Below are positions 1-64,000 of a stretch of 64,000 nucleotides of DNA, one piece after another. Each line of letters opens with the position of its first letter. Within the stretch, counting starts at the first letter, position 1. Source of the DNA: Microbispora sp. NBC_01189 (GTDB lineage: Bacteria > Actinomycetota > Actinomycetes > Streptosporangiales > Streptosporangiaceae); contig NZ_CP108581.1 of assembly GCF_036010665.1 (NCBI RefSeq), forward strand, positions 1,987,501-2,051,500, in the 5' to 3' direction. A program made the translations under genes and the position numbers. Below the pieces are notes generated by a model. That model was not told the origin of the DNA. It did not search any database and saw only the letters and a list, made by a program, of their open reading frames with translations.

Positions 1-1
1 G

Positions 2-673
2 CTGTATGTCCTGTTCACCGAGGGCTATTCGGCCAGCGGCGGGCAGAGCCTGACCCGGCCGGGGCCGGCCGCCGAGGCCATCCGGCTGGCGCGGGTGCTG
101 GACGGCCTCATGCCGGACGAGCCCGAGGTGCGCGGCCTGCTGGCGCTCATGCTGCTGCAGGACTCGCGGCGCGCGGCCCGGACCGACGACGCGGGCGACA
201 TCGTCACATTGGAGTTCCAGAACCGCGCGAAGTGGGATCACGATCAGATCGAGGAGGGGCTGCGACTCCTGGACGACGCGCTGGCGCGCCGCCGGCCCGG
301 CCCGTACCAGGTGCAGGCGGCCATCGCCGCCTGTCACGCCACCGCCCTCGACCCGGCGGACACCGACTGGCTTCAGATCGCCGGGTTGTACGACCGGCTG
401 GCCCGGCTGGTGCCGTCTCCGGTGGTCGAACTGAACCGGGCAGTGGCGGTGGCGATGGCGGATGGCCCGCTCGCGGGCCTGCGCCTGGTCGAGAAGCTGC
501 GGGCGGACGGGGCGCTGGACGGGCATCACCTGCTCGCGGCGACCCGGGCCGACCTGCTGCGCCGCCTTGGCCGCCGGGCCGATGCGGCTCAGGCGTACCG
601 GGAAGCCCTGGCGCTCGCGCCCACCGACGCCGAGCGCCGCTACCTCACCCTCCGCCTTGCCGAGACCTCGTGA
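2..673 (+). CDS. ECF sigma factor, C-terminal part (ECF42-like), truncated by window edge
   Basis: The reading frame is already open at base 2, so the sigma-2 and sigma-4 regions lie outside the window and only the last 223 residues are seen. They form the long helical, TPR-like C-terminal extension typical of SigJ/ECF42-type extracytoplasmic sigma factors of about 400 residues. Recognisable stretches are LLALMLLQDSRRAAR, YQVQAAIAACHA and ELNRAVAVAMADGPLAGL. In that family the extension is needed for sigma activity, and the gene is usually paired with a small YCII/DGPF-domain gene, which would lie upstream, out of view. The last 29 bases overlap the 3' end of the DUF6247 gene on the opposite strand. 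Confidence 0.85.
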   Translation: MYVLFTEGYSASGGQSLTRPGPAAEAIRLARVLDGLMPDEPEVRGLLALMLLQDSRRAARTDDAGDIVTLEFQNRAKWDHDQIEEGLRLLDDALARRRPGPYQVQAAIAACHATALDPADTDWLQIAGLYDRLARLVPSPVVELNRAVAVAMADGPLAGLRLVEKLRADGALDGHHLLAATRADLLRRLGRRADAAQAYREALALAPTDAERRYLTLRLAETS

Positions 674-938
674 CCGCCGAGGTCGCGGCCGCACAGCTCA
701 CCCATGGGGTGTAGCGGGCGAACATCTCCGTTCGCTGCTGGAGCGCGTCCTGGACGGCTTCCTCGTAACCGGGGCGAGCGTAAGCGATCGCCCGCAGTCG
801 CCACTGACGCAGCAGCGTCTGCACTTGCTTGAAACGAGCCAAGTCGTGGGCGGCGTCCAACGCGTCCTCGTACTCCGCCCGGAACAGAGCACGATGTGCT
901 GGTGGGAGTGCCTCGGCGATCGCGGCCGGGGCCCTCAC
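645..938 (-). CDS. DUF6247 family small protein
   Basis: A 97-residue protein matching the actinobacterial DUF6247 pattern: an N-terminal AIAEALPPAHRALF segment, a central AEYEDALDAAHDL helix, then QVQTLLRQWRLRAIAYARPGY. Function is unknown. Members are often found beside small genes that resemble toxin-antitoxin partners, but no partner is visible here. The GTG start at 938 overlaps the TGA of the upstream wecG-like gene (GTGA), which fixes the start and implies translational coupling as the last gene of the sulfotransferase/glycosyltransferase operon. The final 15 or so residues look like non-family tail and are encoded antisense to the sigma-factor 3' end. Confidence 0.7.
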   Translation of the reverse strand: MRAPAAIAEALPPAHRALFRAEYEDALDAAHDLARFKQVQTLLRQWRLRAIAYARPGYEEAVQDALQQRTEMFARYTPWVSCAAATSAVTRSRQGGG

Positions 939-1804
939 CGTTTCGGGGAGCGAGCGGGGAGGGCGCGGTGGAGGAGGGCGCGGGTGAGGAGGCGGAGGGC
1001 GAAGGGGAGATCGTCGACGAGGTAGCGGCGGGCGAGCCGGTGGGGCTCGCCGATCAGGCGGAACAGCCATTCGAGCCCGTGGTCGCCCATCCAGCCGGGG
1101 GCGCGGCGCACCGACCCGGCGGCGAAGGCGATGGCCGCGCCGCAGCCGACGAACCACGTGCCCGGCAGGTCGGGCCGGAGCCGCTCGATGAGCCGGTCCT
1201 GCCGGGGGAACCCGAGACCCACGAAGACCAGGGACGGCCGCGCGGCGACGAGTCGCCCCCGCATCTCCGCCAGCGCCGCAGAGCTGGTCTCGAACCCGTA
1301 CGGCGGAGCGTGGACGCCCGCCACGACCAGGCCCGGATGCCGCCCGCACAGCGCGTCACGCGCCGCCTCGGCGACGCCCGGCGGCCCCCCGATCAGGTAG
1401 ACGGGCAGGCCGCGCGCCGCGGCGGCCCCGGTCAGCGACCAGATCAGGTCGGCTCCCGTCACCCGCTCCGGCAGCGGAGTCCCGAGCAGCCGCGAGGCCC
1501 AGACCAGGGGCATGCCGTCGGCCACGGCGAGCTCGGCCGCGTCGATCAGCGTACGCAGGGAGGGGTCGCGGGCGGCGGCCCGGCAGATGTCGACGTTCGG
1601 GGTGACCAGGTGGCCGCCCTCGCCGCGCTCCAGCGCGGCCATGATGTGGGCCACCACCTGCGCCTCGGTGAACGGGTCGAGCAGCACCCCGCCCACCCCG
1701 ACCCTGTCCGTCCCGGGCCCGCCCACCTCGTTCCCGGCCCAGCCGGGCCGGGCCGCGAACGCCGGGTCCAGAGCGGCCGTGGGGGTCGATGCGGGATCGG
1801 TCAT
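935..1804 (-). CDS. WecB/TagA/CpsF-family glycosyltransferase (GT26)
   Basis: A 289-residue glycosyltransferase of the WecG/TagA family. These enzymes add the second sugar (ManNAc, ManNAcA or glucose) to an undecaprenyl-diphosphate-linked sugar at the inner face of the membrane. Family signatures are present in order: GGHLVTPNVD near residue 57, the ADGMPLVWASRLLG block carrying the expected catalytic Asp, ERVTGADLIW, a YLIGG segment, and VGLGFPRQD. The ATG at 1804 overlaps the stop of the preceding GT2 gene (TGATG), so the start is firm. With the sugar phosphotransferase at 6772-7518 it would make the second step of a lipid-linked glycan. The donor sugar cannot be read from sequence. Confidence 0.88.
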   Translation of the reverse strand: MTDPASTPTAALDPAFAARPGWAGNEVGGPGTDRVGVGGVLLDPFTEAQVVAHIMAALERGEGGHLVTPNVDICRAAARDPSLRTLIDAAELAVADGMPLVWASRLLGTPLPERVTGADLIWSLTGAAAARGLPVYLIGGPPGVAEAARDALCGRHPGLVVAGVHAPPYGFETSSAALAEMRGRLVAARPSLVFVGLGFPRQDRLIERLRPDLPGTWFVGCGAAIAFAAGSVRRAPGWMGDHGLEWLFRLIGEPHRLARRYLVDDLPFALRLLTRALLHRALPARSPKR

Positions 1805-2724
1805 CAGATGCCGTGGCCGCGCAGGTGGAGGGCGTGCATTACGGCGCGCGGGGTGAGCAGGCCGCCGGCCACCGCCAGCGCCACCGCGGCGCGCGGCTCG
1901 CCCGGCCGGGCGGAGAAGGCCCGCAGCGACCACCGGGCGGCCTCGCGGCGCCTTCCGAGAGCGGCGTGGCAGAAGGCGAGCTGCCCGTAGACGCGGGCCG
2001 CGCCGCGGGGTTCGACGGCCAGGCCCGGATGCCGGGCGAGCATCCACTCCAGCCCCGCGATCCGGTCGGCCCACCGCACCGCGTAGTGCGACGACCCCCA
2101 GCGGACCCGTACGAGCGGGTGGTCGACGTGGACGATCGGGTGCCGCCGGGCGGCCCGCAGCGCGAGGTCCCAGTCCTCGTTCTGGCCGCCGGGGGCGCTC
2201 TCGTCCACCCACGTGGAACCACGCCGGAACAGGTACGTCGAGGAGTGGACCATCATCATCCGCGAGCGGGTGAGGTGGTGGTGGGCGACCCGGTCGGTGC
2301 CGGCCAGCCGCGGCACGCGGCGCGTGCCGTACTCGACCTCGACCGCGCAGCTCGCGAAGGCCGCCGCGGGCTCCTCCGCGAGCGCGGCCACCTGGGCGGC
2401 CAGCTTGCCCGGCAGCCAGAGGTCGTCGTCGTCGCAGAAGGCGACGAGATCGGTCTCCAGCACGGCGATCCCGGTGTTCCTGGCGCCCGGCAGCCCGGGG
2501 GTGCGCCGGTTGCCCAGCACCCGGACGCCGCGCGGGCCTCCGCTTCCGGGCAGGGCCACACCGGCGACCTGTCCGGCCACCCGGGGAGCCGGGACGCCGT
2601 CGGCCACGACCAGCACGCGCACCTCGCCGCCGTACTCCTGGCCGAGCACCCCGGTCAGCGCGGCCCGGAGCGGGCCGGGCCGGTCGCCCCTGGTGGGGAT
2701 GACGACCCCGACCGACGGCCTCAC
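1804..2724 (-). CDS. glycosyltransferase family 2
   Basis: A 306-residue GT-A fold glycosyltransferase. The N-terminus SVGVVIPTRGDR is the classic GT2 opening, the metal-binding acidic run is CDDDDLW near residue 110, and GGQNEDWDLALRAARR carries the ED motif expected of the catalytic base region. A helical C-terminal part of about 80 residues follows, as in the polysaccharide-assembly members. I chose GTG 2724 because it forms a GTGA overlap with the sulfotransferase stop. A longer frame reaches 2793 but would overlap the sulfotransferase by 70 bases. No membrane segment is seen, so it is probably cytosolic or peripheral. Confidence 0.85.
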   Translation of the reverse strand: MRPSVGVVIPTRGDRPGPLRAALTGVLGQEYGGEVRVLVVADGVPAPRVAGQVAGVALPGSGGPRGVRVLGNRRTPGLPGARNTGIAVLETDLVAFCDDDDLWLPGKLAAQVAALAEEPAAAFASCAVEVEYGTRRVPRLAGTDRVAHHHLTRSRMMMVHSSTYLFRRGSTWVDESAPGGQNEDWDLALRAARRHPIVHVDHPLVRVRWGSSHYAVRWADRIAGLEWMLARHPGLAVEPRGAARVYGQLAFCHAALGRRREAARWSLRAFSARPGEPRAAVALAVAGGLLTPRAVMHALHLRGHGI

Positions 2725-3635
2725 CGCCCGGCTCCCGCGAGGCGGTAGCCGTACCAGAGGAGCAGCGGAAGGGTGAGCGCGGTGACCAGCCACCGCTGCG
2801 CACGCGGCAGGGGCGCGGTGCGGTCGCGCAGCTCGACCGGGCCGACGGAGAAGCGCATCGGATTGCCGGAGACGGTGTGGGCGACGCCGAGGCGCGCGTG
2901 GTGGCCGTCCAGGAAGTCGAGCCCGCCGGTGGGCAGCCCAAGCCGCATGGCGAGGCGGGTGACGGTGCCGCGCGGGTCGCGCAGCAGGTCCTCGTGCCGG
3001 ACCCGGACGACCCGCACGCCCCGGCGGCGCAGGATCTCGAAGGCGAGGTTCTGGGCCAGCCAGTGGACGGCGGTCCTGGCGGGCGTCCAGCGGGTCATCG
3101 GCCGCCCGTTCTCCGGCCTGCGCACCCTGCGGCGCCAGGACGCGGCCACCGCCCTCGGGTCGCGCACCACATGGACGACCCGCAGTTTCATGATCGCGGC
3201 CAGGCAGTACGCCAGGGAGGCGTGCTTGCTGGAGTCGACGACGGCCCGGGCGTCGGCCACCTCGGCCGCCGCCGCGTAGATGCGGGAGTACGACCGGACG
3301 TATTCGGCCAGTTCGGCCTCACGGCTCGGGAGCCCGAGAGCGAGGACGGGCAGCCGGCGGGTGCGGTCGACCCGCATGCGCAGGCCCGGGAGCCACCCCG
3401 CCTGGCTCTGCCGCCACTGCCCGAACGCGTGCTCGCCCACCTTCGTCCAGAACGGGCACCGGGAGAACGGCTGCCCGCAGCCGCAGGGCTCGTCGGCCCG
3501 CACCCCGCGCTCCCACAGATGGACCACCTCGCCGAGCGGCGCCACCCCCGGCAGTTCGCCGAGCAGGCGCTCGATCAGGGTGCTTCCGCTGCGTCCCAGG
3601 CCGCCCACGAAGATCACCCGCTGAGCGTCGGCCAC
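2721..3635 (-). CDS. PAPS-dependent sulfotransferase family protein
   Basis: A 304-residue sulfotransferase. The 5'-phosphosulfate-binding loop is GRSGSTLIERLL at about residue 13, and the 3'-phosphate-binding region is VVDSSKHA followed by HVVRDPRAVAASWRRR, as in bacterial carbohydrate sulfotransferases that use PAPS. Length is normal for the family. A short C-terminal hydrophobic stretch (WLVTALTLPLLLWYG) could anchor it to the membrane. The GTG start at 3635 has GGAGGA five bases upstream. It leads a GTGA/TGATG-coupled operon with two glycosyltransferases, immediately after cysD-cysN, which supports a glycan as acceptor rather than a small molecule. The acceptor is unknown. Confidence 0.85.
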   Translation of the reverse strand: MADAQRVIFVGGLGRSGSTLIERLLGELPGVAPLGEVVHLWERGVRADEPCGCGQPFSRCPFWTKVGEHAFGQWRQSQAGWLPGLRMRVDRTRRLPVLALGLPSREAELAEYVRSYSRIYAAAAEVADARAVVDSSKHASLAYCLAAIMKLRVVHVVRDPRAVAASWRRRVRRPENGRPMTRWTPARTAVHWLAQNLAFEILRRRGVRVVRVRHEDLLRDPRGTVTRLAMRLGLPTGGLDFLDGHHARLGVAHTVSGNPMRFSVGPVELRDRTAPLPRAQRWLVTALTLPLLLWYGYRLAGAGR

Positions 3636-3748
3636 GTGTCCTCCACGAAACGGATGCGAAACGTGACGACCCTAGCGCGCAGAGTAATCCACCGACTGGC
3701 GATCCCCAAAGGATCTACCGGAGGGCGGGGTGGCTCCTTGCCTACGAG

Positions 3749-3783
3749 AACGGCCCCCGGCGCGCAAGCGCTCGGGGGCCGTT
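3749..3783 (-). terminator. Rho-independent-type terminator after cysN
   Basis: An 11-bp perfect stem (AACGGCCCCCG pairing with CGGGGGCCGTT) around a 13-base loop lies 10 bases after the cysN stop. The following bases on the minus strand are CTCGTAGG, so there is no long U-tract. It separates the cys operon from the sulfotransferase operon. Confidence 0.7.
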
Positions 3784-3793
3784 GAGCAGGAAA

Positions 3794-5056
3794 TCAGTGC
3801 GCGTCGACGATCATTCCGGCGCCGACGGTGCCGTTGGTGGCCTCGTCGATCAGGATGAAGCCGCCGGTGAGGCGGTTGCGGGCGTAATCGTCCACGAACA
3901 GCGGCTGGGTCGTCCGCAGCGACACCCGGCCGATCTCGTTCAGGCCGAGGCCGGTGGCCGACTCGTCCCGGTGCAGGGTGTTGACGTCGAGCCGGTAGTG
4001 CAGGTCGCGCACCAGCGCCCGGGCCGTACGGGTGGTGTGCTTGATGATCAGCTTCGACCTGGGCTGGAGCTTCACGCCGTCGGCCATCCAGCTGACCATC
4101 GCGTCGATCTCCTGGGCGGCCTGCGGCTGGTTGTTCGGCCGGCAGATCATGTCGCCGCGGGAGATGTCGATGTCGTCGGCCAGCCGCAGCGTGACCGACA
4201 TGGGCGGGAACGCCTCCTCCACCGGCCCGTCGAAGGTGTCGATCGCGGCGATGGTGGTGGTCAGGCCCGAGGGCAGGTGGAGCACCTCGTCACCCGGCTT
4301 GAGCACGCCGCCCGCGACCTGCCCGGCGTACCCCCGGTAGTCGTGCAGCTCCTGGCTGGTCGCGCTGTGCGGGCGGATGACGTACTGCACCGGGAAGCGC
4401 ACGTCGACCAGGTTGCGGTCGGAGGCGATGTGCACGTGCTCCAGGTGGTGCAGCAGCGAGGAGCCCTCGTACCACGGCATGTTCTCGGAGCGGGAGACGA
4501 CGTTGTCGCCGTGCAGCGCCGAGATCGGGATGAAGGTGAGGTCGCTCGCGTTCAGCTTGCTGGCGAACGCGGTGAACTCCTCGCGGATCTCGTCGAAGCG
4601 GGCCTCGGAGTAGTCGACGAGGTCCATCTTGTTGACCGCCAGGACCAGGTGCGGCACCCGCAGCAGCGTCGTCAGGAAGGCGTGCCGCCGCGACTGCTCC
4701 AGCACGCCCTTGCGCGCGTCGATGAGGATGATCGCCAGGTCGGCGGTGGAGGCGCCGGTGACCATGTTCCGGGTGTACTGGATGTGCCCCGGGGTGTCGG
4801 CGATGATGAACTTCCGCTTGGGCGTGGCGAAGTAGCGGTAGGCCACGTCGATCGTGATGCCCTGCTCGCGCTCGGCCCGCAGGCCGTCGGTCAGCAGCGA
4901 CAGGTCGGTGTATTCAGTGCCCCGGTCGCGGGAGGTCCGCTCGACCGCCTCCAGCTGGTCCTCGAAGATCGCCTTGGAGTCGAACAGCAGCCGCCCGATC
5001 AGCGTGGACTTGCCGTCGTCGACGCTGCCCGCCGTCGCGAAACGAAGGATGTCCAT
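3794..5056 (-). CDS. cysN: sulfate adenylyltransferase subunit 1 (GTPase)
   Basis: A 420-residue CysN, the GTPase subunit that with CysD makes adenosine 5'-phosphosulfate from ATP and sulfate. GTPase motifs are clear: G1 GSVDDGKST at residue 10, DTPGH (G3) near 91 and NKMDLVD (G4) near 146, followed by the EF-Tu-like beta-barrel domains. Unlike the 600-residue CysNC of mycobacteria there is no fused APS kinase, and no cysC is found in the window. Start ATG 5056 overlaps the cysD stop (TGATG). Product use could be assimilation or PAPS for the neighbouring sulfotransferase; the operon context favours the second. Confidence 0.95.
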   Translation of the reverse strand: MDILRFATAGSVDDGKSTLIGRLLFDSKAIFEDQLEAVERTSRDRGTEYTDLSLLTDGLRAEREQGITIDVAYRYFATPKRKFIIADTPGHIQYTRNMVTGASTADLAIILIDARKGVLEQSRRHAFLTTLLRVPHLVLAVNKMDLVDYSEARFDEIREEFTAFASKLNASDLTFIPISALHGDNVVSRSENMPWYEGSSLLHHLEHVHIASDRNLVDVRFPVQYVIRPHSATSQELHDYRGYAGQVAGGVLKPGDEVLHLPSGLTTTIAAIDTFDGPVEEAFPPMSVTLRLADDIDISRGDMICRPNNQPQAAQEIDAMVSWMADGVKLQPRSKLIIKHTTRTARALVRDLHYRLDVNTLHRDESATGLGLNEIGRVSLRTTQPLFVDDYARNRLTGGFILIDEATNGTVGAGMIVDAH

Positions 5057-5970
5057 CAGAAGTAGCCTTCCTTCTTGCGATCTTCCATGGCGGCCTCGGA
5101 CGCCCGGTCGTCGGCGCGGGTCGCACCGCGCTCGGTGATCCGGGTGGCGGCGATCTCGTCGATGATCTGCTCGACGGTCGTGGCGGTGGAGGCGACCGCC
5201 CCGGTGCAGGTCATGTCGCCGACCGTGCGGTAGCGGACGACCGCGTCGAACACCGGCTCGTCGTCGCCCCGCTGGACGACCTCCGAGTCGGCCAGCAGCA
5301 TGCCGTCGCGCTCGAAGACCGCGCGGGAGTGGGCGAAGTAGATCGACGGGATCTCGATGCCCTCCCGCCGGATGTAGTGCCACACGTCCAGCTCGGTCCA
5401 GTTCGACAGCGGGAACACGCGGATGTGCTCACCGCGGCGGATCTTGGTGTTGTAGAGGTTCCACAGCTCGGGACGCTGGTTCTTCGGGTCCCACTGGCCG
5501 AAGTCGTCGCGGAAGGAGAACACCCGCTCCTTGGCCCGGGCCTTCTCCTCGTCGCGCCGGGCCCCGCCGAACACCGCGTCGAACTCGTGCTCCTCGATGG
5601 CGTCCAGCAGGGTCGTGGTCTGCAGCCGGTTGCGGGAGGCCCGCCGCCCGGTCTCCTCGGCCACCCGCCCGGCGTCGATCGACGCCTGGACCGAGGCGAC
5701 CACCAGCCGCGCGCCGAGCTCGCCGACGCGGCGGTCGCGGTAGTCGATCACCTCGGAGAAGTTGTGCCCGGTGTCGACGTGCATGAGGGGGAAGGGGATC
5801 GGCGCCGGCCAGAACGCCTTCTCCGCGACCCGCAGCATGACGATGGAGTCCTTGCCGCCGGAGAAGAGCAGACAGGGGCGCTCGAACTCGGCCGCGACCT
5901 CACGCATGATGTGGATCGCCTCGGCCTCGAGCACGTCGAGCTGCGACGTGGTGTAGTCACGCTGAAGCAT
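5056..5970 (-). CDS. cysD: sulfate adenylyltransferase subunit 2
   Basis: A 304-residue CysD of the ATP pyrophosphatase (PP-loop) superfamily, the catalytic half of heterodimeric ATP sulfurylase. The PP-loop SGGKDS is near residue 41, and the family stretches HVDTGHNFSEVIDYRD, FGGARRDEEKARAKER and RVFPLSNWTELDVW are intact, as is the C-terminal MEDRKKEGYF. ATG 5970 is preceded by AGGAAG six bases upstream; a longer frame to 6006 would run into cysQ. Ten bases separate it from cysQ, so sugar transferase, cysQ, cysD and cysN read as one operon. Confidence 0.95.
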   Translation of the reverse strand: MLQRDYTTSQLDVLEAEAIHIMREVAAEFERPCLLFSGGKDSIVMLRVAEKAFWPAPIPFPLMHVDTGHNFSEVIDYRDRRVGELGARLVVASVQASIDAGRVAEETGRRASRNRLQTTTLLDAIEEHEFDAVFGGARRDEEKARAKERVFSFRDDFGQWDPKNQRPELWNLYNTKIRRGEHIRVFPLSNWTELDVWHYIRREGIEIPSIYFAHSRAVFERDGMLLADSEVVQRGDDEPVFDAVVRYRTVGDMTCTGAVASTATTVEQIIDEIAATRITERGATRADDRASEAAMEDRKKEGYF

Positions 5971-5980
5971 TCGGCTTCCT

Positions 5981-6769
5981 TCAGGGAGTCTGGCGATGCA
6001 GGTCACGGATTCCGGCGAGCAACGTTGGCGCCAGATCCGGTAGGGAGACCAGGATATCCGGGAGTGACGGGTCCCCCTGGTTGTAGGTCAGGTTTGAGCC
6101 GTCGATCCTGCTCGCGTGGGCCCCTGCCGCGAGCGCCACCGCGACCGGCGCGGCCGAGTCCCACTCGTACTGGCCTCCCGCGTGGACGTACGCCTCGACC
6201 TCGCCCGTGAGCACGGCGGCGATCTTGGCGCCGGCCGAGCCGATCGGGACGAGCTCCGCGCCGAGGCGGGCGGCGAGGTCACGGACGAACTCCGGCGGCC
6301 GGGTGCGGCTCACCGCGATGCGGAACGGCTCGCGCACCTTCTCCGGCAGTTCCGGCGGAGCCGCAGTGGTGAGCGTGCGACCATGTGCCGATCCAGGCCA
6401 GGCCGGCAGCGCGACGGCGCCCGCCGTCAGCGAACCCCGCTCCCACAGCGCGACGTGGACGGCCCAGTCGGTGCGGCCCTCCTCGGAGAACTCGCGGGTG
6501 CCGTCGAGGGGGTCGACGATCCAGACGCGTCCGGCCGACAGCCGCCGGGGGTCCATCCGCTCCTCGCGGGTCGCCTCCTCCGACAGCACGGCGTCGTCCG
6601 GGCGGAGCCGGCGCAGGGCGTCCGTCAGGAACCGGTGCGAGGCCTGGTCACCGGCGTCCTTCAACGCCCGGCCGTCCTCGAAACCGAGGCGTGCCCGCAG
6701 CTCCAGAAGCCGCTCTCCCGCCTCCGACGCCAGCTCCCCCGCGAGGGAGTGGTCGTCCCGCATCGTCAT
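5981..6769 (-). CDS. cysQ: 3'(2'),5'-bisphosphate nucleotidase
   Basis: A 262-residue CysQ-type inositol-monophosphatase-fold enzyme that hydrolyses PAP, the inhibitory by-product of PAPS-using sulfotransferases, to AMP. Metal-binding motifs are visible: SEEATRE (first Glu), WIVDPLDGTREF (DPLDGT) and YEWDSAAPVAVA (WDSAAP). ATG 6769 begins two bases after the stop of the sugar transferase; a second ATG two codons in is possible. Placement between a glycan-initiating transferase and cysDN is unusual and points to sulfation chemistry in this operon. Confidence 0.92.
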   Translation of the reverse strand: MTMRDDHSLAGELASEAGERLLELRARLGFEDGRALKDAGDQASHRFLTDALRRLRPDDAVLSEEATREERMDPRRLSAGRVWIVDPLDGTREFSEEGRTDWAVHVALWERGSLTAGAVALPAWPGSAHGRTLTTAAPPELPEKVREPFRIAVSRTRPPEFVRDLAARLGAELVPIGSAGAKIAAVLTGEVEAYVHAGGQYEWDSAAPVAVALAAGAHASRIDGSNLTYNQGDPSLPDILVSLPDLAPTLLAGIRDLHRQTP

Positions 6770-6771
6770 CT

Positions 6772-7518
6772 TCAGTACGCTCCCGCCCCGCGTGCGACCG
6801 CGGCCCATGTCCTCCATAGGATCCGCAGATCCAGCCTGAGAGACCAGTTCTCGACATAACGCAGGTCCAACCGTACCGATTCCTCCCATGACAGGTCAGA
6901 TCGGCCACTGACCTGCCACGGTCCGGTCATCCCCGGCCGCAGCGCGGGCCTCCCCCGGACGTCGTCGCCGTACCGCGCGGCCTCCTCCGGGAGGGGCGGG
7001 CGCGGCCCGACAAGCGACATGTCGCCGCGCAGCACGTTGACGAGCTGCGGCAGCTCGTCGATCGAGTATCGCCGCAGCAGGGCGCCGAGCGGGGTGACGC
7101 GGGGGTCCCTGCGGACCCGGAACAGCGCGCCGCGAGCGTCGCCGGTCAGCTCGACCTTGCGGGCCTCGGCGTGGCGGTGGGTCGTGCGGAACCTCAGGAT
7201 CGTGAACTCGGCGCCGTCCCGGCCCACCCGCCGCTGCCGCGACAGGGCCGGGCCCGGCCCGCTCGCCCGTACGGCCACGGCGACCGCGGCCAGCAGCGGG
7301 GCCAGCACCACCAGCGCCGCGGCGGCCACCAGCCGGTCGAAGACGGCCTTGACCAGCCGCCGCCGGCCGGAGAGCCCCGGACGCCCGGCGTGCGGCGGCG
7401 GCGGCGGCTGGGGCGGCGGTGGCTCCGTGCGGCCCGCACCCGCCGCCCGGAGCCGGCGCAGCCCGCGCCGCACGCCCAGGACGATCACCCGGGCGACCGG
7501 CAGCGCGCCACTCGCCAT
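6772..7518 (-). CDS. undecaprenyl-phosphate sugar phosphotransferase, short form
   Basis: A bacterial sugar transferase that moves a hexose-1-phosphate onto undecaprenyl phosphate to start a surface polysaccharide. The C-terminal catalytic domain is complete: FDRLVAAAALVVLAPLL (the single re-entrant hydrophobic segment), RVGRDGAEFTILRFRT, YSIDELPQLVNVLRGDMSLVGPRPP with the Asp-Glu pair, and RPGMTGPWQVSGRSDL. The usual four to five N-terminal membrane helices are absent, so it resembles minimal PglC-like enzymes. A poly-Pro run (PPPPQPPPPP) precedes the domain. ATG 7518 gives 248 residues; the frame stays open to a GTG at 7782, but that extension is repeat-derived. It heads the cysQ-cysD-cysN operon. 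Confidence 0.82.
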   Translation of the reverse strand: MASGALPVARVIVLGVRRGLRRLRAAGAGRTEPPPPQPPPPPHAGRPGLSGRRRLVKAVFDRLVAAAALVVLAPLLAAVAVAVRASGPGPALSRQRRVGRDGAEFTILRFRTTHRHAEARKVELTGDARGALFRVRRDPRVTPLGALLRRYSIDELPQLVNVLRGDMSLVGPRPPLPEEAARYGDDVRGRPALRPGMTGPWQVSGRSDLSWEESVRLDLRYVENWSLRLDLRILWRTWAAVARGAGAY

Positions 7519-7678
7519 CACGAACGGAGTCACGTACCCAGTACCCTCGCCGGACCGGATCACGACGGTGGTGATCCCTGTGAGAGAGGTGCCCGAGATG
7601 TCGCAGACGGCGGCGAACCCGTGTCGCGCGGCCCACTCCGGTGGTCGCGCGGCCGGACGGCGGGGCGCGCCCCGCGAC

Positions 7679-7741
7679 GCGCCGGCTCCGAGCAGGGACG
7701 CGCCGGCTCCGACCAGAGAGGCGCCGGCTCTGCCCAGGGAG
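7679..7741. repeat. three tandem 21-bp repeats in the 7519-7836 intergenic region
   Basis: Three near-identical 21-mers beginning GCGCCGGCTC start at 7679, 7700 and 7721. They lie in the 318-base space between the sugar transferase and the divergent exonuclease gene. The rest of that space shows no gene that I trust; it should hold both promoters. AGGGAG just before GTG 7837 is the exonuclease ribosome-binding site. Confidence 0.8.
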
Positions 7742-7836
7742 GCGCCACCGTCCAGCACTCTCACCCCTCGCGATTCGCCCACTACCGAACGTGATGGAAT
7801 GCTAGCGGCCGCACCCTGGCCCCTCAGGGAGAACTG

Positions 7837-8433
7837 GTGAAAGCCGAGACGTACATATCCGTCGACATCGAGGCGGACGGCCCCATCCCCGGCCCCTACT
7901 CCATGGTCAGCTTCGGCATGACCGTGGCGGGCCGCATGACGGGACGGCGCTTCGAGCGGACCGATCCGGAGGCCCGGACCTTCTACGCCGAACTGCGGCC
8001 GATCAGCGACGACTTCGTGCCGGAGGCGCTGGCGGTGAGCGGCCTCGACCGCGACACACTGCTGCGCGAGGGCCGCGATCCGGCGGAGGCGATGACGGCC
8101 GCGGCCGCCTGGATCGCGGAGGTCTGCGGCGCGGATCTGCCGGTGCTCGCGGCCTTCCCCCTGTCGTACGACTGGATGTGGATGTACTGGTACTTCCTGC
8201 GCTTCACCGGCGAGTCGCCGTTCGGCCACTCCCGGTGCGTCGACATCAAGACTCTGTACGCGGCGAAGGCCACGGTGCCGATCGCCTGGGCCACCAAGCG
8301 GCAGATGCCGCGCGAGGTGCGGTCGAGCCGGCAGCACACCCACAACGCGCTCGACGACGCCGTCGAGCAGGCCGAGCTGCTGCAGAACCTCATGGAGTGG
8401 CGTTCCCCCCACAGGAAACCGAAGGACAGTTGA
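7837..8433 (+). CDS. DEDDh-type 3'-5' exonuclease domain protein
   Basis: A 198-residue RNase T/DnaQ-superfamily exonuclease. ExoI is YISVDIEADGPIPG (Asp and Glu for the two metals). The ExoII region follows the central SYDWMWMYWYFLRF stretch, and ExoIII is HNALDDA, the H-x-A-x-x-D of the DEDDh class. Length suits a stand-alone nuclease rather than a polymerase epsilon subunit. The GTG start at 7837 has AGGGAG at good spacing. Substrate, DNA or RNA, cannot be told from sequence. It is divergent from the sugar transferase operon and followed by ugd. Confidence 0.8.
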   Translation: MKAETYISVDIEADGPIPGPYSMVSFGMTVAGRMTGRRFERTDPEARTFYAELRPISDDFVPEALAVSGLDRDTLLREGRDPAEAMTAAAAWIAEVCGADLPVLAAFPLSYDWMWMYWYFLRFTGESPFGHSRCVDIKTLYAAKATVPIAWATKRQMPREVRSSRQHTHNALDDAVEQAELLQNLMEWRSPHRKPKDS

Positions 8434-8470
8434 ACCAGACAGATCAGGCACCCCGCCGCCGGCTCGCCGG

Positions 8471-8524
8471 CACTCACCGCAACGCGAGCACTCACCGGAA
8501 CGCGGGCACTCACCGGAACGCCGA
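8471..8524. repeat. three tandem 18-bp repeats upstream of ugd
   Basis: Three copies of an 18-mer beginning CACTCACCG start at 8471, 8489 and 8507, with a partial fourth running up to the ATG of the UDP-glucose dehydrogenase gene at 8543. The repeats therefore sit in its 5' untranslated region. Confidence 0.8.
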
Positions 8525-8542
8525 CACTCGTTGGGAACTGAC

Positions 8543-9874
8543 ATGAGCGACGCCGAACTCCCCCGGCTGACGGTGATCGGGACCGGTTACCTCGGGGCGA
8601 CGCACGCCATCTGCATGGCCTCGCTTGGCTACGACGTGGTCGGGCTCGACGTGGACGCCGAGAAGATCCGCAAACTGCAGTCGGGGGAGGTGCCCTTCTT
8701 CGAGCCGGGCCTGCCCGAGCTGCTGGCCAAGACCCTGGAGTCGGGACGGCTCCGCTTCACCACCTCCTACGCCGAGGCCGCCGAGCACGGCGACGTCCAC
8801 TTCATCTGCGTGGGCACCCCCCAGCAGCCCGGCCTGGACGCCTGCGACCTCAGTTACGTCGACGCCGCCGTCCGGGGCCTGGCCCCGCACCTGACCCGCC
8901 GTTGCCTGGTGGTCGGCAAGTCGACCGTGCCGGTCGGCACCGCGGCCCGGCTGGGCGGACTGCTGACCGAACTGGCCCCGGCCGGTGCGGAGGTGGAGCT
9001 GGCCTGGAATCCGGAGTTCCTGCGGGAGGGCTTCGCCGTCGACGACACGCTCCGGCCCGACCGGCTCGTCTTCGGCGTCACCACGGAGTGGGCGCGTGAG
9101 CGGCTGGCCGCGGCGTTCGCGCCGATCCTCCGCCACGGCACCCCGACCGTGGTCACCGACCTCCCCACCGCCGAGCTGGTCAAGGTCGCCGCCAACTCCT
9201 TCCTGGCCACCAAGATCTCGTACATCAACGCGATGGCGGAGGTCTGCGAGGCCACCGGAGCCGACGTACGCGACCTGGCGCAGGCCCTCGCCTACGACGA
9301 CCGGATCGGCGGGCGTTTCCTCCAGCCCGGCCTCGGGTTCGGCGGCGGCTGCCTGCCCAAGGACATCCGGGCCTTCGCCCACCGGGCCGAGGAGATCGGC
9401 GCCGGCCAGGCCGTGTCCTTCCTGCGGGAGGTCGACGCCATCAACCGGCGCCGCCGATCCCGTACGATCGACCTGGTCAGGGAGCTGCTCGGCGGTCAAC
9501 TCGACGGCCGGAGGGTGGCCTGCCTCGGCGCCGCCTTCAAGCCCAACTCCGACGACATCAGGGACGCCCCGGCGCTCGACGTGGCCCGGACGATGCACGG
9601 GCTTGGCGCCGACGTACGGGTCTATGACCCGGTGGCGCTGGACAACGCCCGCCGCGCCTACCCGGAGCTCAGGTACGGCACCAGCGCCATGGACGTGGCC
9701 GGGGACGCGGACGTGGTGGTCCTGCTCACCGAGTGGGCCGAGTTCCGCGCGATCCGGCCCGAGGCGCTGGCGGCGGTCGTCGCGCACCGGCGGATCGTGG
9801 ACGGCCGGCACGCCCTCGACCGGGACGCCTGGCGCGCGGCGGGCTGGGAGTATCGCGCCCTCGGCCGTCCCTGA
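8543..9874 (+). CDS. ugd: UDP-glucose 6-dehydrogenase
   Basis: A 443-residue enzyme oxidising UDP-glucose to UDP-glucuronate with two NAD. The N-terminal Rossmann loop is GTGYLGATHA at residue 11, KSTVPVGT and WNPEFLREG follow, and the catalytic cysteine sits in GFGGGCLPKD near residue 265. The C-terminal UDP-binding domain has LGAAFKPNSDDIRDAP. ATG 8543 is preferred over the TTG at 8531. It may supply uronic acid for the glycan made by the neighbouring glycosyltransferase genes; its own substrate would come from GalU at 56.9-57.8 kb. Confidence 0.93.
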   Translation: MSDAELPRLTVIGTGYLGATHAICMASLGYDVVGLDVDAEKIRKLQSGEVPFFEPGLPELLAKTLESGRLRFTTSYAEAAEHGDVHFICVGTPQQPGLDACDLSYVDAAVRGLAPHLTRRCLVVGKSTVPVGTAARLGGLLTELAPAGAEVELAWNPEFLREGFAVDDTLRPDRLVFGVTTEWARERLAAAFAPILRHGTPTVVTDLPTAELVKVAANSFLATKISYINAMAEVCEATGADVRDLAQALAYDDRIGGRFLQPGLGFGGGCLPKDIRAFAHRAEEIGAGQAVSFLREVDAINRRRRSRTIDLVRELLGGQLDGRRVACLGAAFKPNSDDIRDAPALDVARTMHGLGADVRVYDPVALDNARRAYPELRYGTSAMDVAGDADVVVLLTEWAEFRAIRPEALAAVVAHRRIVDGRHALDRDAWRAAGWEYRALGRP

Positions 9875-9880
9875 GGCCCC

Positions 9881-10016
9881 CGCGGATCAGGGACCTCCGC
9901 GGATCAGGGACCCCCGCGGGTCGCCCTTCGCCGGGAGCCGCGCGCTCCCGGCGGCGGGACCCTCAGCGGGGACCCTCTGGCGGCGGACCTCAGCGGGGAA
10001 CTCAGCAGGGGGGAAC
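9881..10016. repeat. repeat-rich spacer and hairpin between ugd and pth
   Basis: Two tandem 17-bp copies beginning CGCGGATCAGGG start at 9881. Next comes a perfect 10-bp hairpin at 9929-9953 (CGCCGGGAGC with GCTCCCGGCG) that probably ends ugd transcription. Short CTCAGCGGGGA-type repeats then run up to the pth stop codon. Confidence 0.75.
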
Positions 10017-10628
10017 TCAGCGGGGCGGCTTGGCCGGGTTGAGGTCGCCGGCGTGGAACCGGTTCTGCGTCGCCTCCAGGCCCGCCGTCATCAGTGACTC
10101 CACCATGTCGGCGGCCCGGTCCACCAGGAACGGCAGGTCCTTGCGCTCGGCCGTGGCGAAGTCGCGCAGCACGAACGTCGCCGGGTCCATCCGGCCCGGC
10201 GGGCGGCCGATGCCGAACCGGATGCGCGGGTAGTCGCGCGTGCCGAGCGACTTCGTGATCGACTTCAGGCCGTTGTGCCCGTTGTCGCCGCCGCCGAGCT
10301 TCGCGCGCAGCGCGCCGTACGGGATGTCCAGCTCGTCGTGGACCACGGCGACCCGGTCAGGAGTGATCTTGTAGAAGTCGGCCAGCGCCTTGACCGGACC
10401 GCCGGACAGGTTCATGAAGGACAGCGGCTTGGCCAGCACCACGGGCAGCGCGGCCAGGCGGCCCTCGACCACCTCGGCCCGCGACCGGTGCGCCTTGAAC
10501 CGCCCGCCCACCCGGGCCGCCAGCTCGTCGAGCACCAGGAAACCCGCGTTGTGGCGGTTCCCGGCGTACTCCGGCCCGGGGTTGCCCAGGCCCACGACCA
10601 GCCACCGCTGCGCGGCCGTGTCGGACAT
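10017..10628 (-). CDS. pth: peptidyl-tRNA hydrolase
   Basis: A 203-residue Pth that releases peptides from stalled peptidyl-tRNA. Active-site residues are in place: VGLGNPG (Asn), NRHNAGF (catalytic His) and [10 protein letters not shown] (Asp), then [13 protein letters not shown] and [14 protein letters not shown] 10628 has GGAGGAG seven bases upstream; the longer frame to 10643 is less likely. It lies downstream of rplY with a hairpin between, as in other actinobacteria where rplY and pth are neighbours. Confidence 0.95.
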
Positions 10629-10660
10629 CGCTGTCTCCTCCACTGTCGCCTCACGTGGAA

Positions 10661-10692
10661 GAGTCCTCCGCGGGACACCCCGCGGAGGACTC
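10661..10692 (-). terminator. strong hairpin between rplY and pth
   Basis: A perfect 14-bp stem (GAGTCCTCCGCGGG with its complement) and a 4-base loop lie 16 bases after the rplY stop. There is no U-tract, so it may act as a partial terminator or processing site that sets the rplY/pth ratio. Confidence 0.6.
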
Positions 10693-10707
10693 TCTCACGA
10701 ATCGGTC

Positions 10708-11304
10708 CTACTCGGCGGCCTCGGCGGTGCCACCCTCGGCGGCCTCGCCCTGCTCGGGCAGCCCGGCCGACGGAGCGGCGATCACCTGCAGCACCAGGGC
10801 CTCGGGGTCACCGGCCAGCGTGGTGCCCTCCGGCAGCTTCAGGTCGGCCGCGTGCACCGTGTAGCCCTCTTCCTTGCCGTCCACGTCGACCTCGACGCCG
10901 GTCGGGATGTGGGTCGCCTCGGCCTCGACCGAGAGCGTGTTCAGCGGCTGGTCGACGATGGCGCTGCCGTTCGTCGCGCCGACGACGGTGACCGGGATCT
11001 CGACGACGACCTTCTCGCCCCGCTTGACCAGGAGCAGGTCGACGTGCTCCAGGAAGCCCTTGATCGGGTCGCGCTGGACGCCCTTGGGCAGCGCGATCTC
11101 GTCCACGCCCTCACCGTGCAGGCGGATGAGCACGTTGGGCGTGCGCAGCGCGAGCAGCAGCTCGTGGCCGGGGAGGGTCAGGTGCTTGGTCTCGGTGCCG
11201 TGGCCGTAGAGAACGGCGGGGACCTTGTTCCCCCGGCGGATCTTGCGGGCGGCGCCCTTGCCGAACTCGTCGCGGAGCTCGGCGGCGATGCGTACTTCGG
11301 ACAC
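10708..11304 (-). CDS. rplY: 50S ribosomal protein L25/general stress protein Ctc
   Basis: A 198-residue CTC-form L25 that binds 5S rRNA. The N-terminal L25 domain (AAELRDEFGKGAARKIRRGNKVPAVLYGHG) is followed by the CTC beta domain, and the tail is Ala/Glu-rich and acidic, as usual in actinobacteria. The GTG start at 11304 has AGGAGA seven bases upstream; the longer frame to 11349 lacks this. It is divergent from the Trp leader transcript. Confidence 0.93.
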   Translation of the reverse strand: MSEVRIAAELRDEFGKGAARKIRRGNKVPAVLYGHGTETKHLTLPGHELLLALRTPNVLIRLHGEGVDEIALPKGVQRDPIKGFLEHVDLLLVKRGEKVVVEIPVTVVGATNGSAIVDQPLNTLSVEAEATHIPTGVEVDVDGKEEGYTVHAADLKLPEGTTLAGDPEALVLQVIAAPSAGLPEQGEAAEGGTAEAAE

Positions 11305-11422
11305 GGCACATCTCCTAGGGATGTCGACGGATGACGCGCTCCCCCTCACCCGCCCTAGCGGAAGGCGTTACGAGCGCAACCCCACAAGCCTATCGCGTCT
11401 TCCGTGGTGGCCAGGTGGCCCT

Positions 11423-11434
11423 TAGACTGGCGGC
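11423..11434 (+). promoter_or_regulatory. -10 box for leaderless Trp leader transcript
   Basis: TAGACT at 11423-11428 followed by six bases and then ATG 11435, the standard actinobacterial leaderless arrangement in which transcription starts at the A of ATG. No good -35 box is seen. Confidence 0.6.
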
Positions 11435-11476
11435 ATGCGACGTACGTCGTGTCAGGGCTGGTGGCGCTCCGGATAG
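11435..11476 (+). CDS. tryptophan leader peptide (MRRTSCQGWWRSG)
   Basis: A 13-codon open frame with two adjacent Trp codons (11459-11464), a stop at 11474, and an intrinsic terminator 26 bases later, upstream of a trpS remnant. This is the layout of ribosome-mediated transcription attenuation: when charged tRNA-Trp is scarce the ribosome stalls at the Trp pair and the terminator does not form. Too short to be found by ordinary gene callers. The call rests on the Trp pair, the terminator, and the downstream tryptophanyl-tRNA synthetase fragment. Confidence 0.8.
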   Translation: MRRTSCQGWWRSG

Positions 11477-11501
11477 GAGCGGCCGATCACACGCGTACGA
11501 C

Positions 11502-11528
11502 GGGCCGTTCGGATGGACGGCCCTTTTT
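11502..11528 (+). terminator. attenuator terminator
   Basis: A 7-bp stem (GGGCCGT with ACGGCCC) and an 8-base loop are followed directly by TTTTT at 11524-11528. It is placed between the Trp leader peptide and the trpS remnant. It is one of few hairpins in the window with a true U-tract. Confidence 0.85.
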
Positions 11529-11588
11529 CGTGCTCCCTGGACGAGGGGTCGCCGTCGGCGGCGGACCACCTGCCAAGGGAGAGATCAC

Positions 11589-12195
11589 ATGACGACCACT
11601 CTGGAGAGCAGTCCGTCCGACGACCTCGGCGGTGCTCGTCGCGGACTACCAGGTCCTGACCGACCGGGACGTCGCCGACCGGCTCACCGAGCACGTGGAG
11701 GACCTGGTGCTCGACTACCTGGCCGCGGGCCTCGACCCCGGCCGGGCCGGGATCGTCCCGGTCGGGCAGGACCAGCTCCTCCACCTGGAGGTCGCCCGCC
11801 TGATCGCGCGCCGCTTCAACCACCGCTACGGCTCCCCCTCGCACCCGGCGTTCCCCGAGCCCGAGGCCCTGCTGTCCGCGGCGCCGCTGCTGCTCGGCAC
11901 CGACGGCGCCAAGATGAGCAAGAGCCGGGGCAACGCCGTCGCCCTGGCCGCCACCGCCGACGAGACCGCCCGGCTGATCCGCGGCGCGAGGACCGACGCG
12001 GACCGCCACATCACCTATGACCCGGCCGCCCGGCCCGAGGTGTCCAGCCTCGTCCTCCTGGCCGCGCTGTGCCTCGGCCGGGACGCGCACGAGGTGGCCG
12101 GCGAGATCGGCGGCCGGGGGGCCGCCGCGCTGAAGGCGCTGGTCGCCGACGCGACCCTCGCGGAGGTCCGTACGGCGATGGGCGCCCGCTACTAG
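11589..12195 (+). pseudogene. trpS: tryptophanyl-tRNA synthetase, internally deleted
   Basis: An ATG at 11589 after an AAGGGAGAG site encodes about 12 residues (MTTTLESSPSDD), then the frame shifts. Real TrpRS sequence resumes at about 11630 (VLVADYQVLTDRD) and runs to the stop. The N-terminal HIGH region is gone. A second in-frame deletion joins GLDPGRA to VPVGQDQLLHLEVARLIARRFN, removing about 60 residues of the catalytic domain. The KMSKS loop (GAKMSKSRGN) and the anticodon-side C-terminus survive. At about 190 residues instead of 335 it cannot be an active synthetase. An intact trpS must exist elsewhere. Confidence 0.88.
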
Positions 12196-12201
12196 AGCCG
12201 G

Positions 12202-12233
12202 TCCGGGCCCCCGGGGACGTCCGGGGGCCCGGA
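12202..12233. terminator. bidirectional hairpin between trpS remnant and prs
   Basis: A perfect 13-bp GC stem (TCCGGGCCCCCGG with its complement) and a 6-base loop lie between two convergent genes. No U-tract on either side. Confidence 0.7.
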
Positions 12234-12238
12234 GCGGA

Positions 12239-13216
12239 TCAGGCGTCGCCCTCGAAGAGGCTGGTGACGGAGCCGTCGGTGAAGACCTCGGTGATGGCCC
12301 GGGCGATCAGCGGGGCGATCGACATCACCGTGAGGCTGTCGAACCTCTTCTCCTCCTCGATGGGCAGCGTGTTGGTCACGACCACCTCGGAGATCCGGGA
12401 GTTCTTCAGGCGGTCCACGGCGGGCCCGGAGAACACCGCGTGGGTGGCGGCCACGATGACGTCGGTCGCGCCGTGCTCGTACAGGGCGTCGGCGGCCTTG
12501 CAGATCGAGCCGCCGGTGTCGATCATGTCGTCGATCAGCACGCAGGTCCGGCCGTGGACCTTGCCGACCACCTCGTGCACCTTCACCTGGTTCGCCACGT
12601 CGAGGTCGCGCCGCTTGTGGATGAAGGCCACCGGGGTGCCCAGGCTGTCGGACCAGCGCTCGGCGAGCCGTACGCGGCCGGTGTCGGGCGAGACGATCGT
12701 GGTCGTCGCCGGGTCGAGCTTGCCGCGCAGGTAGTTGATCAGCACGGGCATCGCGAACAGGTGGTCCACCGGGCCGTCGAAGAAGCCCTGGATCTGCGAG
12801 GTGTGCAGGTCGATGGACATCATCCGGTCGGCGCCCGCCTGCTTGAACATGTCGGCCACCAGCCGGGCGGTGATCGGCTCGCGGCCGCGGCCCTTCTTGT
12901 CCTGGCGGGCGTAGCCGTAGAACGGCATGATCACGGTGATCCGCTTGGCCGAGGCCCGCTTGAGCGCGTCCACCATGATCAGCTGTTCCATGATCCACTC
13001 GTTGATCGGCGCGGTGTGGCTCTGCATCACGAAGGCGTCGCAGCCGCGCACCGACTCCAGGTAGCGTACGTAGATCTCGCCGTTGGCGAAGTCGCGCAGC
13101 GCGGTCGGCGTGATCTCGACACCGAGCGCGTTCGCGACCTCCCCGGCGAGCTCGGGGTGGGCCCGGCCGGAGAAGAACATGAGGTTCCGCTCGCCGGTCG
13201 TCTTCTTGCCGCTCAT
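12239..13216 (-). CDS. prs: ribose-phosphate pyrophosphokinase
   Basis: A 325-residue PRPP synthetase supplying PRPP for purines, pyrimidines, His, Trp, and, in this lineage, decaprenyl-phosphate arabinose precursors. Visible motifs: FSGRAHPELA at the N-terminus, FANGEIYVR, MPFYGYARQDKKGRGREPI (flexible loop), SIDLHTSQIQGFF and the PRPP-binding loop VLIDDMIDTGGSI near residue 225. Length is normal. Its ATG overlaps the stop of a small upstream frame (ATGA). Linked to glmU as in mycobacteria. Confidence 0.96.
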   Translation of the reverse strand: MSGKKTTGERNLMFFSGRAHPELAGEVANALGVEITPTALRDFANGEIYVRYLESVRGCDAFVMQSHTAPINEWIMEQLIMVDALKRASAKRITVIMPFYGYARQDKKGRGREPITARLVADMFKQAGADRMMSIDLHTSQIQGFFDGPVDHLFAMPVLINYLRGKLDPATTTIVSPDTGRVRLAERWSDSLGTPVAFIHKRRDLDVANQVKVHEVVGKVHGRTCVLIDDMIDTGGSICKAADALYEHGATDVIVAATHAVFSGPAVDRLKNSRISEVVVTNTLPIEEEKRFDSLTVMSIAPLIARAITEVFTDGSVTSLFEGDA

Positions 13217-13344
13217 GCCGCGCTCCTCGCGTGTCGAGCCTGTCGGCCGTGCCGGGCCTGCTGTGGCCGGACGGGCCGGTCCGCGGTGCCCTCGCCTCGC
13301 CCGGGGCCCGCGAACCCCTTCGCCCCGTCGATGTGGTCGGTCAC
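13213..13344 (-). CDS. possible 43-residue small protein coupled to prs
   Basis: The frame starts at GTG 13344 with a strong GGAGGA four bases upstream and ends in TGA inside the prs start (ATGA). The product is basic and low in complexity (ends QQARHGRQARHARSAA) with no recognised family. It fills the otherwise empty 231-base glmU-prs gap. It could be a real small protein, or a leader whose translation delivers ribosomes to prs. The evidence is only the ribosome-binding site and the overlap. Confidence 0.4.
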   Translation of the reverse strand: MTDHIDGAKGFAGPGRGEGTADRPVRPQQARHGRQARHARSAA

Positions 13345-13447
13345 GGTGTCCTCCTGGCCTGGCCCTTCGGCGCTACGCGGTCGGACCGCGCCTCGTACTC
13401 TTCCCTGTCCCCGCACGGCGCGCTGGGGCGCGCGCCGTGGGTGGTCC

Positions 13448-14944
13448 TCACTGGGCGGCGGCGTCCCCGCCGTTCACCTCGGGCGCGCCCTCCAGGGCAG
13501 CCTCGGGCGCGGCCTCGGGGCCGGCCGGCGCCCGCCGGGCCGCTTCGTCGGACGGGGTGCCGGCCCTGCGGCGGGCCACCCAGCCCTCGATGTTGCGCTG
13601 CCGGCCGCGGGCGACCGCCATCGCCCCGGGCGGCACGTCGGACGTGATCACCGAGCCGGCGGCGGTGTAGGCGCCGTCGCCGATAGTGACCGGCGCGACG
13701 AGCATGTTGTCGCTGCCCACGCGGACGTGGTCGCCCACGACGGTGTGGTGCTTGCCGACGCCGTCGTAGTTGACGAAGACGCAGGCGGCGCCGATGTTCG
13801 AGCCGGTGCCGATCGTCGCGTCGCCGACGTAGGTGAGGTGGGGGACCTTCGAGCCCTCGCCGATCCGCGCGTTCTTGGTCTCGACGTACGCGCCGATCTT
13901 GCCGCCGCGGCCGAGCACGGTGCCGGGGCGCAGGTACGCGAACGGGCCCACGGTGGCGCCGGCGCCGATCTCCGCGCCGTCGGCCACGGTGTTTCGTACG
14001 ACGGCGTCCTCGCCGACGACGGTGTCGGTCAGCGTGCTGCCCGGCCCCACCTCGGCTCCCGTCCCGATCCTCGTGGCACCCCTGAGCTGGGTGCCGGGAT
14101 GGATCACGACGTCGGGTTCCATGACGACGCCGGCGTCGACCCACGTGCCGGCCGGGTCGACGACGGTGACCCCGGCGCGCATGTGCGCCGCCAGGATGCG
14201 GTCGTTGAGCACCCGCCGCACGAAGGCGAGCTGGACGCGGTCGTTGACGCCCTCGACCTCCGCGTGGTCGGCGGCGACGTGGGCGCCCACCCGATGGCCG
14301 TCCTCGCGGAGGACGGCCAGCACGTCGGTCAGATACTCCTCGCCCTGGGCGTTGGCGGCGCCGATCCGCCGCAGGCCGTCGGCCAGCAGCGTGCCGTCGA
14401 AGGCGTACACGCCCGAGTTCATCTCGGTGATCGCGCGCTGCTCGGGGGACGCGTCCTTCTCCTCGACGATCTCCAGCACCGCGCCGTCCTCGTCGCGCAC
14501 GATGCGCCCGTAACCGGTGGGGTCGGGGACCACTGCGGTCAGCACGGTGACGGCGTTGCCGTCGGCGGCGTGCCGCTCCAGCAGGGCCGCCAGGGTCTCG
14601 GCGCGAAGCAGCGGCGTGTCGCCGTACGTCACCAGGACGGTGCCCTCGATCGGGCCCTCGGCCTCCAGGGCGGTGCGCACGGCATGGCCGGTGCCGTTCC
14701 GCTTCTCCTGCACGACCGTGCGGGCGTCCGGCGCGGTCTCCGCCAGGTGCGCGCCGACCTGCTCCCGGGCGTGGCCGATGACGACGACCAGCCGTTCGGG
14801 GGTGAGGCCGCGCGCGGCGGCGAGCATGTGGTCCACGAGCGTCCGGCCACAGACCTCGTGAAGGACCTTGGGGGTTTTCGACTTCATCCGGGTGCCCTCG
14901 CCGGCGGCGAGGACGATCACGGCTGCCGGGCGCGGCACACTCAC
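13448..14944 (-). CDS. glmU: bifunctional GlcNAc-1-phosphate uridyltransferase / GlcN-1-phosphate acetyltransferase
   Basis: A 498-residue GlmU making UDP-GlcNAc for peptidoglycan. The N-terminal pyrophosphorylase domain has [23 protein letters not shown] and [10 protein letters not shown]. The C-terminal half is a left-handed beta-helix with many hexapeptide repeats and the [28 protein letters not shown] stretch. A 35-residue Ala/Pro/Glu-rich tail follows, typical of actinobacterial GlmU. The start is GTG 14944, after GGGAG about 11 bases upstream. It is followed by the small frame and prs. Confidence 0.95.
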
Positions 14945-15140
14945 GGACTGAGGCTCCCTCGGCGTCGCGGCTCACTACACGAAGCGGCTTACTACACGAA
15001 ACGGTGCGGGATCGGCTGCGGCTTCCACGCGTCCACTACCCATGAACCGCACGGTCACCCGCTCGACAAGGTGAGCTTACCTGCCGTCCTCCGGGTGGGA
15101 ACCAGGCCCCCCGGGGGCGCACGACGGACGGACGGACAGG

Positions 15141-15211
15141 CTCCCGGGGGAGGATTCGAACCTCCGTTGACAGAACCAAAATCTGTAGTCTTGCCCCTAG
15201 ACGACCCGGGA
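15141..15211 (-). tRNA. tRNA-Gln (anticodon UUG)
   Basis: Full cloverleaf: acceptor TCCCGGG with CCCGGGA, D-arm GTCT/AGAC, anticodon arm ACAGA/TCTGT around the loop TTTTGGT (anticodon TTG), T-arm GGAGG/CCTCC with loop TTCGAAT, discriminator G. 71 bases, CCA not encoded. Confidence 0.95.
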
Positions 15212-15704
15212 ATGGGCCAAAACCCCATTTGTCCGATTCTGGCATGTGCCGGAATCCGACCTCAGGATACAGAGCCGACCCCTCGCGCGCGCCCCCAAAA
15301 CCGCGCCCCCAAAACTACGCTCATCGGCCCGGCCGGTCCGCCCGCCCGCCTCCGGCGGGCACCCCTCCCCGGATCCCCGCGCCACCGCCCGGCCCACGGT
15401 TCGGGTGCTCGGCATCCGCCTCGCGGACGCGACCTCTCACACGCCTGCGACAGCACGCCGGGATGTTAGATAAGCCACATTTCGGGCAGGGCGCCGTGGA
15501 CATCACGCGACCGGCGACGAGCCTCTGATGTGGGGCGACAGGCATTACCAGATTGCCGAGCGTTGGGGCAAGACGTGGATTCGCCACCAGATGCGGCCCG
15601 GCGCGTCACCTTCCACACATTCGCTCTTAGGGGTTCCTAACTTACGATGGCGTAAGTTACGGTCGCGTAGCCAGAAAATCTTCCCAACACCCGTGAGGTA
15701 GCCC
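15212..15704. other. intergenic region between tRNA-Gln and the desaturase gene
   Basis: No coding sequence that I trust. It holds a CGCGCCCCCAAAAC-type duplicated stretch near 15290-15320 and the palindromic operator at 15638-15659. The desaturase start follows at 15705. Confidence 0.6.
15638..15659. promoter_or_regulatory. perfect palindromic operator upstream of the desaturase gene
   Basis: Two 9-bp arms, TAACTTACG and CGTAAGTTA, are separated by ATGG and lie 45 bases before the desaturase ATG. Dyads of this length are typical TetR-family operators, and a TetR gene is the next gene downstream, so repression by that protein is a reasonable guess. Confidence 0.65.
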
Positions 15705-16643
15705 ATGACCGTCGTCTCCGACCGCGCCGCGCCGCAGCCGAAGCCGGACTTCGAACCACAGGACAAGAGCAAGGCCGACTTGGTTGTCTTCGCGCTCGTC
15801 GTCGGCGCGCCGATCCTGGCGGTCTTCGCCGCGGTGCCGTTCGCCTGGGGCTGGGGCCTGGGCTGGACCGACCTCGCGATCGCCGGAGTGTTCTACGTCG
15901 TTTCCGGCCTGGGCGTCACCGTCGGATACCACCGCTACTTCACACACGGATCGTTCAAGGCGAACCGGCCGCTGAAGATCGCCCTCGGCATCGCCGGCAG
16001 CCTCTCGCTGGAGATGTCCGTGCTCGACTGGGTGGCCGCCCACCGCAAGCACCACAAGTTCTCCGACAAGGAGGGCGACCCGCACTCGCCGTGGCGCTTC
16101 GGCCCCGGCTTCAAGTCCATGTGCAAGGGCCTGCTGTACGCCCACATCGGCTGGCTGTTCGAGTCCGAGCGGGTCAACCGGGCCAAGTACGCCCCGGACC
16201 TGATGAAGGACCCGGACGTGATGAAGCTGCACCGGGCCTTCCCGGCCCTGGCGATCACCTCCCTGCTGCTCCCGGGGATCCTGGGCGGCCTGATCTCGTG
16301 GTCCTGGCAGGGCGCGGTGACCGCGTTCTTCTGGGGCACGGTCATCCGGATCGGCCTGCTGCACCACGTCACCTGGTCGATCAACTCCATCTGCCACGTC
16401 TTCGGCGAGGAGGTCTTCGAGTCGCGTGACAAGTCCCGCAACGTGTGGTGGCTGGCGATCCCCTCGTTCGGCGAGTCGTGGCACAACCTGCACCACTCGG
16501 ACCCCACCTGCGCCCGGCACGGCGCGCTGAAGGGCCAGATCGACCTGAGCGCCGGCGTCATCCGCTGGTTCGAGAAGGCCGGCTGGGCCCGTGACGTTCG
16601 CTGGCCGACACCGGAGCGGCTGGCGGCGAAGCGCATTGCCTGA
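15705..16643 (+). CDS. membrane fatty-acid (acyl-CoA) desaturase
   Basis: A 312-residue di-iron membrane desaturase of the stearoyl-CoA 9-desaturase type, putting a double bond into membrane acyl chains. All histidine boxes are present: HRYFTH near residue 86, HRKHH near 124 and HNLHH near 263, between four predicted membrane helices in two pairs. Length is normal. ATG 15705 has a modest GTGAGGT upstream. The palindrome in front suggests repression by a TetR protein. An electron donor gene is not adjacent. Confidence 0.92.
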   Translation: MTVVSDRAAPQPKPDFEPQDKSKADLVVFALVVGAPILAVFAAVPFAWGWGLGWTDLAIAGVFYVVSGLGVTVGYHRYFTHGSFKANRPLKIALGIAGSLSLEMSVLDWVAAHRKHHKFSDKEGDPHSPWRFGPGFKSMCKGLLYAHIGWLFESERVNRAKYAPDLMKDPDVMKLHRAFPALAITSLLLPGILGGLISWSWQGAVTAFFWGTVIRIGLLHHVTWSINSICHVFGEEVFESRDKSRNVWWLAIPSFGESWHNLHHSDPTCARHGALKGQIDLSAGVIRWFEKAGWARDVRWPTPERLAAKRIA

Positions 16644-16794
16644 CGCCCCAGTCGGCGCGGGTGGCGGGGCCGCTTTCGCACAGGCGGCGGCCCTGTCTCC
16701 AACCATCGCTCCGCTGACGTCCGCACCGGCGCCCCTGGCGGCGCCGCTCCCCTTACCCGTCCCGGGCCGGGCTCCGGCCAGGGCAACCGCCATC

Positions 16795-17769
16795 ATGGAA
16801 CCTGTGAGCGAGTCCTCCCGAGCTCGACGACGCATGACCGGCGCGGAGCGGCGCGAGCAGCTGATCCAGGTCGGCCGGGCCCTGTTCGCGGACAAGGGCT
16901 TCGACGGCACGTCGGTCGAGGAGATCGCGGCGAGCGCCAAGGTCTCCAAGCCCGTGGTCTACGAGCACTTCGGCGGCAAGGAGGGCATCTACGCCGTCGT
17001 GATCGACCGGGAGATGCAGCGCCTGCTGAGCCTGGTCACCCAGGCGCTGTCGGCCTCGCACGCACGCGTCAAGCTGGAGCGCGCCGCGCTCGCCCTCCTG
17101 CAGTACATCGAGGAGAGCAGCGAGGGCTTCCGCATCCTGGTCCGCGACTCCCACGCCGCGTCGGGAACGGGCACCTTCGCCAGCCTGATCAGCGACATCG
17201 CGAGCCAGGTCGAGGACGTGCTCGCGGACGAGTTCCGGGAACGCGGCTACGACCCCAAGTTCGCGCCGATGTACGCGCAGATGCTCGTGGGGATGACCGC
17301 CCTCACCGGCCAGTGGTGGCTCGACGTGCGCACGCCGCGCCGCGAGGAGGTCGCCGCCCACCTCGTGAACCTGTCCTGGAACGGCCTGAAGGGCCTCGAC
17401 TCCGACCCCGGGCTCACCGGCGCGACCCGCGGGCTGGTCCTGAGCCCCGCCGCCGAGACCCGTACGCCGCGGCCCACCGAGCGCGAGGCGAAGGAGCAGG
17501 AGAAGCTCCGCCGCGAGCAGGAGAAGGCCCGCGAACGCGAGCAACGCGAGCGCGCCAGGCAGCTCGAACGCCGCCAGCGCGAGCTGGAGAAGACCAAGGA
17601 ACGCGAGCAGCGCGAACGCGCCAAGGAGCTCGAACGGCAGCTCAAGGAGCAGGAGAAGCTCCGCCGCGAGCAGGAGAAGGCCCGCGAACGCGAGCAACGC
17701 GAACGGGCCAGGGAGCTCGAACGCCACCAGCGCGAGCTGGAGAAGCTCAAGGAACGCGAGCAGCACTGA
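16795..17769 (+). CDS. TetR-family regulator with long charged helical tail
   Basis: A 324-residue TetR protein. The HTH is EEIAASAKVSKPVVYEHFGGKEGIYAVV at about residues 45-75, followed by a ligand-binding core ending near residue 215. The last 95 residues are almost only Glu, Arg, Lys and Gln in a continuous helix-forming run. They are encoded by two copies of a 122-base segment (17491-17611 and 17644-17766, period 153). TetR proteins are normally about 200 residues. ATG 16795 is chosen; ATG 16834 is possible. A TetR gene near glmU is also found in other actinobacteria. Likely target: the palindrome before the desaturase (inference). Confidence 0.88.
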   Translation: MEPVSESSRARRRMTGAERREQLIQVGRALFADKGFDGTSVEEIAASAKVSKPVVYEHFGGKEGIYAVVIDREMQRLLSLVTQALSASHARVKLERAALALLQYIEESSEGFRILVRDSHAASGTGTFASLISDIASQVEDVLADEFRERGYDPKFAPMYAQMLVGMTALTGQWWLDVRTPRREEVAAHLVNLSWNGLKGLDSDPGLTGATRGLVLSPAAETRTPRPTEREAKEQEKLRREQEKAREREQRERARQLERRQRELEKTKEREQRERAKELERQLKEQEKLRREQEKAREREQRERARELERHQRELEKLKEREQH

Positions 17770-17909
17770 CGGGACCGGGGACCTCGGCCGGCGGCAGGCC
17801 GGGGAGATCTGAGGGGCGCCCCCGGGAGACAGCCGGCGGGACGGCCCGCGATACCGCGGGCCAGGTGACCGGCGGGGGTGAGCCGGCCTGACGGTTTCGT
17901 TGCTGCGAA

Positions 17910-17942
17910 GTTAACGTTCCGTTCAATGTTGTGGGGCATATT
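17910..17942 (+). promoter_or_regulatory. PHO-box-like direct repeat and -10 box before ppk
   Basis: Two adjacent 11-mers, GTTAACGTTCC (17910-17920) and GTTCAATGTTG (17921-17931), fit the Streptomyces PHO box (GTTCAnn direct repeats of period 11). CATATT at 17937-17942 lies seven bases before ATG 17950, giving a leaderless start. The PHO box takes the place of a -35 element, as at PhoP-activated promoters. Confidence 0.55.
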
Positions 17943-17949
17943 TCGTTAT

Positions 17950-20049
17950 ATGTCCGCCCAAAGCTCCCCCTCACCTGCGCCGGAGGAGGCCGACCTCCCC
18001 GCGCCCGCCCCCCTGCCGAACGACCGGTTCCTCAACCGTGAGGAGAGCTGGCTCCTCTTCAACGAACGGGTCCTGGAGCTCGCCGAGGACTCGTCGGTGC
18101 CGCTGCTCGAACGCGTGCGGTTCCTCGCCATCTTCGCGAGCAACCTCGACGAATTCTTCCGCGTACGGGTGGCCGGGCTGAAGCGGCGGATGGCGACCGG
18201 GCTGCTGCTGCGGACGCCGGGCGGGCTGAAGCCGAGCGAGGCGCTGACCCGGATCGCGTCGGTCGCCGACGACCTCGCCCGCAGGCACGCGGCGGTCTTC
18301 CACGACCGGATCTGCCCGGAGCTGGCCGAGGAGGGCATCGCGATCGTCCGCTGGGACGACCTCGCCCGGGAGGAGCGGACGGCGCTGCGTAAGCTCTTCC
18401 GTGAGCGGATCCGGCCGGTCCTGACGCCCCTGGCCGTCGATCCCGCCCACCCGTTCCCGTACATCTCGGGGCTCTCGCTGAACCTGGCGGTCACCGTGCG
18501 CAACCCGGTGACGGGCCACACGGTGTTCGCGCGGGTGAAGGTCCCCTCGCAGCTCCCCCGCTTCGTGAACGCGTCGAAGGAGCGGTTCGTCCCGCTGGAG
18601 GACGTGATCGCGGCGCACTTGGGCGAGCTGTTCAAAGGCATGCAGGTGGTGCAGCACCACGTCTTCCGGGTCACCAGGAACGAGGACCTGGAGATCGACG
18701 AGGACGTCACGGAGAACCTGATGAAGGCGCTGGAGCGCGAGCTGCTGCGGCGCAGGTTCGGGCCGCCGGTGCGGCTGGAGGTCGAGCGCACCATCACTCC
18801 CGAGGTGCTCGATCTGCTGGTCGACGAGCTGGGGGTGAGCGACCACGAGATCTACCGGGTGCCCGGCCCGCTGGACCTCACCGGGTTGCACGCCATCGCC
18901 GACCTCGACCGCCCCGAGCTCAGCTACCGGCCGTTCGTGCCGGCGGAGGCGGTGAGCGTCGCCGACGACATCTTCGCGATCCTGCGGGAACGCGACATCC
19001 TGGTGCACCACCCGTACGACTCGTTCGCGACGAGCGTGCAGCGGTTCGTGGAGGACGCGGCGGCCGACCCGGACGTGCTGGCCATCAAGCAGACGCTCTA
19101 CCGCACCAGCGGCGACTCGCCCGTCGTGGACGCGCTGATCGACGCGGCCGAGGCGGGCAAGCAGGTCGTGGTCGTGGTGGAGATCAAGGCGAGGTTCGAC
19201 GAGCACGCGAACATCTCCTGGGCCCGGAAGCTGGAGACGGCCGGGTGCCACGTGGTCTACGGCGTGCTCGGCCTCAAGACGCACTGCAAGCTCGCCATGG
19301 TGGTCCGCCAGGAGGCGGGCGGCGAACTGCGGCGCTACTGCCACATCGGCACCGGCAACTACAACCCGAAGACGGCCCGGCAGTACGAGGACTTCGGCCT
19401 GCTCACCGCCGACCCGCAGGTCGGCGAGGACGTGACCGACCTGTTCATCCACCTGACCGGCTACTCCCACCAGTCCGACTACCGCAGGCTGCTGGTCGCG
19501 CCCGACTCGCTGCGCCAGGGCCTGCTCGACCGGATCGAGCAGGAGATCGCCCATCGCGCGGCCGGCCGCACGGCCCGCATCCGGATCAAGACGAACTCGA
19601 TGGTGGACGAGCCGGTCATCGACGCGTTGTACCGCGCGTCGCAGGCGGGCGTGCCGATCGACCTGTGGGTCCGCGGCATCTGCACGCTCCGCCCCGGCCT
19701 GCCGGGCCTGTCGGAGACCATCCGCGTACGCAGCGTGCTCGGCCGGTTCCTCGAACACTCCCGCGTGTTCGAGTTCGGCGGGGGACGCCGGCCGGAGATC
19801 TGGATCGGCAGCGCCGACCTGATGCGCCGCAACCTGGACCGGCGGGTCGAGGCGCTGGTCAAGGTCACCAGCCCGGAGCACCGCAGGTATCTCGCCCATC
19901 TACTCGACCTGGCCTTCGAGGACACCACCACCTCCTGGACGCTGCACTCCGACGGCAGGTGGCTGCGGCACCGGGGCGAGACCGACCTCCAGCACCACCT
20001 GATCGCGAGCCGCCGCTGGCGGACCGTGGACGACGGGGGCGAGCGATGA
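17950..20049 (+). CDS. ppk: polyphosphate kinase 1
   Basis: A 699-residue PPK1 polymerising ATP gamma-phosphate into polyphosphate, reversibly. The N domain starts at [24 protein letters not shown]. The two catalytic-domain signatures are [10 protein letters not shown], with the histidine that becomes phosphorylated, and [43 protein letters not shown] precedes them. ATG 17950 is chosen because it follows a -10 box at leaderless spacing; the frame extends to 17878 without support. Its stop overlaps the next gene (ATGA). PhoP control is suggested by the upstream repeats. Confidence 0.95.
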
Positions 20050-21008
20050 CGACCGGGCCGATCAGGGCGGCCGGTGCGAGAAGGACGGCCGGTTCGAGAA
20101 GGGCGGCACGAGTGATCAGGGCGGCCGGGGCGGTCGTCTGGCGGGGCGAGGAGGCCGATCCGGAGATCGTGCTCGTCCACCGGCCGGCGTACGACGACTG
20201 GAGCCTGCCCAAGGGCAAGCTCAGGAACGGCGAGCACGTGATCGCCGCGGCGCTGCGCGAGGTGCGGGAGGAGACCGGCCTGGGGGTCGTGCTCGGCCGC
20301 GCCCTCCCGCCCGTGCACTACCTGAAGGACGGCCGGCTCAAGCGGGTGGACTACTGGCTCGCCCGCGACCCCGGCGACGGCCCCGACCCCGGCGAGGAGG
20401 GCGGCGAGGGGATCGGCACGGGGATCGACGAGGAGGTCGACGAGGTCGTCTGGCTGCCGATCGAGGAGGCGGTGCGGCGCCTCACCTATCAGTGGGACAG
20501 GCACCTGCTGCGGGCCGTCGGCGCCGCGCCCCTCACGACCACTCCGCTGATCTTCCTGCGGCACGCTCTGGCGGGCTCCCGGCAGGAGTGGAAGGGTGAC
20601 GACGACCACCGCCCGCTGGACGAGCGGGGTCGCACCCAGGCCGAGATCCTGGCCACGGTGCTCGGGGCGTACCGGCCGGAGCGGCTCGTCAGCTCGCACA
20701 GCAGGCGCTGCACCCAGACGATCGGGCCGTACGCGGAACGGCGCGGCCTGGAGGTGCGCCGGGAGAAGGCGCTGTCGGAGAGCGGCTACGCCCCCCGCGA
20801 GGCGGAACGCCTGGTGCGCGAGTCGCTCGCCGCGGCGGAGGCGGCGGTGCTGTGCAGCCACGGCAAGGTGCTGCCCGCGCTGCTGGGCATGGCGGGTGAG
20901 GCGCTGCACCGGGCGCGGTCCGCCGACCTCGCCCTCGCCAAGGGCGGCTTCGCCGTCCTCAATCACGCGGCCGGTCGGGTGGTCACGCTGGAGCGCTACG
21001 TGACCTGA
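20046..21008 (+). CDS. MutT1-like Nudix hydrolase fused to histidine phosphatase domain
   Basis: A 320-residue two-domain protein. Residues 25-150 are Nudix with a full Nudix box ([22 protein letters not shown]). Residues 170-315 are an RHG/SixA-like phosphatase with [10 protein letters not shown] and a second histidine in CSHGKV. This is the layout of mycobacterial MutT1, which degrades 8-oxo-dGTP and diadenosine polyphosphates. An acidic Gly/Glu loop ([17 protein letters not shown]) interrupts the Nudix domain. It overlaps ppk by four bases, so it is co-translated. Link to polyphosphate metabolism is likely but the natural substrate is not proven by sequence. Confidence 0.9.
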
Positions 21009-21012
21009 CGGA

Positions 21013-22479
21013 TCACGCGGAACCGGTGACGGACGCCCACACGGCGGGAAACTCCTCGTGGGCGCGGGCCGCCTCGGCGCTCTCGACGCCCGCGAGCACG
21101 CCGTAGGTGAAGGTGTCCTCCCCCGCCTCCCGCGCCCGGGCGGCCTCCTCCAGCAGCGTGTCCTGGGCGACCACGCCGTCCTGGTGCCGGCCGAGCACCG
21201 TCTGCACCTTCTTGGCCCGTTTGGCCGGCCCGGACACGCCGACCGCCTCCGCGGTGTATCGAGCGCGCTTTGCGGCCTTACGCACCTCGTGCATGGCCGC
21301 ATCGCGCTCCTCGCCCTCCTCCGCGCGCCCGGCCGCGTCGTAGGCGTCCACCACCCGCCGCCAGTTTCTGTCCACGATCTTCGGCAGCGCCCTGGCCGCG
21401 TCCCTGCCCGCCGCCGCCGTCAGCGGCGGGTCGGCCGCCAGCACGTCGAGGGCGTCGAGCAGCGCGAAGTAACGCTCGCCGCCGAGCGCGGCCCGGATCC
21501 GGTCATACGCGTCGTGTTCCCTGGCCAGCAGGTCGTCGCCCAGCCTGCGGCGCGCCTCGCCGGTGACGAGCCGGGGGTCGAGCGCGTCGAGACGGTCGCC
21601 GAAGCGCACCCGCATGACCTCCAGATCACGGGCCTCGCCCAGCACCTCGCCGAGCCACTTCAGCTCCTCCTGCACGGATTCGGTCTCCACGACGATCCGC
21701 TTGAACGCCTTGAGCGCGCTGCGCAGCCGGCGGCAGGCCACTCTCGCCTGGTGGACGGCGTCCTCCCCGGCGAGCCGTACGCGGGGGTCCTGGGCGGCGA
21801 GCGCGGCGACCTGGGCGCGGAGGTAGCCGACGACGACCTCGCCGACGGAGCCGGGCTCGGGCCGGGTCGCGGGGCGCGGAGCGGGGATCCGGTCGCCGAG
21901 GACCCGGGCGAGCTTGCTCCCGCTGGCCGAGGGGGCGGCGCCCGCCCTGCGCAGCCGCTTGCCCACCTTCCTGAGGATCTCGGGGTCGCCCTCCTTGATC
22001 TCGGCCTCGACCTCCCGCCAGCGCCGCACCACCGGCTCGTCGCCGAGCACGGTGCCCTTGACCCGGTCGTCGGCGACCTCCACGAGCGGCGTGTCCCCGG
22101 GTCCGAGCAGCAGCGCGATGGAACGGCGGGTCTCCAGCCGGGCCACCGGCGCCAGCGGGGCGCCCCGCGTGTACGCCAGGACGAGGCTCGCCAGTTCGGC
22201 GGGCACCGTCTTCGCGCTGCGGGTGAGCGGCCGGGTGATCTCCTCGCGGGCGCCCGCGGCCTTCGGCAGCTTGAGGTGCCAGCCCTCGTCGTCCCCGCCG
22301 CGCCGGCGCCGCAGCGTGACGCCCCGGGCGGCCAGGCGCAGATCGGGAGTGTCGAAGTAGACCGCGGTCAGGCGGTGTGACAGGGGTTCGGCCACCCGCG
22401 CGCATCCCGGCACGCCGCCCAGGTCGGGCAGGGTGAAGTCTTCCTGTACGTCGAACTTGTCCTCGATCTCAAGCGCCAC
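21013..22479 (-). CDS. CYTH-CHAD domain protein
   Basis: A 488-residue protein with an N-terminal CYTH domain (EIEDKF at residue 4, then ALTAVYFDTPDLRLAARGVTLRRR and WHLKLPK). CYTH domains bind triphosphates through this acidic/basic tunnel. The C-terminal half is CHAD, helical, with conserved histidines (EDAVHQARVACRRLRSALKAF, MHEVRKAAKRARYTAEAV). CHAD is a polyphosphate-binding module, and CYTH-CHAD genes are often near ppk, as here (convergent with the ppk operon). It may be a triphosphatase or polyphosphate-granule protein. The GTG start at 22479 has a purine-rich GGGGGAA before it. Confidence 0.9.
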   Translation of the reverse strand: MALEIEDKFDVQEDFTLPDLGGVPGCARVAEPLSHRLTAVYFDTPDLRLAARGVTLRRRRGGDDEGWHLKLPKAAGAREEITRPLTRSAKTVPAELASLVLAYTRGAPLAPVARLETRRSIALLLGPGDTPLVEVADDRVKGTVLGDEPVVRRWREVEAEIKEGDPEILRKVGKRLRRAGAAPSASGSKLARVLGDRIPAPRPATRPEPGSVGEVVVGYLRAQVAALAAQDPRVRLAGEDAVHQARVACRRLRSALKAFKRIVVETESVQEELKWLGEVLGEARDLEVMRVRFGDRLDALDPRLVTGEARRRLGDDLLAREHDAYDRIRAALGGERYFALLDALDVLAADPPLTAAAGRDAARALPKIVDRNWRRVVDAYDAAGRAEEGEERDAAMHEVRKAAKRARYTAEAVGVSGPAKRAKKVQTVLGRHQDGVVAQDTLLEEAARAREAGEDTFTYGVLAGVESAEAARAHEEFPAVWASVTGSA

Positions 22480-22538
22480 CGTTCCCCCAAGTGCCTCCCG
22501 GTCGGGCCGTCATAGTGCCACGCGCAGGTGAACAGGTC

Positions 22539-23297
22539 TCATGAGTGGGCGACGGCGAAGATGCGGCGGAAGGGGAAGAGGGTGCCGTACGGGCGGGGCG
22601 GGTAGGCCTCCCGCAGGGCCCGCGCGCAGTCGGCGAGGAAGGCCGCGTGCCGCTCGGGCGGCAGCCGGTCGAGCATCGGCCGCAGCGCCGTGCCCCTGAC
22701 CCAGTTCAGCACCGGGTCCTCGCCGCGCAGGACGTGGACATAGGTCGTCTCCCAGGCGTCCACCGTGAGGCCGAGACCGGCGAGCAGGTCCACGTACTCC
22801 TCCGGTTCCCCCACCGTCGCCCCGCGCGGCACGTCGCCCAGCTCCGCCCGCCAGGTCGTACGGCACAGCTCGCGCACGACGGCGTGGCTCGGCGCGTCGA
22901 AGTTGCCGGGCATCTGGAAGGCGAGCCACCCGTCCTCGGCGAGCCAGCCCCTCCACCGGCGCAGCAGGTCACGGCGCTCGGGGAGCCACTGCAGCAGCGC
23001 GTTCGTGACGATCACGTCGACCGGCCGCGACGGACTCCAGTCGCGTACGTCGGCCACCTCGAAGCCAGGCCCCGCCGGCGCCTTGCCGATCATCGCGGGC
23101 GAGGCGTCCACTCCGTGGACCCGGGCGCCGGGCCACCTGGTGAGGAGCGTCGCCGTGAGCTCTCCGGTCCCGCAGCCGAGATCGACGACGTATCCGGGCG
23201 ACCGCGCGCCGATCCGGCTCACGAGTTCGTGGAAGGGCCTCCCGCGTTCGGCCGCGTAGCGCTCATAGACCTCCGGGTCCCAGATGTCCCCAGGCAT
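22539..23297 (-). CDS. tam: trans-aconitate 2-methyltransferase
   Basis: A 252-residue class I SAM methyltransferase with the Tam pattern: opening WDPEVYERYAAERGRPFHELVSRI, SAM motif I VVDLGCGTGELT near residue 34, NALLQWLPE near 95, and a C-terminal half with WETTYVHVL and GTALRPMLDRL. Tam removes the aconitase inhibitor trans-aconitate by methylation. ATG 23297 has GGGAGG upstream. It is divergent from a MarR gene with operators between them, so MarR-controlled expression is likely. Confidence 0.85.
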   Translation of the reverse strand: MPGDIWDPEVYERYAAERGRPFHELVSRIGARSPGYVVDLGCGTGELTATLLTRWPGARVHGVDASPAMIGKAPAGPGFEVADVRDWSPSRPVDVIVTNALLQWLPERRDLLRRWRGWLAEDGWLAFQMPGNFDAPSHAVVRELCRTTWRAELGDVPRGATVGEPEEYVDLLAGLGLTVDAWETTYVHVLRGEDPVLNWVRGTALRPMLDRLPPERHAAFLADCARALREAYPPRPYGTLFPFRRIFAVAHS

Positions 23298-23311
23298 GCC
23301 CGCCTCCCCAG

Positions 23312-23355
23312 TTATCTTGATGTCGAGATAACTCGATATCGCGCGAGATATCTCG
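23312..23355. promoter_or_regulatory. MarR-type operator cluster
   Basis: Two dyads sit in the 84-base gap between tam and marR. At 23312-23331, TTATCTTGA and TCGAGATAA are separated by two bases (one mismatch). At 23344-23355 there is the perfect palindrome CGAGATATCTCG, and a further TCTCGATGTCAAGA half overlaps the marR -10 region. The sequence style (TATCTTGA/TCGAGATA) is that of MarR-family sites. Confidence 0.7.
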
Positions 23356-23381
23356 ATGTCAAGAAAAGCTAGACTCGGTCC

Positions 23382-23918
23382 ATGACCCTCTCGAGGCCCG
23401 CCGAGGACGAGGTGGACCGGCTGGTCGCGGCCTGGAAGCAGGAGCGCCCGGACCTGGACGTGACACCACTTGAGGTGCTCAGCCGGGTCTCCCGCCTGAG
23501 CCGGCACCTTGAACGTGAGCGCCGGGCCGCCTTCGCCTCCCATGACATCGAGTCGTGGGAGTTCGACGTGCTGACGGCGCTCCGCCGCTCCGGCGAGCCG
23601 TACGAGCTGAGCCCCGGCGCGCTGCTGCGCGCCACCCTGGTGACGTCGGGCACGATGACGAACCGCATCGACCGGCTCGCCGCCGCCGGGCTGGTCACCC
23701 GGCGCCCCGATCCCGAGGACCGGCGCGGCGTGCTGGTGCGCCTCACCCGCGCCGGCATGGACCGGGTGGACGCCGCGTTCGCCGACCTGCTGCGGCGCGA
23801 ACGCGAGCTGCTGGCCGGCCTCGACCCGCACGAGCAGCGGGCCCTCGCCTGCCTGCTGCGCACACTCCTCGTGCCCTTCGACGCCCCCTCGGACACGCTC
23901 GACAACGGGCTCCGTTGA
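23382..23918 (+). CDS. MarR-family transcriptional regulator
   Basis: A 178-residue winged-helix MarR regulator. A dimerisation helix is followed by the winged HTH (GALLRATLVTSGTMTNRIDRLAAAGLVTRRPDPEDRRGVLVRLTRAG) at about residues 78-125. A TAGACT box at 23370-23375 lies six bases before ATG 23382, so the mRNA is leaderless and its promoter overlaps the operator dyads, which suggests autorepression. The stop codon falls at the boundary of the decayed IS200/IS605 element. Its last codons may therefore come from the element end. Confidence 0.9.
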   Translation: MTLSRPAEDEVDRLVAAWKQERPDLDVTPLEVLSRVSRLSRHLERERRAAFASHDIESWEFDVLTALRRSGEPYELSPGALLRATLVTSGTMTNRIDRLAAAGLVTRRPDPEDRRGVLVRLTRAGMDRVDAAFADLLRRERELLAGLDPHEQRALACLLRTLLVPFDAPSDTLDNGLR

Positions 23919-23964
23919 ACTCCTCCCCGGCCTGACGGCCGGAGCTTCTCCCGTCGCGTCGCGG

Positions 23965-24941
23965 TCAAGCGGCGTGCGGGGGTTGACGCTTCGCAGACCG
24001 GGCAGCCCCGAGGTCTCCACGTCCTGACACCGCAGTTCCTGCGGCGTTGTTGATGTTGATCGCGGCGTTGGTGTCCGCGTGGCCGGTCCACCCGCACGCC
24101 GGGCTGGTGCACGAGAACCGGGTGCCGTCGCGGGAGGCCGCGTCGCGGTGCCCGCACTGGTGGCAGGTCTGTGACGTGCCCGGGGCGGGGACCTTCACTA
24201 CAAGCCCGCCGCGATCACGGGTTTTGCACTCCAGCAGGGTGACCGTCCGGCCCCACGCCTCGCCGGTGATGGCGCGGTTCAGCCCGGCCTTCTGCCGCAC
24301 GTTCCGGCCGGGTTGTTCGATCGTGCCCTTGGCGGAGCGGACCATGCTGGTGATCTTCAGGTCTTCCACCACGACCACGCTGAAGGTGCTGGCGAGTTCG
24401 GTGGTGGTCTGGTGCTGCCAGCCGACGGCTCGGCGCTTGGCTGTCGCGCGGAGCCGGGCGATCCGGTCATAGGTGCGGCTCACCCGTTTGGACGTGGGCC
24501 GGCCGGGAGTGCGACCAGGGGCGGCCCTGCCGGGCGGATCACCGGAGCCCGCCTGGTCAAAGTCACCCGCGTGATCTGCAAATCGCGGGCCTGCGGGACA
24601 TCCACGGCCAACCGGGACCGGAACCGGCCCTTGAACGTGGGCCGTTTGCCGGGATGTGCGGGGTTGAAGAAGTTCGCCCAGGCCTGCCGGTAGGTTCTCA
24701 GCACCGCTTGGGCCGCCTGGGCGGGCAGCCGCCCCATCCAGTCGATCTCGCGGCGGGCCTGCCGGATCGCGGCGTCGCAGTCCTTCACCGTCGCCAACCG
24801 GCCCTGCCGGAAGGTGCAGAACTCATGCAGCAGGTTCCACAGCGCGCGGGCGGCGTGCGCCTGACCGTCCAGCACCGCCACCCGGGCGGCGCTGAGGTCG
24901 AGTCGCGCCACATGCGCACGCGCCTGCCTCACCGCCTCCAC
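23965..24941 (-). pseudogene. tnpB: TnpB (RNA-guided nuclease ancestor of Cas12), disrupted
   Basis: Two frames cover it. 24480-24941 encodes the N-terminal wedge part (LWNLLHEF, YRQAWANFFNPAHPGKRPTFKGRFRS, DLQITRVTL). 23965-24483, in another frame, encodes the C-terminal part (FSVVVVEDLKITSMVRSAKGT with the RuvC-II Glu, the four-cysteine zinc finger CHQCG...CTSPACGWTG, and HADTNAAININNAAG with the RuvC-III Asp). The middle, which should carry the RuvC-I aspartate and the end of the recognition lobe, is missing (roughly 100 residues). It cannot cut DNA in this state. Confidence 0.88.
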
Positions 24942-24984
24942 ACCCTGATCGTATCCCTCTGGTTCATGTCACCGTGATGAAATC

Positions 24985-25310
24985 CACACCCTGAGTGACC
25001 TCGATGTACGCACTGGACGCCATGTCGTGCACACCACGCCGACTTCGAGGTCGAACGTCGCGAGTTCAACCGCGAACACGACCACGTCCACCCACTGGTC
25101 CACCACCCGCCGAAGGTCGCCCTGTCCACGCTCGTCAACGCACTGAAGGGCGTCTCGGCGCGGATACTCCGCAAGGAATACAGCGCTCACGTCCGCCAGT
25201 ACCTGTGGGGCGGGCATTTCTGGTCCGGCTCCTCCTTCGCCGGAAGCGTGGGCGGCGCACCGCTCACGGTCCTCAAGCAATACATCGAACAGCAGAAACG
25301 ACCCGTGTGA
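24985..25310 (+). pseudogene. tnpA: IS200/IS605 TnpA (Y1 HUH transposase), disrupted
   Basis: From 25041 the frame reads DFEVERREFNREHDHVHPLVHHPPKVALSTLVN (continuing KGVSARILRKEY), with the HVH metal-binding pair and, near the end, KQYIEQQKRPV with the catalytic tyrosine. Just upstream, in another frame, TGRHVVHT resembles the TnpA N-terminus. The 40 or so residues between are lost. So both ends survive and the centre of the N-terminal half is gone. Confidence 0.82.
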
Positions 25311-25768
25311 GCTGACCTGGTCACGTGGTGGAAGGCCAGGGCACGCTCGCGCACTGGCGGGCACTCCCGCGTGGGCCTTCACCCCCGGCGTGAACGCCGG
25401 AGCACTGGCCCACAGTTCGGTAGACGCCGCCCGTTCTTCCTCCCGGGCGTCGGGCGTGAGGGCGTCGGCGCGGCAATCTCGGACGGTTCTTCGGTGACAA
25501 CCGGTTTCATCTCCGGGTGTGACGTTCGTCACAACCCTTGCTGGACCGATTCATCACGGAGCGTGATCAGAAAAGGGATCCACCCATCATGATCAGCGGA
25601 AACGACCACGCCAGAGCCCCTCGGACAATGACGCGGTGCCGTGGCCTTCACAATCTGGTCAGCTGAAATACCCCCTTTCCCAGGATTCTCTCAGATACCT
25701 TTCAATTTCGTTCCTTTACTGACGCTTGGGGCGCAGGTGACGCCTCACGACAGACCAGGGAGTTTCTC
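25311..25768. other. intergenic region before the first secreted paralog
   Basis: No gene. Holds the left-end hairpin of the IS remnant, a Crp-type site at 25518-25533, a GATACC -10 candidate at 25694-25699 and the conserved paralog leader from about 25715 to the start codon. Confidence 0.7.
25518..25533. promoter_or_regulatory. Crp-type site 1 (TGTGA-CGTTCG-TCACA)
   Basis: A perfect TGTGA-N6-TCACA dyad centred 243 bases before the first paralog's start. The same perfect motif recurs before the other two paralogs at nearly the same distance. Confidence 0.75.
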
Positions 25769-27397
25769 TTGAAGCGCACGCTCACTCTTGGCGGCGTCGC
25801 GGTCGGCCTGCTGGCCTCCGCCGTCGTCGCCTCCCCCGCCGCTCACGCCGGCTCCGACCACCGCGCCGCCACTCTGGCCGGGACCAACCTGGCCGCCAAG
25901 GAAGTCGCGGCGTTCTGGTACGGCGAGAAGAAGGCGAACCTGATCAACGCCACGCCGTACGGCGTGGAGACCAAGGTCGTCGCCAAGCACGTGTCCAAGG
26001 GCGGGCCGTCCGCGGACAGCAAGCCCGGCATCGTGCCGGCGATCGGCGACGAGAAGAAGTCGGCCGCCAAGTCGAAGAACGTGAACCTGCCCAAGACCAC
26101 GGGCAAGGTGTTCTTCATCGGCGCCGACCACCGGCCGCACTGGTGCTCGGCCACCTCGGTGCAGTCGTCGTACCACAACCTGGTCGCCACGGCCGGGCAC
26201 TGCGTGTACGACACCGAGTCGAACCGGGCCACGCTCGACCGCTGGGTGTTCGTCCCCGGTTACTACCAGGGCAAGACCCCGTGGGGCATCTACGTCGGCA
26301 AGACGGCCTACACCCACTACGACTACGACGTGTACGAGGACGGCGACCGCGACTACGCGTTCGTCACCGTGTACAACGGCGTGCTCCCGACCGTGGTCGA
26401 CGACAGCCGCGGCCGTGACGACCACCACGGGCGCGACGACCACCACGGCCGTGACGACCGTTACGGTCGCGACGAGCGCCGTGGCCGCGGGCACGACGAC
26501 CGCACGCAGACCACCCAGGTCAGCGTGCGCGAGTTCCAGGCCAAGAACAAGGGCAAGGACCTCACGGGCGACGGCCCGTGGGCCTCGGGCACGAGTGTCG
26601 TGACCAAGGAGATCACCGCCCGCGAGTACGACAGCCGGCGGGACTGGTACGTCAGCCGTGACGGCGACACCCTGTACTTCCGCAAGGAAGTGCGCGGTCG
26701 TGACGACCACCACGGGCGCGACGACCACCACGGTCGTGGCGACCACGGCGACCGCGACGCGACGCCCGCCACCATCGTGGGCAGGCGCAGCCCCTCGCCG
26801 AGCCCGTCCGCGAGCGTGACGCCCACTCCTTCGCCCAGCGCGACGCCCACGGAGACGCCCACGGCCACTCCGACTCCGACGCCCACCCCCACCGACCCCG
26901 AGTACCGCTACTTCAAGCGGACCTTCTTCGCGAAGAGCGTCCGTGGCGGTCACGGCCCGGTCATCGGCCTCAAGGACGTCGGCCGCCTCGGCGACAACGT
27001 CGGTGGTCAGGGCCTGGCCTACAACCAGAAGATCGGCAGCTCGGTCTTCGTCTTCGGCTACCCGAGCGGATACCACCCCGACGGCAACAACGCCTTCTCG
27101 GGTGCGACCCTCAAGTGGAGCTACGGCAAGACCTTCGCCGCCTCGGCCGCCGCCATCAAGGGCGAGGAGCTGGTCGGCGTCAAGTCCTCCTTCACGGGAG
27201 AGGGCGCCATCGGTTCGTCCTGGCTGCTGCAGTACAAGAGCGCCCGTCGCCTCGGTTACCTGAACGGTGTGACCATCGGCCTCGCCGACACCGACAAGAA
27301 CGACCGGATCGACACCAGCGTCTCCCCGTACTTCGACGGTGAGACCTACGGCGTCTACAAGGCCGCGGCCGGCAACTGGTCCGGCAAGATCGTCTGA
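25769..27397 (+). CDS. secreted trypsin/V8-like protein, paralog 1 (probable pseudoprotease) with His-rich repeats
   Basis: A 542-residue exported protein of S1-peptidase fold. Signal peptide residues 1-27 (cut after AHA). His and Asp of the triad are in VATAGHCVYD near residue 150 and DRDYAFVTV near 200. The nucleophile region reads GEGAIGSSWLL where relatives have G-S-S-G-G-P-W, so Ile replaces the serine. The Cys that normally precedes that motif is also lost, while the first disulfide (HWCSATS...GHC) remains. Between Asp and the C-terminal part lie two DDHHGR repeat blocks (about 211-235 and 309-331) and a Pro/Thr/Ser linker (341-377) not found in the other paralogs. The TTG start at 25769 follows AGGGAG. 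Confidence 0.85.
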   Translation: MKRTLTLGGVAVGLLASAVVASPAAHAGSDHRAATLAGTNLAAKEVAAFWYGEKKANLINATPYGVETKVVAKHVSKGGPSADSKPGIVPAIGDEKKSAAKSKNVNLPKTTGKVFFIGADHRPHWCSATSVQSSYHNLVATAGHCVYDTESNRATLDRWVFVPGYYQGKTPWGIYVGKTAYTHYDYDVYEDGDRDYAFVTVYNGVLPTVVDDSRGRDDHHGRDDHHGRDDRYGRDERRGRGHDDRTQTTQVSVREFQAKNKGKDLTGDGPWASGTSVVTKEITAREYDSRRDWYVSRDGDTLYFRKEVRGRDDHHGRDDHHGRGDHGDRDATPATIVGRRSPSPSPSASVTPTPSPSATPTETPTATPTPTPTPTDPEYRYFKRTFFAKSVRGGHGPVIGLKDVGRLGDNVGGQGLAYNQKIGSSVFVFGYPSGYHPDGNNAFSGATLKWSYGKTFAASAAAIKGEELVGVKSSFTGEGAIGSSWLLQYKSARRLGYLNGVTIGLADTDKNDRIDTSVSPYFDGETYGVYKAAAGNWSGKIV

Positions 27398-27417
27398 TCT
27401 GTCCCAGACTGATCCCG

Positions 27418-27447
27418 AAGGGGCCCGGCATCCAGCCGGGCCCTTTT
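27418..27447 (+). terminator. terminator after paralog 1
   Basis: GGGCCCGGC-ATCCA-GCCGGGCCC followed by TTTT, about 20 bases after the stop codon. Confidence 0.9.
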
Positions 27448-27931
27448 CGTGTTTCCGGGGGCGTCTCCGCCGCATCCGTCGCGCCGAGCGCGCGCCTGAC
27501 GGCCGTACGCGCCCTTCCTGCCGTGCGGAGACCCTCTCGAAGCTCGTCGCCACTCAGCGGCGCCGCACACCGCTTCCCGGACGGTCCGAGCCTCGCCGCG
27601 ACCCCGCCATCACCGCGGCGGACAACTCAGACGTGATCACGATGCTTTCTGGTTTCGTCTATTTAGTGTGATTTAGGTCACATTAGAGGCCTCCACGGGA
27701 TCTTGCGAGCGGCCCCGGAACCGGCCGAAGATTCACACTCCCAACAGGCGAAACGCAGCAAAATCTCAGCAGCGGCTTGAGGGCCCAAGAGGCCGGTCAT
27801 CACGGAGGGCGATGGTTCGCTCACCCAAACGCCGTTGATCCTCCTGATTTCTCTTATAACTTTGCTTATCAGTCCTTTACTGACGCATGGGGCGCAGGTG
27901 GCGCCTCACGACAGACCAAGGGAGAACCCTC
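27448..27931. other. intergenic region between paralogs 1 and 2
   Basis: No gene seen. Holds Crp-type site 2 at 27667-27682, a TATAAC -10 candidate at 27855-27860, and the conserved leader (about 27876-27931) that ends in AAGGGAG before the TTG start. Confidence 0.7.
27667..27682. promoter_or_regulatory. Crp-type site 2 (TGTGA-TTTAGG-TCACA)
   Basis: A perfect TGTGA-N6-TCACA dyad centred 257 bases before the second paralog's start and about 192 bases before the presumed transcription start. Confidence 0.78.
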
Positions 27932-29464
27932 TTGAAGCGCACCCTCACCCTCGGTGGCATGGCGGCCGGCCTCCTGGCCTCCGCCGTCGTCGCCTCCCCC
28001 GCCGCCCACGCGGGGAACACCGTGTCCAACGACACGCTGGCCAAGACCAACCTGGCCGCCCAGCAGGTCGCGGCGTTCTGGTACGGCGAGAACAAGGCCA
28101 ACCTCGTCAACGCCAAGCCGTACGGTGTGGAGACCAAGGTCTCCGCCAAGCACATCTCCAAGGGCGGGCCGTCCGCGGACAGCAAGCCCGGCACCGTCCC
28201 GGCGATCGGCGACGAGAAGAAGTCGACGTCCAAGTCGAAGAACGTGAACCTGCCCAAGACCACGGGCAAGGTGTTCTTCATCGGCGCCGACCACAAGCCG
28301 CACTGGTGCTCGGCCACCTCGGTGCAGTCGAAGTACCACAACCTGGTCGCGACCGCGGGTCACTGCGTGTACGACACCCAGTCGAACAAGGCCACCCTTG
28401 ACAAGTGGGTGTTCGTCCCGGGTTACTACCAGGGTAAGACCCCGTGGGGCATCTACGTCGGTAAGACGGCGTACACGCACTACGACTACGACGTGTACGA
28501 GGACGGCGACCGCGACTACGCGTTCGTCACCGTGTACAACGGCGTGCTCCCGACCTCGGTCGCGGGCGGCAAGAACTACGAGTCGGCTTCGTACGAGACC
28601 GCCGGCGAGGCTGCCGAGGCCCTCAAGAAGCTGCAGGCGGACAAGGAGACGGGCTACTCCAGCCTGAAGGTCGAGTCCGTCGTGGACTGGGCCCACAAGG
28701 TCGCCGTGGGCACGCCCGACTCGCAGAAGGTCGCGGCCAGCGTCGCCCAGCTCGCGGTCGACCCGGCCACGATCGGCACGGCTCGGACCACCCTGGAGGA
28801 CTGGGCCAAGGGTCACCTCGGCGAGTCCACCTACACCGACAACACGTGGGGCTCCGTGGTCAAGGAGGTCCGCCAGGGCCGGAGGCACCACTCCTCCCGC
28901 CTCGGCTGGAACTCGGGCGACGCCGCGAAGCAGACGGTCTACACCTTCACCAAGGACCGCAAGACGTACGAGGCCACCTTCTGGGGCAACTTCGACGTCG
29001 ACTACAAGATCACCGGCAAGCTGCTGTCGATCGGCCTGAAGGACGTCGGCCGTCTCGGCGACAACGTCGGTGGTCAGGGTCTGGCCTACAACCAGAAGAT
29101 CGGCCAGGCGGTCTTCGTGTTCGGCTACCCCAGCGGGTCGCACCCGGACGGCAACAACGCCTTCACCGGCAAGACCCTCAAGTGGAGCTACGGCAAGACC
29201 TTCGCCGCGAAGGCCCCGGCCATCAAGGCCGAGGAACTGCAGGGCGTCAAGTCGTCCTTCACCGGTGAGGGCGCGCTCGGCTCGGCGTGGCTGCTCAAGT
29301 ACAACAACGGCCGCCGTCTCGGCTACCTGAACGGCGTGACCATCGGCGTCTCCGACACCGACGGCAACGACCGCTACGACACCTCCGTCTCCCCGTACTT
29401 CGACGGCGAGACCTACGGCGTCTACAAGGCGGCCGCCAACCTGTGGTCCGGCAAGATCGTCTGA
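27932..29464 (+). CDS. secreted trypsin/V8-like protein, paralog 2 (probable pseudoprotease)
   Basis: A 510-residue exported protein very similar to its neighbours over residues 1-205 and the last 150 residues. Signal peptide ends at AHA near residue 28. His (VATAGHCVYD) and Asp (DRDYAFVTV) are kept; the nucleophile motif reads GEGALGSAWLL, with Leu at the Ser position. In place of paralog 1's His-rich insert it has a globular middle part of about 170 residues (KKLQADKETGYSSLKV, VDWAHKVAVGTPDSQKVA, WGNFDVDYKITG). The TTG start at 27932 after AAGGGAG is chosen over the upstream ATG at 27887, because the leader is conserved with the other paralogs. Function unknown; possibly a binding protein rather than an enzyme. 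Confidence 0.85.
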   Translation: MKRTLTLGGMAAGLLASAVVASPAAHAGNTVSNDTLAKTNLAAQQVAAFWYGENKANLVNAKPYGVETKVSAKHISKGGPSADSKPGTVPAIGDEKKSTSKSKNVNLPKTTGKVFFIGADHKPHWCSATSVQSKYHNLVATAGHCVYDTQSNKATLDKWVFVPGYYQGKTPWGIYVGKTAYTHYDYDVYEDGDRDYAFVTVYNGVLPTSVAGGKNYESASYETAGEAAEALKKLQADKETGYSSLKVESVVDWAHKVAVGTPDSQKVAASVAQLAVDPATIGTARTTLEDWAKGHLGESTYTDNTWGSVVKEVRQGRRHHSSRLGWNSGDAAKQTVYTFTKDRKTYEATFWGNFDVDYKITGKLLSIGLKDVGRLGDNVGGQGLAYNQKIGQAVFVFGYPSGSHPDGNNAFTGKTLKWSYGKTFAAKAPAIKAEELQGVKSSFTGEGALGSAWLLKYNNGRRLGYLNGVTIGVSDTDGNDRYDTSVSPYFDGETYGVYKAAANLWSGKIV

Positions 29465-29483
29465 TCTCCGTACGCCTGACGAG

Positions 29484-29512
29484 AAGGGCCCGGCTTCGTG
29501 CCGGGCCCTTTT
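29484..29512 (+). terminator. terminator after paralog 2
   Basis: GGGCCCGGC-TTCGT-GCCGGGCCC followed by TTTT, 22 bases after the stop codon. Same stem as the other two paralogs. Confidence 0.9.
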
Positions 29513-29679
29513 CCGTTGTCCCGGCCACCCCGAAACCCCTCCGGCGAACCGTCCCGGCAGGTGGACGAGCGCCGGCGGACACGGGCGACCGACACAGGCA
29601 GCGGGCGCGGGCGGCGGATGTGAAGACGGCCCAGCGACCGCAGCAGCCCAAGAGCACGTGCCCGTGAACCGCTGCGGCT

Positions 29680-29865
29680 GTGACCACACGCCACCGCGAC
29701 CACAATGCCACCGTGACCACATGCCGCCGCGACCACGGCGCTCGGGACCGTGGAGCAGACGACCTGGGGGACCTGCCGGCACGACGCCGCGCGCACGGAA
29801 GCCGCGCACACGGAAGCCGCGCACACGGAAGCCGCGCACACGGAAGCCGCACACACGGAAGCCGC
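29680..29865. repeat. two tandem-repeat tracts between paralogs 2 and 3
   Basis: At about 29680-29740 a GACCACAnGCCnCCG-type unit of 15-17 bp repeats four times, diverged. At 29791-29865 a 15-mer (GCACACGGAAGCCGC) repeats five times with one or two changes, ending just before the terminator of paralog 3. The rest of 29513-29871 shows no gene. Confidence 0.8.
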
Positions 29866-29871
29866 GCACAC

Positions 29872-29900
29872 AAAAAAGGGCCCGGCTGGATGCCGGGCCC
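29872..29900 (-). terminator. terminator after paralog 3
   Basis: GGGCCCGGC stem with loop and, on the minus strand, TTTTTT after it (AAAAAA at 29872-29877). Confidence 0.9.
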
Positions 29901-29923
29901 CTTCGCGATCAGTTGTGGGCAGA

Positions 29924-31456
29924 TCAGACGATCTTGCCGGACCACAGGTTGGCGGCCGCCTTGTAGACGCCGTAGGTCTCGCCGTCGAAGTACGGGGAGA
30001 CGGAGGTGTCGTAGCGGTCGTTGCCGTCGGTGTCGGAGACGCCGATGGTCACGCCGTTCAGGTAGCCGAGACGGCGGCCGTTGTTGTACTTCAGCAGCCA
30101 GGACGAGCCGAGCGCGCCCTCACCGGTGAAGGACGACTTGACGGCCTGCAGCTCCTCGGCCTTGATGGCCGGGGCCTTCGCGGCGAAGGTCTTGCCGTAC
30201 GTCCACTTGAGCGTGTGGCCGGTGAAGGCGTTGTTGCCGTCCGGGTGCACACCGCTCGGGTAGCCGAACACGAAGACCGGCTGGCCGAGCTTCTGGTTGT
30301 AGGCCAGGCCCTGACCACCGACGTTGTCGCCGAGGCGGCCGACGTCCGACAGGCCGATCGACAGCACCTTGCCGGTGACCTGGTAGTCGGTGTCGAAGTT
30401 GCCCCAGAAGGTGGCCTTGTACTTCTTGTTGCCCTGGGCGAAGACGAAGGTCGTCTGCTTCGTGGCGTTGTTCGAGTTCCAGCCGGTGGCGGAGTTCCGG
30501 TAGGTCTCGGTGACCACGGAGCCCCACGTGTTGTCCGTGTAGGTGGAGGCGCCGAGGTGGCCCTTGGCCCAGTTCTCCAGGGTGGTCCGAGCCGTGCCGA
30601 TCGTGGCCGGGTCGACCGCGAGCTGGGCGACGCTGGCCGCGACCTTCTGCGAGTCGGGCGTGCCCAGGGCGACCTTGTGGGCCCAGTCGACGACGGGGGT
30701 GATCTCCAGCTTGGACGCGCCGGTCTCCTTGGCGTCCTGCAGGTCCTTGATCTTCTTCTCGGCCTCGGCGCGGGTCTCGAAGGTGCCCCAGTCCTTGCCG
30801 CCGTCGGTCGACGAGCTGGACACGCCTCTACTCTCGACCTTGACGCCGTTGTACACGGTGACGAACGCGTAGTCGCGGTCGCCGTCCTCGTACACGTCGT
30901 AGTCGTAGTGCGTGTACGCCGTCTTACCGACGTAGATGCCCCACGGGGTCTTGGTCTGGTAGTAACCGGGGATGAACACCCACTTGTCGAGGGTGGCCGC
31001 GTTCGACTCGGTGTCGTACACGCAGTGACCCGCGGTCGCGACGACGTTGTGGTAAGCCGACTGCACCGAGGTGCCGGTGCACCAGTGCGGCTTTCCGTCG
31101 GCGCCGAGGAAGAACACCTTGCCCGTGGTCTTGGGCAGGTTCACGTTCTTCGACTTCGCGGCCGACTTCTTCTCGTCGCCGATCGCCGGCACCACGCCGG
31201 GCTTGCTGTCCGCGGACGGCCCGCCCTTGGAGATGTGCTTGGCGACGACCTTGGTCTCCACGCCGTACGGCGTGGCGTTGATCAGGTTCGCCGCGTCCTC
31301 GCCGTACCAGAATGCCGCAACCTGCTGCGCGGCCAGGTTGGTCTTGGCCAGCGAGTTGGCGGAAACGTCGTTCGCGGCGTTCGCAGCGGGGGTGGCGACA
31401 ACGGCGGTGGCCAGCAGACCGGCCGCCATGCCGCCCAGAGTAAGCGTGCGCTTCAT
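29924..31456 (-). CDS. secreted trypsin/V8-like protein, paralog 3 (probable pseudoprotease)
   Basis: A 510-residue exported protein, the same length as paralog 2 and close to it throughout, including the middle region (KKIKDLQDAKETGASKLEI, VDWAHKVALGTPDSQKVA). Signal peptide ends near residue 28 (AANA). Triad: His in VATAGHCVYD and Asp in DRDYAFVTV kept, nucleophile motif GEGALGSSWLL with Leu instead of Ser. ATG 31456 follows AGGGAG; the other copies use TTG. It is on the opposite strand, convergent with paralog 2, with its own Crp-type site, leader and terminator. The trio looks like duplication of a whole transcription unit. Confidence 0.87.
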   Translation of the reverse strand: MKRTLTLGGMAAGLLATAVVATPAANAANDVSANSLAKTNLAAQQVAAFWYGEDAANLINATPYGVETKVVAKHISKGGPSADSKPGVVPAIGDEKKSAAKSKNVNLPKTTGKVFFLGADGKPHWCTGTSVQSAYHNVVATAGHCVYDTESNAATLDKWVFIPGYYQTKTPWGIYVGKTAYTHYDYDVYEDGDRDYAFVTVYNGVKVESRGVSSSSTDGGKDWGTFETRAEAEKKIKDLQDAKETGASKLEITPVVDWAHKVALGTPDSQKVAASVAQLAVDPATIGTARTTLENWAKGHLGASTYTDNTWGSVVTETYRNSATGWNSNNATKQTTFVFAQGNKKYKATFWGNFDTDYQVTGKVLSIGLSDVGRLGDNVGGQGLAYNQKLGQPVFVFGYPSGVHPDGNNAFTGHTLKWTYGKTFAAKAPAIKAEELQAVKSSFTGEGALGSSWLLKYNNGRRLGYLNGVTIGVSDTDGNDRYDTSVSPYFDGETYGVYKAAANLWSGKIV

Positions 31457-31688
31457 GGAATTCTCCCTGGTCTGTCGTGAGGCGTCACTTGCGCCCCATG
31501 CGTCAGTGAAGGAACGAGGAGAAAGTTATACGAAGAATGCGGGGGAAAAGTGGTAATCCGGCTGCGCAAATAGCCACCAAGCGCGACATACGTGTCCGCA
31601 CGTCAGGACCATTCCTGAATGTCAGCTGTGTTTGCGCTGATCATGAGGGATCTCGCGAGACGGTTGTCGTCCGGCGGGTCAAAGGTGC

Positions 31689-31704
31689 TGTGACAAAGGT
31701 CACA
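31689..31704. promoter_or_regulatory. Crp-type site 3 (TGTGA-CAAAGG-TCACA)
   Basis: A perfect TGTGA-N6-TCACA dyad centred 240 bases before the third paralog's start and about 178 bases before the presumed transcription start. Confidence 0.78.
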
Positions 31705-31776
31705 TCCGAGGCACGGAACCCATACCCGTCGTGCATACGTCCGGCGGCCTCGCCCACCGCCACACCGCCACACCGC

Positions 31777-31810
31777 GGCGGCGCGCGGCCCTCCCGGGCC
31801 ACGCGCCGCC
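31777..31810 (-). terminator. GC-rich hairpin after the ABC-F gene
   Basis: A 15-bp stem with one mismatch (GGCGGCGCGCGGCCC with GGGCCACGCGCCGCC) and a 4-base loop, 66 bases after the ABC-F stop. No U-tract. Confidence 0.6.
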
Positions 31811-31875
31811 TTGTCCTGTGTCCTGCTTTCGGGTCTCCGAGTCCTAGGCGCGCCGCGCGGGGACCGGGGTTCGCG

Positions 31876-33726
31876 TCACTGGCCTTCCAGGCGTTCGGCG
31901 AGCTCCATCCATTCGAGCTCGACCATCTCCTTCTGCGCGCCGACCTCGCGCAGCTCCGCGTCGAGGGCGGCCAGGCGGGTGAAGTCGCCGGCGGCCCCGG
32001 CCATGCCGGCGTGCAGCGCCGCCTCCCGCCCGCCGAGCTTGTCGAGCTGCCGCTCCAGCCGGTTGAGCTCCTTGCGCAGCTCCCGCAGCTCCTTGGCCGA
32101 CAGTCCGGCGGTGGCCGCCTGGTCCGCGCCCTGCCCGCCCGTTTCCTGCCCGTCCCCGCCCTGCCTCCGCTCCGCCGGTACGGCGGCGGGCGCGGCCGAC
32201 GAGGCCGCGCCGCGGGCGGACAGCGCGGTTCCCGAGGCCCGGCGCTCCAGGTATTCGTCCACGCCCCCCGGGAGCATGGAGAGCCTGCCGTCCCCGAGCA
32301 GGGCCACGCAGCGGTCGGCCACCCGCTCCAGGAAGTAGCGGTCGTGGCTCACCACGACCAGCGTGCCGGCCCAGCCGTCGAGCAGGTCCTCCAGCTCGGT
32401 GAGGGTCTCGATGTCGAGATCGTTGGTGGGCTCGTCGAGCAGGAGCACGTTCGGCTCGTCCATGATCAGCCGAAGGAGCTGGAGCCGCCGCCGCTCACCG
32501 CCGGACAGGTCGCCGACGACCTTCCACTGCGCCTCGCCCCGGAAGCCGAGGCGTTCGAGCAGCTGGGAGGCCGACCATTCCTTCTTGCCGACCTGGACGT
32601 ACTTGCGCACCTCCTCGACCGTCTCCAGCACCCGCCGCGACGGATCGAGATCGTGCAGTTCCTGCGACAGATGCGCGAGCCGTACGGTCCGGCCCCGCAC
32701 GACCCGGCCGCCGTCCTGCGTGACCGTGCCCGACAGCAGGCGCAGCACCGACGACTTGCCCGAGCCGTTGACCCCGATCAGCCCGATCCGGTCACCCGGG
32801 CCGAACTGGTACGTACTGTGGTCGAGCACGAGCGGACCGGCGCCGGGCCCTCCCGCGTGGAGCGTCACGTCCTCCAAATCGAAGACCGTCTTGCCCAGCC
32901 GCGCCGAGGCGAAGCCGAGCAGCTCGACCGTCTCCCGCGGCGGCGGCTCGTTCGCGATCAGCGCCTCGGCGGCGTTGATCCGGAACTTCGGCTTCGACGT
33001 ACGCGCCGGCGGGCCGCGCCGCAGCCAGGCGATCTCCTTGCGCATCAGGTTCTGCCTGCGCTCCTCGGCAGCCTGGGCGAGGCGGGCGCGCTCGGCCTTG
33101 GCGAGGACGTAGGCGGCGTAGCCGCCCTCGTACCGCTCGACCGTGCCGTCCACGACCTCCCAGGTGCGGGTGGCCACCGCGTCGAGGAACCACCGGTCGT
33201 GCGTGACCACCAGCAACGCCGACCTGCGCCGGGACAGATGCCCGGCCAGCCACGCGATGGCCTCGATGTCGAGGTGGTTCGTCGGCTCGTCGAGGACGAT
33301 CAGGTCGTGCTCGCCGATCAGCAGCCTGGCCAGCGCCGTACGGCGGCGCTCACCGCCGGACAGGGCCCCTGCCGGGGACGCCAGGTCGACGTCACCGAGC
33401 AGCCGGGCGAGGATCTCCCTGATCGCCGCGTCGCCGGCCCATTCGTGCTCGGCCCGCCCGGCCAGGACGATGTCCTTCACCGGCATGTCAGGGTCGAACT
33501 CGTCGCGCTGGGAGAGCATGCCCACCCGCAGGTTGCGCGTGTGCGTCACGCGCCCGCCGTCGGGCCGCAGCGCGCCGGAGATGATCGAGATGAGCGTGGT
33601 CTTGCCGCCGCCGTTGCGGCCCACGACGCCGATCCGGTCGCCCTGCTCGATGCCGAGAGAGACATCGGCCAGCAGGGGCTTGAGGCCGAAAGCGTGGGAG
33701 ACCGACTCCAGATTGACCAGGTTCAT
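31876..33726 (-). CDS. ABC-F ATPase, Uup-like
   Basis: A 616-residue soluble tandem ATPase of the ABC-F family, acting on ribosomes rather than in transport. First domain: Walker A GRNGGGKTT, signature LSGGERRR, Walker B LIVLDEPTNHLD. Second: GVNGSGKSS, LSGGERRR, VLLLDEPTNDLD. The interdomain linker (KEIAWLRRGPPARTSKPKFRI) is the P-site tRNA interaction motif of Uup-type members. The C-terminal 90 residues form a coiled coil (LRELRKELNRLERQLDKLGGREA), as in Uup. The last residue pair before it is Ala/Gly/Gln-rich linker. TAGGCT nine bases upstream of ATG 33726 suggests a very short leader. Antibiotic-resistance ABC-F proteins are an alternative, but the coiled coil argues for Uup. Confidence 0.88.
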   Translation of the reverse strand: MNLVNLESVSHAFGLKPLLADVSLGIEQGDRIGVVGRNGGGKTTLISIISGALRPDGGRVTHTRNLRVGMLSQRDEFDPDMPVKDIVLAGRAEHEWAGDAAIREILARLLGDVDLASPAGALSGGERRRTALARLLIGEHDLIVLDEPTNHLDIEAIAWLAGHLSRRRSALLVVTHDRWFLDAVATRTWEVVDGTVERYEGGYAAYVLAKAERARLAQAAEERRQNLMRKEIAWLRRGPPARTSKPKFRINAAEALIANEPPPRETVELLGFASARLGKTVFDLEDVTLHAGGPGAGPLVLDHSTYQFGPGDRIGLIGVNGSGKSSVLRLLSGTVTQDGGRVVRGRTVRLAHLSQELHDLDPSRRVLETVEEVRKYVQVGKKEWSASQLLERLGFRGEAQWKVVGDLSGGERRRLQLLRLIMDEPNVLLLDEPTNDLDIETLTELEDLLDGWAGTLVVVSHDRYFLERVADRCVALLGDGRLSMLPGGVDEYLERRASGTALSARGAASSAAPAAVPAERRQGGDGQETGGQGADQAATAGLSAKELRELRKELNRLERQLDKLGGREAALHAGMAGAAGDFTRLAALDAELREVGAQKEMVELEWMELAERLEGQ

Positions 33727-33784
33727 CGTCCGACAAGCCTATCCGCCCTCAGTCCCCCGAGCGTATTCGGCGAGCATGCGGGCT

Positions 33785-34711
33785 TCAGCCGACGACCACG
33801 GCTCCGGGGACCGGGCCGGTGGCCGTGACGGCGGCCCGGCAGCCCTCGGCGTTCTTGAGCCCGGCGGCGATCTCCGCGGCGTGCGTCTCCGACGCGGCGA
33901 GGAACGCGCAGGTCGGGCCCGACCCCGAGACGAGTGAGCTCAGGGCGCCCAGCTCGTCGCCGGCGTGCAGCGTGCGCGCGAGCGACGGCCGCAGGGACAG
34001 CGCCGCGGGCTGCAGGTCGTTGGTCAGCGCCCGGCCGAGGGCGACGGCGTCCCCTTCGCGCAGCGCGGCCAGCAGGGGTTCGCTCGCCGCCGGACGACCG
34101 GGGTCCGTCCCGGCCTCCGCACGCAGGCGGTCGCACTCGCCGTACACGCGGGGAGTGGACAGGCCGCCGTCGGCGAGCGCGAAGACCCAGTGGAAGGAGC
34201 CCGACGTCTCCAGGCGCGACAGCCGCTCGCCCCGGCCGGTGCCCACGGCCGTGCCGCCGAACAGGGCGAACGGCACGTCGCTGCCGACGTCGGCCGCGAT
34301 CTCCATGAGGTCCTCCACCGGCAGGCCGAGGCCCCACAGCTCGTTGCAGGCCACCAGGGCGGCGGCCGCGTCGGCGCTGCCCCCCGCCATGCCGCCGGCG
34401 ACCGGGATCGACTTGCGGATCACCAGGTCGGCCCGGTAGGAGCGACCGGCCCGGGCGGCCAGCGCGCGGGCCGCCCGTACGGCCAGATTGTCGTCGTTCG
34501 CGGGCACCTCGCCCGCCGACTCCCCCTCGATCCGCACGGTCAGCGGCGGCGCGGCCGCCGACACGTCGCCGGGCTCGGCGGCCGTGACCTCGTCGAAGAT
34601 CGACACGGCGTGGAAGACGTTCACCAGGTCGTGGTAGCCGTCCTCGCGCAGCGGCCCGACCGCGAGCTGCAGGTTGACCTTCGCGGGCACGCGTACGGTG
34701 ATCGCCCTCAT
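33785..34711 (-). CDS. ispE: 4-diphosphocytidyl-2-C-methyl-D-erythritol kinase
   Basis: A 308-residue GHMP-family kinase, fourth step of the MEP isoprenoid pathway. Motifs: RVPAKVNLQLAVG at the N-terminus, the ATP-binding PVAGGMAGGSADAAAAL near residue 105, DVGSDVPFALFGG, and the third GHMP motif VSGSGPTCAFL. ATG 34711 is chosen. In other actinobacteria ispE follows rsmA directly; here a large kinase gene on the other strand separates them. Confidence 0.93.
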   Translation of the reverse strand: MRAITVRVPAKVNLQLAVGPLREDGYHDLVNVFHAVSIFDEVTAAEPGDVSAAAPPLTVRIEGESAGEVPANDDNLAVRAARALAARAGRSYRADLVIRKSIPVAGGMAGGSADAAAALVACNELWGLGLPVEDLMEIAADVGSDVPFALFGGTAVGTGRGERLSRLETSGSFHWVFALADGGLSTPRVYGECDRLRAEAGTDPGRPAASEPLLAALREGDAVALGRALTNDLQPAALSLRPSLARTLHAGDELGALSSLVSGSGPTCAFLAASETHAAEIAAGLKNAEGCRAAVTATGPVPGAVVVG

Positions 34712-34885
34712 CGGGCCGCCGCCCGCGGGACGTCCTGACGGCCGGCTCCGCGCGCGGCCTGCGGGTTCGCTCCAGACATGGGACCCGAGCCTAACGTGGT
34801 CCCGTCCCGCGCCCGGCCAAGAGAAGGCCACAAACAAGGGCGAAAGCCGTACACATCCCGGTACGGTGACCTCAGATCCGCCCCC

Positions 34886-37800
34886 GTGCCGGTCTTCCGT
34901 GACGCCGCCCGCCATGACCGTCCCCGGCACCGCCCCCTGGGAGCCCCGATCGATTCCGACGCCACCACCCCCCTTGCCGCGAGCGACCCGAAGACGATCG
35001 GCGACTACCGGCTGGTGGGCCGGATCGGCTCGGGCGGGATGGGCACGGTCTACCTGGGCGTCTCCCCGGAGGAGCGGCACGTCGCGGTCAAGGTGATCCG
35101 GGCCGGGCGCTCGGGCGACTCCGGCTTCACGGCGCGGTTCGCCTCGGAGGTCGAGCACGCCCGCGCCGTCGCGTCGTTCTGCACCGCCCAGGTGCTCGGT
35201 CACGGCGAGACGCCGGACGGACGGCCGTACATGGTCACCGAGTACATTCCCGGCACACCGCTCGACCGGCACATCACGAGGGACGGACCGCTGGAGCCGG
35301 GCACCCTCCACGGTGTCGCGTTCGGCGTGGCGGCGGCGCTGACCGCGATCCACGCGGCCGGGCTGGTCCACCGGGACCTCAAGCCCTCGAACGTGATCCT
35401 GTCGATGTCCGGCCCCCGTGTGATCGACTTCGGGATCTCGCGGGCCGTGGACGCCACCCACGGCCACACGGGGACCGACGAACTGGTCGGCACCCCCGGC
35501 TGGTGGGCGCCCGAGCAGCTCCGGGGCCTCCCGGTCACCCCCGCCGCCGACGTCTTCACCTGGGGCTGCCTGGTGGCGTACGCCGCCACCGGCCGGCACC
35601 CCTTCGGGGAGGGCGACCCGATGGTCCTCGCCCACCGTCTGCTGGAGAGCGCTCCCGATCTCGGCGCGCTGCCCGCGCCGCTGGACCGCCTGGTCCGCCG
35701 GGCGCTCGACCGGGAGCCGCGCAACCGGCCCACGTCGCAGGAACTGCTGCTGGACCTCGTCGGCAGCCGGCCCGACCCGGCCACCCAGGTGATCGAGGGC
35801 GCGTGGGACCCGCCGGCGCCTCCGTCTGGGCCGCGCCCTTCCGGGCCGCGCCCTTCCGGGCCGCGCCCTTCCGGGCCGCGCCCTTCCGGGCCGCGCCCTT
35901 CCGGGCCGCGCCCCCGGCGGCGGACCGGGAGGCTGCTCGCGCTGGTCGCCCCCGCCGTGGCCCTCGCCATCGTCGCGGGCCTCACGGTCGGGCTGGTCAC
36001 CTCCCGCTCCGGCGGCCCTCCGCCCGCCGGCCGGGCGAGCGACGTGGGCCGCCGCATCGAGATCGGTGACGTCCAGGTCGTCGTCCAGCCCCCCGCCTGC
36101 CATCCGCCGACCGGCGACGGCCTGGTGTGCCGAATCGACTGGATCATGCTCAACATGGGCGGCGCGGACGCCGAGCCGGCCGGCCCGCCCGACCTTCTCG
36201 ACGACCGGAACGTGCCGCACCACCCCCGCGCCTCCCGCTCCGCTCCGGCCGCGCTCGCTCCGGGGGCGATGGTCACGCTCAGCGCCGAGTACGCGCTGGC
36301 CTCCGGCCGCACGGCGGCCCGCCTCGACGGCTCGTTCGTCGCCCACGCGCCGGTCGTCCACGTACGTCTTCCTCCACCCGGGGACGCGTACGGGAAGGCG
36401 CCCGGGGAGGCGCCCCGGCGGGCCGCTCCGGAGCCTGGCCCCGTGAGTCCGGCCTCCGGAGGGACGCCGGACGCCGCCCGGGAGGCGACCGGCGCGACAG
36501 CGGCGACGCCCCTGGACGGAGCCGGAGCCGGAGCCGGAGGCGGCGACTGCGCGCGGGCCGGCCCGGCCGACTTCGACGGAGACGGCTTCGACGACGCGGT
36601 GGTCACCGACCCACTGGCCCCGAGCCCGGACAGCACGGCGGTGGGGTCGGGCCGGGTGTTCCTCCTGCGTGGCGGGCCGCCGTCGGCGCCGGCGCCCGTG
36701 GTCACCGCGTTCGACGCGGCTGCGCCCGGCTGGACGGCCCGCGCCGCGCACATCGACGGCGACCGGTGCCTCGATCTCGTGGTCTCGACCCCGTACGCGT
36801 ACGGGGGCGCGGGTCAGGTGCAGGCGCACGGGGCGGGGGTGGCGTACGTCTACTGGGGCGGGCGCGACTTCGGCACGCCCGGCGCGCCCCGGACCGAGCT
36901 ACGCCCGCCGGAGGCCAGGACCGACGCCCACTTCGGCTGGTCCCTCGCCGTGAGCGACCCGTCGCCCGACATCGGGCTCGCCGCCCCGGCTCCCGTAAAG
37001 AGCACCACCGATGACGGCACCGGCACAGCCGCGCAGACGACGATCACGAGCGGCGGCACGACCGGGAGCGGCACGACCGGGAGCGGCGCGACCAGGGACG
37101 CGGGCGCGCAGGGGGTGGTCGTGGTCGGCGCGCCGCACGAGGACGCCGACGGCAAGGCCGACTCCGGAGCCGTCTACGTCTATCGGTTCACCGGCCGCGA
37201 TCCCGGCACGCCGCAGCGCATCACGCAGGACTCGCCCGGCGTTCCGGGAGCGTCCCAGCCGGGCGACATGTTCGGCTGGTCGCTCGCCCTCGGGCGGCTC
37301 GGCGGCGCCGCCGGGCCGCTCGACCTCGCCGTGGGCGCGCCGTTCGAGGACCAGGAGGAGAACGGCCAGGCGGACACCGGGGCCGTCACGGTGATCTACG
37401 ATGTGGCGACCCGGCCGTGGGCCTACCAGGGCGCCGGGTGGGACATCTCCGGCCTCACCGGCGACCTGCCGTCCCATCCCGGCGACCGCCTCGGCTACTC
37501 CCTGGCGTACGGCGCGGGATACCTGGCCGTGGGCGCCCCCGGGGCCGATCCCTACGACACCCGTGACGCGGGGGCCGTGCTGCTCTTCCAGGCGGCCGGT
37601 CCCGGGCCCCGGTTCGTCCGGCTGCTGGGCGCGCAGGCCGAGGCGGGCGAACGCGGCCGGTTCGGCTTCTCCCTCGCACTGGCCGGGCCGTCCCTGCTCG
37701 CCGGGGCTCCCGGCCAGGCGCTGCCGGGCGTGCCCGAGGCGGGGGCGGTCCACGTGATCCGGCTCACCGGCCCGCCCGGCCGCGTCGTGCTCCGGGAGGA

Positions 37801-38032
37801 CAGACCCGCGCCGTACGACCATCTGGGGTGGAGCGTCGGCGGCACGGCGGACGGCCGGGTGCTGGCCGGGGCTCCGGACGCCGGGGTGACGGGCGCGGCG
37901 ATCCTTTCGACGATCCCCAGCGCCGGGGCGTCCTCCGGCTCCGGACCTTCGCCCGGGCCCGGCGAGCGGATGGTGCTTCCCGGGCCGGACGGCGCGGACA
38001 CCCTCGACTTCGGCGCCGCCGTCGCCGGCTGA
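34886..38032 (+). CDS. transmembrane Ser/Thr protein kinase with extracellular FG-GAP propeller
   Basis: About 1048 residues. Residues 40-295 are a Hanks-type kinase with YRLVGRIGSGGMGTVYLG, HVAVKVIR, VHRDLKPSNVIL, VIDFGISR and APEQL all intact, so it should be active. A GPRPS repeat linker (about 315-340) leads to one membrane helix (LLALVAPAVALAIVAGLTVGLV, about 350-372). Outside follow a DUF4352-like region and, from about 560, an integrin-alpha-like propeller: DFDGDGFDD calcium-binding loop and FG-GAP cores HFGWSLAV, MFGWSLALG, RLGYSLAYG, RFGFSLALAG, HLGWSV. The GTG at 34886 is a guess; the frame is open to ATG 34778. It lies between ispE and rsmA. Confidence 0.87.
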   Translation: MPVFRDAARHDRPRHRPLGAPIDSDATTPLAASDPKTIGDYRLVGRIGSGGMGTVYLGVSPEERHVAVKVIRAGRSGDSGFTARFASEVEHARAVASFCTAQVLGHGETPDGRPYMVTEYIPGTPLDRHITRDGPLEPGTLHGVAFGVAAALTAIHAAGLVHRDLKPSNVILSMSGPRVIDFGISRAVDATHGHTGTDELVGTPGWWAPEQLRGLPVTPAADVFTWGCLVAYAATGRHPFGEGDPMVLAHRLLESAPDLGALPAPLDRLVRRALDREPRNRPTSQELLLDLVGSRPDPATQVIEGAWDPPAPPSGPRPSGPRPSGPRPSGPRPSGPRPSGPRPRRRTGRLLALVAPAVALAIVAGLTVGLVTSRSGGPPPAGRASDVGRRIEIGDVQVVVQPPACHPPTGDGLVCRIDWIMLNMGGADAEPAGPPDLLDDRNVPHHPRASRSAPAALAPGAMVTLSAEYALASGRTAARLDGSFVAHAPVVHVRLPPPGDAYGKAPGEAPRRAAPEPGPVSPASGGTPDAAREATGATAATPLDGAGAGAGGGDCARAGPADFDGDGFDDAVVTDPLAPSPDSTAVGSGRVFLLRGGPPSAPAPVVTAFDAAAPGWTARAAHIDGDRCLDLVVSTPYAYGGAGQVQAHGAGVAYVYWGGRDFGTPGAPRTELRPPEARTDAHFGWSLAVSDPSPDIGLAAPAPVKSTTDDGTGTAAQTTITSGGTTGSGTTGSGATRDAGAQGVVVVGAPHEDADGKADSGAVYVYRFTGRDPGTPQRITQDSPGVPGASQPGDMFGWSLALGRLGGAAGPLDLAVGAPFEDQEENGQADTGAVTVIYDVATRPWAYQGAGWDISGLTGDLPSHPGDRLGYSLAYGAGYLAVGAPGADPYDTRDAGAVLLFQAAGPGPRFVRLLGAQAEAGERGRFGFSLALAGPSLLAGAPGQALPGVPEAGAVHVIRLTGPPGRVVLREDRPAPYDHLGWSVGGTADGRVLAGAPDAGVTGAAILSTIPSAGASSGSGPSPGPGERMVLPGPDGADTLDFGAAVAG
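35828..35902 (+). repeat. five perfect 15-bp repeats encoding GPRPS in the kinase linker
   Basis: GGGCCGCGCCCTTCC is repeated five times without change, in frame, giving Gly-Pro-Arg-Pro-Ser repeats just before the membrane helix. A sixth copy is diverged. Perfect identity suggests recent expansion; copy number may vary between strains. Confidence 0.92.
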
Positions 38033-38112
38033 CCGCCGCGGGCGGCGAGCGGACGGCGGCCTGGGCGATCAGGAGGCGATCAGGAGGCGGTCAGGAGGTG
38101 CGCGGAGGCCGG

Positions 38113-39003
38113 TCAGGGGGTGGTCGCGGGGCGGGGGGCTCTGGCGGGGCGCTGCTCGGCGATGCGGGCGAAGTCCTCGACCCGCAGTTGCTCGCCCCGG
38201 GCCGAGGGGTCGACCCCGGCCCCGACCAGCGCCTCCTCGGCGGCGGCGGGCGTGCCGGCCCAGGAGGCGAGCGCGGCGCGCAGCGTCTTGCGGCGCTGGG
38301 CGAAGGCCGCGTCGACGGCGGCGAAGACCTCCTCGCGGGTCGCGGTCGTCGCCGGCGGCTCGCGCCGTACGAGGGAGACCAGGCCCGAGTCGACGTTCGG
38401 CGCGGGCCAGAAGACGTTGCGCCCGACCGGTCCGGCCCGGCGCACGTCGGCGTACCAGGCGGCCTTGACCGAGGGCACCCCGTAGACGCGCGAGCCCGGC
38501 GCGGCGGCCAGGCGGTCGGCGACCTCCGCCTGCACCATCACCAGCCCGCGCCGCAGCGACGGCAGCACCCGCAGCAGGTGCAGCACGACCGGCACCGACA
38601 CGTTGTACGGCAGATTGGCCACCAGCACGGTCGGCTCGGCCGGGAGGTCGCCGGGGCCGACCTTGAGCGCGTCGGCGGGCACCACGGTCAGCCGGCCCGC
38701 CACCTCGGGAGCCCGCTGTTCGACCGTCAGCGGCAACTGCCCGGCCAGCACCGGGTCGATCTCCACGGCGACGACCTCGGCGACCTCCGGCAGCAGCGCG
38801 AGGGTGAGCGAGCCGAGGCCGGGGCCGACCTCGATCGCCACGTCCTGCGGGGTGACCTCGGCGAGCCGGACGATCCGGCGGACCGTGCCGCCGTCGATCA
38901 CGAAGTTCTGCCCCAGCCTCTTCGTCGGGCGGAGGTTCAGCTTCTCCGCCAGCACACGCACTTCGACCGGCCCAAGCAGACTCATTCCTCCAGTGTCGGG
39001 CAT
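38113..39003 (-). CDS. rsmA: 16S rRNA (A1518/A1519) dimethyltransferase
   Basis: A 296-residue KsgA-type methyltransferase. Motifs: [21 protein letters not shown] motif [15 protein letters not shown], and the catalytic NLPYN ([13 protein letters not shown]). The C-terminal helical domain has [13 protein letters not shown]. Starts possible at ATG 39003 or ATG 38985; the second has GGAGGA too close. The 5' neighbour is tatD with 59 bases between; the rpfB gene found there in mycobacteria and Streptomyces relatives is absent. Short GATCAGGAGGCG repeats follow the stop at 38060-38112. Confidence 0.93.
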
Positions 39004-39062
39004 CCCCGCGCCGGTCCGGACCACGGCCGGGCGCGGCCGGCCTGAGCCACCGGGCGGGCGCC

Positions 39063-39920
39063 TCACCAGGCGCCGAACGCGGCCTCGCCGTTGGCGGAGA
39101 TCCGGGCCGCGAGGCCGGCGACGTCCATGCCCTTGACCTCGGCCAGGCAGCGAAGCGTGAGCGGGACCAGGTAGGGCGCGTTGGGCCTGCCCCGGTGCGG
39201 CGTCGGCGGCAGGTAGGGCGCGTCGGTCTCGACCAGCATGAGCTCGGGTGGGGCCACCGCCGCCGCCTCCCGGAGATATCCGGCGTTCTTGTACGTCACC
39301 GGGCCGGAGAACGACATGTAGTAGCCCGCGTCCACGCACCGCTTGGCCATCTCGGCGTCGCCGGAGAAGCTGTGGAAAACGACCACGTCCGGGGCGCCCT
39401 GGTCGGCGAGCACGGCGAGCACGTCGTCGTGCGCGTCCCGGTCGTGGATCACCAGGGCCTTCCCGGTCCGCCTGGCGATCTCGATGTGCGCGCGGAAGCT
39501 CGCGTGCTGGTCCTCCTTCGAGGCCCAGTCGCGGTAGTAGTCGAGCCCGGTCTCCCCCACCGCCCGCACGTCCGGCCGCCGCGCGAGGTCCTCGATCTCG
39601 GCGAGGACCTCGGGCGTGGACGCGTGCGCCTCGTTGGGGTGGATGGCCACCGCCGCGTACACGTCGCGGTGCCCGGCGGCCACGGCGGCGTTCCAGCGGG
39701 AGGACGGCAGGTCGTACCCGACGGTCACCAGGCGGGTCACGCCGACCGCCCTCGCCTCGGCCACGATCGTCTCGACGCTCGCCCCGGCGGCCTGGGCCGC
39801 CAGCGCGACCGGATCACCGGAGGACGCCTGCCGGTCGCCGACCATGATGTCGAGGTGGCAGTGGCTGTCGAACACCTCCACGGGCAGCGCCTCGGGCGGC
39901 GCCGGACGCTCTCGCGACAT
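39063..39920 (-). CDS. tatD: TatD-family metal-dependent DNase
   Basis: A 285-residue TIM-barrel hydrolase. Metal ligands: DSHCHLD near residue 18, [10 protein letters not shown] near 122, [11 protein letters not shown] near 155, VFHSFSG and [10 protein letters not shown] near 230. TatD enzymes are 3'-5' exonucleases/AP endonucleases acting in repair. The ATG at 39920 starts two bases after the metG stop, so the two are one operon. Confidence 0.93.
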
Positions 39921-39922
39921 GG

Positions 39923-41509
39923 TCAGGCGTTCTCCAGCCTCGGGAAGAGGATCTCTCCCTTGACGACCTGCGCCCCGGCGGGAAGCCGGCCCCAGGTGGC
40001 GACGTCGGCGATCCGCTGGTCCGCGAGCGCGCCGAGGTGCGGCTCCGCCCCGAGGGACGCCCAGAGCTTCTCAGCGGTGGCCGGCATGACCGGGTGCAGC
40101 AGCACCGCGATCGCGCGCAGCGACTCGGCCGCCGTGTAGAGGATCGTCGCGAGGCGCGCCTGCCCCTCCGGCGAGTCGTCCTTGGCGACCTTCCAGGGCG
40201 CCTGGTCGCTGAGGTAGCCGTTGACCTGCTTCACGAACTCGAAGATCGCGCCGATGCCGGCGGAGAAGTCCAGGTTGTCGCCGATCAGGGTGTCCGCCCG
40301 CGCCGCCGCCGCGGCGAGGCCGTCCGCTATTCCCTGCTCGGCCGGACCCGCGTCCTTGGCCTCGGGCAGCACACCATCGAAGTACTTGCCGACCATCGCG
40401 GCCACCCGGGACGCCAGGTTGCCGAAGTCGTTGGCGAGCTCGGAGGTGTATCGGGCGGAGAAGTCCTCCCAGGAGAACGAGCCGTCCTGGCCGAACGGGA
40501 TCGCCCGCAGGAAGTAGTAGCGGTAGGCGTCCACGCCGAAGTGCTCGGTCAGCTCGCGCGGCGAGATGCCGGTCAGGTTCGACTTGCTCATCTTCTCGCC
40601 GCCGACCATCAGCCAGCCGTTGGCGAAGACCCCGCGCGGCAGCGGCAGGCCGTTCGCCAGCAGCATGGCGGGCCAGATCACCGCGTGGAAGCGGAGGATG
40701 TCCTTGCCGACCAGGTGGATGTTCGCCGGCCAGGTGGCGTCGAACTTCTCCTGGTCCGCGCCGTAACCGGCGGCCGTGGCGTAGTTGAGCAGGGCGTCGA
40801 TCCACACGTAGATGACGTGCTTGGTGTCCCAGGGGATCGGGACGCCCCAGTCGAAGGTCGACCGCGAGATCGACAGGTCCTGCAGGCCCTGCTTCACGAA
40901 CGACAGGACCTCGTTGCGCGCCGAGGCGGGCCGGATGAAGTCGGGGTTGCTCTCGTAGTACTCCAGCAGCCGGTCGCCGAACGCGGAGAGCCGGAAGAAG
41001 TAGTTCTCCTCCTTCAGCCACTCCACCGGGCGCTTGTGGATCGGGCACAGGTCGCCCTCCAGCAGGTCGCCGGGCGACTTGTACTCCTCGCACGCGACGC
41101 AGTAGGGCCCTTCGTACCCGCCCTTGTAGATCTCGCCCTTCTCGTACAGGTCCTGCACGAACTCCTGCACGCGGTCGGTGTGGCGCGGCTCGGTCGTCCG
41201 GATGAAGTCGTCGTTGGCGATCTGGAGGTGCTCCCAGAGCGGCTTCCAGGCGTCCTCGACGAGCTTGTCGCACCACTCCTGGGGCGTGACGCCGTTCGCC
41301 TCGGCCGTGCGCATGACCTTCTGACCGTGCTCGTCCGTGCCGGTGAGGTACCACACCTTCTCGCCGCGCTGGCGGTGCCAGCGGGTGAGCACGTCGCCCG
41401 CGACGGTCGTGTAGGCGTGGCCCAGGTGCGGGGCGTCGTTGACGTAGTAGATCGGCGTCGTCACGTAGTACGCCGACTCCCCGGATGCTGTCGTTCCTGT
41501 AGCCGCCAT
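39923..41509 (-). CDS. metG: methionyl-tRNA synthetase
   Basis: A 528-residue MetRS of the short class without the C-terminal dimer domain. HIGH-equivalent is DAPHLGHAYTT, KMSKS is in GGEKMSKSNLTG, and the zinc knuckle CVACEEY...CPIHKRP has one CxxC. ATG 41509 is preferred because TAGGAT lies six bases upstream (leaderless); a TTG two codons earlier is less likely. First gene of a metG-tatD-(rsmA) operon. Confidence 0.95.
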   Translation of the reverse strand: MAATGTTASGESAYYVTTPIYYVNDAPHLGHAYTTVAGDVLTRWHRQRGEKVWYLTGTDEHGQKVMRTAEANGVTPQEWCDKLVEDAWKPLWEHLQIANDDFIRTTEPRHTDRVQEFVQDLYEKGEIYKGGYEGPYCVACEEYKSPGDLLEGDLCPIHKRPVEWLKEENYFFRLSAFGDRLLEYYESNPDFIRPASARNEVLSFVKQGLQDLSISRSTFDWGVPIPWDTKHVIYVWIDALLNYATAAGYGADQEKFDATWPANIHLVGKDILRFHAVIWPAMLLANGLPLPRGVFANGWLMVGGEKMSKSNLTGISPRELTEHFGVDAYRYYFLRAIPFGQDGSFSWEDFSARYTSELANDFGNLASRVAAMVGKYFDGVLPEAKDAGPAEQGIADGLAAAAARADTLIGDNLDFSAGIGAIFEFVKQVNGYLSDQAPWKVAKDDSPEGQARLATILYTAAESLRAIAVLLHPVMPATAEKLWASLGAEPHLGALADQRIADVATWGRLPAGAQVVKGEILFPRLENA

Positions 41510-41586
41510 GCGCAAATCCTATCGGTCCGCGACCGGTGCCTCCCCTGGATAACGGGGCGGCCGGGAGCACCCGATCAGCTGTCGAA

Positions 41587-42816
41587 TCAGGCCACGGACT
41601 CGCGGTTGACGTCCTGGTTGACGGCCTCGGCGGCCTCTTCGGCGGCGGACGCGGCGATGTCGGCCGGGGTCTCCCGCGAGCGGCGGATGCCGAGGATGCT
41701 GATGAACAGCGACGCGAAGATCGTCTGGAAGCTCATGACGAACGCGGTCGCCGACGGCACGACGAGACGCAGCGACTCGGCCGGGATCAGCTCGCCGAAG
41801 CCGCGGCCGCCCCAGTGGGACAGCGAGGCCACCAGGCCGGCGAGACCGGCCACCGCGAGCGCGCCGCCGGCCAGCAGGCCCCGCTCCAGCGTGACGATGT
41901 CGACCAGCTTCCTGACCCGGCGGTCCTCGGGGAGGAAGCCCTCCTCGGCCGCGTACACCTTGGTGAACAGCGCGAACAGCACGGCCTGGAAGCCGATCAC
42001 CACCATCGCGGACGCGCCGACCAGCGTGTCGACGTCGAAGGCGAGCTTGCCGATGCGCACCTGGCCGAACGTGAGCGCGGCGCCGGCGACGAGACCGAGG
42101 GTCATCAGCACCAGGCCGGGGATGAAGAACAGCCAGCGCGGGCTGTAGAGCATCAGGAAGCGCAGGTGGCGCCAGCCGTCCCGCCAGGAGCGCAGGTGCG
42201 GCGGGCGGGAGCGGCCGTCGGGCGACAGGGTGGTCGGCACCTCGCGGACGTCGAGCCCCTGCAGGGTCGCCTTGACGACCATCTCGGAGGCGAACTCCAT
42301 GCCGCCGGTCTGCAGCCCGAGTCGCAGGATCGACTCGCGGCGGAAGCCCCGCAGGCCGCAGTGGAAGTCGCCGATCTCGCTGGGGAAGAACAGCCGCCCG
42401 ATGAAGGACAGGACCGGGTTGCCCAGGTAGCGGTGGAGCGGGGGCATGGCGCCCGGCGCGATCCCGCCGCGGAACCGGTTGCCCATGACCAGCTCGGCGC
42501 CGTCCCGGAGCTGCTCGACGAAGGGCATCAGGTTGGTGAAGTCGTAGGAGTCGTCGGCGTCGCCCATGATGACGTACCTGCCGCGGGCGGCCCGGATGCC
42601 GCCGATCAGGGCGTTGCCGTAGCCCTTCGCGTCGACGTGGACAACCCGGGCGCCCGCGTCGCGGGCCAGCTGTTGCGAGCCGTCCGTGCTGCCGTTGTCG
42701 GCGATCACCACCTCGCCGTCGACACCGTTCTCCCGCATGCAGTCAAGGGCCTTGCGGACACAGATCTCAACGGTCTCGGCCTCATTGAGGCATGGCATGA
42801 CAACGGTAAGTTCCAC
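41587..42816 (-). CDS. GT2 polyprenyl-phosphate sugar transferase with C-terminal membrane domain
   Basis: A 409-residue protein. Residues 1-235 are a DPM1/DPG synthase-like GT2 domain (LTVVMPCLNEAETV, IADNGSTDGS, VIMGDADDSYDF with the DxD, DFHCGLRGFRRE). Four membrane helices follow (about 228-250, 268-292, 310-330, 355-380) and a cytosolic Ala/Glu tail. Such proteins load mannose or glucose on polyprenyl phosphate for use by GT-C enzymes, two of which lie nearby (43083 and 45626). The GTG start at 42816 has AAGGAG seven bases upstream. Confidence 0.87.
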   Translation of the reverse strand: MELTVVMPCLNEAETVEICVRKALDCMRENGVDGEVVIADNGSTDGSQQLARDAGARVVHVDAKGYGNALIGGIRAARGRYVIMGDADDSYDFTNLMPFVEQLRDGAELVMGNRFRGGIAPGAMPPLHRYLGNPVLSFIGRLFFPSEIGDFHCGLRGFRRESILRLGLQTGGMEFASEMVVKATLQGLDVREVPTTLSPDGRSRPPHLRSWRDGWRHLRFLMLYSPRWLFFIPGLVLMTLGLVAGAALTFGQVRIGKLAFDVDTLVGASAMVVIGFQAVLFALFTKVYAAEEGFLPEDRRVRKLVDIVTLERGLLAGGALAVAGLAGLVASLSHWGGRGFGELIPAESLRLVVPSATAFVMSFQTIFASLFISILGIRRSRETPADIAASAAEEAAEAVNQDVNRESVA

Positions 42817-42912
42817 GTCGCAACTCCTTGCATATGACGGCAGGACACCAATGATGCCTGCTTCCCGGTAGCGTCCGAGTCAAGTCGGCGAAACGGCTGG
42901 CATTCTGTAACC

Positions 42913-43083
42913 GTGACTCCACCCACCGCCGGAGCGGCGGGCGGCCCGCGTCACCGCCCGGACGGCGACGCAGAGGACGGGCCCGGCCCCGGGAATCGGA
43001 AGACATCACCGACGAGATCCGAGGGGAGGAAGCGCGGACCCGCCCGCCTGCCGAGGCAGCCGGTCGCCGCCGCGCGACGCTGA
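42913..43083 (+). CDS. possible 56-residue leaderless small ORF coupled to the GT-C gene
   Basis: CATTCT at 42901-42906 is followed by six bases and GTG 42913, the leaderless pattern used by several genes here. The frame ends in TGA overlapping the ATG of the next gene (TGATG at 43081-43085). The product is Pro/Arg/Gly-rich with no known family. It may be a real small protein, a regulatory upstream ORF, or a spurious frame; the promoter and overlap are the only support. Confidence 0.4.
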   Translation: MTPPTAGAAGGPRHRPDGDAEDGPGPGNRKTSPTRSEGRKRGPARLPRQPVAAARR

Positions 43084-44684
43084 TGGTCGCGGTCGCGGAT
43101 CCTCCCTCGGTGGACGCGGCGCCGCTCGGCCGATGGGGCCGCGCGGTCGCCCTGCTGCGCCGGCACCGGGTCTTCTCGGTCACCCTGGGCGTGGCCTTCG
43201 TGCTGCGGATCGTCACCATGCTCGGCTTCGGCCCGGCGATGTGGTTCAACGACTCCTACGACTACGTCTCGGTGGCGCTGCGCCCCCGGCCGCACCCGAT
43301 CCGCCCGGACGGATACAGCTTCTGGCTGCTCCTGCTCAGGCCGTTCCACAGCTTCTCGCTCGTCATCCTGAGCCAGCACCTGATGGGGCTGGCCGTGGCG
43401 GTCCTGATCTACGCGCTGCTGACCAGGAGATTCGGGCTGCCGGGCTGGGGGGCCACGCTCGCGGCGGCCCCGGTGCTGTTCGACGCCTACCAGATCCAGC
43501 TCGAACAGCTGGTCATGTCGGACGCCATGTTCATCCTGCTCGTGGTGGGCGTGGTCACGCTCGTGCTGTGGCGGGAGAAGATGACCTGGCTCGGCGGGAC
43601 CGCCGTCGGGCTGCTGCTCGCGGTGACCGCGCTGACCCGGAGCATCGGCCTGCCGATCCTCGCGCTCGTCGTCGCGTACCTGGTGATCAAGCGGGCCGGA
43701 TGGCGGCCGGTCGCCGCGATGGTCGTCGCCTGCGCGCTGCCCGTCCTGGCGTACATGGGCTGGTTCAAGGCGGTGAACGGGCAGTTCGCGATGACCAACA
43801 GCGACGGGGTCATCCTCTACATGCGGACGTCGCTGTTCGCCGACTGCCACAAGATGGACCTCGACGAGCGGCGCGAGCTCGAGCTCGCCCTGCTGTGCAT
43901 CAACACGCCGCCGGACGAGCGCGGCCTCTACTCCCAGGCGTACCTGTGGTGGGACGACCAGAACCAGCTCCACGTGTTCGGGTCGGGCATGAAGTTCACC
44001 CCGGAGATCAACGCGAACGCGAGCGCGTTCGCGAAGAAGGCCATCCTGTCGCAGCCCGGCGACTACCTCGCGGCGGTGGCCAAGGACTTCTTCCGCGCCT
44101 TCCACTGGGGCCGCCCGCGCTTCCCGGACGCCAAGACCTACATGCAGTACGAGTTCTCCAACGACTACACCCGCAAGCTGCCGAAGTGGAGCTCCTACCA
44201 CAGCACCACCGACAAGGACGCCGAGGCGTACGAGAACGGGCCGGCCGCGACGCGGGTCGTCTCGCCCTGGTCGAACTTCATGATCGGCTACCAGAAGGCC
44301 GTCCGGCTGCCGGGCCTCGTGCTGGGCCTGCTGCTGCTGTCCGGCCTGTACGGCGTGGTGCGGCGCTGGCGCGAGCTCGGCGGGCCCGCGCTGCTCCCCT
44401 GGCTGGGGTCGGCCGGCCTGATCCTGGCGCCGGCGGCGACCGCCGAGTTCGACTACCGTTATCTGCTGCCCGCCGTCCCCCTCGCCTGCCTCGCCGCCGC
44501 GATCACCGCGCGCGACCTCGTACGGCGCCGGGCCGGAGCGCGGGCGGAGCGGCGAGACGACCAGGCGAAGCGTGACCAGGCGAAGGGTGACCAGGCGAAG
44601 GGTGACCAGGGGGAGAGCGGTCAGCCGGAGAGCGGCCAGGGGAAGAGTGGTCAGGGAGAGCCGGAGGTGTGGACGGCGTTGTAG
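43083..44684 (+). CDS. GT-C type polyprenol-dependent glycosyltransferase, membrane protein
   Basis: A 533-residue polytopic protein with about ten hydrophobic helices. The first extracytoplasmic loop (GPAMWFNDSYDYVSVALRPRPHPIRPDGYSFW) carries the acidic pair expected of GT39/ArnT-like GT-C enzymes, which transfer sugars from polyprenyl phosphates outside the membrane. A central soluble part of about 130 residues follows, then a C-terminal helical region. The last 45 residues are a repeat-made tail of DQAKG and SGQ units that overlaps the 3' end of rsmI by 34 bases. Acceptor unknown. It pairs naturally with the divergent GT2 sugar-lipid synthase. Confidence 0.75.
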   Translation: MVAVADPPSVDAAPLGRWGRAVALLRRHRVFSVTLGVAFVLRIVTMLGFGPAMWFNDSYDYVSVALRPRPHPIRPDGYSFWLLLLRPFHSFSLVILSQHLMGLAVAVLIYALLTRRFGLPGWGATLAAAPVLFDAYQIQLEQLVMSDAMFILLVVGVVTLVLWREKMTWLGGTAVGLLLAVTALTRSIGLPILALVVAYLVIKRAGWRPVAAMVVACALPVLAYMGWFKAVNGQFAMTNSDGVILYMRTSLFADCHKMDLDERRELELALLCINTPPDERGLYSQAYLWWDDQNQLHVFGSGMKFTPEINANASAFAKKAILSQPGDYLAAVAKDFFRAFHWGRPRFPDAKTYMQYEFSNDYTRKLPKWSSYHSTTDKDAEAYENGPAATRVVSPWSNFMIGYQKAVRLPGLVLGLLLLSGLYGVVRRWRELGGPALLPWLGSAGLILAPAATAEFDYRYLLPAVPLACLAAAITARDLVRRRAGARAERRDDQAKRDQAKGDQAKGDQGESGQPESGQGKSGQGEPEVWTAL

Positions 44685-45481
44685 AGGTCGCGCCTGGAGA
44701 CGCCCGCGGCCCTGGCCACCTCGACGATGGCCTGCTTGCGGGGGACTCCCGCGGTCTCGCGCCGGGCCACCTCCTCGACCAGCTCGTCGATGCCGGGCGC
44801 GGCCTCCTCGGCCGTCCGCCCCGCCACGACGAGCGTGATCTCACCCCTGACCTCGCCGGCCGCCCATCCGGCCAGCTCGCCGAGGCCGCCGCGCAGCACC
44901 TCCTCGTACGTCTTGGTCAGCTCGCGGCAGACGGCGGCGGGCCGTGCGGGGCCGAAGGCCTCCGCCATCGCCTCCAGGGTCGCCCGCAGGCGGTGCGGCG
45001 CCTCGAAGAAGACCATCGTGCGCTCCTCGGCCGCCAGCGAGGCGAGCCGCCGGGCCCGCTCCCCCGGCTTGCGCGGCGGGAAGCCCTCGAAGCAGAACCG
45101 GTCGCTCGGCAGGCCCGAGACGGCGAGGGCCGTCGTCACCGCCGACGGGCCGGGCAGCGCCGTCACCGGCAGGCCGGCCTCGACCGCGAGGCGGGTGAGC
45201 CGGTAGCCGGGGTCGGACACCCCGGGCATGCCGGCGTCGGTGATCACGACGACGGTGCGTCCCTCGCGCAGCGCCTCCAGCAGTTCGGCGGCCCGCGCGC
45301 TCTCGTTCGCGTCGTAGTAGGACACCACCCGGCCCGTCGGAGTCACCTCCAGGTCGGCCGTGAGCCGCCGCAGCCGGCGGGTGTCCTCCGCCGCGATCAC
45401 GTCGGCCGTCGCGAGCACCTCGCGGAGCCGTGGGGAGGCGTCTTTGGGCTGGCCGATGGGCGCCGCGGCGAGAACGAGCAC
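44651..45481 (-). CDS. rsmI: 16S rRNA (cytidine1402-2'-O)-methyltransferase
   Basis: A 276-residue tetrapyrrole-methylase-fold RsmI. Seen: AAPIGQPKDASPRL, VIAAEDTRRLRRL, ITDAGMPGVSDPG, LPGPSAVTTALAVSGLP, EGFPPRKPGER, FFEAPHRLRATL and AVCRELTKTYEEVLRGGL. The start is GTG 45481 with TAGGGT six bases upstream, so leaderless. Divergent from PMT, as rsmI (Rv1003) and PMT (Rv1002c) are in M. tuberculosis. Confidence 0.95.
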   Translation of the reverse strand: MLVLAAAPIGQPKDASPRLREVLATADVIAAEDTRRLRRLTADLEVTPTGRVVSYYDANESARAAELLEALREGRTVVVITDAGMPGVSDPGYRLTRLAVEAGLPVTALPGPSAVTTALAVSGLPSDRFCFEGFPPRKPGERARRLASLAAEERTMVFFEAPHRLRATLEAMAEAFGPARPAAVCRELTKTYEEVLRGGLGELAGWAAGEVRGEITLVVAGRTAEEAAPGIDELVEEVARRETAGVPRKQAIVEVARAAGVSRRDLYNAVHTSGSP

Positions 45482-45625
45482 CCGTCCACCCTATGACCGG
45501 CGGACGGCCACCCCGCGACGTGCCGTGTTCACTCAAGGTGTGAAACATTCACGGTGAGAGGCGCGCAGGACCCGATCACGGCGCGAATCGTGTCCTCCGC
45601 GCGGGCTCACCAGTAATCTGTCCGG

Positions 45626-47233
45626 GTGGCCGTGACCGACTATTCCCACAAGGCGTTCGAGCAGCCGGAAGAGGAACCGGAGGGCGAAGCCCCCGTGGTG
45701 TCCCTCCGCGACCGGCTGGTGCCGCCCATGCCCGGCAGCGTCATGTGGGGCTGGGTGGGCCCCATCGTGATCGCGTTGTTCGGCGCGTTCCTCCGCTTCT
45801 TCCGGCTGGGCACGCCCCACTCGGTCGTCTTCGACGAGACGTACTACGCCAAGGACTCGTGGGCGACGGTCAGGTACGGCGCTGAGCGGCAGTTCGTGGA
45901 CGGCGCGGACAAGCTCCTGCTCGCCGGGAACGACCACATCTTCAAGCAGTGCCCGACCGTGAGCGAGTGCGCCTCGTACGTGGTGCATCCGCCCCTCGGC
46001 AAGTGGATGATCGGCCTCGGCGAGGTGATCTTCGGCCCGAACCCGTACGGCTGGCGGTTCGCCGCGGCGCTGCTCGGCTCGCTGTCGATCCTGATCCTCG
46101 CCCGCACGGCCCGCAGGATGACCCGTTCGACGCTGCTCGGCTGCGTGGCCGGCCTGCTGCTCTCCCTCGACGCCCTCCACTTCGTGCTGTCCCGCACGGC
46201 CCTGCTGGACATCTTCCTGATGTTCTGGGTGGTCGCCGGGTTCGCCTGCCTGGTCGCCGACCGCGACTGGTTCCGCTCCCGGCTGGTCTCCTGGAACGAG
46301 GCGGGGTCGCCGGACGACGGCCCGCGGACGGGCCTGCGGCCCTGGCTCCTCGGCGCCGGGCTCTGCCTCGGCGCGGCCCTGGCCACCAAGTGGACCGCGG
46401 CCTTCTACATCGCCGCCTTCGCGGTCATGGTGCTGCTGTGGGACCTCGGCGCGCGGCGGGCCACCGGGGTGCCGCGCCCCTTCCGCGCCGTCGTCGGGCG
46501 CGACCTGCCGCTCGCGGCGGCCTGGATGGCGGTCGTCCCGGTCCTCGCCTACCTCGTCTCGTTCACGGGGTGGTTCGTCACCGACAAGGGCTACGGGCGC
46601 AACTGGGAGCAGGCCACCGCCAACGGCCCGGCCTACTTCGTCATCGACTCGCTCCGGTCGTGGTTCGACTACCAGCACCAGGTGCTGAGCTTCCACACCG
46701 GCCTCGCGCAGACCCACCCGTACCAGTCGAGGCCCTGGCAGTGGCCGCTGCTGCTGCGCCCGGTGGCGTTCTTCTACGAGTCGCCGACGACGTGCGGCGC
46801 GCCCGGCTGCTCCTACTCGATCCTCGGCACCGGCACGCCGATCATCTGGTTCGCCGGGCTCCTCGCGCTGATCGCCATGATCGCCTGGTACGTCGCGACC
46901 CGGGACTGGCGTGCGGGCTCCGTGCTGCTCGGCTACGCCGCCGGGTGGCTGCCGTGGTTCTACTTCTCCATCTCCGACAACCGGACGATGTTCGCGTTCT
47001 ACGCGATGCCGATGGTGCCGTTCATGATCCTGGCGATCGTGCTGGGCTGCGGGCTGATCATGGGGCGGGCCGATCCCGCCCGGCCGAACCGCCGGGTGGT
47101 CGGCACCGCCGTCGTCGGCGCGTTCGTCCTCCTGTCGTTGGTCAACTTCGGCTGGCTCTATCCGGTGATAGCGGCCGAGGTCATCCCGTACGACTCCTGG
47201 CACGCGAGGATGCTGTTCAACTCCTGGATCTGA
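45626..47233 (+). CDS. polyprenyl-phosphate-mannose protein mannosyltransferase
   Basis: A 535-residue GT39 enzyme of the Rv1002c/PMT family that O-mannosylates Ser/Thr of secreted proteins during Sec export. The catalytic DE is in HSVVFDETYYAKD in the first outside loop, and VVHPPLGKWMIGLGE and GWRFAAALLGS follow; about ten membrane helices. TAATCT at 45614-45619 lies six bases before GTG 45626, so leaderless. Likely substrates in this window are the Thr/Pro linkers of the FN3-CBM2 protein and of secreted paralog 1 (inference). Confidence 0.93.
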   Translation: MAVTDYSHKAFEQPEEEPEGEAPVVSLRDRLVPPMPGSVMWGWVGPIVIALFGAFLRFFRLGTPHSVVFDETYYAKDSWATVRYGAERQFVDGADKLLLAGNDHIFKQCPTVSECASYVVHPPLGKWMIGLGEVIFGPNPYGWRFAAALLGSLSILILARTARRMTRSTLLGCVAGLLLSLDALHFVLSRTALLDIFLMFWVVAGFACLVADRDWFRSRLVSWNEAGSPDDGPRTGLRPWLLGAGLCLGAALATKWTAAFYIAAFAVMVLLWDLGARRATGVPRPFRAVVGRDLPLAAAWMAVVPVLAYLVSFTGWFVTDKGYGRNWEQATANGPAYFVIDSLRSWFDYQHQVLSFHTGLAQTHPYQSRPWQWPLLLRPVAFFYESPTTCGAPGCSYSILGTGTPIIWFAGLLALIAMIAWYVATRDWRAGSVLLGYAAGWLPWFYFSISDNRTMFAFYAMPMVPFMILAIVLGCGLIMGRADPARPNRRVVGTAVVGAFVLLSLVNFGWLYPVIAAEVIPYDSWHARMLFNSWI

Positions 47234-47335
47234 CACCCCCGTATGGTTGGGCCGTACCGTTGCGCCCAGAGGGGGTGGTCGTCAGTGATACCGGGTCGTC
47301 GTCAACGATGGGGTCGATACGGCAGACTTCGGGTC

Positions 47336-48688
47336 ATGCCCGCACCTGACGTCGCCGCGCTCCTGGCCCAACTGGAGCGCTCCGAACCGGACACCGCCGA
47401 GCCCGCCCGCGTCGCGGTCGAATGGCTCGCCGGCGGCGAGGCGCTGGAGACGATCAGCCAGTTCGACGTGTGCGAGTTCCTCTGGTACACGTTGCCGATC
47501 AAGGTCCCGGGCGACCAGTCGACCATCGCACGCGCGCTCGGCAAGCTGCTCCGCCTCGCCGGGATGGAGCGGTACGCCGCGCTGTGCGACTCCCCCGCCA
47601 CGGCCCGGATCCTGCTCACGTACGCCAGGGAGGGCGAGGAGGCCGGCACCTCGGCCTACCACCGTGAGCTGGAGTCGACGGGAGTGCTGCCCCCGGACGT
47701 CGCCGAGCTGTCCTGGAGCTCGATCATGGGCCCGGAGGAGCTCGGGGCGCACGTCGCCTGCGCCGCCGCGCTGGAGCTCGCCATCGTCGCCGGCGAGCCC
47801 GTGGACCGCGAGGAGCTGACCCGCCGCTGGCTCACCGCCCCCCGGACGGAGCTGGGCGGCGACTGCTGGCTCCACCGGGTGCACGGCGAGCGGCTGAACC
47901 GCTGGGTGCTCGGGCGCGGCACCGCCCGCCGCGAGCTCGCCCAGCCCTTCGAGGTGCGGCTGCACGCGCCCATCGAGGCGCCGGCCGAGCCCCACCTGGA
48001 GCCGCTGCGCTGGCTGCTCGACCTGGCCCGCACCGGCGTCCGCCTGACCGAACGGCTCAACGTCGGGCGGGCCGTGGCGGCGGAGGCGGCGGGCCGCTTC
48101 GGCTGGGCCGCCCGAACGGGCCTCCGTACGGGGACAGCGGCGGGCGCGGGATCGGACACGCAGCCGCGGGCGGTGCGCGGCGAGGCCGACGTGCCCGCCA
48201 TGACCGAGCTGCGGCGAATCGCCGTCCACGACCTCGGGGCGCTGCGGCGCAGCGGGCGGAGGCTGGTGCTCACGACCACCGGCCGGAACCTCCTGGACGA
48301 TCCCGCCGCCCTGTGGGAGGCCGCCGCGGCGACCCTGCTCGTCCCCTCCCCCGGCGAACACGACTTCGAGATCTCCATCCGCGAGTCCGCGCTGATGATC
48401 CTGGCGGACGGCGACGCCGTACCGGACGACGACCTGCGCGACCGGGTCGCCGAGGTGGTCAACGGCGAGGGCTGGCGTTCGGCCGACGGGGGCCGCGTCA
48501 CCGGCGTGGACCTCTCCCATCCGCTGGCCCGGCTCCGGCACCGTCTCGACGCCCTCGGCCTCGCGGCCGGCCCGCCCTCGGGACCGTCCGCGTACGTCTG
48601 GCGGCTCACCGGCACGGGCCGACGCGCGGCGCTGGCCGCGCTGCGGACGCAGGCGCTGCGCCCCCGTCAGTACGCCGGCCTCGGCTGA
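47336..48688 (+). CDS. unknown actinobacterial protein, 450 residues
   Basis: No family that I recognise. Soluble, mostly helical, no signal peptide or membrane segment. The N-terminal part (ALETISQFDVCEFLWYTLPIKV) and central winged-helix-like stretches (RRIAVHDLGALRRSGRRLVLTTTGRNLLDDP; VWRLTGTGRRAALAAL) hint at DNA-binding or wHTH-like folds, but this is weak. CAGACT seven bases before ATG 47336 supports a leaderless start; the frame is open back to 47243. Stands alone between PMT and a convergent CBM2 gene. Confidence 0.75.
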   Translation: MPAPDVAALLAQLERSEPDTAEPARVAVEWLAGGEALETISQFDVCEFLWYTLPIKVPGDQSTIARALGKLLRLAGMERYAALCDSPATARILLTYAREGEEAGTSAYHRELESTGVLPPDVAELSWSSIMGPEELGAHVACAAALELAIVAGEPVDREELTRRWLTAPRTELGGDCWLHRVHGERLNRWVLGRGTARRELAQPFEVRLHAPIEAPAEPHLEPLRWLLDLARTGVRLTERLNVGRAVAAEAAGRFGWAARTGLRTGTAAGAGSDTQPRAVRGEADVPAMTELRRIAVHDLGALRRSGRRLVLTTTGRNLLDDPAALWEAAAATLLVPSPGEHDFEISIRESALMILADGDAVPDDDLRDRVAEVVNGEGWRSADGGRVTGVDLSHPLARLRHRLDALGLAAGPPSGPSAYVWRLTGTGRRAALAALRTQALRPRQYAGLG

Positions 48689-48743
48689 GCCTCGCCCGGG
48701 CTCCCGCCGTCCCTTCGGGCGGGGACGGCGGGAAGCGTGGCGG

Positions 48744-49610
48744 TCAGCGGACGCAGGAGGCGCCGTTGAGGGAGTATGTCGCCGGCGACGGGTTCGCGCC
48801 GGTGTGGCTGCCGAGGAAGCCGATGGTCACGGACCTGCCCGGCGCGATGGTCTTGTTCCAGTCGAGGTTCACCGCCGTCACCTGGGTGCCGCTCTGCGAC
48901 CAGGTGGCCGACCAGCCGTTGGACACCTTCTGCCCGGGGTCGGGGAAGGCGAACGTGAGCCGCCATCCGCTCACGGCCGTCTCGGCCGTATTGGTGATCG
49001 TGATGCTCGTGCTCATCCCGCTCCACCAGCTGGAGGAGTCGACCGCCACCCGGCAGGTGACCCGGGCCGGCGAGGGTGAGGGTGAGGGCGGGTAGACGAC
49101 GTCGTTGTAGACGGTCACGGACGTGCTGGCGGACGCCGGCCCCGCCGCGCCCTTCGTGTCCACCGCCACGACGTACAGCTGATGGACCTCGGAGCGAGTC
49201 GAGCCGGGCGGCCACGGCAACGTGACCGAACCCTCGGTAACCGTCCCCCCGAAGGTCCCCACGACGTATTCGGCGCCGTTCCGCACCTCGCGGACCTGGT
49301 AGCAGGCGATGCCGTCCGCGTCGGTCGCGGGCGCCCAGCGCAGGCGGACCTGCGTCATGACGACCTGGATGATTTCCGGCGCCCCCGGGGCGGTCGGCGG
49401 CGTGTTCTGCCCCGACGGGGGCTGGATCGCCGGGCAGGGAGTGGGGCTGCCCGTCGGCGACGGGGTAGGCGACGGGGTCGCCGGCGGCGACGTCGTGTAG
49501 GCCGCCGTGCTCCCGGCGGTCGCGCGGGCCGCCGCGGGCGCGATGATCGCGGCCCCCGCCAGCAGGGCCGCCGTGATCCACGCGCCCGTCCCCGTTCTGG
49601 TCCGTGTCAT
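48744..49610 (-). CDS. secreted FN3-CBM2 protein
   Basis: A 288-residue exported protein: signal peptide 1-33, Thr/Ser/Pro linker, fibronectin type III domain (about 75-170: PPTAPGAPEIIQVVMTQVRLRWAPATDADG), second short SP linker, then a family 2 carbohydrate-binding module (about 185-288: CRVAVDSSSWWSGMSTSITITNT, with ISGWR-like VSGWRLTF, GFLGSHTG and the terminal Cys). No catalytic domain is present, so it is a free-standing cellulose/chitin-binding protein. ATG 49610 has GAGGAG upstream. Confidence 0.9.
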   Translation of the reverse strand: MTRTRTGTGAWITAALLAGAAIIAPAAARATAGSTAAYTTSPPATPSPTPSPTGSPTPCPAIQPPSGQNTPPTAPGAPEIIQVVMTQVRLRWAPATDADGIACYQVREVRNGAEYVVGTFGGTVTEGSVTLPWPPGSTRSEVHQLYVVAVDTKGAAGPASASTSVTVYNDVVYPPSPSPSPARVTCRVAVDSSSWWSGMSTSITITNTAETAVSGWRLTFAFPDPGQKVSNGWSATWSQSGTQVTAVNLDWNKTIAPGRSVTIGFLGSHTGANPSPATYSLNGASCVR

Positions 49611-49920
49611 GCCCACTCCTCGCGTCGACCGGCCCCCTTGCCCCGGATCGTCTGTCCCCCTGGCCTCTCGGTCAATGAAACGCGGTTTCCGGTGGCCGTA
49701 CGCCTAGGACGAACGGCGCACGGCCCTGCAACTTTCATCCGGACGCTGTTGCGTTCCCGCCGCCCGTCTCGGAAGCGCCTTGCTTGCGGACCCTCTCCCG
49801 AGCCGCTGGAGTTGTCGGTCCCGTCCGCGATGATCGGCGCGTCGCCAGGGCGGGCCGGTCGTCTCGGCCTGGCAAGTTCGTTCCAGGTCAGTCCCAAGTG
49901 CGAGGGGCCATGCTGGCGTC
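49611..49920. other. intergenic region, no gene seen
   Basis: 310 bases between divergent genes. CATGCT six bases before ATG 49921 may be a leaderless -10 box. Nothing else that I can support. Confidence 0.5.
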
Positions 49921-50463
49921 ATGGACCTGACCGAGGCTTTTGAGGGACTCACCACGACCGTGACCCCGGGGCGCCGGATGCCGGGGAAAATCGGGATGGG
50001 CATCCTCCTGATCTGCTGGCTCGCGCTCGGCGTGCTGCCGTTCGTGGCCGCGGTGCCGGACTTCAAGCTGGCGACCGGGAAGATCGGCACTCCCGGCACC
50101 CTCACCGTCGTCTCCTGCGTCGCCCTCGGCCAGGGACGGTACGACTGCAAGGGCAGGTTCGTCCCCGACGGTGGTGGAGACGCGGTCGCGGTGGCCGCCT
50201 CGCCCGACTCGGAGGCGGGGGACGTGACGCGGGCCCAGCTCACCCCCGAGGGCGACCGGGCGCTGCCGTCCGGCACGAAGGGCGTCCTGCGGGCCATGAC
50301 GCTCCCCGCCACCGGCCTCGGCGCGCTGGCCTTCCTGCCCTACGTCCTGCTCTACGTCTTCAAGGTCAGGCGGGGCCGCAGGACCGCCGTGATCGCGGGA
50401 TCGGTGGTCGCCACCCTGTCTCTGGTGATGATCGTGGTCGGCCTGGTAGCCGCCACCTCCTGA
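49921..50463 (+). CDS. hypothetical membrane protein, 180 residues
   Basis: Three predicted membrane helices (about 26-46, 128-148 and 157-178) flank an outside domain of about 75 residues with two cysteines (VVSCVALGQGRYDCKG), probably a disulfide. No recognised family. ATG 49921 with CATGCT at leaderless spacing. It directly abuts the XRE antitoxin fragment on the other strand and marks the outer edge of the decayed island. Confidence 0.7.
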   Translation: MDLTEAFEGLTTTVTPGRRMPGKIGMGILLICWLALGVLPFVAAVPDFKLATGKIGTPGTLTVVSCVALGQGRYDCKGRFVPDGGGDAVAVAASPDSEAGDVTRAQLTPEGDRALPSGTKGVLRAMTLPATGLGALAFLPYVLLYVFKVRRGRRTAVIAGSVVATLSLVMIVVGLVAATS

Positions 50464-50555
50464 CCATTCCAGCTCCATGGTCTCGATGTTCCCGTTTTCG
50501 ATCTGAGAGATCCGGGATTGAGAGACACCCAGGATCTTGTAGCTTCCAAGCCTGA
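50464..50555 (-). pseudogene. fragment of an XRE/HigA-type helix-turn-helix antitoxin gene
   Basis: The minus strand reads KILGVSQSRISQIENGN followed by IETMELEW, the recognition helix region of HigA-like antitoxins (the family core is LGVSQSRISQIENGD). Nothing of the rest of the domain or of a HigB toxin is left around it. Confidence 0.75.
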
Positions 50556-50563
50556 GCGCAGGA

Positions 50564-51331
50564 TCACAGCAATCGTTCTGCCAACACTTGCAGGGCGGTT
50601 CCTGCGACTGCGCCAATCGCCAGGAATACGATTTGAGATCGTCGTGAACGACGCTCGATCGCTTCGACGATCGGTTCGGCGCGTGCTTGGACGAGCCGTT
50701 CGACGGCATCGAGCGCTGCCTGCTGCTCAGCGGCGTACTGTCGATCGCGCTCGGCTTGATGCCGACTGGCCTCTGCCTGACGCGCAAGTTCTTGAGCCAT
50801 GTGAGCGCGTGCGCGTACCTCGGCCTGCAACGTGGCGAATGCCGCTGCCGACTCAGACAGCTGCCGCGCCATGCCGGTGAACCTGCGCTCGAGCTCGTCC
50901 GCAGAGTCCCGTGTGAGTGGCTGGGCAATCGCGAACTCATTGAGGATCTGCCCACGAATTACCGCCAGAGCGAGGAGGGCCAGGATGGCGGTGGTGACGA
51001 TGTCCAGCACCCGCGATCTATAGAAGTCCGGCAAAAGATCGTCGGGGGCGGCACCTGTGACGATCGCCGCCAGTGACAACGCCGCGGCCACGTACGCCTC
51101 GGGAAGCGCTTTGACCCGTTCCGACAAGCGGGTCCTTCCCGCTAACGTGGCCGGAAGCGAGAGCGCCAGCGCGAGAAAGAGCAGGAGAGTCGTCAGCGAT
51201 GCGAGCTGGGCCGCGACTTCCGCGGGGACGGCGGAGTCCGGCATGACGTCCAGTAGCACCTTCGAGATGATCACGGAGGTCAGGAGGGACAGAACAGGCC
51301 AGTAGCGTTTCAGCGACGTCAGCGTCTTCAC
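50564..51331 (-). CDS. hypothetical membrane protein with coiled coil
   Basis: A 255-residue protein: four hydrophobic segments in the first 130 residues (LLTSVIISKVLLDV, LASLTTLLLFLALALSL, AYVAAALSLAAIVTGA, IVTTAILALLALAVI), then about 100 residues of Ala/Glu/Arg/Gln coiled coil, then a C-terminal helix (IVFLAIGAVAGTALQVLA). No family recognised. The codon usage is slightly less GC-biased than the chromosome around it, consistent with island origin. GTG start at 51331. Confidence 0.7.
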   Translation of the reverse strand: MKTLTSLKRYWPVLSLLTSVIISKVLLDVMPDSAVPAEVAAQLASLTTLLLFLALALSLPATLAGRTRLSERVKALPEAYVAAALSLAAIVTGAAPDDLLPDFYRSRVLDIVTTAILALLALAVIRGQILNEFAIAQPLTRDSADELERRFTGMARQLSESAAAFATLQAEVRARAHMAQELARQAEASRHQAERDRQYAAEQQAALDAVERLVQARAEPIVEAIERRSRRSQIVFLAIGAVAGTALQVLAERLL

Positions 51332-51432
51332 GCTAGAGCTATCGTGGCATACGCCCGTTTCGTTCCCAGCCCAACACCAGCGACCTGCGCTGATAAGAAG
51401 GTAGACCTGCAGGGGGCATTGATCGCCCCCGC

Positions 51433-51741
51433 TTACAGCAGGCGTGTCCTGTCGTGTACTCGCACAAACGGGCCGTCCTCGCGGAGCGCGTCCATGACGC
51501 GAATGCCTAGCGCTTCGGGCATCCGGCTCTGTACCTCTTCCAGGGACAGCCAGGCTGACTCAAGTGCTTCATCGCTGGGCCTGGGCTCGCCGACGACTGG
51601 GTGGCATCGGAAGGTGTGTGAGACCACCCCGCCTGGTGGAACCCAGCGCCCGTCATCTTCGCGGCGGATGGCTAGGACTCGTCCGTCGTCGCGGAACACG
51701 GCTGCGGTGACACTTACGGAGTGTCGAGGAAGCTCGGACAT
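51433..51741 (-). pseudogene. Nudix hydrolase with the Nudix box deleted
   Basis: 102 residues from ATG 51741. The start (SVSVTAAVFRDDGRVLAIRREDDGRWVPPGGV) is a normal Nudix N-terminus and the end (VSHTFRCHPVVGEPRPSDEALESAWLSLEEV) a normal Nudix C-terminus. The catalytic G-x5-E-x7-REVxEExG segment, about 40 residues between them, is missing in frame. No activity is expected. Confidence 0.82.
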
Positions 51742-51786
51742 GAGTGCTCTCGCCCTGCTGGACAAGGAAGCCGAGGAAGCCACCTG

Positions 51787-52614
51787 ATGACCAAGCGCCG
51801 TAGCCGTGGGGATGGCGGCCTGCACTGGGACGAGGGGCGTCAGCGCTGGATCGCCTCGGTGACCGTGGGATACACCCCTCAGGGCAAGAGGATCGCGAAG
51901 AAGGCCAACGGCAAGACCAAGACCGAGGTCAAGACCAAACTCAAGGCGATCATTCGCGATTACCAAGACCGGTCTCCTCGTCACCTCGACCGGCTACATC
52001 GTGGCGGACGCCGTACGGAACTGGTTGGAGTTCGGGCTGAGCGGACGCGACCGCGGCACCCTTGACAAGTGCACGATCCTGGCGAAAAAGCATGTACCGG
52101 CGCCCGGACGGAGGAGTTGTGCGCGTTGACCTGTTCGCATGTGGATCTGCAGGGTGAGCCCCCGTCAAGCATGGTGTGGCGATCCGTCCGGGCCGGCGGG
52201 GACACGAAGACCGAGAAGTCTCGCCGGACGCTTGCCATGCCGAAGCGCTGTGTGGACGCGCTCAAAGCTCACCGTGAGCGGCAGGCCGTTCCCCGCAAAG
52301 CCGCCGGCATCCGATGGCAGGACAATGACCTCGTCTTCGCCTCCACGGTCGGGACGCCCCTCGACTCCCATAACGTCCGGCGCGCCTTCCGCAAGGTGGT
52401 CAAGAAGGCGGGACTGAATGAGAAGGAGTGGACGCCTCGGGAGATGCGGCACAGCTTCGTCTCGCTGCTGTCGGCCAGCGGGGTGCCGATCGAGAACATC
52501 TCGCGCCTGGTCGGTCACAGCAACACGAAGGTCACCGAGACTGTCTACCGCAAGCAGCTTCGCCCGGTGCTCCTGGAGGGGGCTGAGGCGATGGATGACC
52601 TCTTCAAGCCGTAG
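51787..52614 (+). pseudogene. int: tyrosine integrase, broken
   Basis: 51787-51980 encodes the N-terminal arm-binding domain (GGLHWDEGRQRWIASVTVGYTPQGKR). A frame change follows, with SAM-like core residues (VADAVRNWLEFGLSG, GTLDKCTILAKKHV). After a deletion, the catalytic domain resumes (GARTEELCALTCSHVDLQG with the first Arg) and runs to GHSNTKVTETVYRKQL with the His and the nucleophile Tyr. The HxxR box reads REMRHSF, with Arg at the His position. About 120 residues of the middle are lost. It ends 66 bases from tRNA-Ala, the usual position of an integrase beside its attachment site. Confidence 0.85.
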
Positions 52615-52642
52615 TCACTCAGTTAGTCACCCAGAAGATCAA

Positions 52643-52675
52643 AGAGGCCGGTCCCGCTGAGCGGAACCGGCCTCT
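52643..52675. terminator. hairpin between integrase remnant and tRNA-Ala
   Basis: A perfect 10-bp stem (AGAGGCCGGT with ACCGGCCTCT) and a 13-base loop. It serves the integrase gene and could serve the convergent tRNA. Confidence 0.75.
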
Positions 52676-52679
52676 GTCG

Positions 52680-52756
52680 TGGTGGAGCTATGGGGATTTG
52701 AACCCCAGACCCCTTCGATGCGAACGAAGTGCGCTACCGGACTGCGCTATAGCCCC
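52680..52756 (-). tRNA. tRNA-Ala (anticodon CGC)
   Basis: Full cloverleaf: acceptor GGGGCTA with TAGCTCC (one G-U pair), D-arm GCGC/GCGC, anticodon arm CTTCG/CGAAG with loop TTCGCAT (anticodon CGC), T-arm TGGGG/CCCCA with loop TTCAAAT, discriminator A, and an encoded CCA. 77 bases with CCA. Confidence 0.95.
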
Positions 52757-52806
52757 AACGACCTCGACCAGATTAGCAAACTCTGCGGGGTGTTCGCGCC
52801 ACCGGA

Positions 52807-53532
52807 TCAGTCGCCGGCCGCGCGCCGCCCGTCGGCGTACTGGTCGAAGACCTGCGAGCGCCTGCGCGCCTCGAACTTGATGATCTCCGCCTCGTGGGCC
52901 AGGGCGGCCAGCGCGCGGCGGCGCTCCCGCTGCCGGCGCAGGTACGCCGCCCGCGCCCGTGCGGCCTTCTCCCGCTGTTCCCGGTCCGCGCGTACGGCCA
53001 CGCGCAGCACGGCGAGGTAGCCGGCGAGGAGCACGCCGGAGGGCGCGACCGCCCACCAGGGCATCACGCGGACGGCCGCGGTGACGACGGAGGCCAGGAT
53101 GAGCAGAACGCTCCAAAGGAGGCGCCTGCGGCGCCGCGCGAGGATCCGGGCACGGCGATGGGCGGCCATCCTGCGGGCCCGCGTGTGCCTCTCCGCCGCG
53201 ACCTGGTGGGCGGCGACGTGGTCCGCGGAAGCCGGGGCCGCGGAATTCGGGGCCGCTGTGGACCTGGCAGGCGGGGTGACGATCGTGTCGGCGTCGTTCT
53301 CCTCGGCGCCGTCCTCGATCGCGTCGCCCGGAACAGCTTCGGAGTCGGGGCCGGCTTCGAGGTCGGCTTCTGAGCCTGACGAGGCGGCGGGCGGCTCGGA
53401 CAGCGTGGCCGCCTCCGCCGACGGGTCCTCGAACAGGTCGTCGTCGATGTGCCGGTCACGGCGCAGCCACATGGGCAGCAGGACGCTGAGCCACATGACC
53501 ACGATGGCGAGGTAGAGCACGGCGCTACCCAC
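52807..53532 (-). CDS. SepX/GlpR-like divisome membrane protein
   Basis: A 241-residue actinobacterial membrane protein. It has the N-terminal helix SAVLYLAIVVMWLSVLLPMWLRRD, a long acidic, disordered middle part (about 30-110), and two central helices (WSVLLILASVVTAAVRVMPW and VAPSGVLLAGYLAVLRV), then a basic coiled C-terminus. This layout matches SepX of Streptomyces and GlpR of Corynebacterium, which tie FtsZ/DivIVA assembly to the gephyrin-like Glp. The neighbours (rimJ-like, moeA, galU) are those of the glp-glpR locus. GTG start at 53532. Name given from context and topology, not from a search. Confidence 0.72.
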   Translation of the reverse strand: MGSAVLYLAIVVMWLSVLLPMWLRRDRHIDDDLFEDPSAEAATLSEPPAASSGSEADLEAGPDSEAVPGDAIEDGAEENDADTIVTPPARSTAAPNSAAPASADHVAAHQVAAERHTRARRMAAHRRARILARRRRRLLWSVLLILASVVTAAVRVMPWWAVAPSGVLLAGYLAVLRVAVRADREQREKAARARAAYLRRQRERRRALAALAHEAEIIKFEARRRSQVFDQYADGRRAAGD

Positions 53533-53899
53533 GCGCCCACCTCCGGATCAGCCTCCGGAACGCCGTACGGGCGTGTCCGAGGGCATGGTGAACACGTCCC
53601 TGGACTCGTGTCGTCTGAGAGGTGTTCACGTCACGCACCGTAGGACCGCGTGTCGATGAATGACGAGCATTCGGTCCGGTGTGTCGCGAGATCGTCAAAG
53701 CCGTTCATGTAATTCGATCCCGCGGAAGCCGCGTGGTCCCACCCGTACCAGGCGGATCCCGAGCACGGCCGGCCGGGTCCCGTCATGGGGGTCTCCCCGT
53801 GATGCGGTTTCGCTTACGGCGACGAAGCATCACGGGGTTCACTGGCGATCCACTTGTGCCTCGGTTGCGACAGCGACCGGGGCACACCCGCCGGACCCG
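53533..53899. other. intergenic region between rimJ-like gene and sepX-like gene
   Basis: No gene seen. An 8-bp inverted repeat GTGAACAC / GTGTTCAC lies at 53588-53595 and 53622-53629, upstream of the sepX-like start. A strong 11-bp hairpin (CCCCGTGATGC with GCATCACGGGG, 21-base loop) lies at 53795-53837, 63 bases after the rimJ-like stop; it may terminate that transcript. Confidence 0.65.
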
Positions 53900-54541
53900 C
53901 TATCCGGGGCTGGGCTCGCTGCGGCGGGCAGCCGGGTTCATCGTGCGGCGCCACTGGACGAGCAGCCCGCGGGGCACGTCCTCGACGGTCAGCGCGTAGC
54001 AGATGTGGTCGCGCCAGGCGCCGTCGATGTGCAGCTGACGCCGGCGGATGCCCTCCTCGCGGAAGCCGAGCTTCTCCACGACCCGGCGGCTGGCCTGGTT
54101 CTCCGGCCGGATGTTGGCTTCCAGGCGGTGTAAACCGGTGGTGAAGAAGCAGTGGTCCACGGCCATGGCGAGCGCGGTCGGGATGATGCCCCGCCCGGCC
54201 AGCCTGCCGTCCACCCAGTAGCCCACCTGGGCGGAGCGGGCCGATCCCCACACGATCGCCCCCACAGTGAGCTGCCCGGCGAACCGCCCCTCATACGTGA
54301 CGACCCAGGGCATGGCCATCCCCTGGCGGGCCTCGCGGCGCAGCGTGCCGACCATCGAGACGTACGGCCCGAGACCGGTGCGGAACAGCGGGGTCTCCGG
54401 GTTGCTCGGCTCCCACGGACGGAGCCAGTCGGCGTTGCGCAGCCGGGTGTCGCGCCAGTCACGGACGTCACGCAGGCGCAGCGGCCGTAGCCCCACGGGT
54501 CCCTCGGTCAGGGACACCGGCCAGCCGCGAAGTCGATCCAT
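53900..54541 (-). CDS. GNAT-family RimJ-like N-acetyltransferase
   Basis: A 213-residue acetyltransferase of the RimJ/RimL group. Seen: LRPLRLRDVRDWRDTRLRNADWLRPWEP (N-terminal), the acetyl-CoA loop region VGYWVDGRLAGRGIIPTALAMA (Q/RxxGxG-type), and RLEANIRPENQASRRVVEKLGFREEG near the end. RimJ relatives acetylate ribosomal protein N-termini; actual target unknown. GATGAT six bases before ATG 54541 suggests a leaderless start. Conserved neighbour of moeA/galU in actinobacteria. Confidence 0.88.
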   Translation of the reverse strand: MDRLRGWPVSLTEGPVGLRPLRLRDVRDWRDTRLRNADWLRPWEPSNPETPLFRTGLGPYVSMVGTLRREARQGMAMPWVVTYEGRFAGQLTVGAIVWGSARSAQVGYWVDGRLAGRGIIPTALAMAVDHCFFTTGLHRLEANIRPENQASRRVVEKLGFREEGIRRRQLHIDGAWRDHICYALTVEDVPRGLLVQWRRTMNPAARRSEPSPG

Positions 54542-54602
54542 TTGTCAATCATCCACCGGAGAACCGTCAACGCGCCACGTGGGTGTGTATGACATCGAGC
54601 GG

Positions 54603-55079
54603 TCAGCGGGCATGGTCGCCGCCGCGGATCTGGTCCACCACATGGGCCAGGATCGGGGCCAGCACGGCCATGCCGTCCCGTACGCCGCCGGACGACCCCG
54701 GGAGGTTGACAACCAGCGTCCGGCCCGCCTGCCCGGCGAGCCCGCGGGACAGGATCGACGTCGGCACCTTCTCGCGGTTGACCTGCCGTACGGCCTCGGC
54801 GATGCCGGGAATCTCCCGGTCCAGGACGCGGCGGGTCATCTCGGGCGTGAGGTCCAGGGGCGTGACACCGGTGCCGCCGGTGGTCACGATCACGTCGTAT
54901 CCCGCGCCGACGCCCTCGCGCAGCGCCGTCTCGACGGGCTCGCCGTCCGGGACCACCCGCGGCCCGTCCACCCGGTCGCAGCCCGCCTCCGTGAGGAGGG
55001 AGGCCAGCAGCGGCCCGGAACGGTCCTCGTACACGCCCGCGGACGCCCTGTTGGAGACGGTCACCACCAGCGCACGCAC
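54603..55079 (-). CDS. MogA/MoaB-type molybdopterin adenylyltransferase
   Basis: A 158-residue MoaB/MogA-fold protein for molybdenum cofactor assembly. Seen: ALVVTVSNRASAGVYEDRSGPLL, VIVTTGGTGVTPLDLTPE, and NLPGSSGGVRDGMAVL. GTG 55079 is chosen: it is the first position matching family starts and lies seven bases after the moaC stop. The longer frame to 55151 runs through repeats inside moaC. Part of the galU-moeA-moaC-mogA run. Confidence 0.9.
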   Translation of the reverse strand: MRALVVTVSNRASAGVYEDRSGPLLASLLTEAGCDRVDGPRVVPDGEPVETALREGVGAGYDVIVTTGGTGVTPLDLTPEMTRRVLDREIPGIAEAVRQVNREKVPTSILSRGLAGQAGRTLVVNLPGSSGGVRDGMAVLAPILAHVVDQIRGGDHAR

Positions 55080-55086
55080 GCCGCCC

Positions 55087-55662
55087 TCACTTCCGATCAC
55101 GAGCGCCGGGAGCGCCGGGAGCGCCGGGAACATCGCGGGCATCGCGGGCATCGCCGCCGCTATGAGCGTCGCGGTCCCAGTGGCCCGTCTTGCCGCCGAT
55201 CTTCTCCTCCACCCGGACGTCGGTGATGACCGCCGCCGGGTCCACCGCCTTGATCATGTCGACCAGGGCGAGCGCCGCGACGGTGACGGCGGTGAGGGCC
55301 TCCATCTCGACGCCCGTACGGTCGGCCGTACGGACCCGGGCGGTGATCTCGACACCCTCGTCCGCGACGGCCAGATCGACCTTGACGCCGGTCAGGGCGA
55401 TCGGGTGGCAGAGCGGCACCAGGTCGGGCGTGCGCTTGGCCCCCATGATCCCGGCGATCCGCGCCACCCCGAGCGCGTCGCCCTTGGGCACGTCGCCCGC
55501 CCGCAGCACGGCCACCGCCTCCGGCGACAGCAGGACGCGCCCGGTCGCGACGGCCGTACGGGCGCTGACGTCCTTCTCCGAGACGTCGACCATCCGGGCG
55601 GCCCCGGTCTCGTCGACGTGGGTCAGCCCCACACCGCGATCACTCACAGCGCTATCACCCAC
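55087..55662 (-). CDS. moaC: cyclic pyranopterin monophosphate synthase
   Basis: A 191-residue MoaC converting 3',8-cyclo-GTP to cPMP. Family landmarks: THVDETGAARMVDVSEK, KGDALGVARIAGIMGAK, LCHPIALTGVKVDL, GVEMEALTAVTVAALALVDMIKA, and KIGGKTGHW. Normal proteins end near that last motif. Here 25 extra residues (GGDARDARDVPGAPGAPG) come from short tandem repeats. The N-terminal codons likewise lie inside the moeA-moaC repeat tract, so both termini are repeat-made. GTG 55662 chosen; GTGs at 55647 and 55632 are possible. Confidence 0.92.
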   Translation of the reverse strand: MGDSAVSDRGVGLTHVDETGAARMVDVSEKDVSARTAVATGRVLLSPEAVAVLRAGDVPKGDALGVARIAGIMGAKRTPDLVPLCHPIALTGVKVDLAVADEGVEITARVRTADRTGVEMEALTAVTVAALALVDMIKAVDPAAVITDVRVEEKIGGKTGHWDRDAHSGGDARDARDVPGAPGAPGARDRK

Positions 55663-55717
55663 ACCGCGATCCTCACAGTGCGATCACTCACAGTGCGATC
55701 ACTCACAGTGCGATCAC
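55627..55717 (-). repeat. 15-bp stop-start repeats at the moeA-moaC junction
   Basis: GTGATCGCACTGTGA (read on the minus strand) occurs three times without change at 55673-55717, then in three diverged copies to 55627. Each unit reads Val-Ile-Ala-Leu-stop, the last codons of moeA, and begins with GTG. The moaC start is in a diverged copy. Confidence 0.92.
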
Positions 55718-56887
55718 CTCCACCTCGGCGCCCTCGGGCAGCGAGGTCACGTCCTCGGGAACCACGATCAGCGCGTTCGCCGCGGCCAGCGCCGCGAGCT
55801 GGTGCGAACCCTGGCCGGTGACCGGCGCGACGGTCCGCCCGGTCAGCACGGCCCGCAGGTAGGACCGCCTCCCGGCGGGCGACCGCAGCGGCGCCGTCAC
55901 GGTGGCCCGTACGGCCTCCGGCGGCTCCGCCGGGAGCCCCTGCATGGCCCGCAGGGCCGGCCGGACGAAGATCACGAACGACACGAACGACGACACCGGG
56001 TTACCGGGCAGCGTGAAGATCGGCACACGGTCGGGCCCGACGACGCCGAAGCCCTGCGGCATCCCCGGCTGCATCGCGACCTTCTCGAAGGCCACCGTGC
56101 CCAGCGGCGAGAGGGCCTCCTTGACCGGCTCGTACGCCCCCATCGAGACGCCGCCGCTGGTGATCACGGCGTCGGCCCGCAGGAGCTGGGCGTCGAGGAC
56201 GTCCAGGAGCTCCTTGGGGTCGTCGGAGACCGAACCGGCCCGGAACGCGTCCGCTCCGGCCTCCCGTACGGCGGCCGTCAGCATGAAGCTGTTGGACTCC
56301 CAGATCTGACCCGCGCCCAGCGGGGTGCCGGGCTCGGCGAGCTCGGCACCGGTGGAGATCACGACGACCCGCGGCCGGGGCCGCACCCGCACCCGCCGCC
56401 GGCCGGCTCCAGCGAGGATCCCGACCTGGGCGGCGCCGATCCGGGCGCCCTCGCGGAGCACCGTCTCCCCCGCCAGGACGTCCTCGCCCGCCCGCCGGAT
56501 CGCGTTGCCCGGCGGGGCCAGCCGGTCGATCCGTACGCGGGCGGTGCCGCCGTCCGTCCACTCGACCGGGACGACGGCGTCGGCCCCGGCCGGCATCGGC
56601 GCGCCGGTCATGACGCGGGCGACCAGGCCGGGCCCGACGGCGGTCAGCCCGCCGTCGCCCGCCGCCACGTCCCCGATCACGGGCAGCGTGACTGGCGCCC
56701 CGGCGACGTCCTCGGCCCGGACGGCGTAGCCGTCCATCGCCGAGTTGTCGAACGGCGGCAGCGGCACGGGCGAGGCGACGTCCTCGGCCAGCACGGCGCC
56801 GAGGGCAGCGTCGATCTCGACCTCCAGCGGCGCGAGCGGGCGCACCACCGCGAGGATGTCGGCGAGATGGCGGTCGACGGGCTTCAT
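55703..56887 (-). CDS. moeA: MoeA/gephyrin-like protein (molybdopterin molybdenumtransferase or Glp)
   Basis: A 394-residue MoeA-fold protein. Seen: PPFDNSAMDGYAVRAEDV, ARVMTGAPMPAGADAVVPVE, VVISTGAELAEPGTPLGAGQIWESNS, ITSGGVSMGAYEPVKEAL and IFTLPGNPVSSFVSF. MoeA inserts molybdate into adenylated molybdopterin. The homolog in this gene order in Corynebacterium (Glp) is a cell-division protein binding FtsZ and GlpR, so a dual or non-enzymatic role is possible. moaC and mogA downstream favour a cofactor role too. ATG 56887 starts five bases after galU. Confidence 0.9.
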   Translation of the reverse strand: MKPVDRHLADILAVVRPLAPLEVEIDAALGAVLAEDVASPVPLPPFDNSAMDGYAVRAEDVAGAPVTLPVIGDVAAGDGGLTAVGPGLVARVMTGAPMPAGADAVVPVEWTDGGTARVRIDRLAPPGNAIRRAGEDVLAGETVLREGARIGAAQVGILAGAGRRRVRVRPRPRVVVISTGAELAEPGTPLGAGQIWESNSFMLTAAVREAGADAFRAGSVSDDPKELLDVLDAQLLRADAVITSGGVSMGAYEPVKEALSPLGTVAFEKVAMQPGMPQGFGVVGPDRVPIFTLPGNPVSSFVSFVIFVRPALRAMQGLPAEPPEAVRATVTAPLRSPAGRRSYLRAVLTGRTVAPVTGQGSHQLAALAAANALIVVPEDVTSLPEGAEVEVIAL

Positions 56888-56892
56888 GTCTG

Positions 56893-57798
56893 TCAGGACT
56901 CGATCGTGTCGAGGAACCGCCGGAGCCAGGGCAGGAAGTCGGGTGCGAGATCGCCCCGGTTCGCGGCGAACTCCACCACGGTCTGCAGATATTCGAGCTT
57001 GTTGCCGGTGTCGTAGCGGCGACCCCGGAACAGCACGCCGTGCACCGGCCCGCCCTCGCCAGGGGCCGTCGCGGCCAGCGTACGCAGGGCGTCGGTGAGC
57101 TGGATCTCGCCGCCGCGCCCCGGCGGGGTCCGCTCCAGCACCTCGAACACGGTCGGGTCGATCACGTACCGGCCGATGATGGCCCAGTTCGAGGGCGCTT
57201 CGTCGGCCGGGGGCTTCTCCACGAGGTCGGTGACGCGGACGACGTCGTCCTCGTCGGTCGGCTCGATGGCGGCGGCGCCGTAAAGGGAGACGTGCTCGCG
57301 CGGCACCTCCATCAGCGCGACGACGCTGCCGCCGTAGGTCGCGCGCACCTCGATCATGCGCCTGAGCAGCGGGTCGCGGGGGTCGATGAGGTCGTCGCCG
57401 AGCAGGCAGGCGAACGGCTCGTCGCCGACGTGCTGCTTGGCGCACAGGACGGCGTGGCCGAGACCCTTCGGCTCGCCCTGCCGCACGTAGTGCATGGTGG
57501 CGAGGTCAACCGGCTCCTTCACCTGGCTGAGCCGCTCCTCGTCGCCCTTGGCGCGCAGCGCGTCCTCAAGCTCGTACGCTACGTCGAAGTGGTCCTCGAT
57601 CGAACGCTTGTTGCGGCCGGTCACCATCAGGACGTCGAGCAGCCCGGCGGAGACGGCCTCCTCCACCACATACTGGATGGCCGGTTTGTCGACGATGGGC
57701 AGCATCTCCTTGGGAGTCGCCTTCGTCGCGGGAAGGAAGCGGGTGCCCAGACCCGCGGCGGGCACGACGGCTTTGGTCACGGGATCGAAGTCAGCCAT
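56893..57798 (-). CDS. galU: UTP-glucose-1-phosphate uridylyltransferase
   Basis: A 301-residue GalU making UDP-glucose. N-terminal signature AVVPAAGLGTRFLPATKATPKEMLPIVDKP, then VEEAVSAG, GLGHAVLCAKQHVGDEPFACLLGDD and VEKPPADEAPSN. TAGTGT (minus strand, 57805-57810) lies six bases before ATG 57798, so the mRNA is leaderless. Its product feeds Ugd at 8.5 kb. Head gene of the galU-moeA operon and divergent from the folate enzyme gene. Confidence 0.95.
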   Translation of the reverse strand: MADFDPVTKAVVPAAGLGTRFLPATKATPKEMLPIVDKPAIQYVVEEAVSAGLLDVLMVTGRNKRSIEDHFDVAYELEDALRAKGDEERLSQVKEPVDLATMHYVRQGEPKGLGHAVLCAKQHVGDEPFACLLGDDLIDPRDPLLRRMIEVRATYGGSVVALMEVPREHVSLYGAAAIEPTDEDDVVRVTDLVEKPPADEAPSNWAIIGRYVIDPTVFEVLERTPPGRGGEIQLTDALRTLAATAPGEGGPVHGVLFRGRRYDTGNKLEYLQTVVEFAANRGDLAPDFLPWLRRFLDTIES

Positions 57799-57822
57799 GG
57801 TTGAACACTAACGGAGCGGGCT

Positions 57823-58398
57823 GTGGACAAGCTGAACCTGCGTCGCCGTATCCTCCGCGACCGGTCGGAGCTGGACGAACGCACACAGCGCGCGTCCTCG
57901 GGCGCGATCCGTGAGACGCTCCTCGACCAGCCGTGGGCGCAGATGGCCGGGCTCGTCGCCTGCTACTGGTCGATCGGGACGGAACCGGCCACGCACGGGC
58001 TGATCTTCGCCCTGTGGAAGCACGGCGCGACCGTGATCCTGCCGGTGCAGCGGCCCGACGGCGAGCTCGACTGGGCGGTGTACGACGGCCCGGACTCGCT
58101 CGCCCCGGGGCCGTACGGGGTCATGGAGCCGGTCGACGTCCGGCGCGGGGTGGACGCGATCAGGACGGCCGCGCTGGTCCTCGTCCCCGCCCTCGCCGTC
58201 GACCGGGTCACGGGCGTACGGCTCGGCCGGGGCGGCGGCTTCTACGACCGGGCGCTGGCCCGCGTCGGGCCGAACGTGCCGACGGTGGCGCTGCTGCATG
58301 AGGGCGAGCTGATCGAGGGCGTCCCGGCGGAGCCGCATGATCAGCATGTACGGTTCGCTGCTCTTCCGAGTGGAATCGTCCGGTTATTGCAGATGTGA
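57823..58398 (+). CDS. 5-formyltetrahydrofolate cyclo-ligase
   Basis: A 191-residue enzyme turning 5-formyl-THF into 5,10-methenyl-THF with ATP. Landmarks: KLNLRRRILRDRSEL, the ATP-binding LAVDRVTGVRLGRGGGFYDRAL near residue 127, and VALLHEGELIEGVPAEPHDQ. Size is normal. GTG start at 57823, 24 bases from the divergent galU. Confidence 0.93.
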   Translation: MDKLNLRRRILRDRSELDERTQRASSGAIRETLLDQPWAQMAGLVACYWSIGTEPATHGLIFALWKHGATVILPVQRPDGELDWAVYDGPDSLAPGPYGVMEPVDVRRGVDAIRTAALVLVPALAVDRVTGVRLGRGGGFYDRALARVGPNVPTVALLHEGELIEGVPAEPHDQHVRFAALPSGIVRLLQM

Positions 58399-58429
58399 CA
58401 AGATTGGCGCAGGCGCGGCGAAGGGAGCG

Positions 58430-59935
58430 GTGGGTCTGAACATCTGGCTGTTGCTGTCCGCCGCCGTCGTCATCGCGGCCATCGCGTCCGTACGGATCGC
58501 GCACCGCACCGGCCTGCCCACCCTGCTCATCTATCTCTGCCTCGGGCTGCTGCTCGGCGAGCGCGGCCTCGGCGGCATCCACTTCGACAACGCGCACCTC
58601 GCCCAGCAGCTCGGCCTGATCGCGCTCGCCGTGATCCTGGCCGAAGGCGGCCTGACCACCAACTGGAGTCACGTACGCGACGCCGTGCCGAGCGCGCTCG
58701 TGCTCGCCACGGTGGGCATCGCGGTCAGCGTCGCCGTGCTCGCCGCGACCGCCTCGCTCCTGCTCGGCCTGGACTGGCGGTCGGCGTTCCTGCTCGGCGC
58801 CGTGCTGGCCTCCACCGACGCGGCGGCCGTGTTCTCCGTGCTGCGGCGGCTGCCGCTGCCGCTCCGGCTCGCCGGGATCCTGGAGGCGGAGTCGGGCTTC
58901 AACGACGCGCCCGCCGTCATCCTCGTGATGACGCTGAGCGTGGGCTCGACGCTGACGCTCTCGCTGCCGGCCACCCTGCTGGACACCGCCGCCGAACTCG
59001 CCATCGGCGCGGCCGTCGGCCTCGCGGTCGGCCCCGCCGGGGCGTACGCGCTGCGCCGGGTGGCCCTGCCCGCCTCCGGCCTCTACCCGATCGCGGTGCT
59101 GGCGCTGGCGTTCGTCGCCTACAGCGGGGCGGCGCTGCTGCACGGCAGCGGCTTCCTCGCGGTGTACGTCGCGACGCTGATCCTCGGCAACGCCCGCCTC
59201 CCCCACCGCGCCGCGACCCGCGGCTTCGCGGAGGGCTCGGCGTGGCTCGCCCAGATCGGGCTGTTCGTGATGCTCGGCATCCTGGCCGACCCCGCGGAAC
59301 TGCCCGTCGTGATCGTGCCCGCCCTGGTGTCGGGGGTGCTGCTGGTCCTGGTCGCCCGGCCGGCGTCGGTCCTGGTGTCCAGCGTGGTCGTACGGCTCCT
59401 GCGTCTCGGATCGATGCCGTGGCGAGAACAGATCTTCCTGTCGTGGGCCGGGCTGCGCGGCGCGGTGCCGATCGTGCTCGCCACCATCCCCTGGAGCGCG
59501 GGCGTGCCGGGGGCGAAGGGCCTGTTCAACGACGTCTTCATCATCGTCATCGTGTTCACGCTCCTGCAGGGGCCGACCCTGCCGTACCTCGCGCGGGTGC
59601 TCGGCCTGGCCGCCGAGGGCGAGGCGCGCGACCTCGACGTGGAGGCCGCGCCGCTGGAGGAGCTGAAGGCCGACCTGCTGCAGGTCCGCATCCCGCGCGG
59701 GTCGCTCATGCACGGCGTGGAGATCTTCGAGCTGCGGCTGCCGACCGACACCATGGTGACCCTCGTCGTACGGAACGGGCGGTCGTTCGTGCCCGGTCCG
59801 ACGACCCAGCTTCTGGTCGGCGACCAGCTTCTCGTGGTCACCACGGCGGCGCAGCGGGAGACCGTCGAGCGCCGCCTGCGCGCGGTCAGCCGCAAGGGCA
59901 AGCTGGCCGGGTGGTACGGCGAACGCGGCGGCTGA
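58430..59935 (+). CDS. CPA1 cation/proton antiporter with TrkA-C domain (NhaP2/CvrA-like)
   Basis: A 501-residue transporter: 12 or so helices in the first 390 residues with the CPA acidic residues in LASTDAAAVFSVLRR and ESGFNDAPAVILV (the ND motif), then a cytosolic RCK_C/TrkA-C domain (about 405-485: VRIPRGSLMHGVEIFELRLPTDTMVTLVVRNG). NhaP2/CvrA members exchange K+ for protons and sense ligands through that domain. The GTG at 58430 sits only two bases after AAGGGAG, so the exact start is uncertain. Confidence 0.88.
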   Translation: MGLNIWLLLSAAVVIAAIASVRIAHRTGLPTLLIYLCLGLLLGERGLGGIHFDNAHLAQQLGLIALAVILAEGGLTTNWSHVRDAVPSALVLATVGIAVSVAVLAATASLLLGLDWRSAFLLGAVLASTDAAAVFSVLRRLPLPLRLAGILEAESGFNDAPAVILVMTLSVGSTLTLSLPATLLDTAAELAIGAAVGLAVGPAGAYALRRVALPASGLYPIAVLALAFVAYSGAALLHGSGFLAVYVATLILGNARLPHRAATRGFAEGSAWLAQIGLFVMLGILADPAELPVVIVPALVSGVLLVLVARPASVLVSSVVVRLLRLGSMPWREQIFLSWAGLRGAVPIVLATIPWSAGVPGAKGLFNDVFIIVIVFTLLQGPTLPYLARVLGLAAEGEARDLDVEAAPLEELKADLLQVRIPRGSLMHGVEIFELRLPTDTMVTLVVRNGRSFVPGPTTQLLVGDQLLVVTTAAQRETVERRLRAVSRKGKLAGWYGERGG

Positions 59936-60062
59936 CGGTTTTTCTGGGGCTGGGCGAACGGGACGCCGGGGGGCAATAAACCGGGCTGGTGTGGCGTTTG
60001 CGCTTGTTGGTTGAATACCATTAGCAATCGACCCGGTCGAGTGCCAGTCTCAGGAGGAGCGA

Positions 60063-60422
60063 GTGCCCACCTACCAGTACGCCTGTACCGCTTGCGGGGA
60101 GCAGCTGGAGGCCGTTCAGAGGTTCTCTGACGACCCGCTCACGGAGTGCCCGGCCTGCCAGGGCAAGCTGCGCAAGGTGTTCTCCGCCGTCGGCATCGTG
60201 TTCAAGGGCTCCGGCTTCTACCGGACCGACAGCCGTTCGTCGAGCACGTCGACGACCACGCCCGCCACGACGGCGCCGTCGAAGTCCGCCGACTCGGGCG
60301 GCTCCGGTGAGTCCGGCGGTTCGGGTGGCTCGGGCGGTTCGGCCGCGCCCGCGAAGAAGGAGACCGCCTCGACCAGCACGTCGACGAGCACCTCCTCGTC
60401 GGGATCGACCGCCGCCGCCTGA
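60063..60422 (+). CDS. FmdB-family zinc-ribbon protein
   Basis: A 119-residue protein. Residues 1-45 form the FmdB/CxxC_CxxC_SSSS zinc ribbon (PTYQYACTACGEQLEAVQRFSDDP, then ECPACQGKLRKVFS), and VGIVFKGSGFYRTD follows. The last 65 residues are Ser/Thr/Gly/Ala low complexity. Function of the family is poorly known; it may be regulatory. The GTG start at 60063 has AGGAGGAG five bases upstream. Confidence 0.88.
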   Translation: MPTYQYACTACGEQLEAVQRFSDDPLTECPACQGKLRKVFSAVGIVFKGSGFYRTDSRSSSTSTTTPATTAPSKSADSGGSGESGGSGGSGGSAAPAKKETASTSTSTSTSSSGSTAAA

Positions 60423-60424
60423 GG

Positions 60425-60453
60425 TTGTCCACAGGGGTCTGATGTTGTCCACA
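60425..60453. promoter_or_regulatory. two DnaA-box-like sites before MTAP
   Basis: TTGTCCACA occurs at 60425-60433 and again at 60445-60453, 20 bases apart. It is the actinobacterial DnaA-box consensus. They lie between fmdB and the MTAP promoter (TAGGGT at 60493-60498). The surrounding GTTGTCCACAGGGG is itself duplicated. Confidence 0.6.
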
Positions 60454-60505
60454 GGGGCCGCCGGGCCGCGCCGGAGGCACGGCGCCGTTCGCTAGGGTCG
60501 GCCCC

Positions 60506-61312
60506 ATGGTCAATCGCGCAGACATCGGGGTCATCGGCGGATCCGGGCTCTACTCCCTGCTGGAGGACGCCCACGAGGTCGACGTGACGACGCCGTACGG
60601 CCCGCCCAGTGACACGATCTCCGTAGGCCGCATCGGCGGCAGGTCCGTCGCGTTCATCCCCCGGCACGGCCGCGGCCACACGTATCCTCCGCACCGCATC
60701 CCCTATCGGGCGAACATGTGGGCCCTGCGGTCCCTCGGCGTCCGGCAGGTCCTCGCGCCCAGCGCGGTCGGATCCCTGCGCCCCGAGATCGGCCCGGGCG
60801 CCCTCGTGATCCCCGACCAGCTCGTGGACCGCACCCAGAGCCGCGAGCAGACCTACTACGACGTGGGCGGCGCCGTCCACGTGTCGTTCGCCGACCCCTA
60901 CTGCCCCACCGGCCGGGCCGCCGCGACGGCCACGGCACGCGAGGCCGGCTGGGACACGGTCGACGGCGGCACGCTGGTCGTGATCGAGGGTCCCCGCTTC
61001 TCCACCCGCGCCGAGTCGCGGTGGTACGCGGGCGCGGGCTGGTCGATCATCGGCATGACCGGGCACCCCGAGGCCGTCCTCGCCCGTGAGCTGGCCCTCT
61101 GCTACACGACGCTCTCCCTCGTCACCGACCACGACGCGGGAGTCGAGGCTGGGGAGGGGGTCACCCACGAGGAGGTGCTGGCCTTCTTCGCTGCCAACGT
61201 GGAGCGGATGCGCACGCTGGTCTCCCAGGTGGTGGAGGCCCTGCCGGAGGATCGAACCTGCCCCTGCGGCAACGCCCTCGACGGCATCAAGCTCCCGATC
61301 GAGCTCCCCTGA
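60506..61312 (+). CDS. S-methyl-5'-thioadenosine phosphorylase family enzyme
   Basis: A 268-residue PNP/MTAP family-2 phosphorylase that splits methylthioadenosine (or a purine nucleoside) with phosphate. Landmarks: IGVIGGSGLYSLL, the phosphate-binding PRHGRGHTYPPHRIPYRAN, APSAVGSL, IEGPRFSTRAES, GMTGHPEAVLARE and LVTDHDAG. TAGGGT seven bases before ATG 60506 gives a leaderless start. A spermine/AdoMet salvage role is likely; purine specificity cannot be fixed by eye. Confidence 0.92.
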   Translation: MVNRADIGVIGGSGLYSLLEDAHEVDVTTPYGPPSDTISVGRIGGRSVAFIPRHGRGHTYPPHRIPYRANMWALRSLGVRQVLAPSAVGSLRPEIGPGALVIPDQLVDRTQSREQTYYDVGGAVHVSFADPYCPTGRAAATATAREAGWDTVDGGTLVVIEGPRFSTRAESRWYAGAGWSIIGMTGHPEAVLARELALCYTTLSLVTDHDAGVEAGEGVTHEEVLAFFAANVERMRTLVSQVVEALPEDRTCPCGNALDGIKLPIELP

Positions 61313-61325
61313 TGGTCGGGTTGTC

Positions 61326-61919
61326 ATGCGCGCCCTGAAACGGCTTCCGGTGCGCCGTCGCCGTGCGGTCGCCGCGATCCTCGCCGGGCTCGCGGCGGCG
61401 TGCGCGCTGTCGGCCGTACGGGCGCCGCGGGGCGTGGAGGTGCTCGCCGCCGCCCGCGACCTCGCTGGAGGCAGGCTGGCCGCCTCCGACGTGATGGTCG
61501 TACGGCTGCCGCCCGACGCCGTGCCCGCCGGGGCGTACGCGGCCGGCTCCCCGGTGACCGGCAGGGTGGTCGCGGGTCCGCTGCGCCGGGGTGAGCCGCT
61601 CACCGACGCGCGCCTCCTCGGGCCGGGCCTGTTCCGGTTCTCCGGATCACCGGAGTCCGTCGCGACGCCGGTCCGGATCGCGGACCCGGGCGCCGCCGGG
61701 CTGCTGTCGCCGGGGGATGTGATCGACGTCCTGGCGGCCTACGAGGAAGGCCCCTTCGAGGCCCGGACGGTCGCCCAGCAGGTCCGGGTGATCGCCCGGC
61801 CGCCGGGCTCCACGGACGGCGGAGGGCTGCTCGTGCTGGCCACGACTCCCGCCCAGGCCGCCGGGCTCGCCCAGGCCCAGGCACAGGGCAGGCTCTCGGT
61901 GACGATCCACCCCCGCTGA
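61326..61919 (+). CDS. SAF-domain protein, CpaB/RcpC-like
   Basis: A 197-residue protein with an N-terminal membrane anchor (RRRAVAAILAGLAAACALSAV, about 10-32), then a SAF domain (VEVLAAARDLAGGRLAASDVMVVRLPPDAVPAGAYAAGS, GRVVAGPLRRGEPLTDARL), and an RcpC-like C-terminal part (VRIADPGAAGLLSPGDVIDVLAAYE; VLATTPAQAAGLAQAQ). CpaB/RcpC proteins serve Flp/Tad pilus assembly, but no other tad gene is in view. ATG 61326 is 13 bases after MTAP, so probably co-transcribed. Confidence 0.82.
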   Translation: MRALKRLPVRRRRAVAAILAGLAAACALSAVRAPRGVEVLAAARDLAGGRLAASDVMVVRLPPDAVPAGAYAAGSPVTGRVVAGPLRRGEPLTDARLLGPGLFRFSGSPESVATPVRIADPGAAGLLSPGDVIDVLAAYEEGPFEARTVAQQVRVIARPPGSTDGGGLLVLATTPAQAAGLAQAQAQGRLSVTIHPR

Positions 61920-61923
61920 GCGG

Positions 61924-63045
61924 TTAAGGCAGGAGTGATCCGAGCTTGGGGTCGTACTCCCAGTGCCACGGCTCGAAGGGGCTGTGATAGGCCCAGTCGG
62001 GGTGGAACCAGCCATACTTCTTGCCGTTGGCCTCAAGCCAGTTGAACTGGGCGGATCGGAAGCTCTGCACGCCGCCGCAGAGGTCGACGGCGAGGCCGAG
62101 CCCGTGGTTGCTCTTGCCCGGCGTGGCCGCGAACCCGGGCCGCCGGTAGTAGACGGCCTGCTGCTCGCCGAGGCTGCGGTAGCTGTCGGAGATGCACATC
62201 GGCGCGCCGAAGCGCTTCTTGTAGGCGATGTTGAGGTCGGCGAAGGCGATCGCGGCGTCGGCCCGCAGGGTCTCCCCGCGCTGCGGGAGGGGGCACAGGA
62301 TGTTCTGGGGGAGGAGGCCGTTCGGATACTGCTCCGCCTGGGCGATCCGGGTGGGATCGCAGCCCCCCGCGCCTTCCGTCCCCTGGCCGATCTTCACGCC
62401 CAGCTTGACCAGCGCCTTGGTCAAGGACCGGACCAGAGTGGTGGAGCGCTTACGCATGATGGTGACCTGCGCGCTGAGCCGCGCCTCCTGGAGAAGGCTG
62501 GCCGCTCGTAGCTCCTGTGCCTCCTGCGCGAGCCGCTGCTGACCTTCGAGCAGCTTCGACGCCTCGCTGAGGACGGTGCTGTGCCCGGCGACCAGGTGCT
62601 GCATGTCGCTCATGCTGCGCAGGATGGCCGTGCCGTCCCCACCGGCGATGAACGGGCTGAGGCCCCCGACCGAGGGGTCCTGGTAGAGCGACGCCGCCAG
62701 GTCGGACAACGGCTTGCGCAGCCTGTTGAACTCGGCCGTGGCCTCCTGGAGGCGGGTGAGCTTGCCCGCGAGCTCCTTCTCCACACCCGCGAACTTCTTC
62801 TGCCGCGCCACCAGCGCCCGGTTCGCGTCCTCGATCGACTTGTAGGCCTTCTCAGCCTCACGCCGCAGCTCCGTCAGGGACGTGGGCTCCTTGCCGAGCT
62901 CGCCCGCCCAGACGGTGGCGTCCGTACGGGCGCTCGCGCCGACCGTCATGGGCACCGAGGCAGCCGCGGCCGTACCGGTCGTCGAGGCCAGCGAAGTCAT
63001 CACCGTGACGACCGCGATCAGCCCGGCCGACCGAGGAGATGACAC
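61924..63045 (-). CDS. secreted M15-family D-Ala-D-Ala carboxypeptidase with coiled-coil N-terminus
   Basis: A 373-residue exported protein: signal peptide to about residue 28, a long coiled-coil domain (about 55-215), then a VanY/M15 peptidase with zinc ligands in SNHGLGLAVDLCGG and PWHWEYD, plus ISDSYRSLGEQQAVY. Trims peptidoglycan stem peptides or acts in wall remodelling. The coiled coil resembles that of NlpC/P60 (RipA-like) wall hydrolases, where it regulates activity. The GTG start at 63045 encodes MSSPRS. Confidence 0.9.
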   Translation of the reverse strand: MSSPRSAGLIAVVTVMTSLASTTGTAAAASVPMTVGASARTDATVWAGELGKEPTSLTELRREAEKAYKSIEDANRALVARQKKFAGVEKELAGKLTRLQEATAEFNRLRKPLSDLAASLYQDPSVGGLSPFIAGGDGTAILRSMSDMQHLVAGHSTVLSEASKLLEGQQRLAQEAQELRAASLLQEARLSAQVTIMRKRSTTLVRSLTKALVKLGVKIGQGTEGAGGCDPTRIAQAEQYPNGLLPQNILCPLPQRGETLRADAAIAFADLNIAYKKRFGAPMCISDSYRSLGEQQAVYYRRPGFAATPGKSNHGLGLAVDLCGGVQSFRSAQFNWLEANGKKYGWFHPDWAYHSPFEPWHWEYDPKLGSLLP

Positions 63046-63183
63046 GCTCCGACTCCCCCGTTTGCGAACTCGTGACCTGGGTCAGGGACGCACGTTACTA
63101 CAGCGTCCGGTGGGCCGGTGCCCTGGTTCGCCCAAGCGCTATCGACCGATCACGTCGCGTTTGCGCCTTTCCAGCTCATGCGC

Positions 63184-63756
63184 CTACTGCCCGCCGCCCT
63201 CCCGGCAGGCATCCCAGAGCCAGGTGTCCTTCCACTCCGAAGCACACGCCGGGCGCTCTTCCCGGGGTTCCGGCTGTTTGATCGGCCGCCTCTTCTCCTT
63301 CTCCGGGGCGCTCCGGGGGGCGGCCTTCCAGACCCACCCGACAACCGGCGCGGGAACAGCGGGAAGCCGCACCAGCCCCTCATAACGACGCGCCGGCCCG
63401 TACGGCTCCGGCACCAACGTCGGGTCCAGCAGCGCTTTTGTCGTCTGCGCGGCCCGGTCGGCGTCCGCGAACGGCCGCGTTCCCGACGGCGCCTCGGCGG
63501 CCAGTCCCGGCCCGGCACTCCATACGCCACCGACAGGCTCGGTGATCAAAGGTTGGGCCTCATCCGCCAGGCCGCTCCGCGTACGTTCCCCGTAGCCCGC
63601 GAGATCGGCCACGAGCAAGCCTGAAGCCAGGATCCCCGGCGCGATCATCGCCGCGACGAGCGTCATCGATCGCCGCCCCAGGGATCCGCGTCGCATTACG
63701 GTCACAGCCAGCGACGGTAAGGGGGCTCCCTGGGGTGAGCGGCGACGAGTTGCCAT
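63184..63756 (-). CDS. hypothetical membrane-anchored protein, 190 residues
   Basis: One N-terminal membrane segment (SMTLVAAMIAPGILASGLLVADLAG, about 32-55) after a basic start (MATRRRSPQ), then an extracytoplasmic region with Pro-rich and charged stretches (KAAPRSAPEKEKRRPIKQPEPREER) and two cysteines near the end (ERPACASEWKDTWLWDACREGG). No family recognised. ATG 63756 is preferred over the frame start at 63801. Confidence 0.7.
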   Translation of the reverse strand: MATRRRSPQGAPLPSLAVTVMRRGSLGRRSMTLVAAMIAPGILASGLLVADLAGYGERTRSGLADEAQPLITEPVGGVWSAGPGLAAEAPSGTRPFADADRAAQTTKALLDPTLVPEPYGPARRYEGLVRLPAVPAPVVGWVWKAAPRSAPEKEKRRPIKQPEPREERPACASEWKDTWLWDACREGGGQ

Positions 63757-63862
63757 GCCTTTACCGCAGTTCGGCCGACCGATGACCACCGACTTCTCCA
63801 CCGCACCCCCGGGTGGAGGCGCGAGCGCCCCAACCTTTCGCTAGGCTTACTACCGCACACTT

Positions 63863-63935
63863 GCCTCCGTAGCTCAGGGGATAGAGCACCGCTCTCCTAA
63901 AGCGGGTGCCGCAGGTTCGAATCCTGCCGGGGGCA
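63863..63935 (+). tRNA. tRNA-Arg (anticodon CCU)
   Basis: Full cloverleaf: acceptor GCCTCCG with CGGGGGC (one G-U pair), D-arm GCTC/GAGC, anticodon arm CCGCT/AGCGG with loop CTCCTAA (anticodon CCT, codon AGG), T-arm GCAGG/CCTGC with loop TTCGAAT, discriminator A. 73 bases, CCA not encoded. Confidence 0.95.
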
Positions 63936-63952
63936 CTCACCAAATCTTCGGC

Positions 63953-63990
63953 ACAGGCGCCTGTCTCCGGCAGGCGCCTGTTTCGTTTCC
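63953..63990 (+). terminator. terminator after tRNA-Arg
   Basis: A perfect 11-bp stem (ACAGGCGCCTG with CAGGCGCCTGT), 7-base loop, then TTTCGTTTCC. Confidence 0.85.
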
Positions 63991-64000
63991 GGGACGTTCT

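What the first reader, a model, noticed from the sequence alone, without database searches (positions are those of the whole stretch)
11423..12195. Trp attenuator still attached to a gutted trpS
A leaderless 13-codon peptide with tandem Trp codons, a U-tract terminator, and then a tryptophanyl-tRNA synthetase lacking HIGH and about 60 central residues. Regulation looks intact while the enzyme cannot work. Either decay is recent, or the short protein or the attenuator has another use, for example sensing Trp charging.
Basis: partly seen in the sequence, partly recalled or inferred. Interest (0 to 1): 0.62.

Follow-up and report, generated by a model that had tools for sequence, protein, structure and literature searches.

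The report
Working Trp attenuator, dead spare trpS
An actinobacterium still carries an apparently intact tryptophan-sensing RNA switch in front of a spare tryptophanyl-tRNA synthetase gene that three deletions have destroyed; its close relatives keep the full gene, and this looks like ordinary loss of a dispensable gene.

Summary
At 11423-11528 there is a classical Trp attenuator: a -10 box six bases before the start codon (probably a leaderless transcript), a 13-codon leader MRRTSCQGWWRSG, mutually exclusive antiterminator and terminator hairpins, and a T-tract. The WW leader is present in all 14 congeners examined. The gene behind it (native ATG 11589) is a pseudogene: against the nearest congener it has three deletions of 170, 195 and 117 bp, and the first removes HIGH and shifts the frame. 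All 14 congeners have an open trpS with HIGH and KMSKS behind the leader, beside prs in 12 of 14. An intact housekeeping trpS lies elsewhere in this genome. Among compared window genes only trpS is broken, so a general assembly fault is unlikely, though no reads were seen. The gene is an auxiliary TrpRS (nearest solved structure: Deinococcus TrpRS II), patchy in the family. Two draft relatives also carry broken copies, and a third has only a relic attenuator with a Trp codon changed to a stop. An inverted repeat and the convergent prs follow, so nothing else is controlled in cis. Recent decay is well supported; another use is not. Trp attenuators before trpS are known in Streptomyces.

The parts
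11423..11428 (+). -10 element TAGACT (TANNNT), 6 nt before the leader start codon; predicted leaderless transcript
   Evidence: 25 of 25 loci looked at have TANNNT 6-7 nt before the start codon; background 1.9%
11435..11476 (+). leader peptide ORF MRRTSCQGWWRSG*, tandem Trp codons at 11459-11464
   Evidence: WW leader in 15 of 15 genus members including this one
11465..11481 (+). hairpin around the leader stop codon (CGCUCC 11465-11470 / GGAGCG 11476-11481), alternative to the antiterminator
   Evidence: 92.4% of cells paired over 24 distinct sequences, two pairs with changes on both sides
11477..11510 (+). antiterminator: GAGCGGCC (11477-11484) pairing with GGCCGUUC (11503-11510)
   Evidence: forms in transcripts cut before the terminator 3' arm when the ribosome is placed on the Trp codons, not when it is placed at the stop or left out; the 7-pair core is paired in 98.8% of cells
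11502..11528 (+). intrinsic terminator: 9-bp stem and 4-nt loop (11502-11523), then TTTTT
   Evidence: stem paired in 99.1% of cells; TTTTT in 11 of 14 congeners, broken T-runs in G013, G004 and G007
11575..11583 (+). Shine-Dalgarno-like AAGGGAGAG before the native trpS start
   Evidence: by eye
11589..12020 (+). frame of the native trpS start codon: 143 codons, the first 14 or so trpS, the rest frameshifted
11589..12195 (+). trpS pseudogene (auxiliary tryptophanyl-tRNA synthetase), 607 nt against 1089 nt in the two nearest congeners
11631..11632 (+). junction of deletion 1: 170 bp, removes the HIGH block, shifts the frame, 1 bp shared between the flanks
11745..11748 (+). junction of deletion 2: 195 bp (65 codons, in frame), 4 bp (GGCC) shared, read from the comparison with G014
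12142..12144 (+). junction of deletion 3: 117 bp (39 codons, in frame), 3 bp (GTC) shared
11632..12195 (+). open remainder of the trpS frame (187 aa from a GTG), keeps KMSKS
12195..12240 (+). inverted repeat (20-nt arms, 90%) between the trpS remnant and the convergent prs; possible shared terminator
12239..13216 (-). prs (ribose-phosphate diphosphokinase), convergent neighbour
10708..11349 (-). ribosomal protein L25/Ctc gene, divergent neighbour

Best explanation
This is a recently decayed auxiliary trpS whose control region is still intact. Inferred mechanism: transcription starts at the leader start codon. When Trp-tRNA is charged, the ribosome runs to the UAG, covers GAGCGGCC, and the terminator stops transcription at about 11525. 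When Trp-tRNA is scarce, or TrpRS is inhibited, the ribosome stalls on the tandem UGG codons, GAGCGGCC pairs with GGCCGUUC, and transcription reads through into trpS. In this strain that read-through yields only a broken message: the native start leads into a frameshift, HIGH and the central block are gone, and transcription probably ends before prs. Charging of tRNA-Trp rests on the housekeeping trpS elsewhere. The attenuator persists because the loss is recent, not because it has been shown to have another job. Shown: anatomy, conservation, deletions, intact second copy. Inferred: attenuation itself, lack of activity, age.
For: 14 of 14 congeners have an open trpS (380 codons or more of open frame, with HIGH and KMSKS) and a WW leader; it lies beside prs in 12 of 14. 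Three deletions relative to the nearest congener, one frameshifting. Of window genes matched at >70% identity by ORFs chosen from the two nearest congeners, 19 of 20 (G001) and 33 of 34 (G014) are covered over 93%; the one partial frame in both is that of trpS. Three changes on this lineage (P186L, K256R, P288A in G001 numbering) hit residues shared by all 14 congeners. Full housekeeping trpS of 337 aa over the NCBIfam trpS cut-off. The gene is patchy: 47 of 150 family genomes have a copy at 64% identity or more and 8 more only at 41-43% (recounted). Attenuator logic.
Against: No reads or transcript data, so neither the deletions nor attenuation are verified. Substitutions say little: the raw count against the two nearest relatives is 7 nonsynonymous: 1 synonymous, but two of the seven are states shared by most other congeners and so arose on the relatives' side; polarised it is 5:1, not significant against the relatives' trpS (8:12, p 0.16) or other genes of this lineage (87:106, p 0.097). 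The remnant frame stays open from a GTG and two of three deletions are in frame (by chance about 0.26), so a short product cannot be excluded. Minimum-energy folding of the full leader gives the terminator even with the ribosome on the Trp codons; the antiterminator wins only in truncated transcripts, the usual kinetic argument.
Confidence: 0.88

Rival explanations
1. The deletions are assembly errors: the strain has a full trpS and the consensus lost three stretches.
For: No reads seen. The junctions share only 1, 4 and 3 bp, which does not point to a mechanism. This genome has somewhat more replacing changes than its two relatives in other genes too (87:106 against 39:67 and 85:186), which could reflect sequence error.
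Against: Only trpS is broken among the compared window genes (19 of 20 and 33 of 34 covered over 93%). Gap counts against relatives resemble those between the relatives. Three separate losses in one dispensable gene fit a pseudogene better than random error. Single contig, 100% complete by the table.
Confidence: 0.06
2. The 187-aa remnant is a functional TrpRS-like protein, for instance a sensor or tRNA-binding fragment.
For: Frame open from GTG 11632; KMSKS and the following region retained; in another genus G040 has also lost the HIGH block of a trpS behind an intact WW leader.
Against: No ribosome-binding site seen at GTG 11632, and the native start is out of frame. HIGH and the central block are lost, which should remove ATP and Trp binding (roles recalled, not tested). 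Three residues shared by all 14 congeners are changed. In G040 the remainder is itself split by a frameshift.
Confidence: 0.03
3. The attenuator has been kept for a trans role: the terminated ~90-nt leader RNA or the WW peptide acts elsewhere, as described for peTrpL of Sinorhizobium meliloti (PMC7298713, abstract and outline seen).
For: The leader is fully intact in this genome (107 bits) although the gene is dead.
Against: No sign of retention without a trp gene: of 10 family genomes (of 150) with a model match but no trpS relative at E <= 1e-50, 6 have another trp gene behind the match, one match is cut by a contig end, two are weak with nothing clear behind them, and the one good orphan (G078) has a stop in place of the first Trp codon. 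Against this argument: too little time has passed here to expect decay of a 99-nt element, so its intactness is uninformative either way.
Confidence: 0.03

Closest known systems
Trp attenuator of trpS in Streptomyces (candidate before trpS2 of S. avermitilis, PMC1262725; trpL2 of S. lividans TK24, PMC8079986)
   Same: short leader peptide before a trpS (13 residues in S. lividans), leaderless transcript by RNA-seq in S. lividans, hairpins
   Different: S. lividans trpL2 is MMTRTCTQLWRAA with one Trp codon and no uridine-rich stretch reported; here two Trp codons and a T-tract, and the gene behind it is broken
Auxiliary TrpRS1 of Streptomyces coelicolor (indolmycin-resistant, listed in PMC9437257; trpS SCO3334 in the WblC-activated set, PMC7157823)
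   Same: second trpS beside a housekeeping one; likely role as a spare enzyme under TrpRS stress (inference)
   Different: orthology and drug resistance of the window family not tested; here the copy is dead. That TrpRS1 is SCO3334 is recalled
Deinococcus radiodurans TrpRS II (PDB 1yi8, 2a4m)
   Same: best sequence match of the intact congener protein among solved structures, E 7e-71; the organism name for these entries comes from PMC9437257 and recall
   Different: radiation induction and the NO-synthase partnership (PMC9437257) not testable here
peTrpL / rnTrpL of Sinorhizobium meliloti
   Same: an attenuator product can act in trans (PMC7298713, abstract)
   Different: no evidence for it here

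Membership tests
Classical ribosome-mediated Trp transcription attenuator | short leader ORF with clustered Trp codons just before a stop | tested here: met
   TGGTGG invariant in 26 of 26 aligned leaders, which were chosen because they had the peptide or TGGTGG
Classical ribosome-mediated Trp transcription attenuator | intrinsic terminator and mutually exclusive antiterminator, with covariation | tested here: met
   covariation is modest (3 of 15 pairs and 1 of 7 pairs with changes on both sides)
Classical ribosome-mediated Trp transcription attenuator | gene of Trp metabolism or charging downstream | tested here: met
   remnant here; open trpS in 14 of 14 congeners
Classical ribosome-mediated Trp transcription attenuator | read-through rises when Trp-tRNA is uncharged | not testable with these tools
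   needs RNA or reporter data
Functional tryptophanyl-tRNA synthetase (TIGR00233) | whole-protein score over the curated cut-off | tested here: not met
   82.9 bits against a cut-off of 176.75; intact congener 222.5
Functional tryptophanyl-tRNA synthetase (TIGR00233) | HIGH signature | tested here: not met
Functional tryptophanyl-tRNA synthetase (TIGR00233) | KMSKS signature | tested here: met
   AKMSKSRGN retained
trpS pseudogene | frame disrupted relative to intact relatives at the same locus | tested here: met
   same locus (prs side) in 12 of 14 congeners
Indolmycin-resistant auxiliary TrpRS | resistance to indolmycin | not testable with these tools
   no residue test was made

The most novel reading that the evidence does not exclude
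After losing its gene, the attenuator is kept as a free-standing reporter of Trp-tRNA charging whose terminated ~90-nt RNA or WW leader peptide acts in trans on other genes.
Probability: 0.03. Interest if true: 0.6.

Novelty: new member of a known kind. Interest (0 to 1): 0.2.

Why it matters
It is a clean snapshot of a spare aminoacyl-tRNA synthetase being lost while its RNA switch is still whole, and the comparison shows a conserved, probably leaderless Trp attenuator in front of auxiliary trpS in a large actinobacterial family. The pair would be useful for dating how fast orphan attenuators decay. It does not change what is known about attenuation.

Tried and rejected
Missing tyrosyl-tRNA synthetase: TIGR00234 found no tyrS in the window's genome although 14 of 14 congeners have one, which first looked like a faulty assembly. 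The flanking genes matched, and a look at the place showed that the expected site lies in a stretch withheld as N. The absence is therefore an artefact of withholding and was dropped.

General assembly fault: rejected as the main explanation after comparing the window with two congener contigs.

Substitution test: the first count (7:1; Fisher p 0.031 and 0.038, 0.027 against other genes with trpS left out) looked like relaxed selection. With 12 further congeners as outgroup it is 5:1 and no longer significant, so I do not rest on it.

Orphan attenuators as a sign of a second use: model R1 was searched in the own genome (one clear hit) and in 150 family genomes (51 with a match at E <= 0.01). 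Of these 51, 35 have a trpS relative at 64% or more, 6 one at 41-43%, and 10 neither (from the tables). Downstream genes of those 10 were read (five proteins scanned): the other trpS type (G017 by scan; G071 and G107 by likeness to it), fused trpE (G071 and G120 by scan, G041 by likeness), trpD (G064 by scan), a contig end with trpS residues 4-70 (G102), an AfsR/SARP-like regulator (G078), nothing clear (G061, G115).

26 of the 80 loci were searched with R1; nine had a plus-strand hit at E < 0.01, among them loci titled Streptomyces misionensis, Streptacidiphilus, Saccharopolyspora, Actinomadura and (weak) Nonomuraea.

A conservation table over family loci gave mixed columns, so I used only the congeners. 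No structure prediction was run.

Full report
What is there. At 11435-11476 there is a 13-codon leader, MRRTSCQGWWRSG, with tandem Trp codons; a -10 box TAGACT ends six bases before its start codon. A 9-bp terminator with five T follows (11502-11528), then AAGGGAGAG and the trpS start ATG at 11589. The divergent neighbour is the L25/Ctc gene and the convergent one is prs, with a 20-nt inverted repeat between the trpS remnant and prs.

The attenuator. All 14 congeners have a WW leader of 13 codons ending WWRSx*. For G004 I had first taken an ATG inside the terminator as the trpS start, so its leader was left out of the structural alignment; one search shows its terminator stem is present. TTTTT follows the stem in 11 of 14 congeners; G013, G004 and G007 have broken T-runs. 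Twenty-six leaders (14 of the genus including this one, 12 of 26 family loci) were aligned. Over 24 distinct rows the terminator pairs in 99.1% of cells and the stop-codon hairpin in 92.4%, the antiterminator in 98.8%, with A-U to G-C exchange at one pair in four sequences. Folding transcripts that end before the terminator's 3' arm gives the antiterminator if the ribosome masks the Trp codons, and not if it sits at the stop or is absent. The full leader folds to the terminator in all four ribosome states tried, so the switch would be kinetic, as in classical attenuators. TANNNT lies 6-7 nt before the start codon in 25 of 25 loci looked at; in S. lividans TAnnnT with a mean spacing of 6.3 nt marks transcription starts, and trpL2 before trpS is leaderless (PMC8079986, passages). 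Rfam at gathering thresholds has no match in the leader.

The gene. The two nearest congeners, G001 and G014, have a 362-aa TrpRS. The retained trpS pieces are 94-96% identical to G001. The window lacks 170, 195 and 117 bp. The first loss removes the block with TGDRPTGRLHLGHYFG and shifts the frame, so the native start now leads into 143 codons of which only the first 14 or so are trpS. The second removes 65 codons including YPVHQAADIL, the third 39 codons near the C-terminus. The rest scores 82.9 bits against the NCBIfam trpS cut-off of 176.75; the intact congener scores 222.5.

Same place? In one search the 14 congener stretches were compared with window 10501-13300. Nine match on both the L25 and the prs side, three (G012, G009, G010) on the prs side only, and two (G004, G007) on neither side within the stretch compared.

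Is it real decay? ORFs chosen by codon composition from congener contigs were placed on the window. From G001, 92 ORFs gave 22 with a hit; after dropping two with no piece over 70% identity, 19 were covered over 93% and one was partial. From G014, 52 gave 35 with a hit; after dropping one, 33 were full and one partial. The partial frame is the one holding trpS in both. Gap statistics against the relatives resemble those between the relatives. Substitutions are a weak witness: differences of the window from both G001 and G014 in 172 retained codons are 7 nonsynonymous and 1 synonymous, against 2:3 and 6:9 unique to G001 and G014. But at residues 92 and 293 most other congeners share the window's state, so those changes lie on the relatives' side. 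Polarised, the window has 5:1, p 0.16 against the relatives' 8:12 and 0.097 against 87:106 in nine other genes of this lineage (counts). Three of the five hit residues that all 14 congeners share. Reads were not available.

What backs the loss. A second trpS of 337 aa near G000:C1:4106506 is open and over the cut-off. The auxiliary gene is patchy: 55 of 150 family genomes match the intact congener at E <= 1e-50, 47 of them at 64% identity or more and 8 at 41-43% (recount). Its closest solved relative is TrpRS II, PDB 1yi8 and 2a4m. Three of the 47 copies are broken: this one; G040, found only from residue 68 on, with no HIGH block seen and a frameshift; and G016, complete from residue 15 but in three pieces over two frames. 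G040 keeps both Trp codons in its leader, G016 keeps one, and G078 has a leader with the first Trp codon changed to a stop and no trpS found in the ~3.5 kb behind it. These three are drafts, so sequence errors are possible. The series reads as stages of the same loss, with the attenuator following the gene; that order is inference from three cases.

Known background. Seliverstov and others (PMC1262725; part 1 of 3 of the text and passages) predicted attenuators before trp operons and before trpS2 of S. avermitilis. PMC8079986 (passages) reports trpL2 before trpS. PMC9437257 (passages) lists the auxiliary TrpRS1 with indolmycin resistance and TrpRS II with nitration. PMC7157823 (passages) lists trpS SCO3334 in the WblC-activated set. 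I recall, without having seen it here, a report of attenuation control of the S. coelicolor auxiliary trpS. Literature searches on related terms (top 15 of 475 and top 10 of 105 seen) showed no title on an attenuator stranded before a trpS pseudogene; that is a statement about those listings only.

Verdict. Observation confirmed, interpretation half right: intact control region, dead gene, recent loss. Nothing requires a second function.

Noticed in passing
window 25769-31456: Three paralogous secreted-protease-like genes (two on +, one on -) of 510-542 aa; they cross-match each other in the contig comparisons. Assignment as proteases is by eye.
   Followed up: no
window 31876-33726 (-) and L172 (G149): ABC-F-like ATPase gene (373.8 bits against a cut-off of 380 for NF000355). 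In G149 a gene with a similar start (by eye) has a weak attenuator-model hit (38 bits) about 500 nt upstream, with a WW leader but no T-tract.
   Followed up: partly
window 8405-8519: About 7 kb present in G001 and G014 at this point is absent from the window.
   Followed up: no
window 17491-17795: Direct repeats in a TetR-like gene (by eye; Arg/Glu-rich tail) that give offset matches to the relatives.
   Followed up: no
L165, L170, L173, L175, L176, L164, L166, L169: Trp attenuator-like leaders also stand before fused trpE, trpD and the other trpS type in family members; four of the eight downstream proteins were scanned (L165, L170, L175, L164), the rest judged by likeness.
   Followed up: partly
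L163 (G078): Relic attenuator with a stop in place of a Trp codon, now upstream of an AfsR/SARP-like regulator gene.
   Followed up: yes
L168 (G040): Independent trpS copy that has also lost the HIGH block behind an intact WW leader, plus a frameshift; draft genome.
   Followed up: partly
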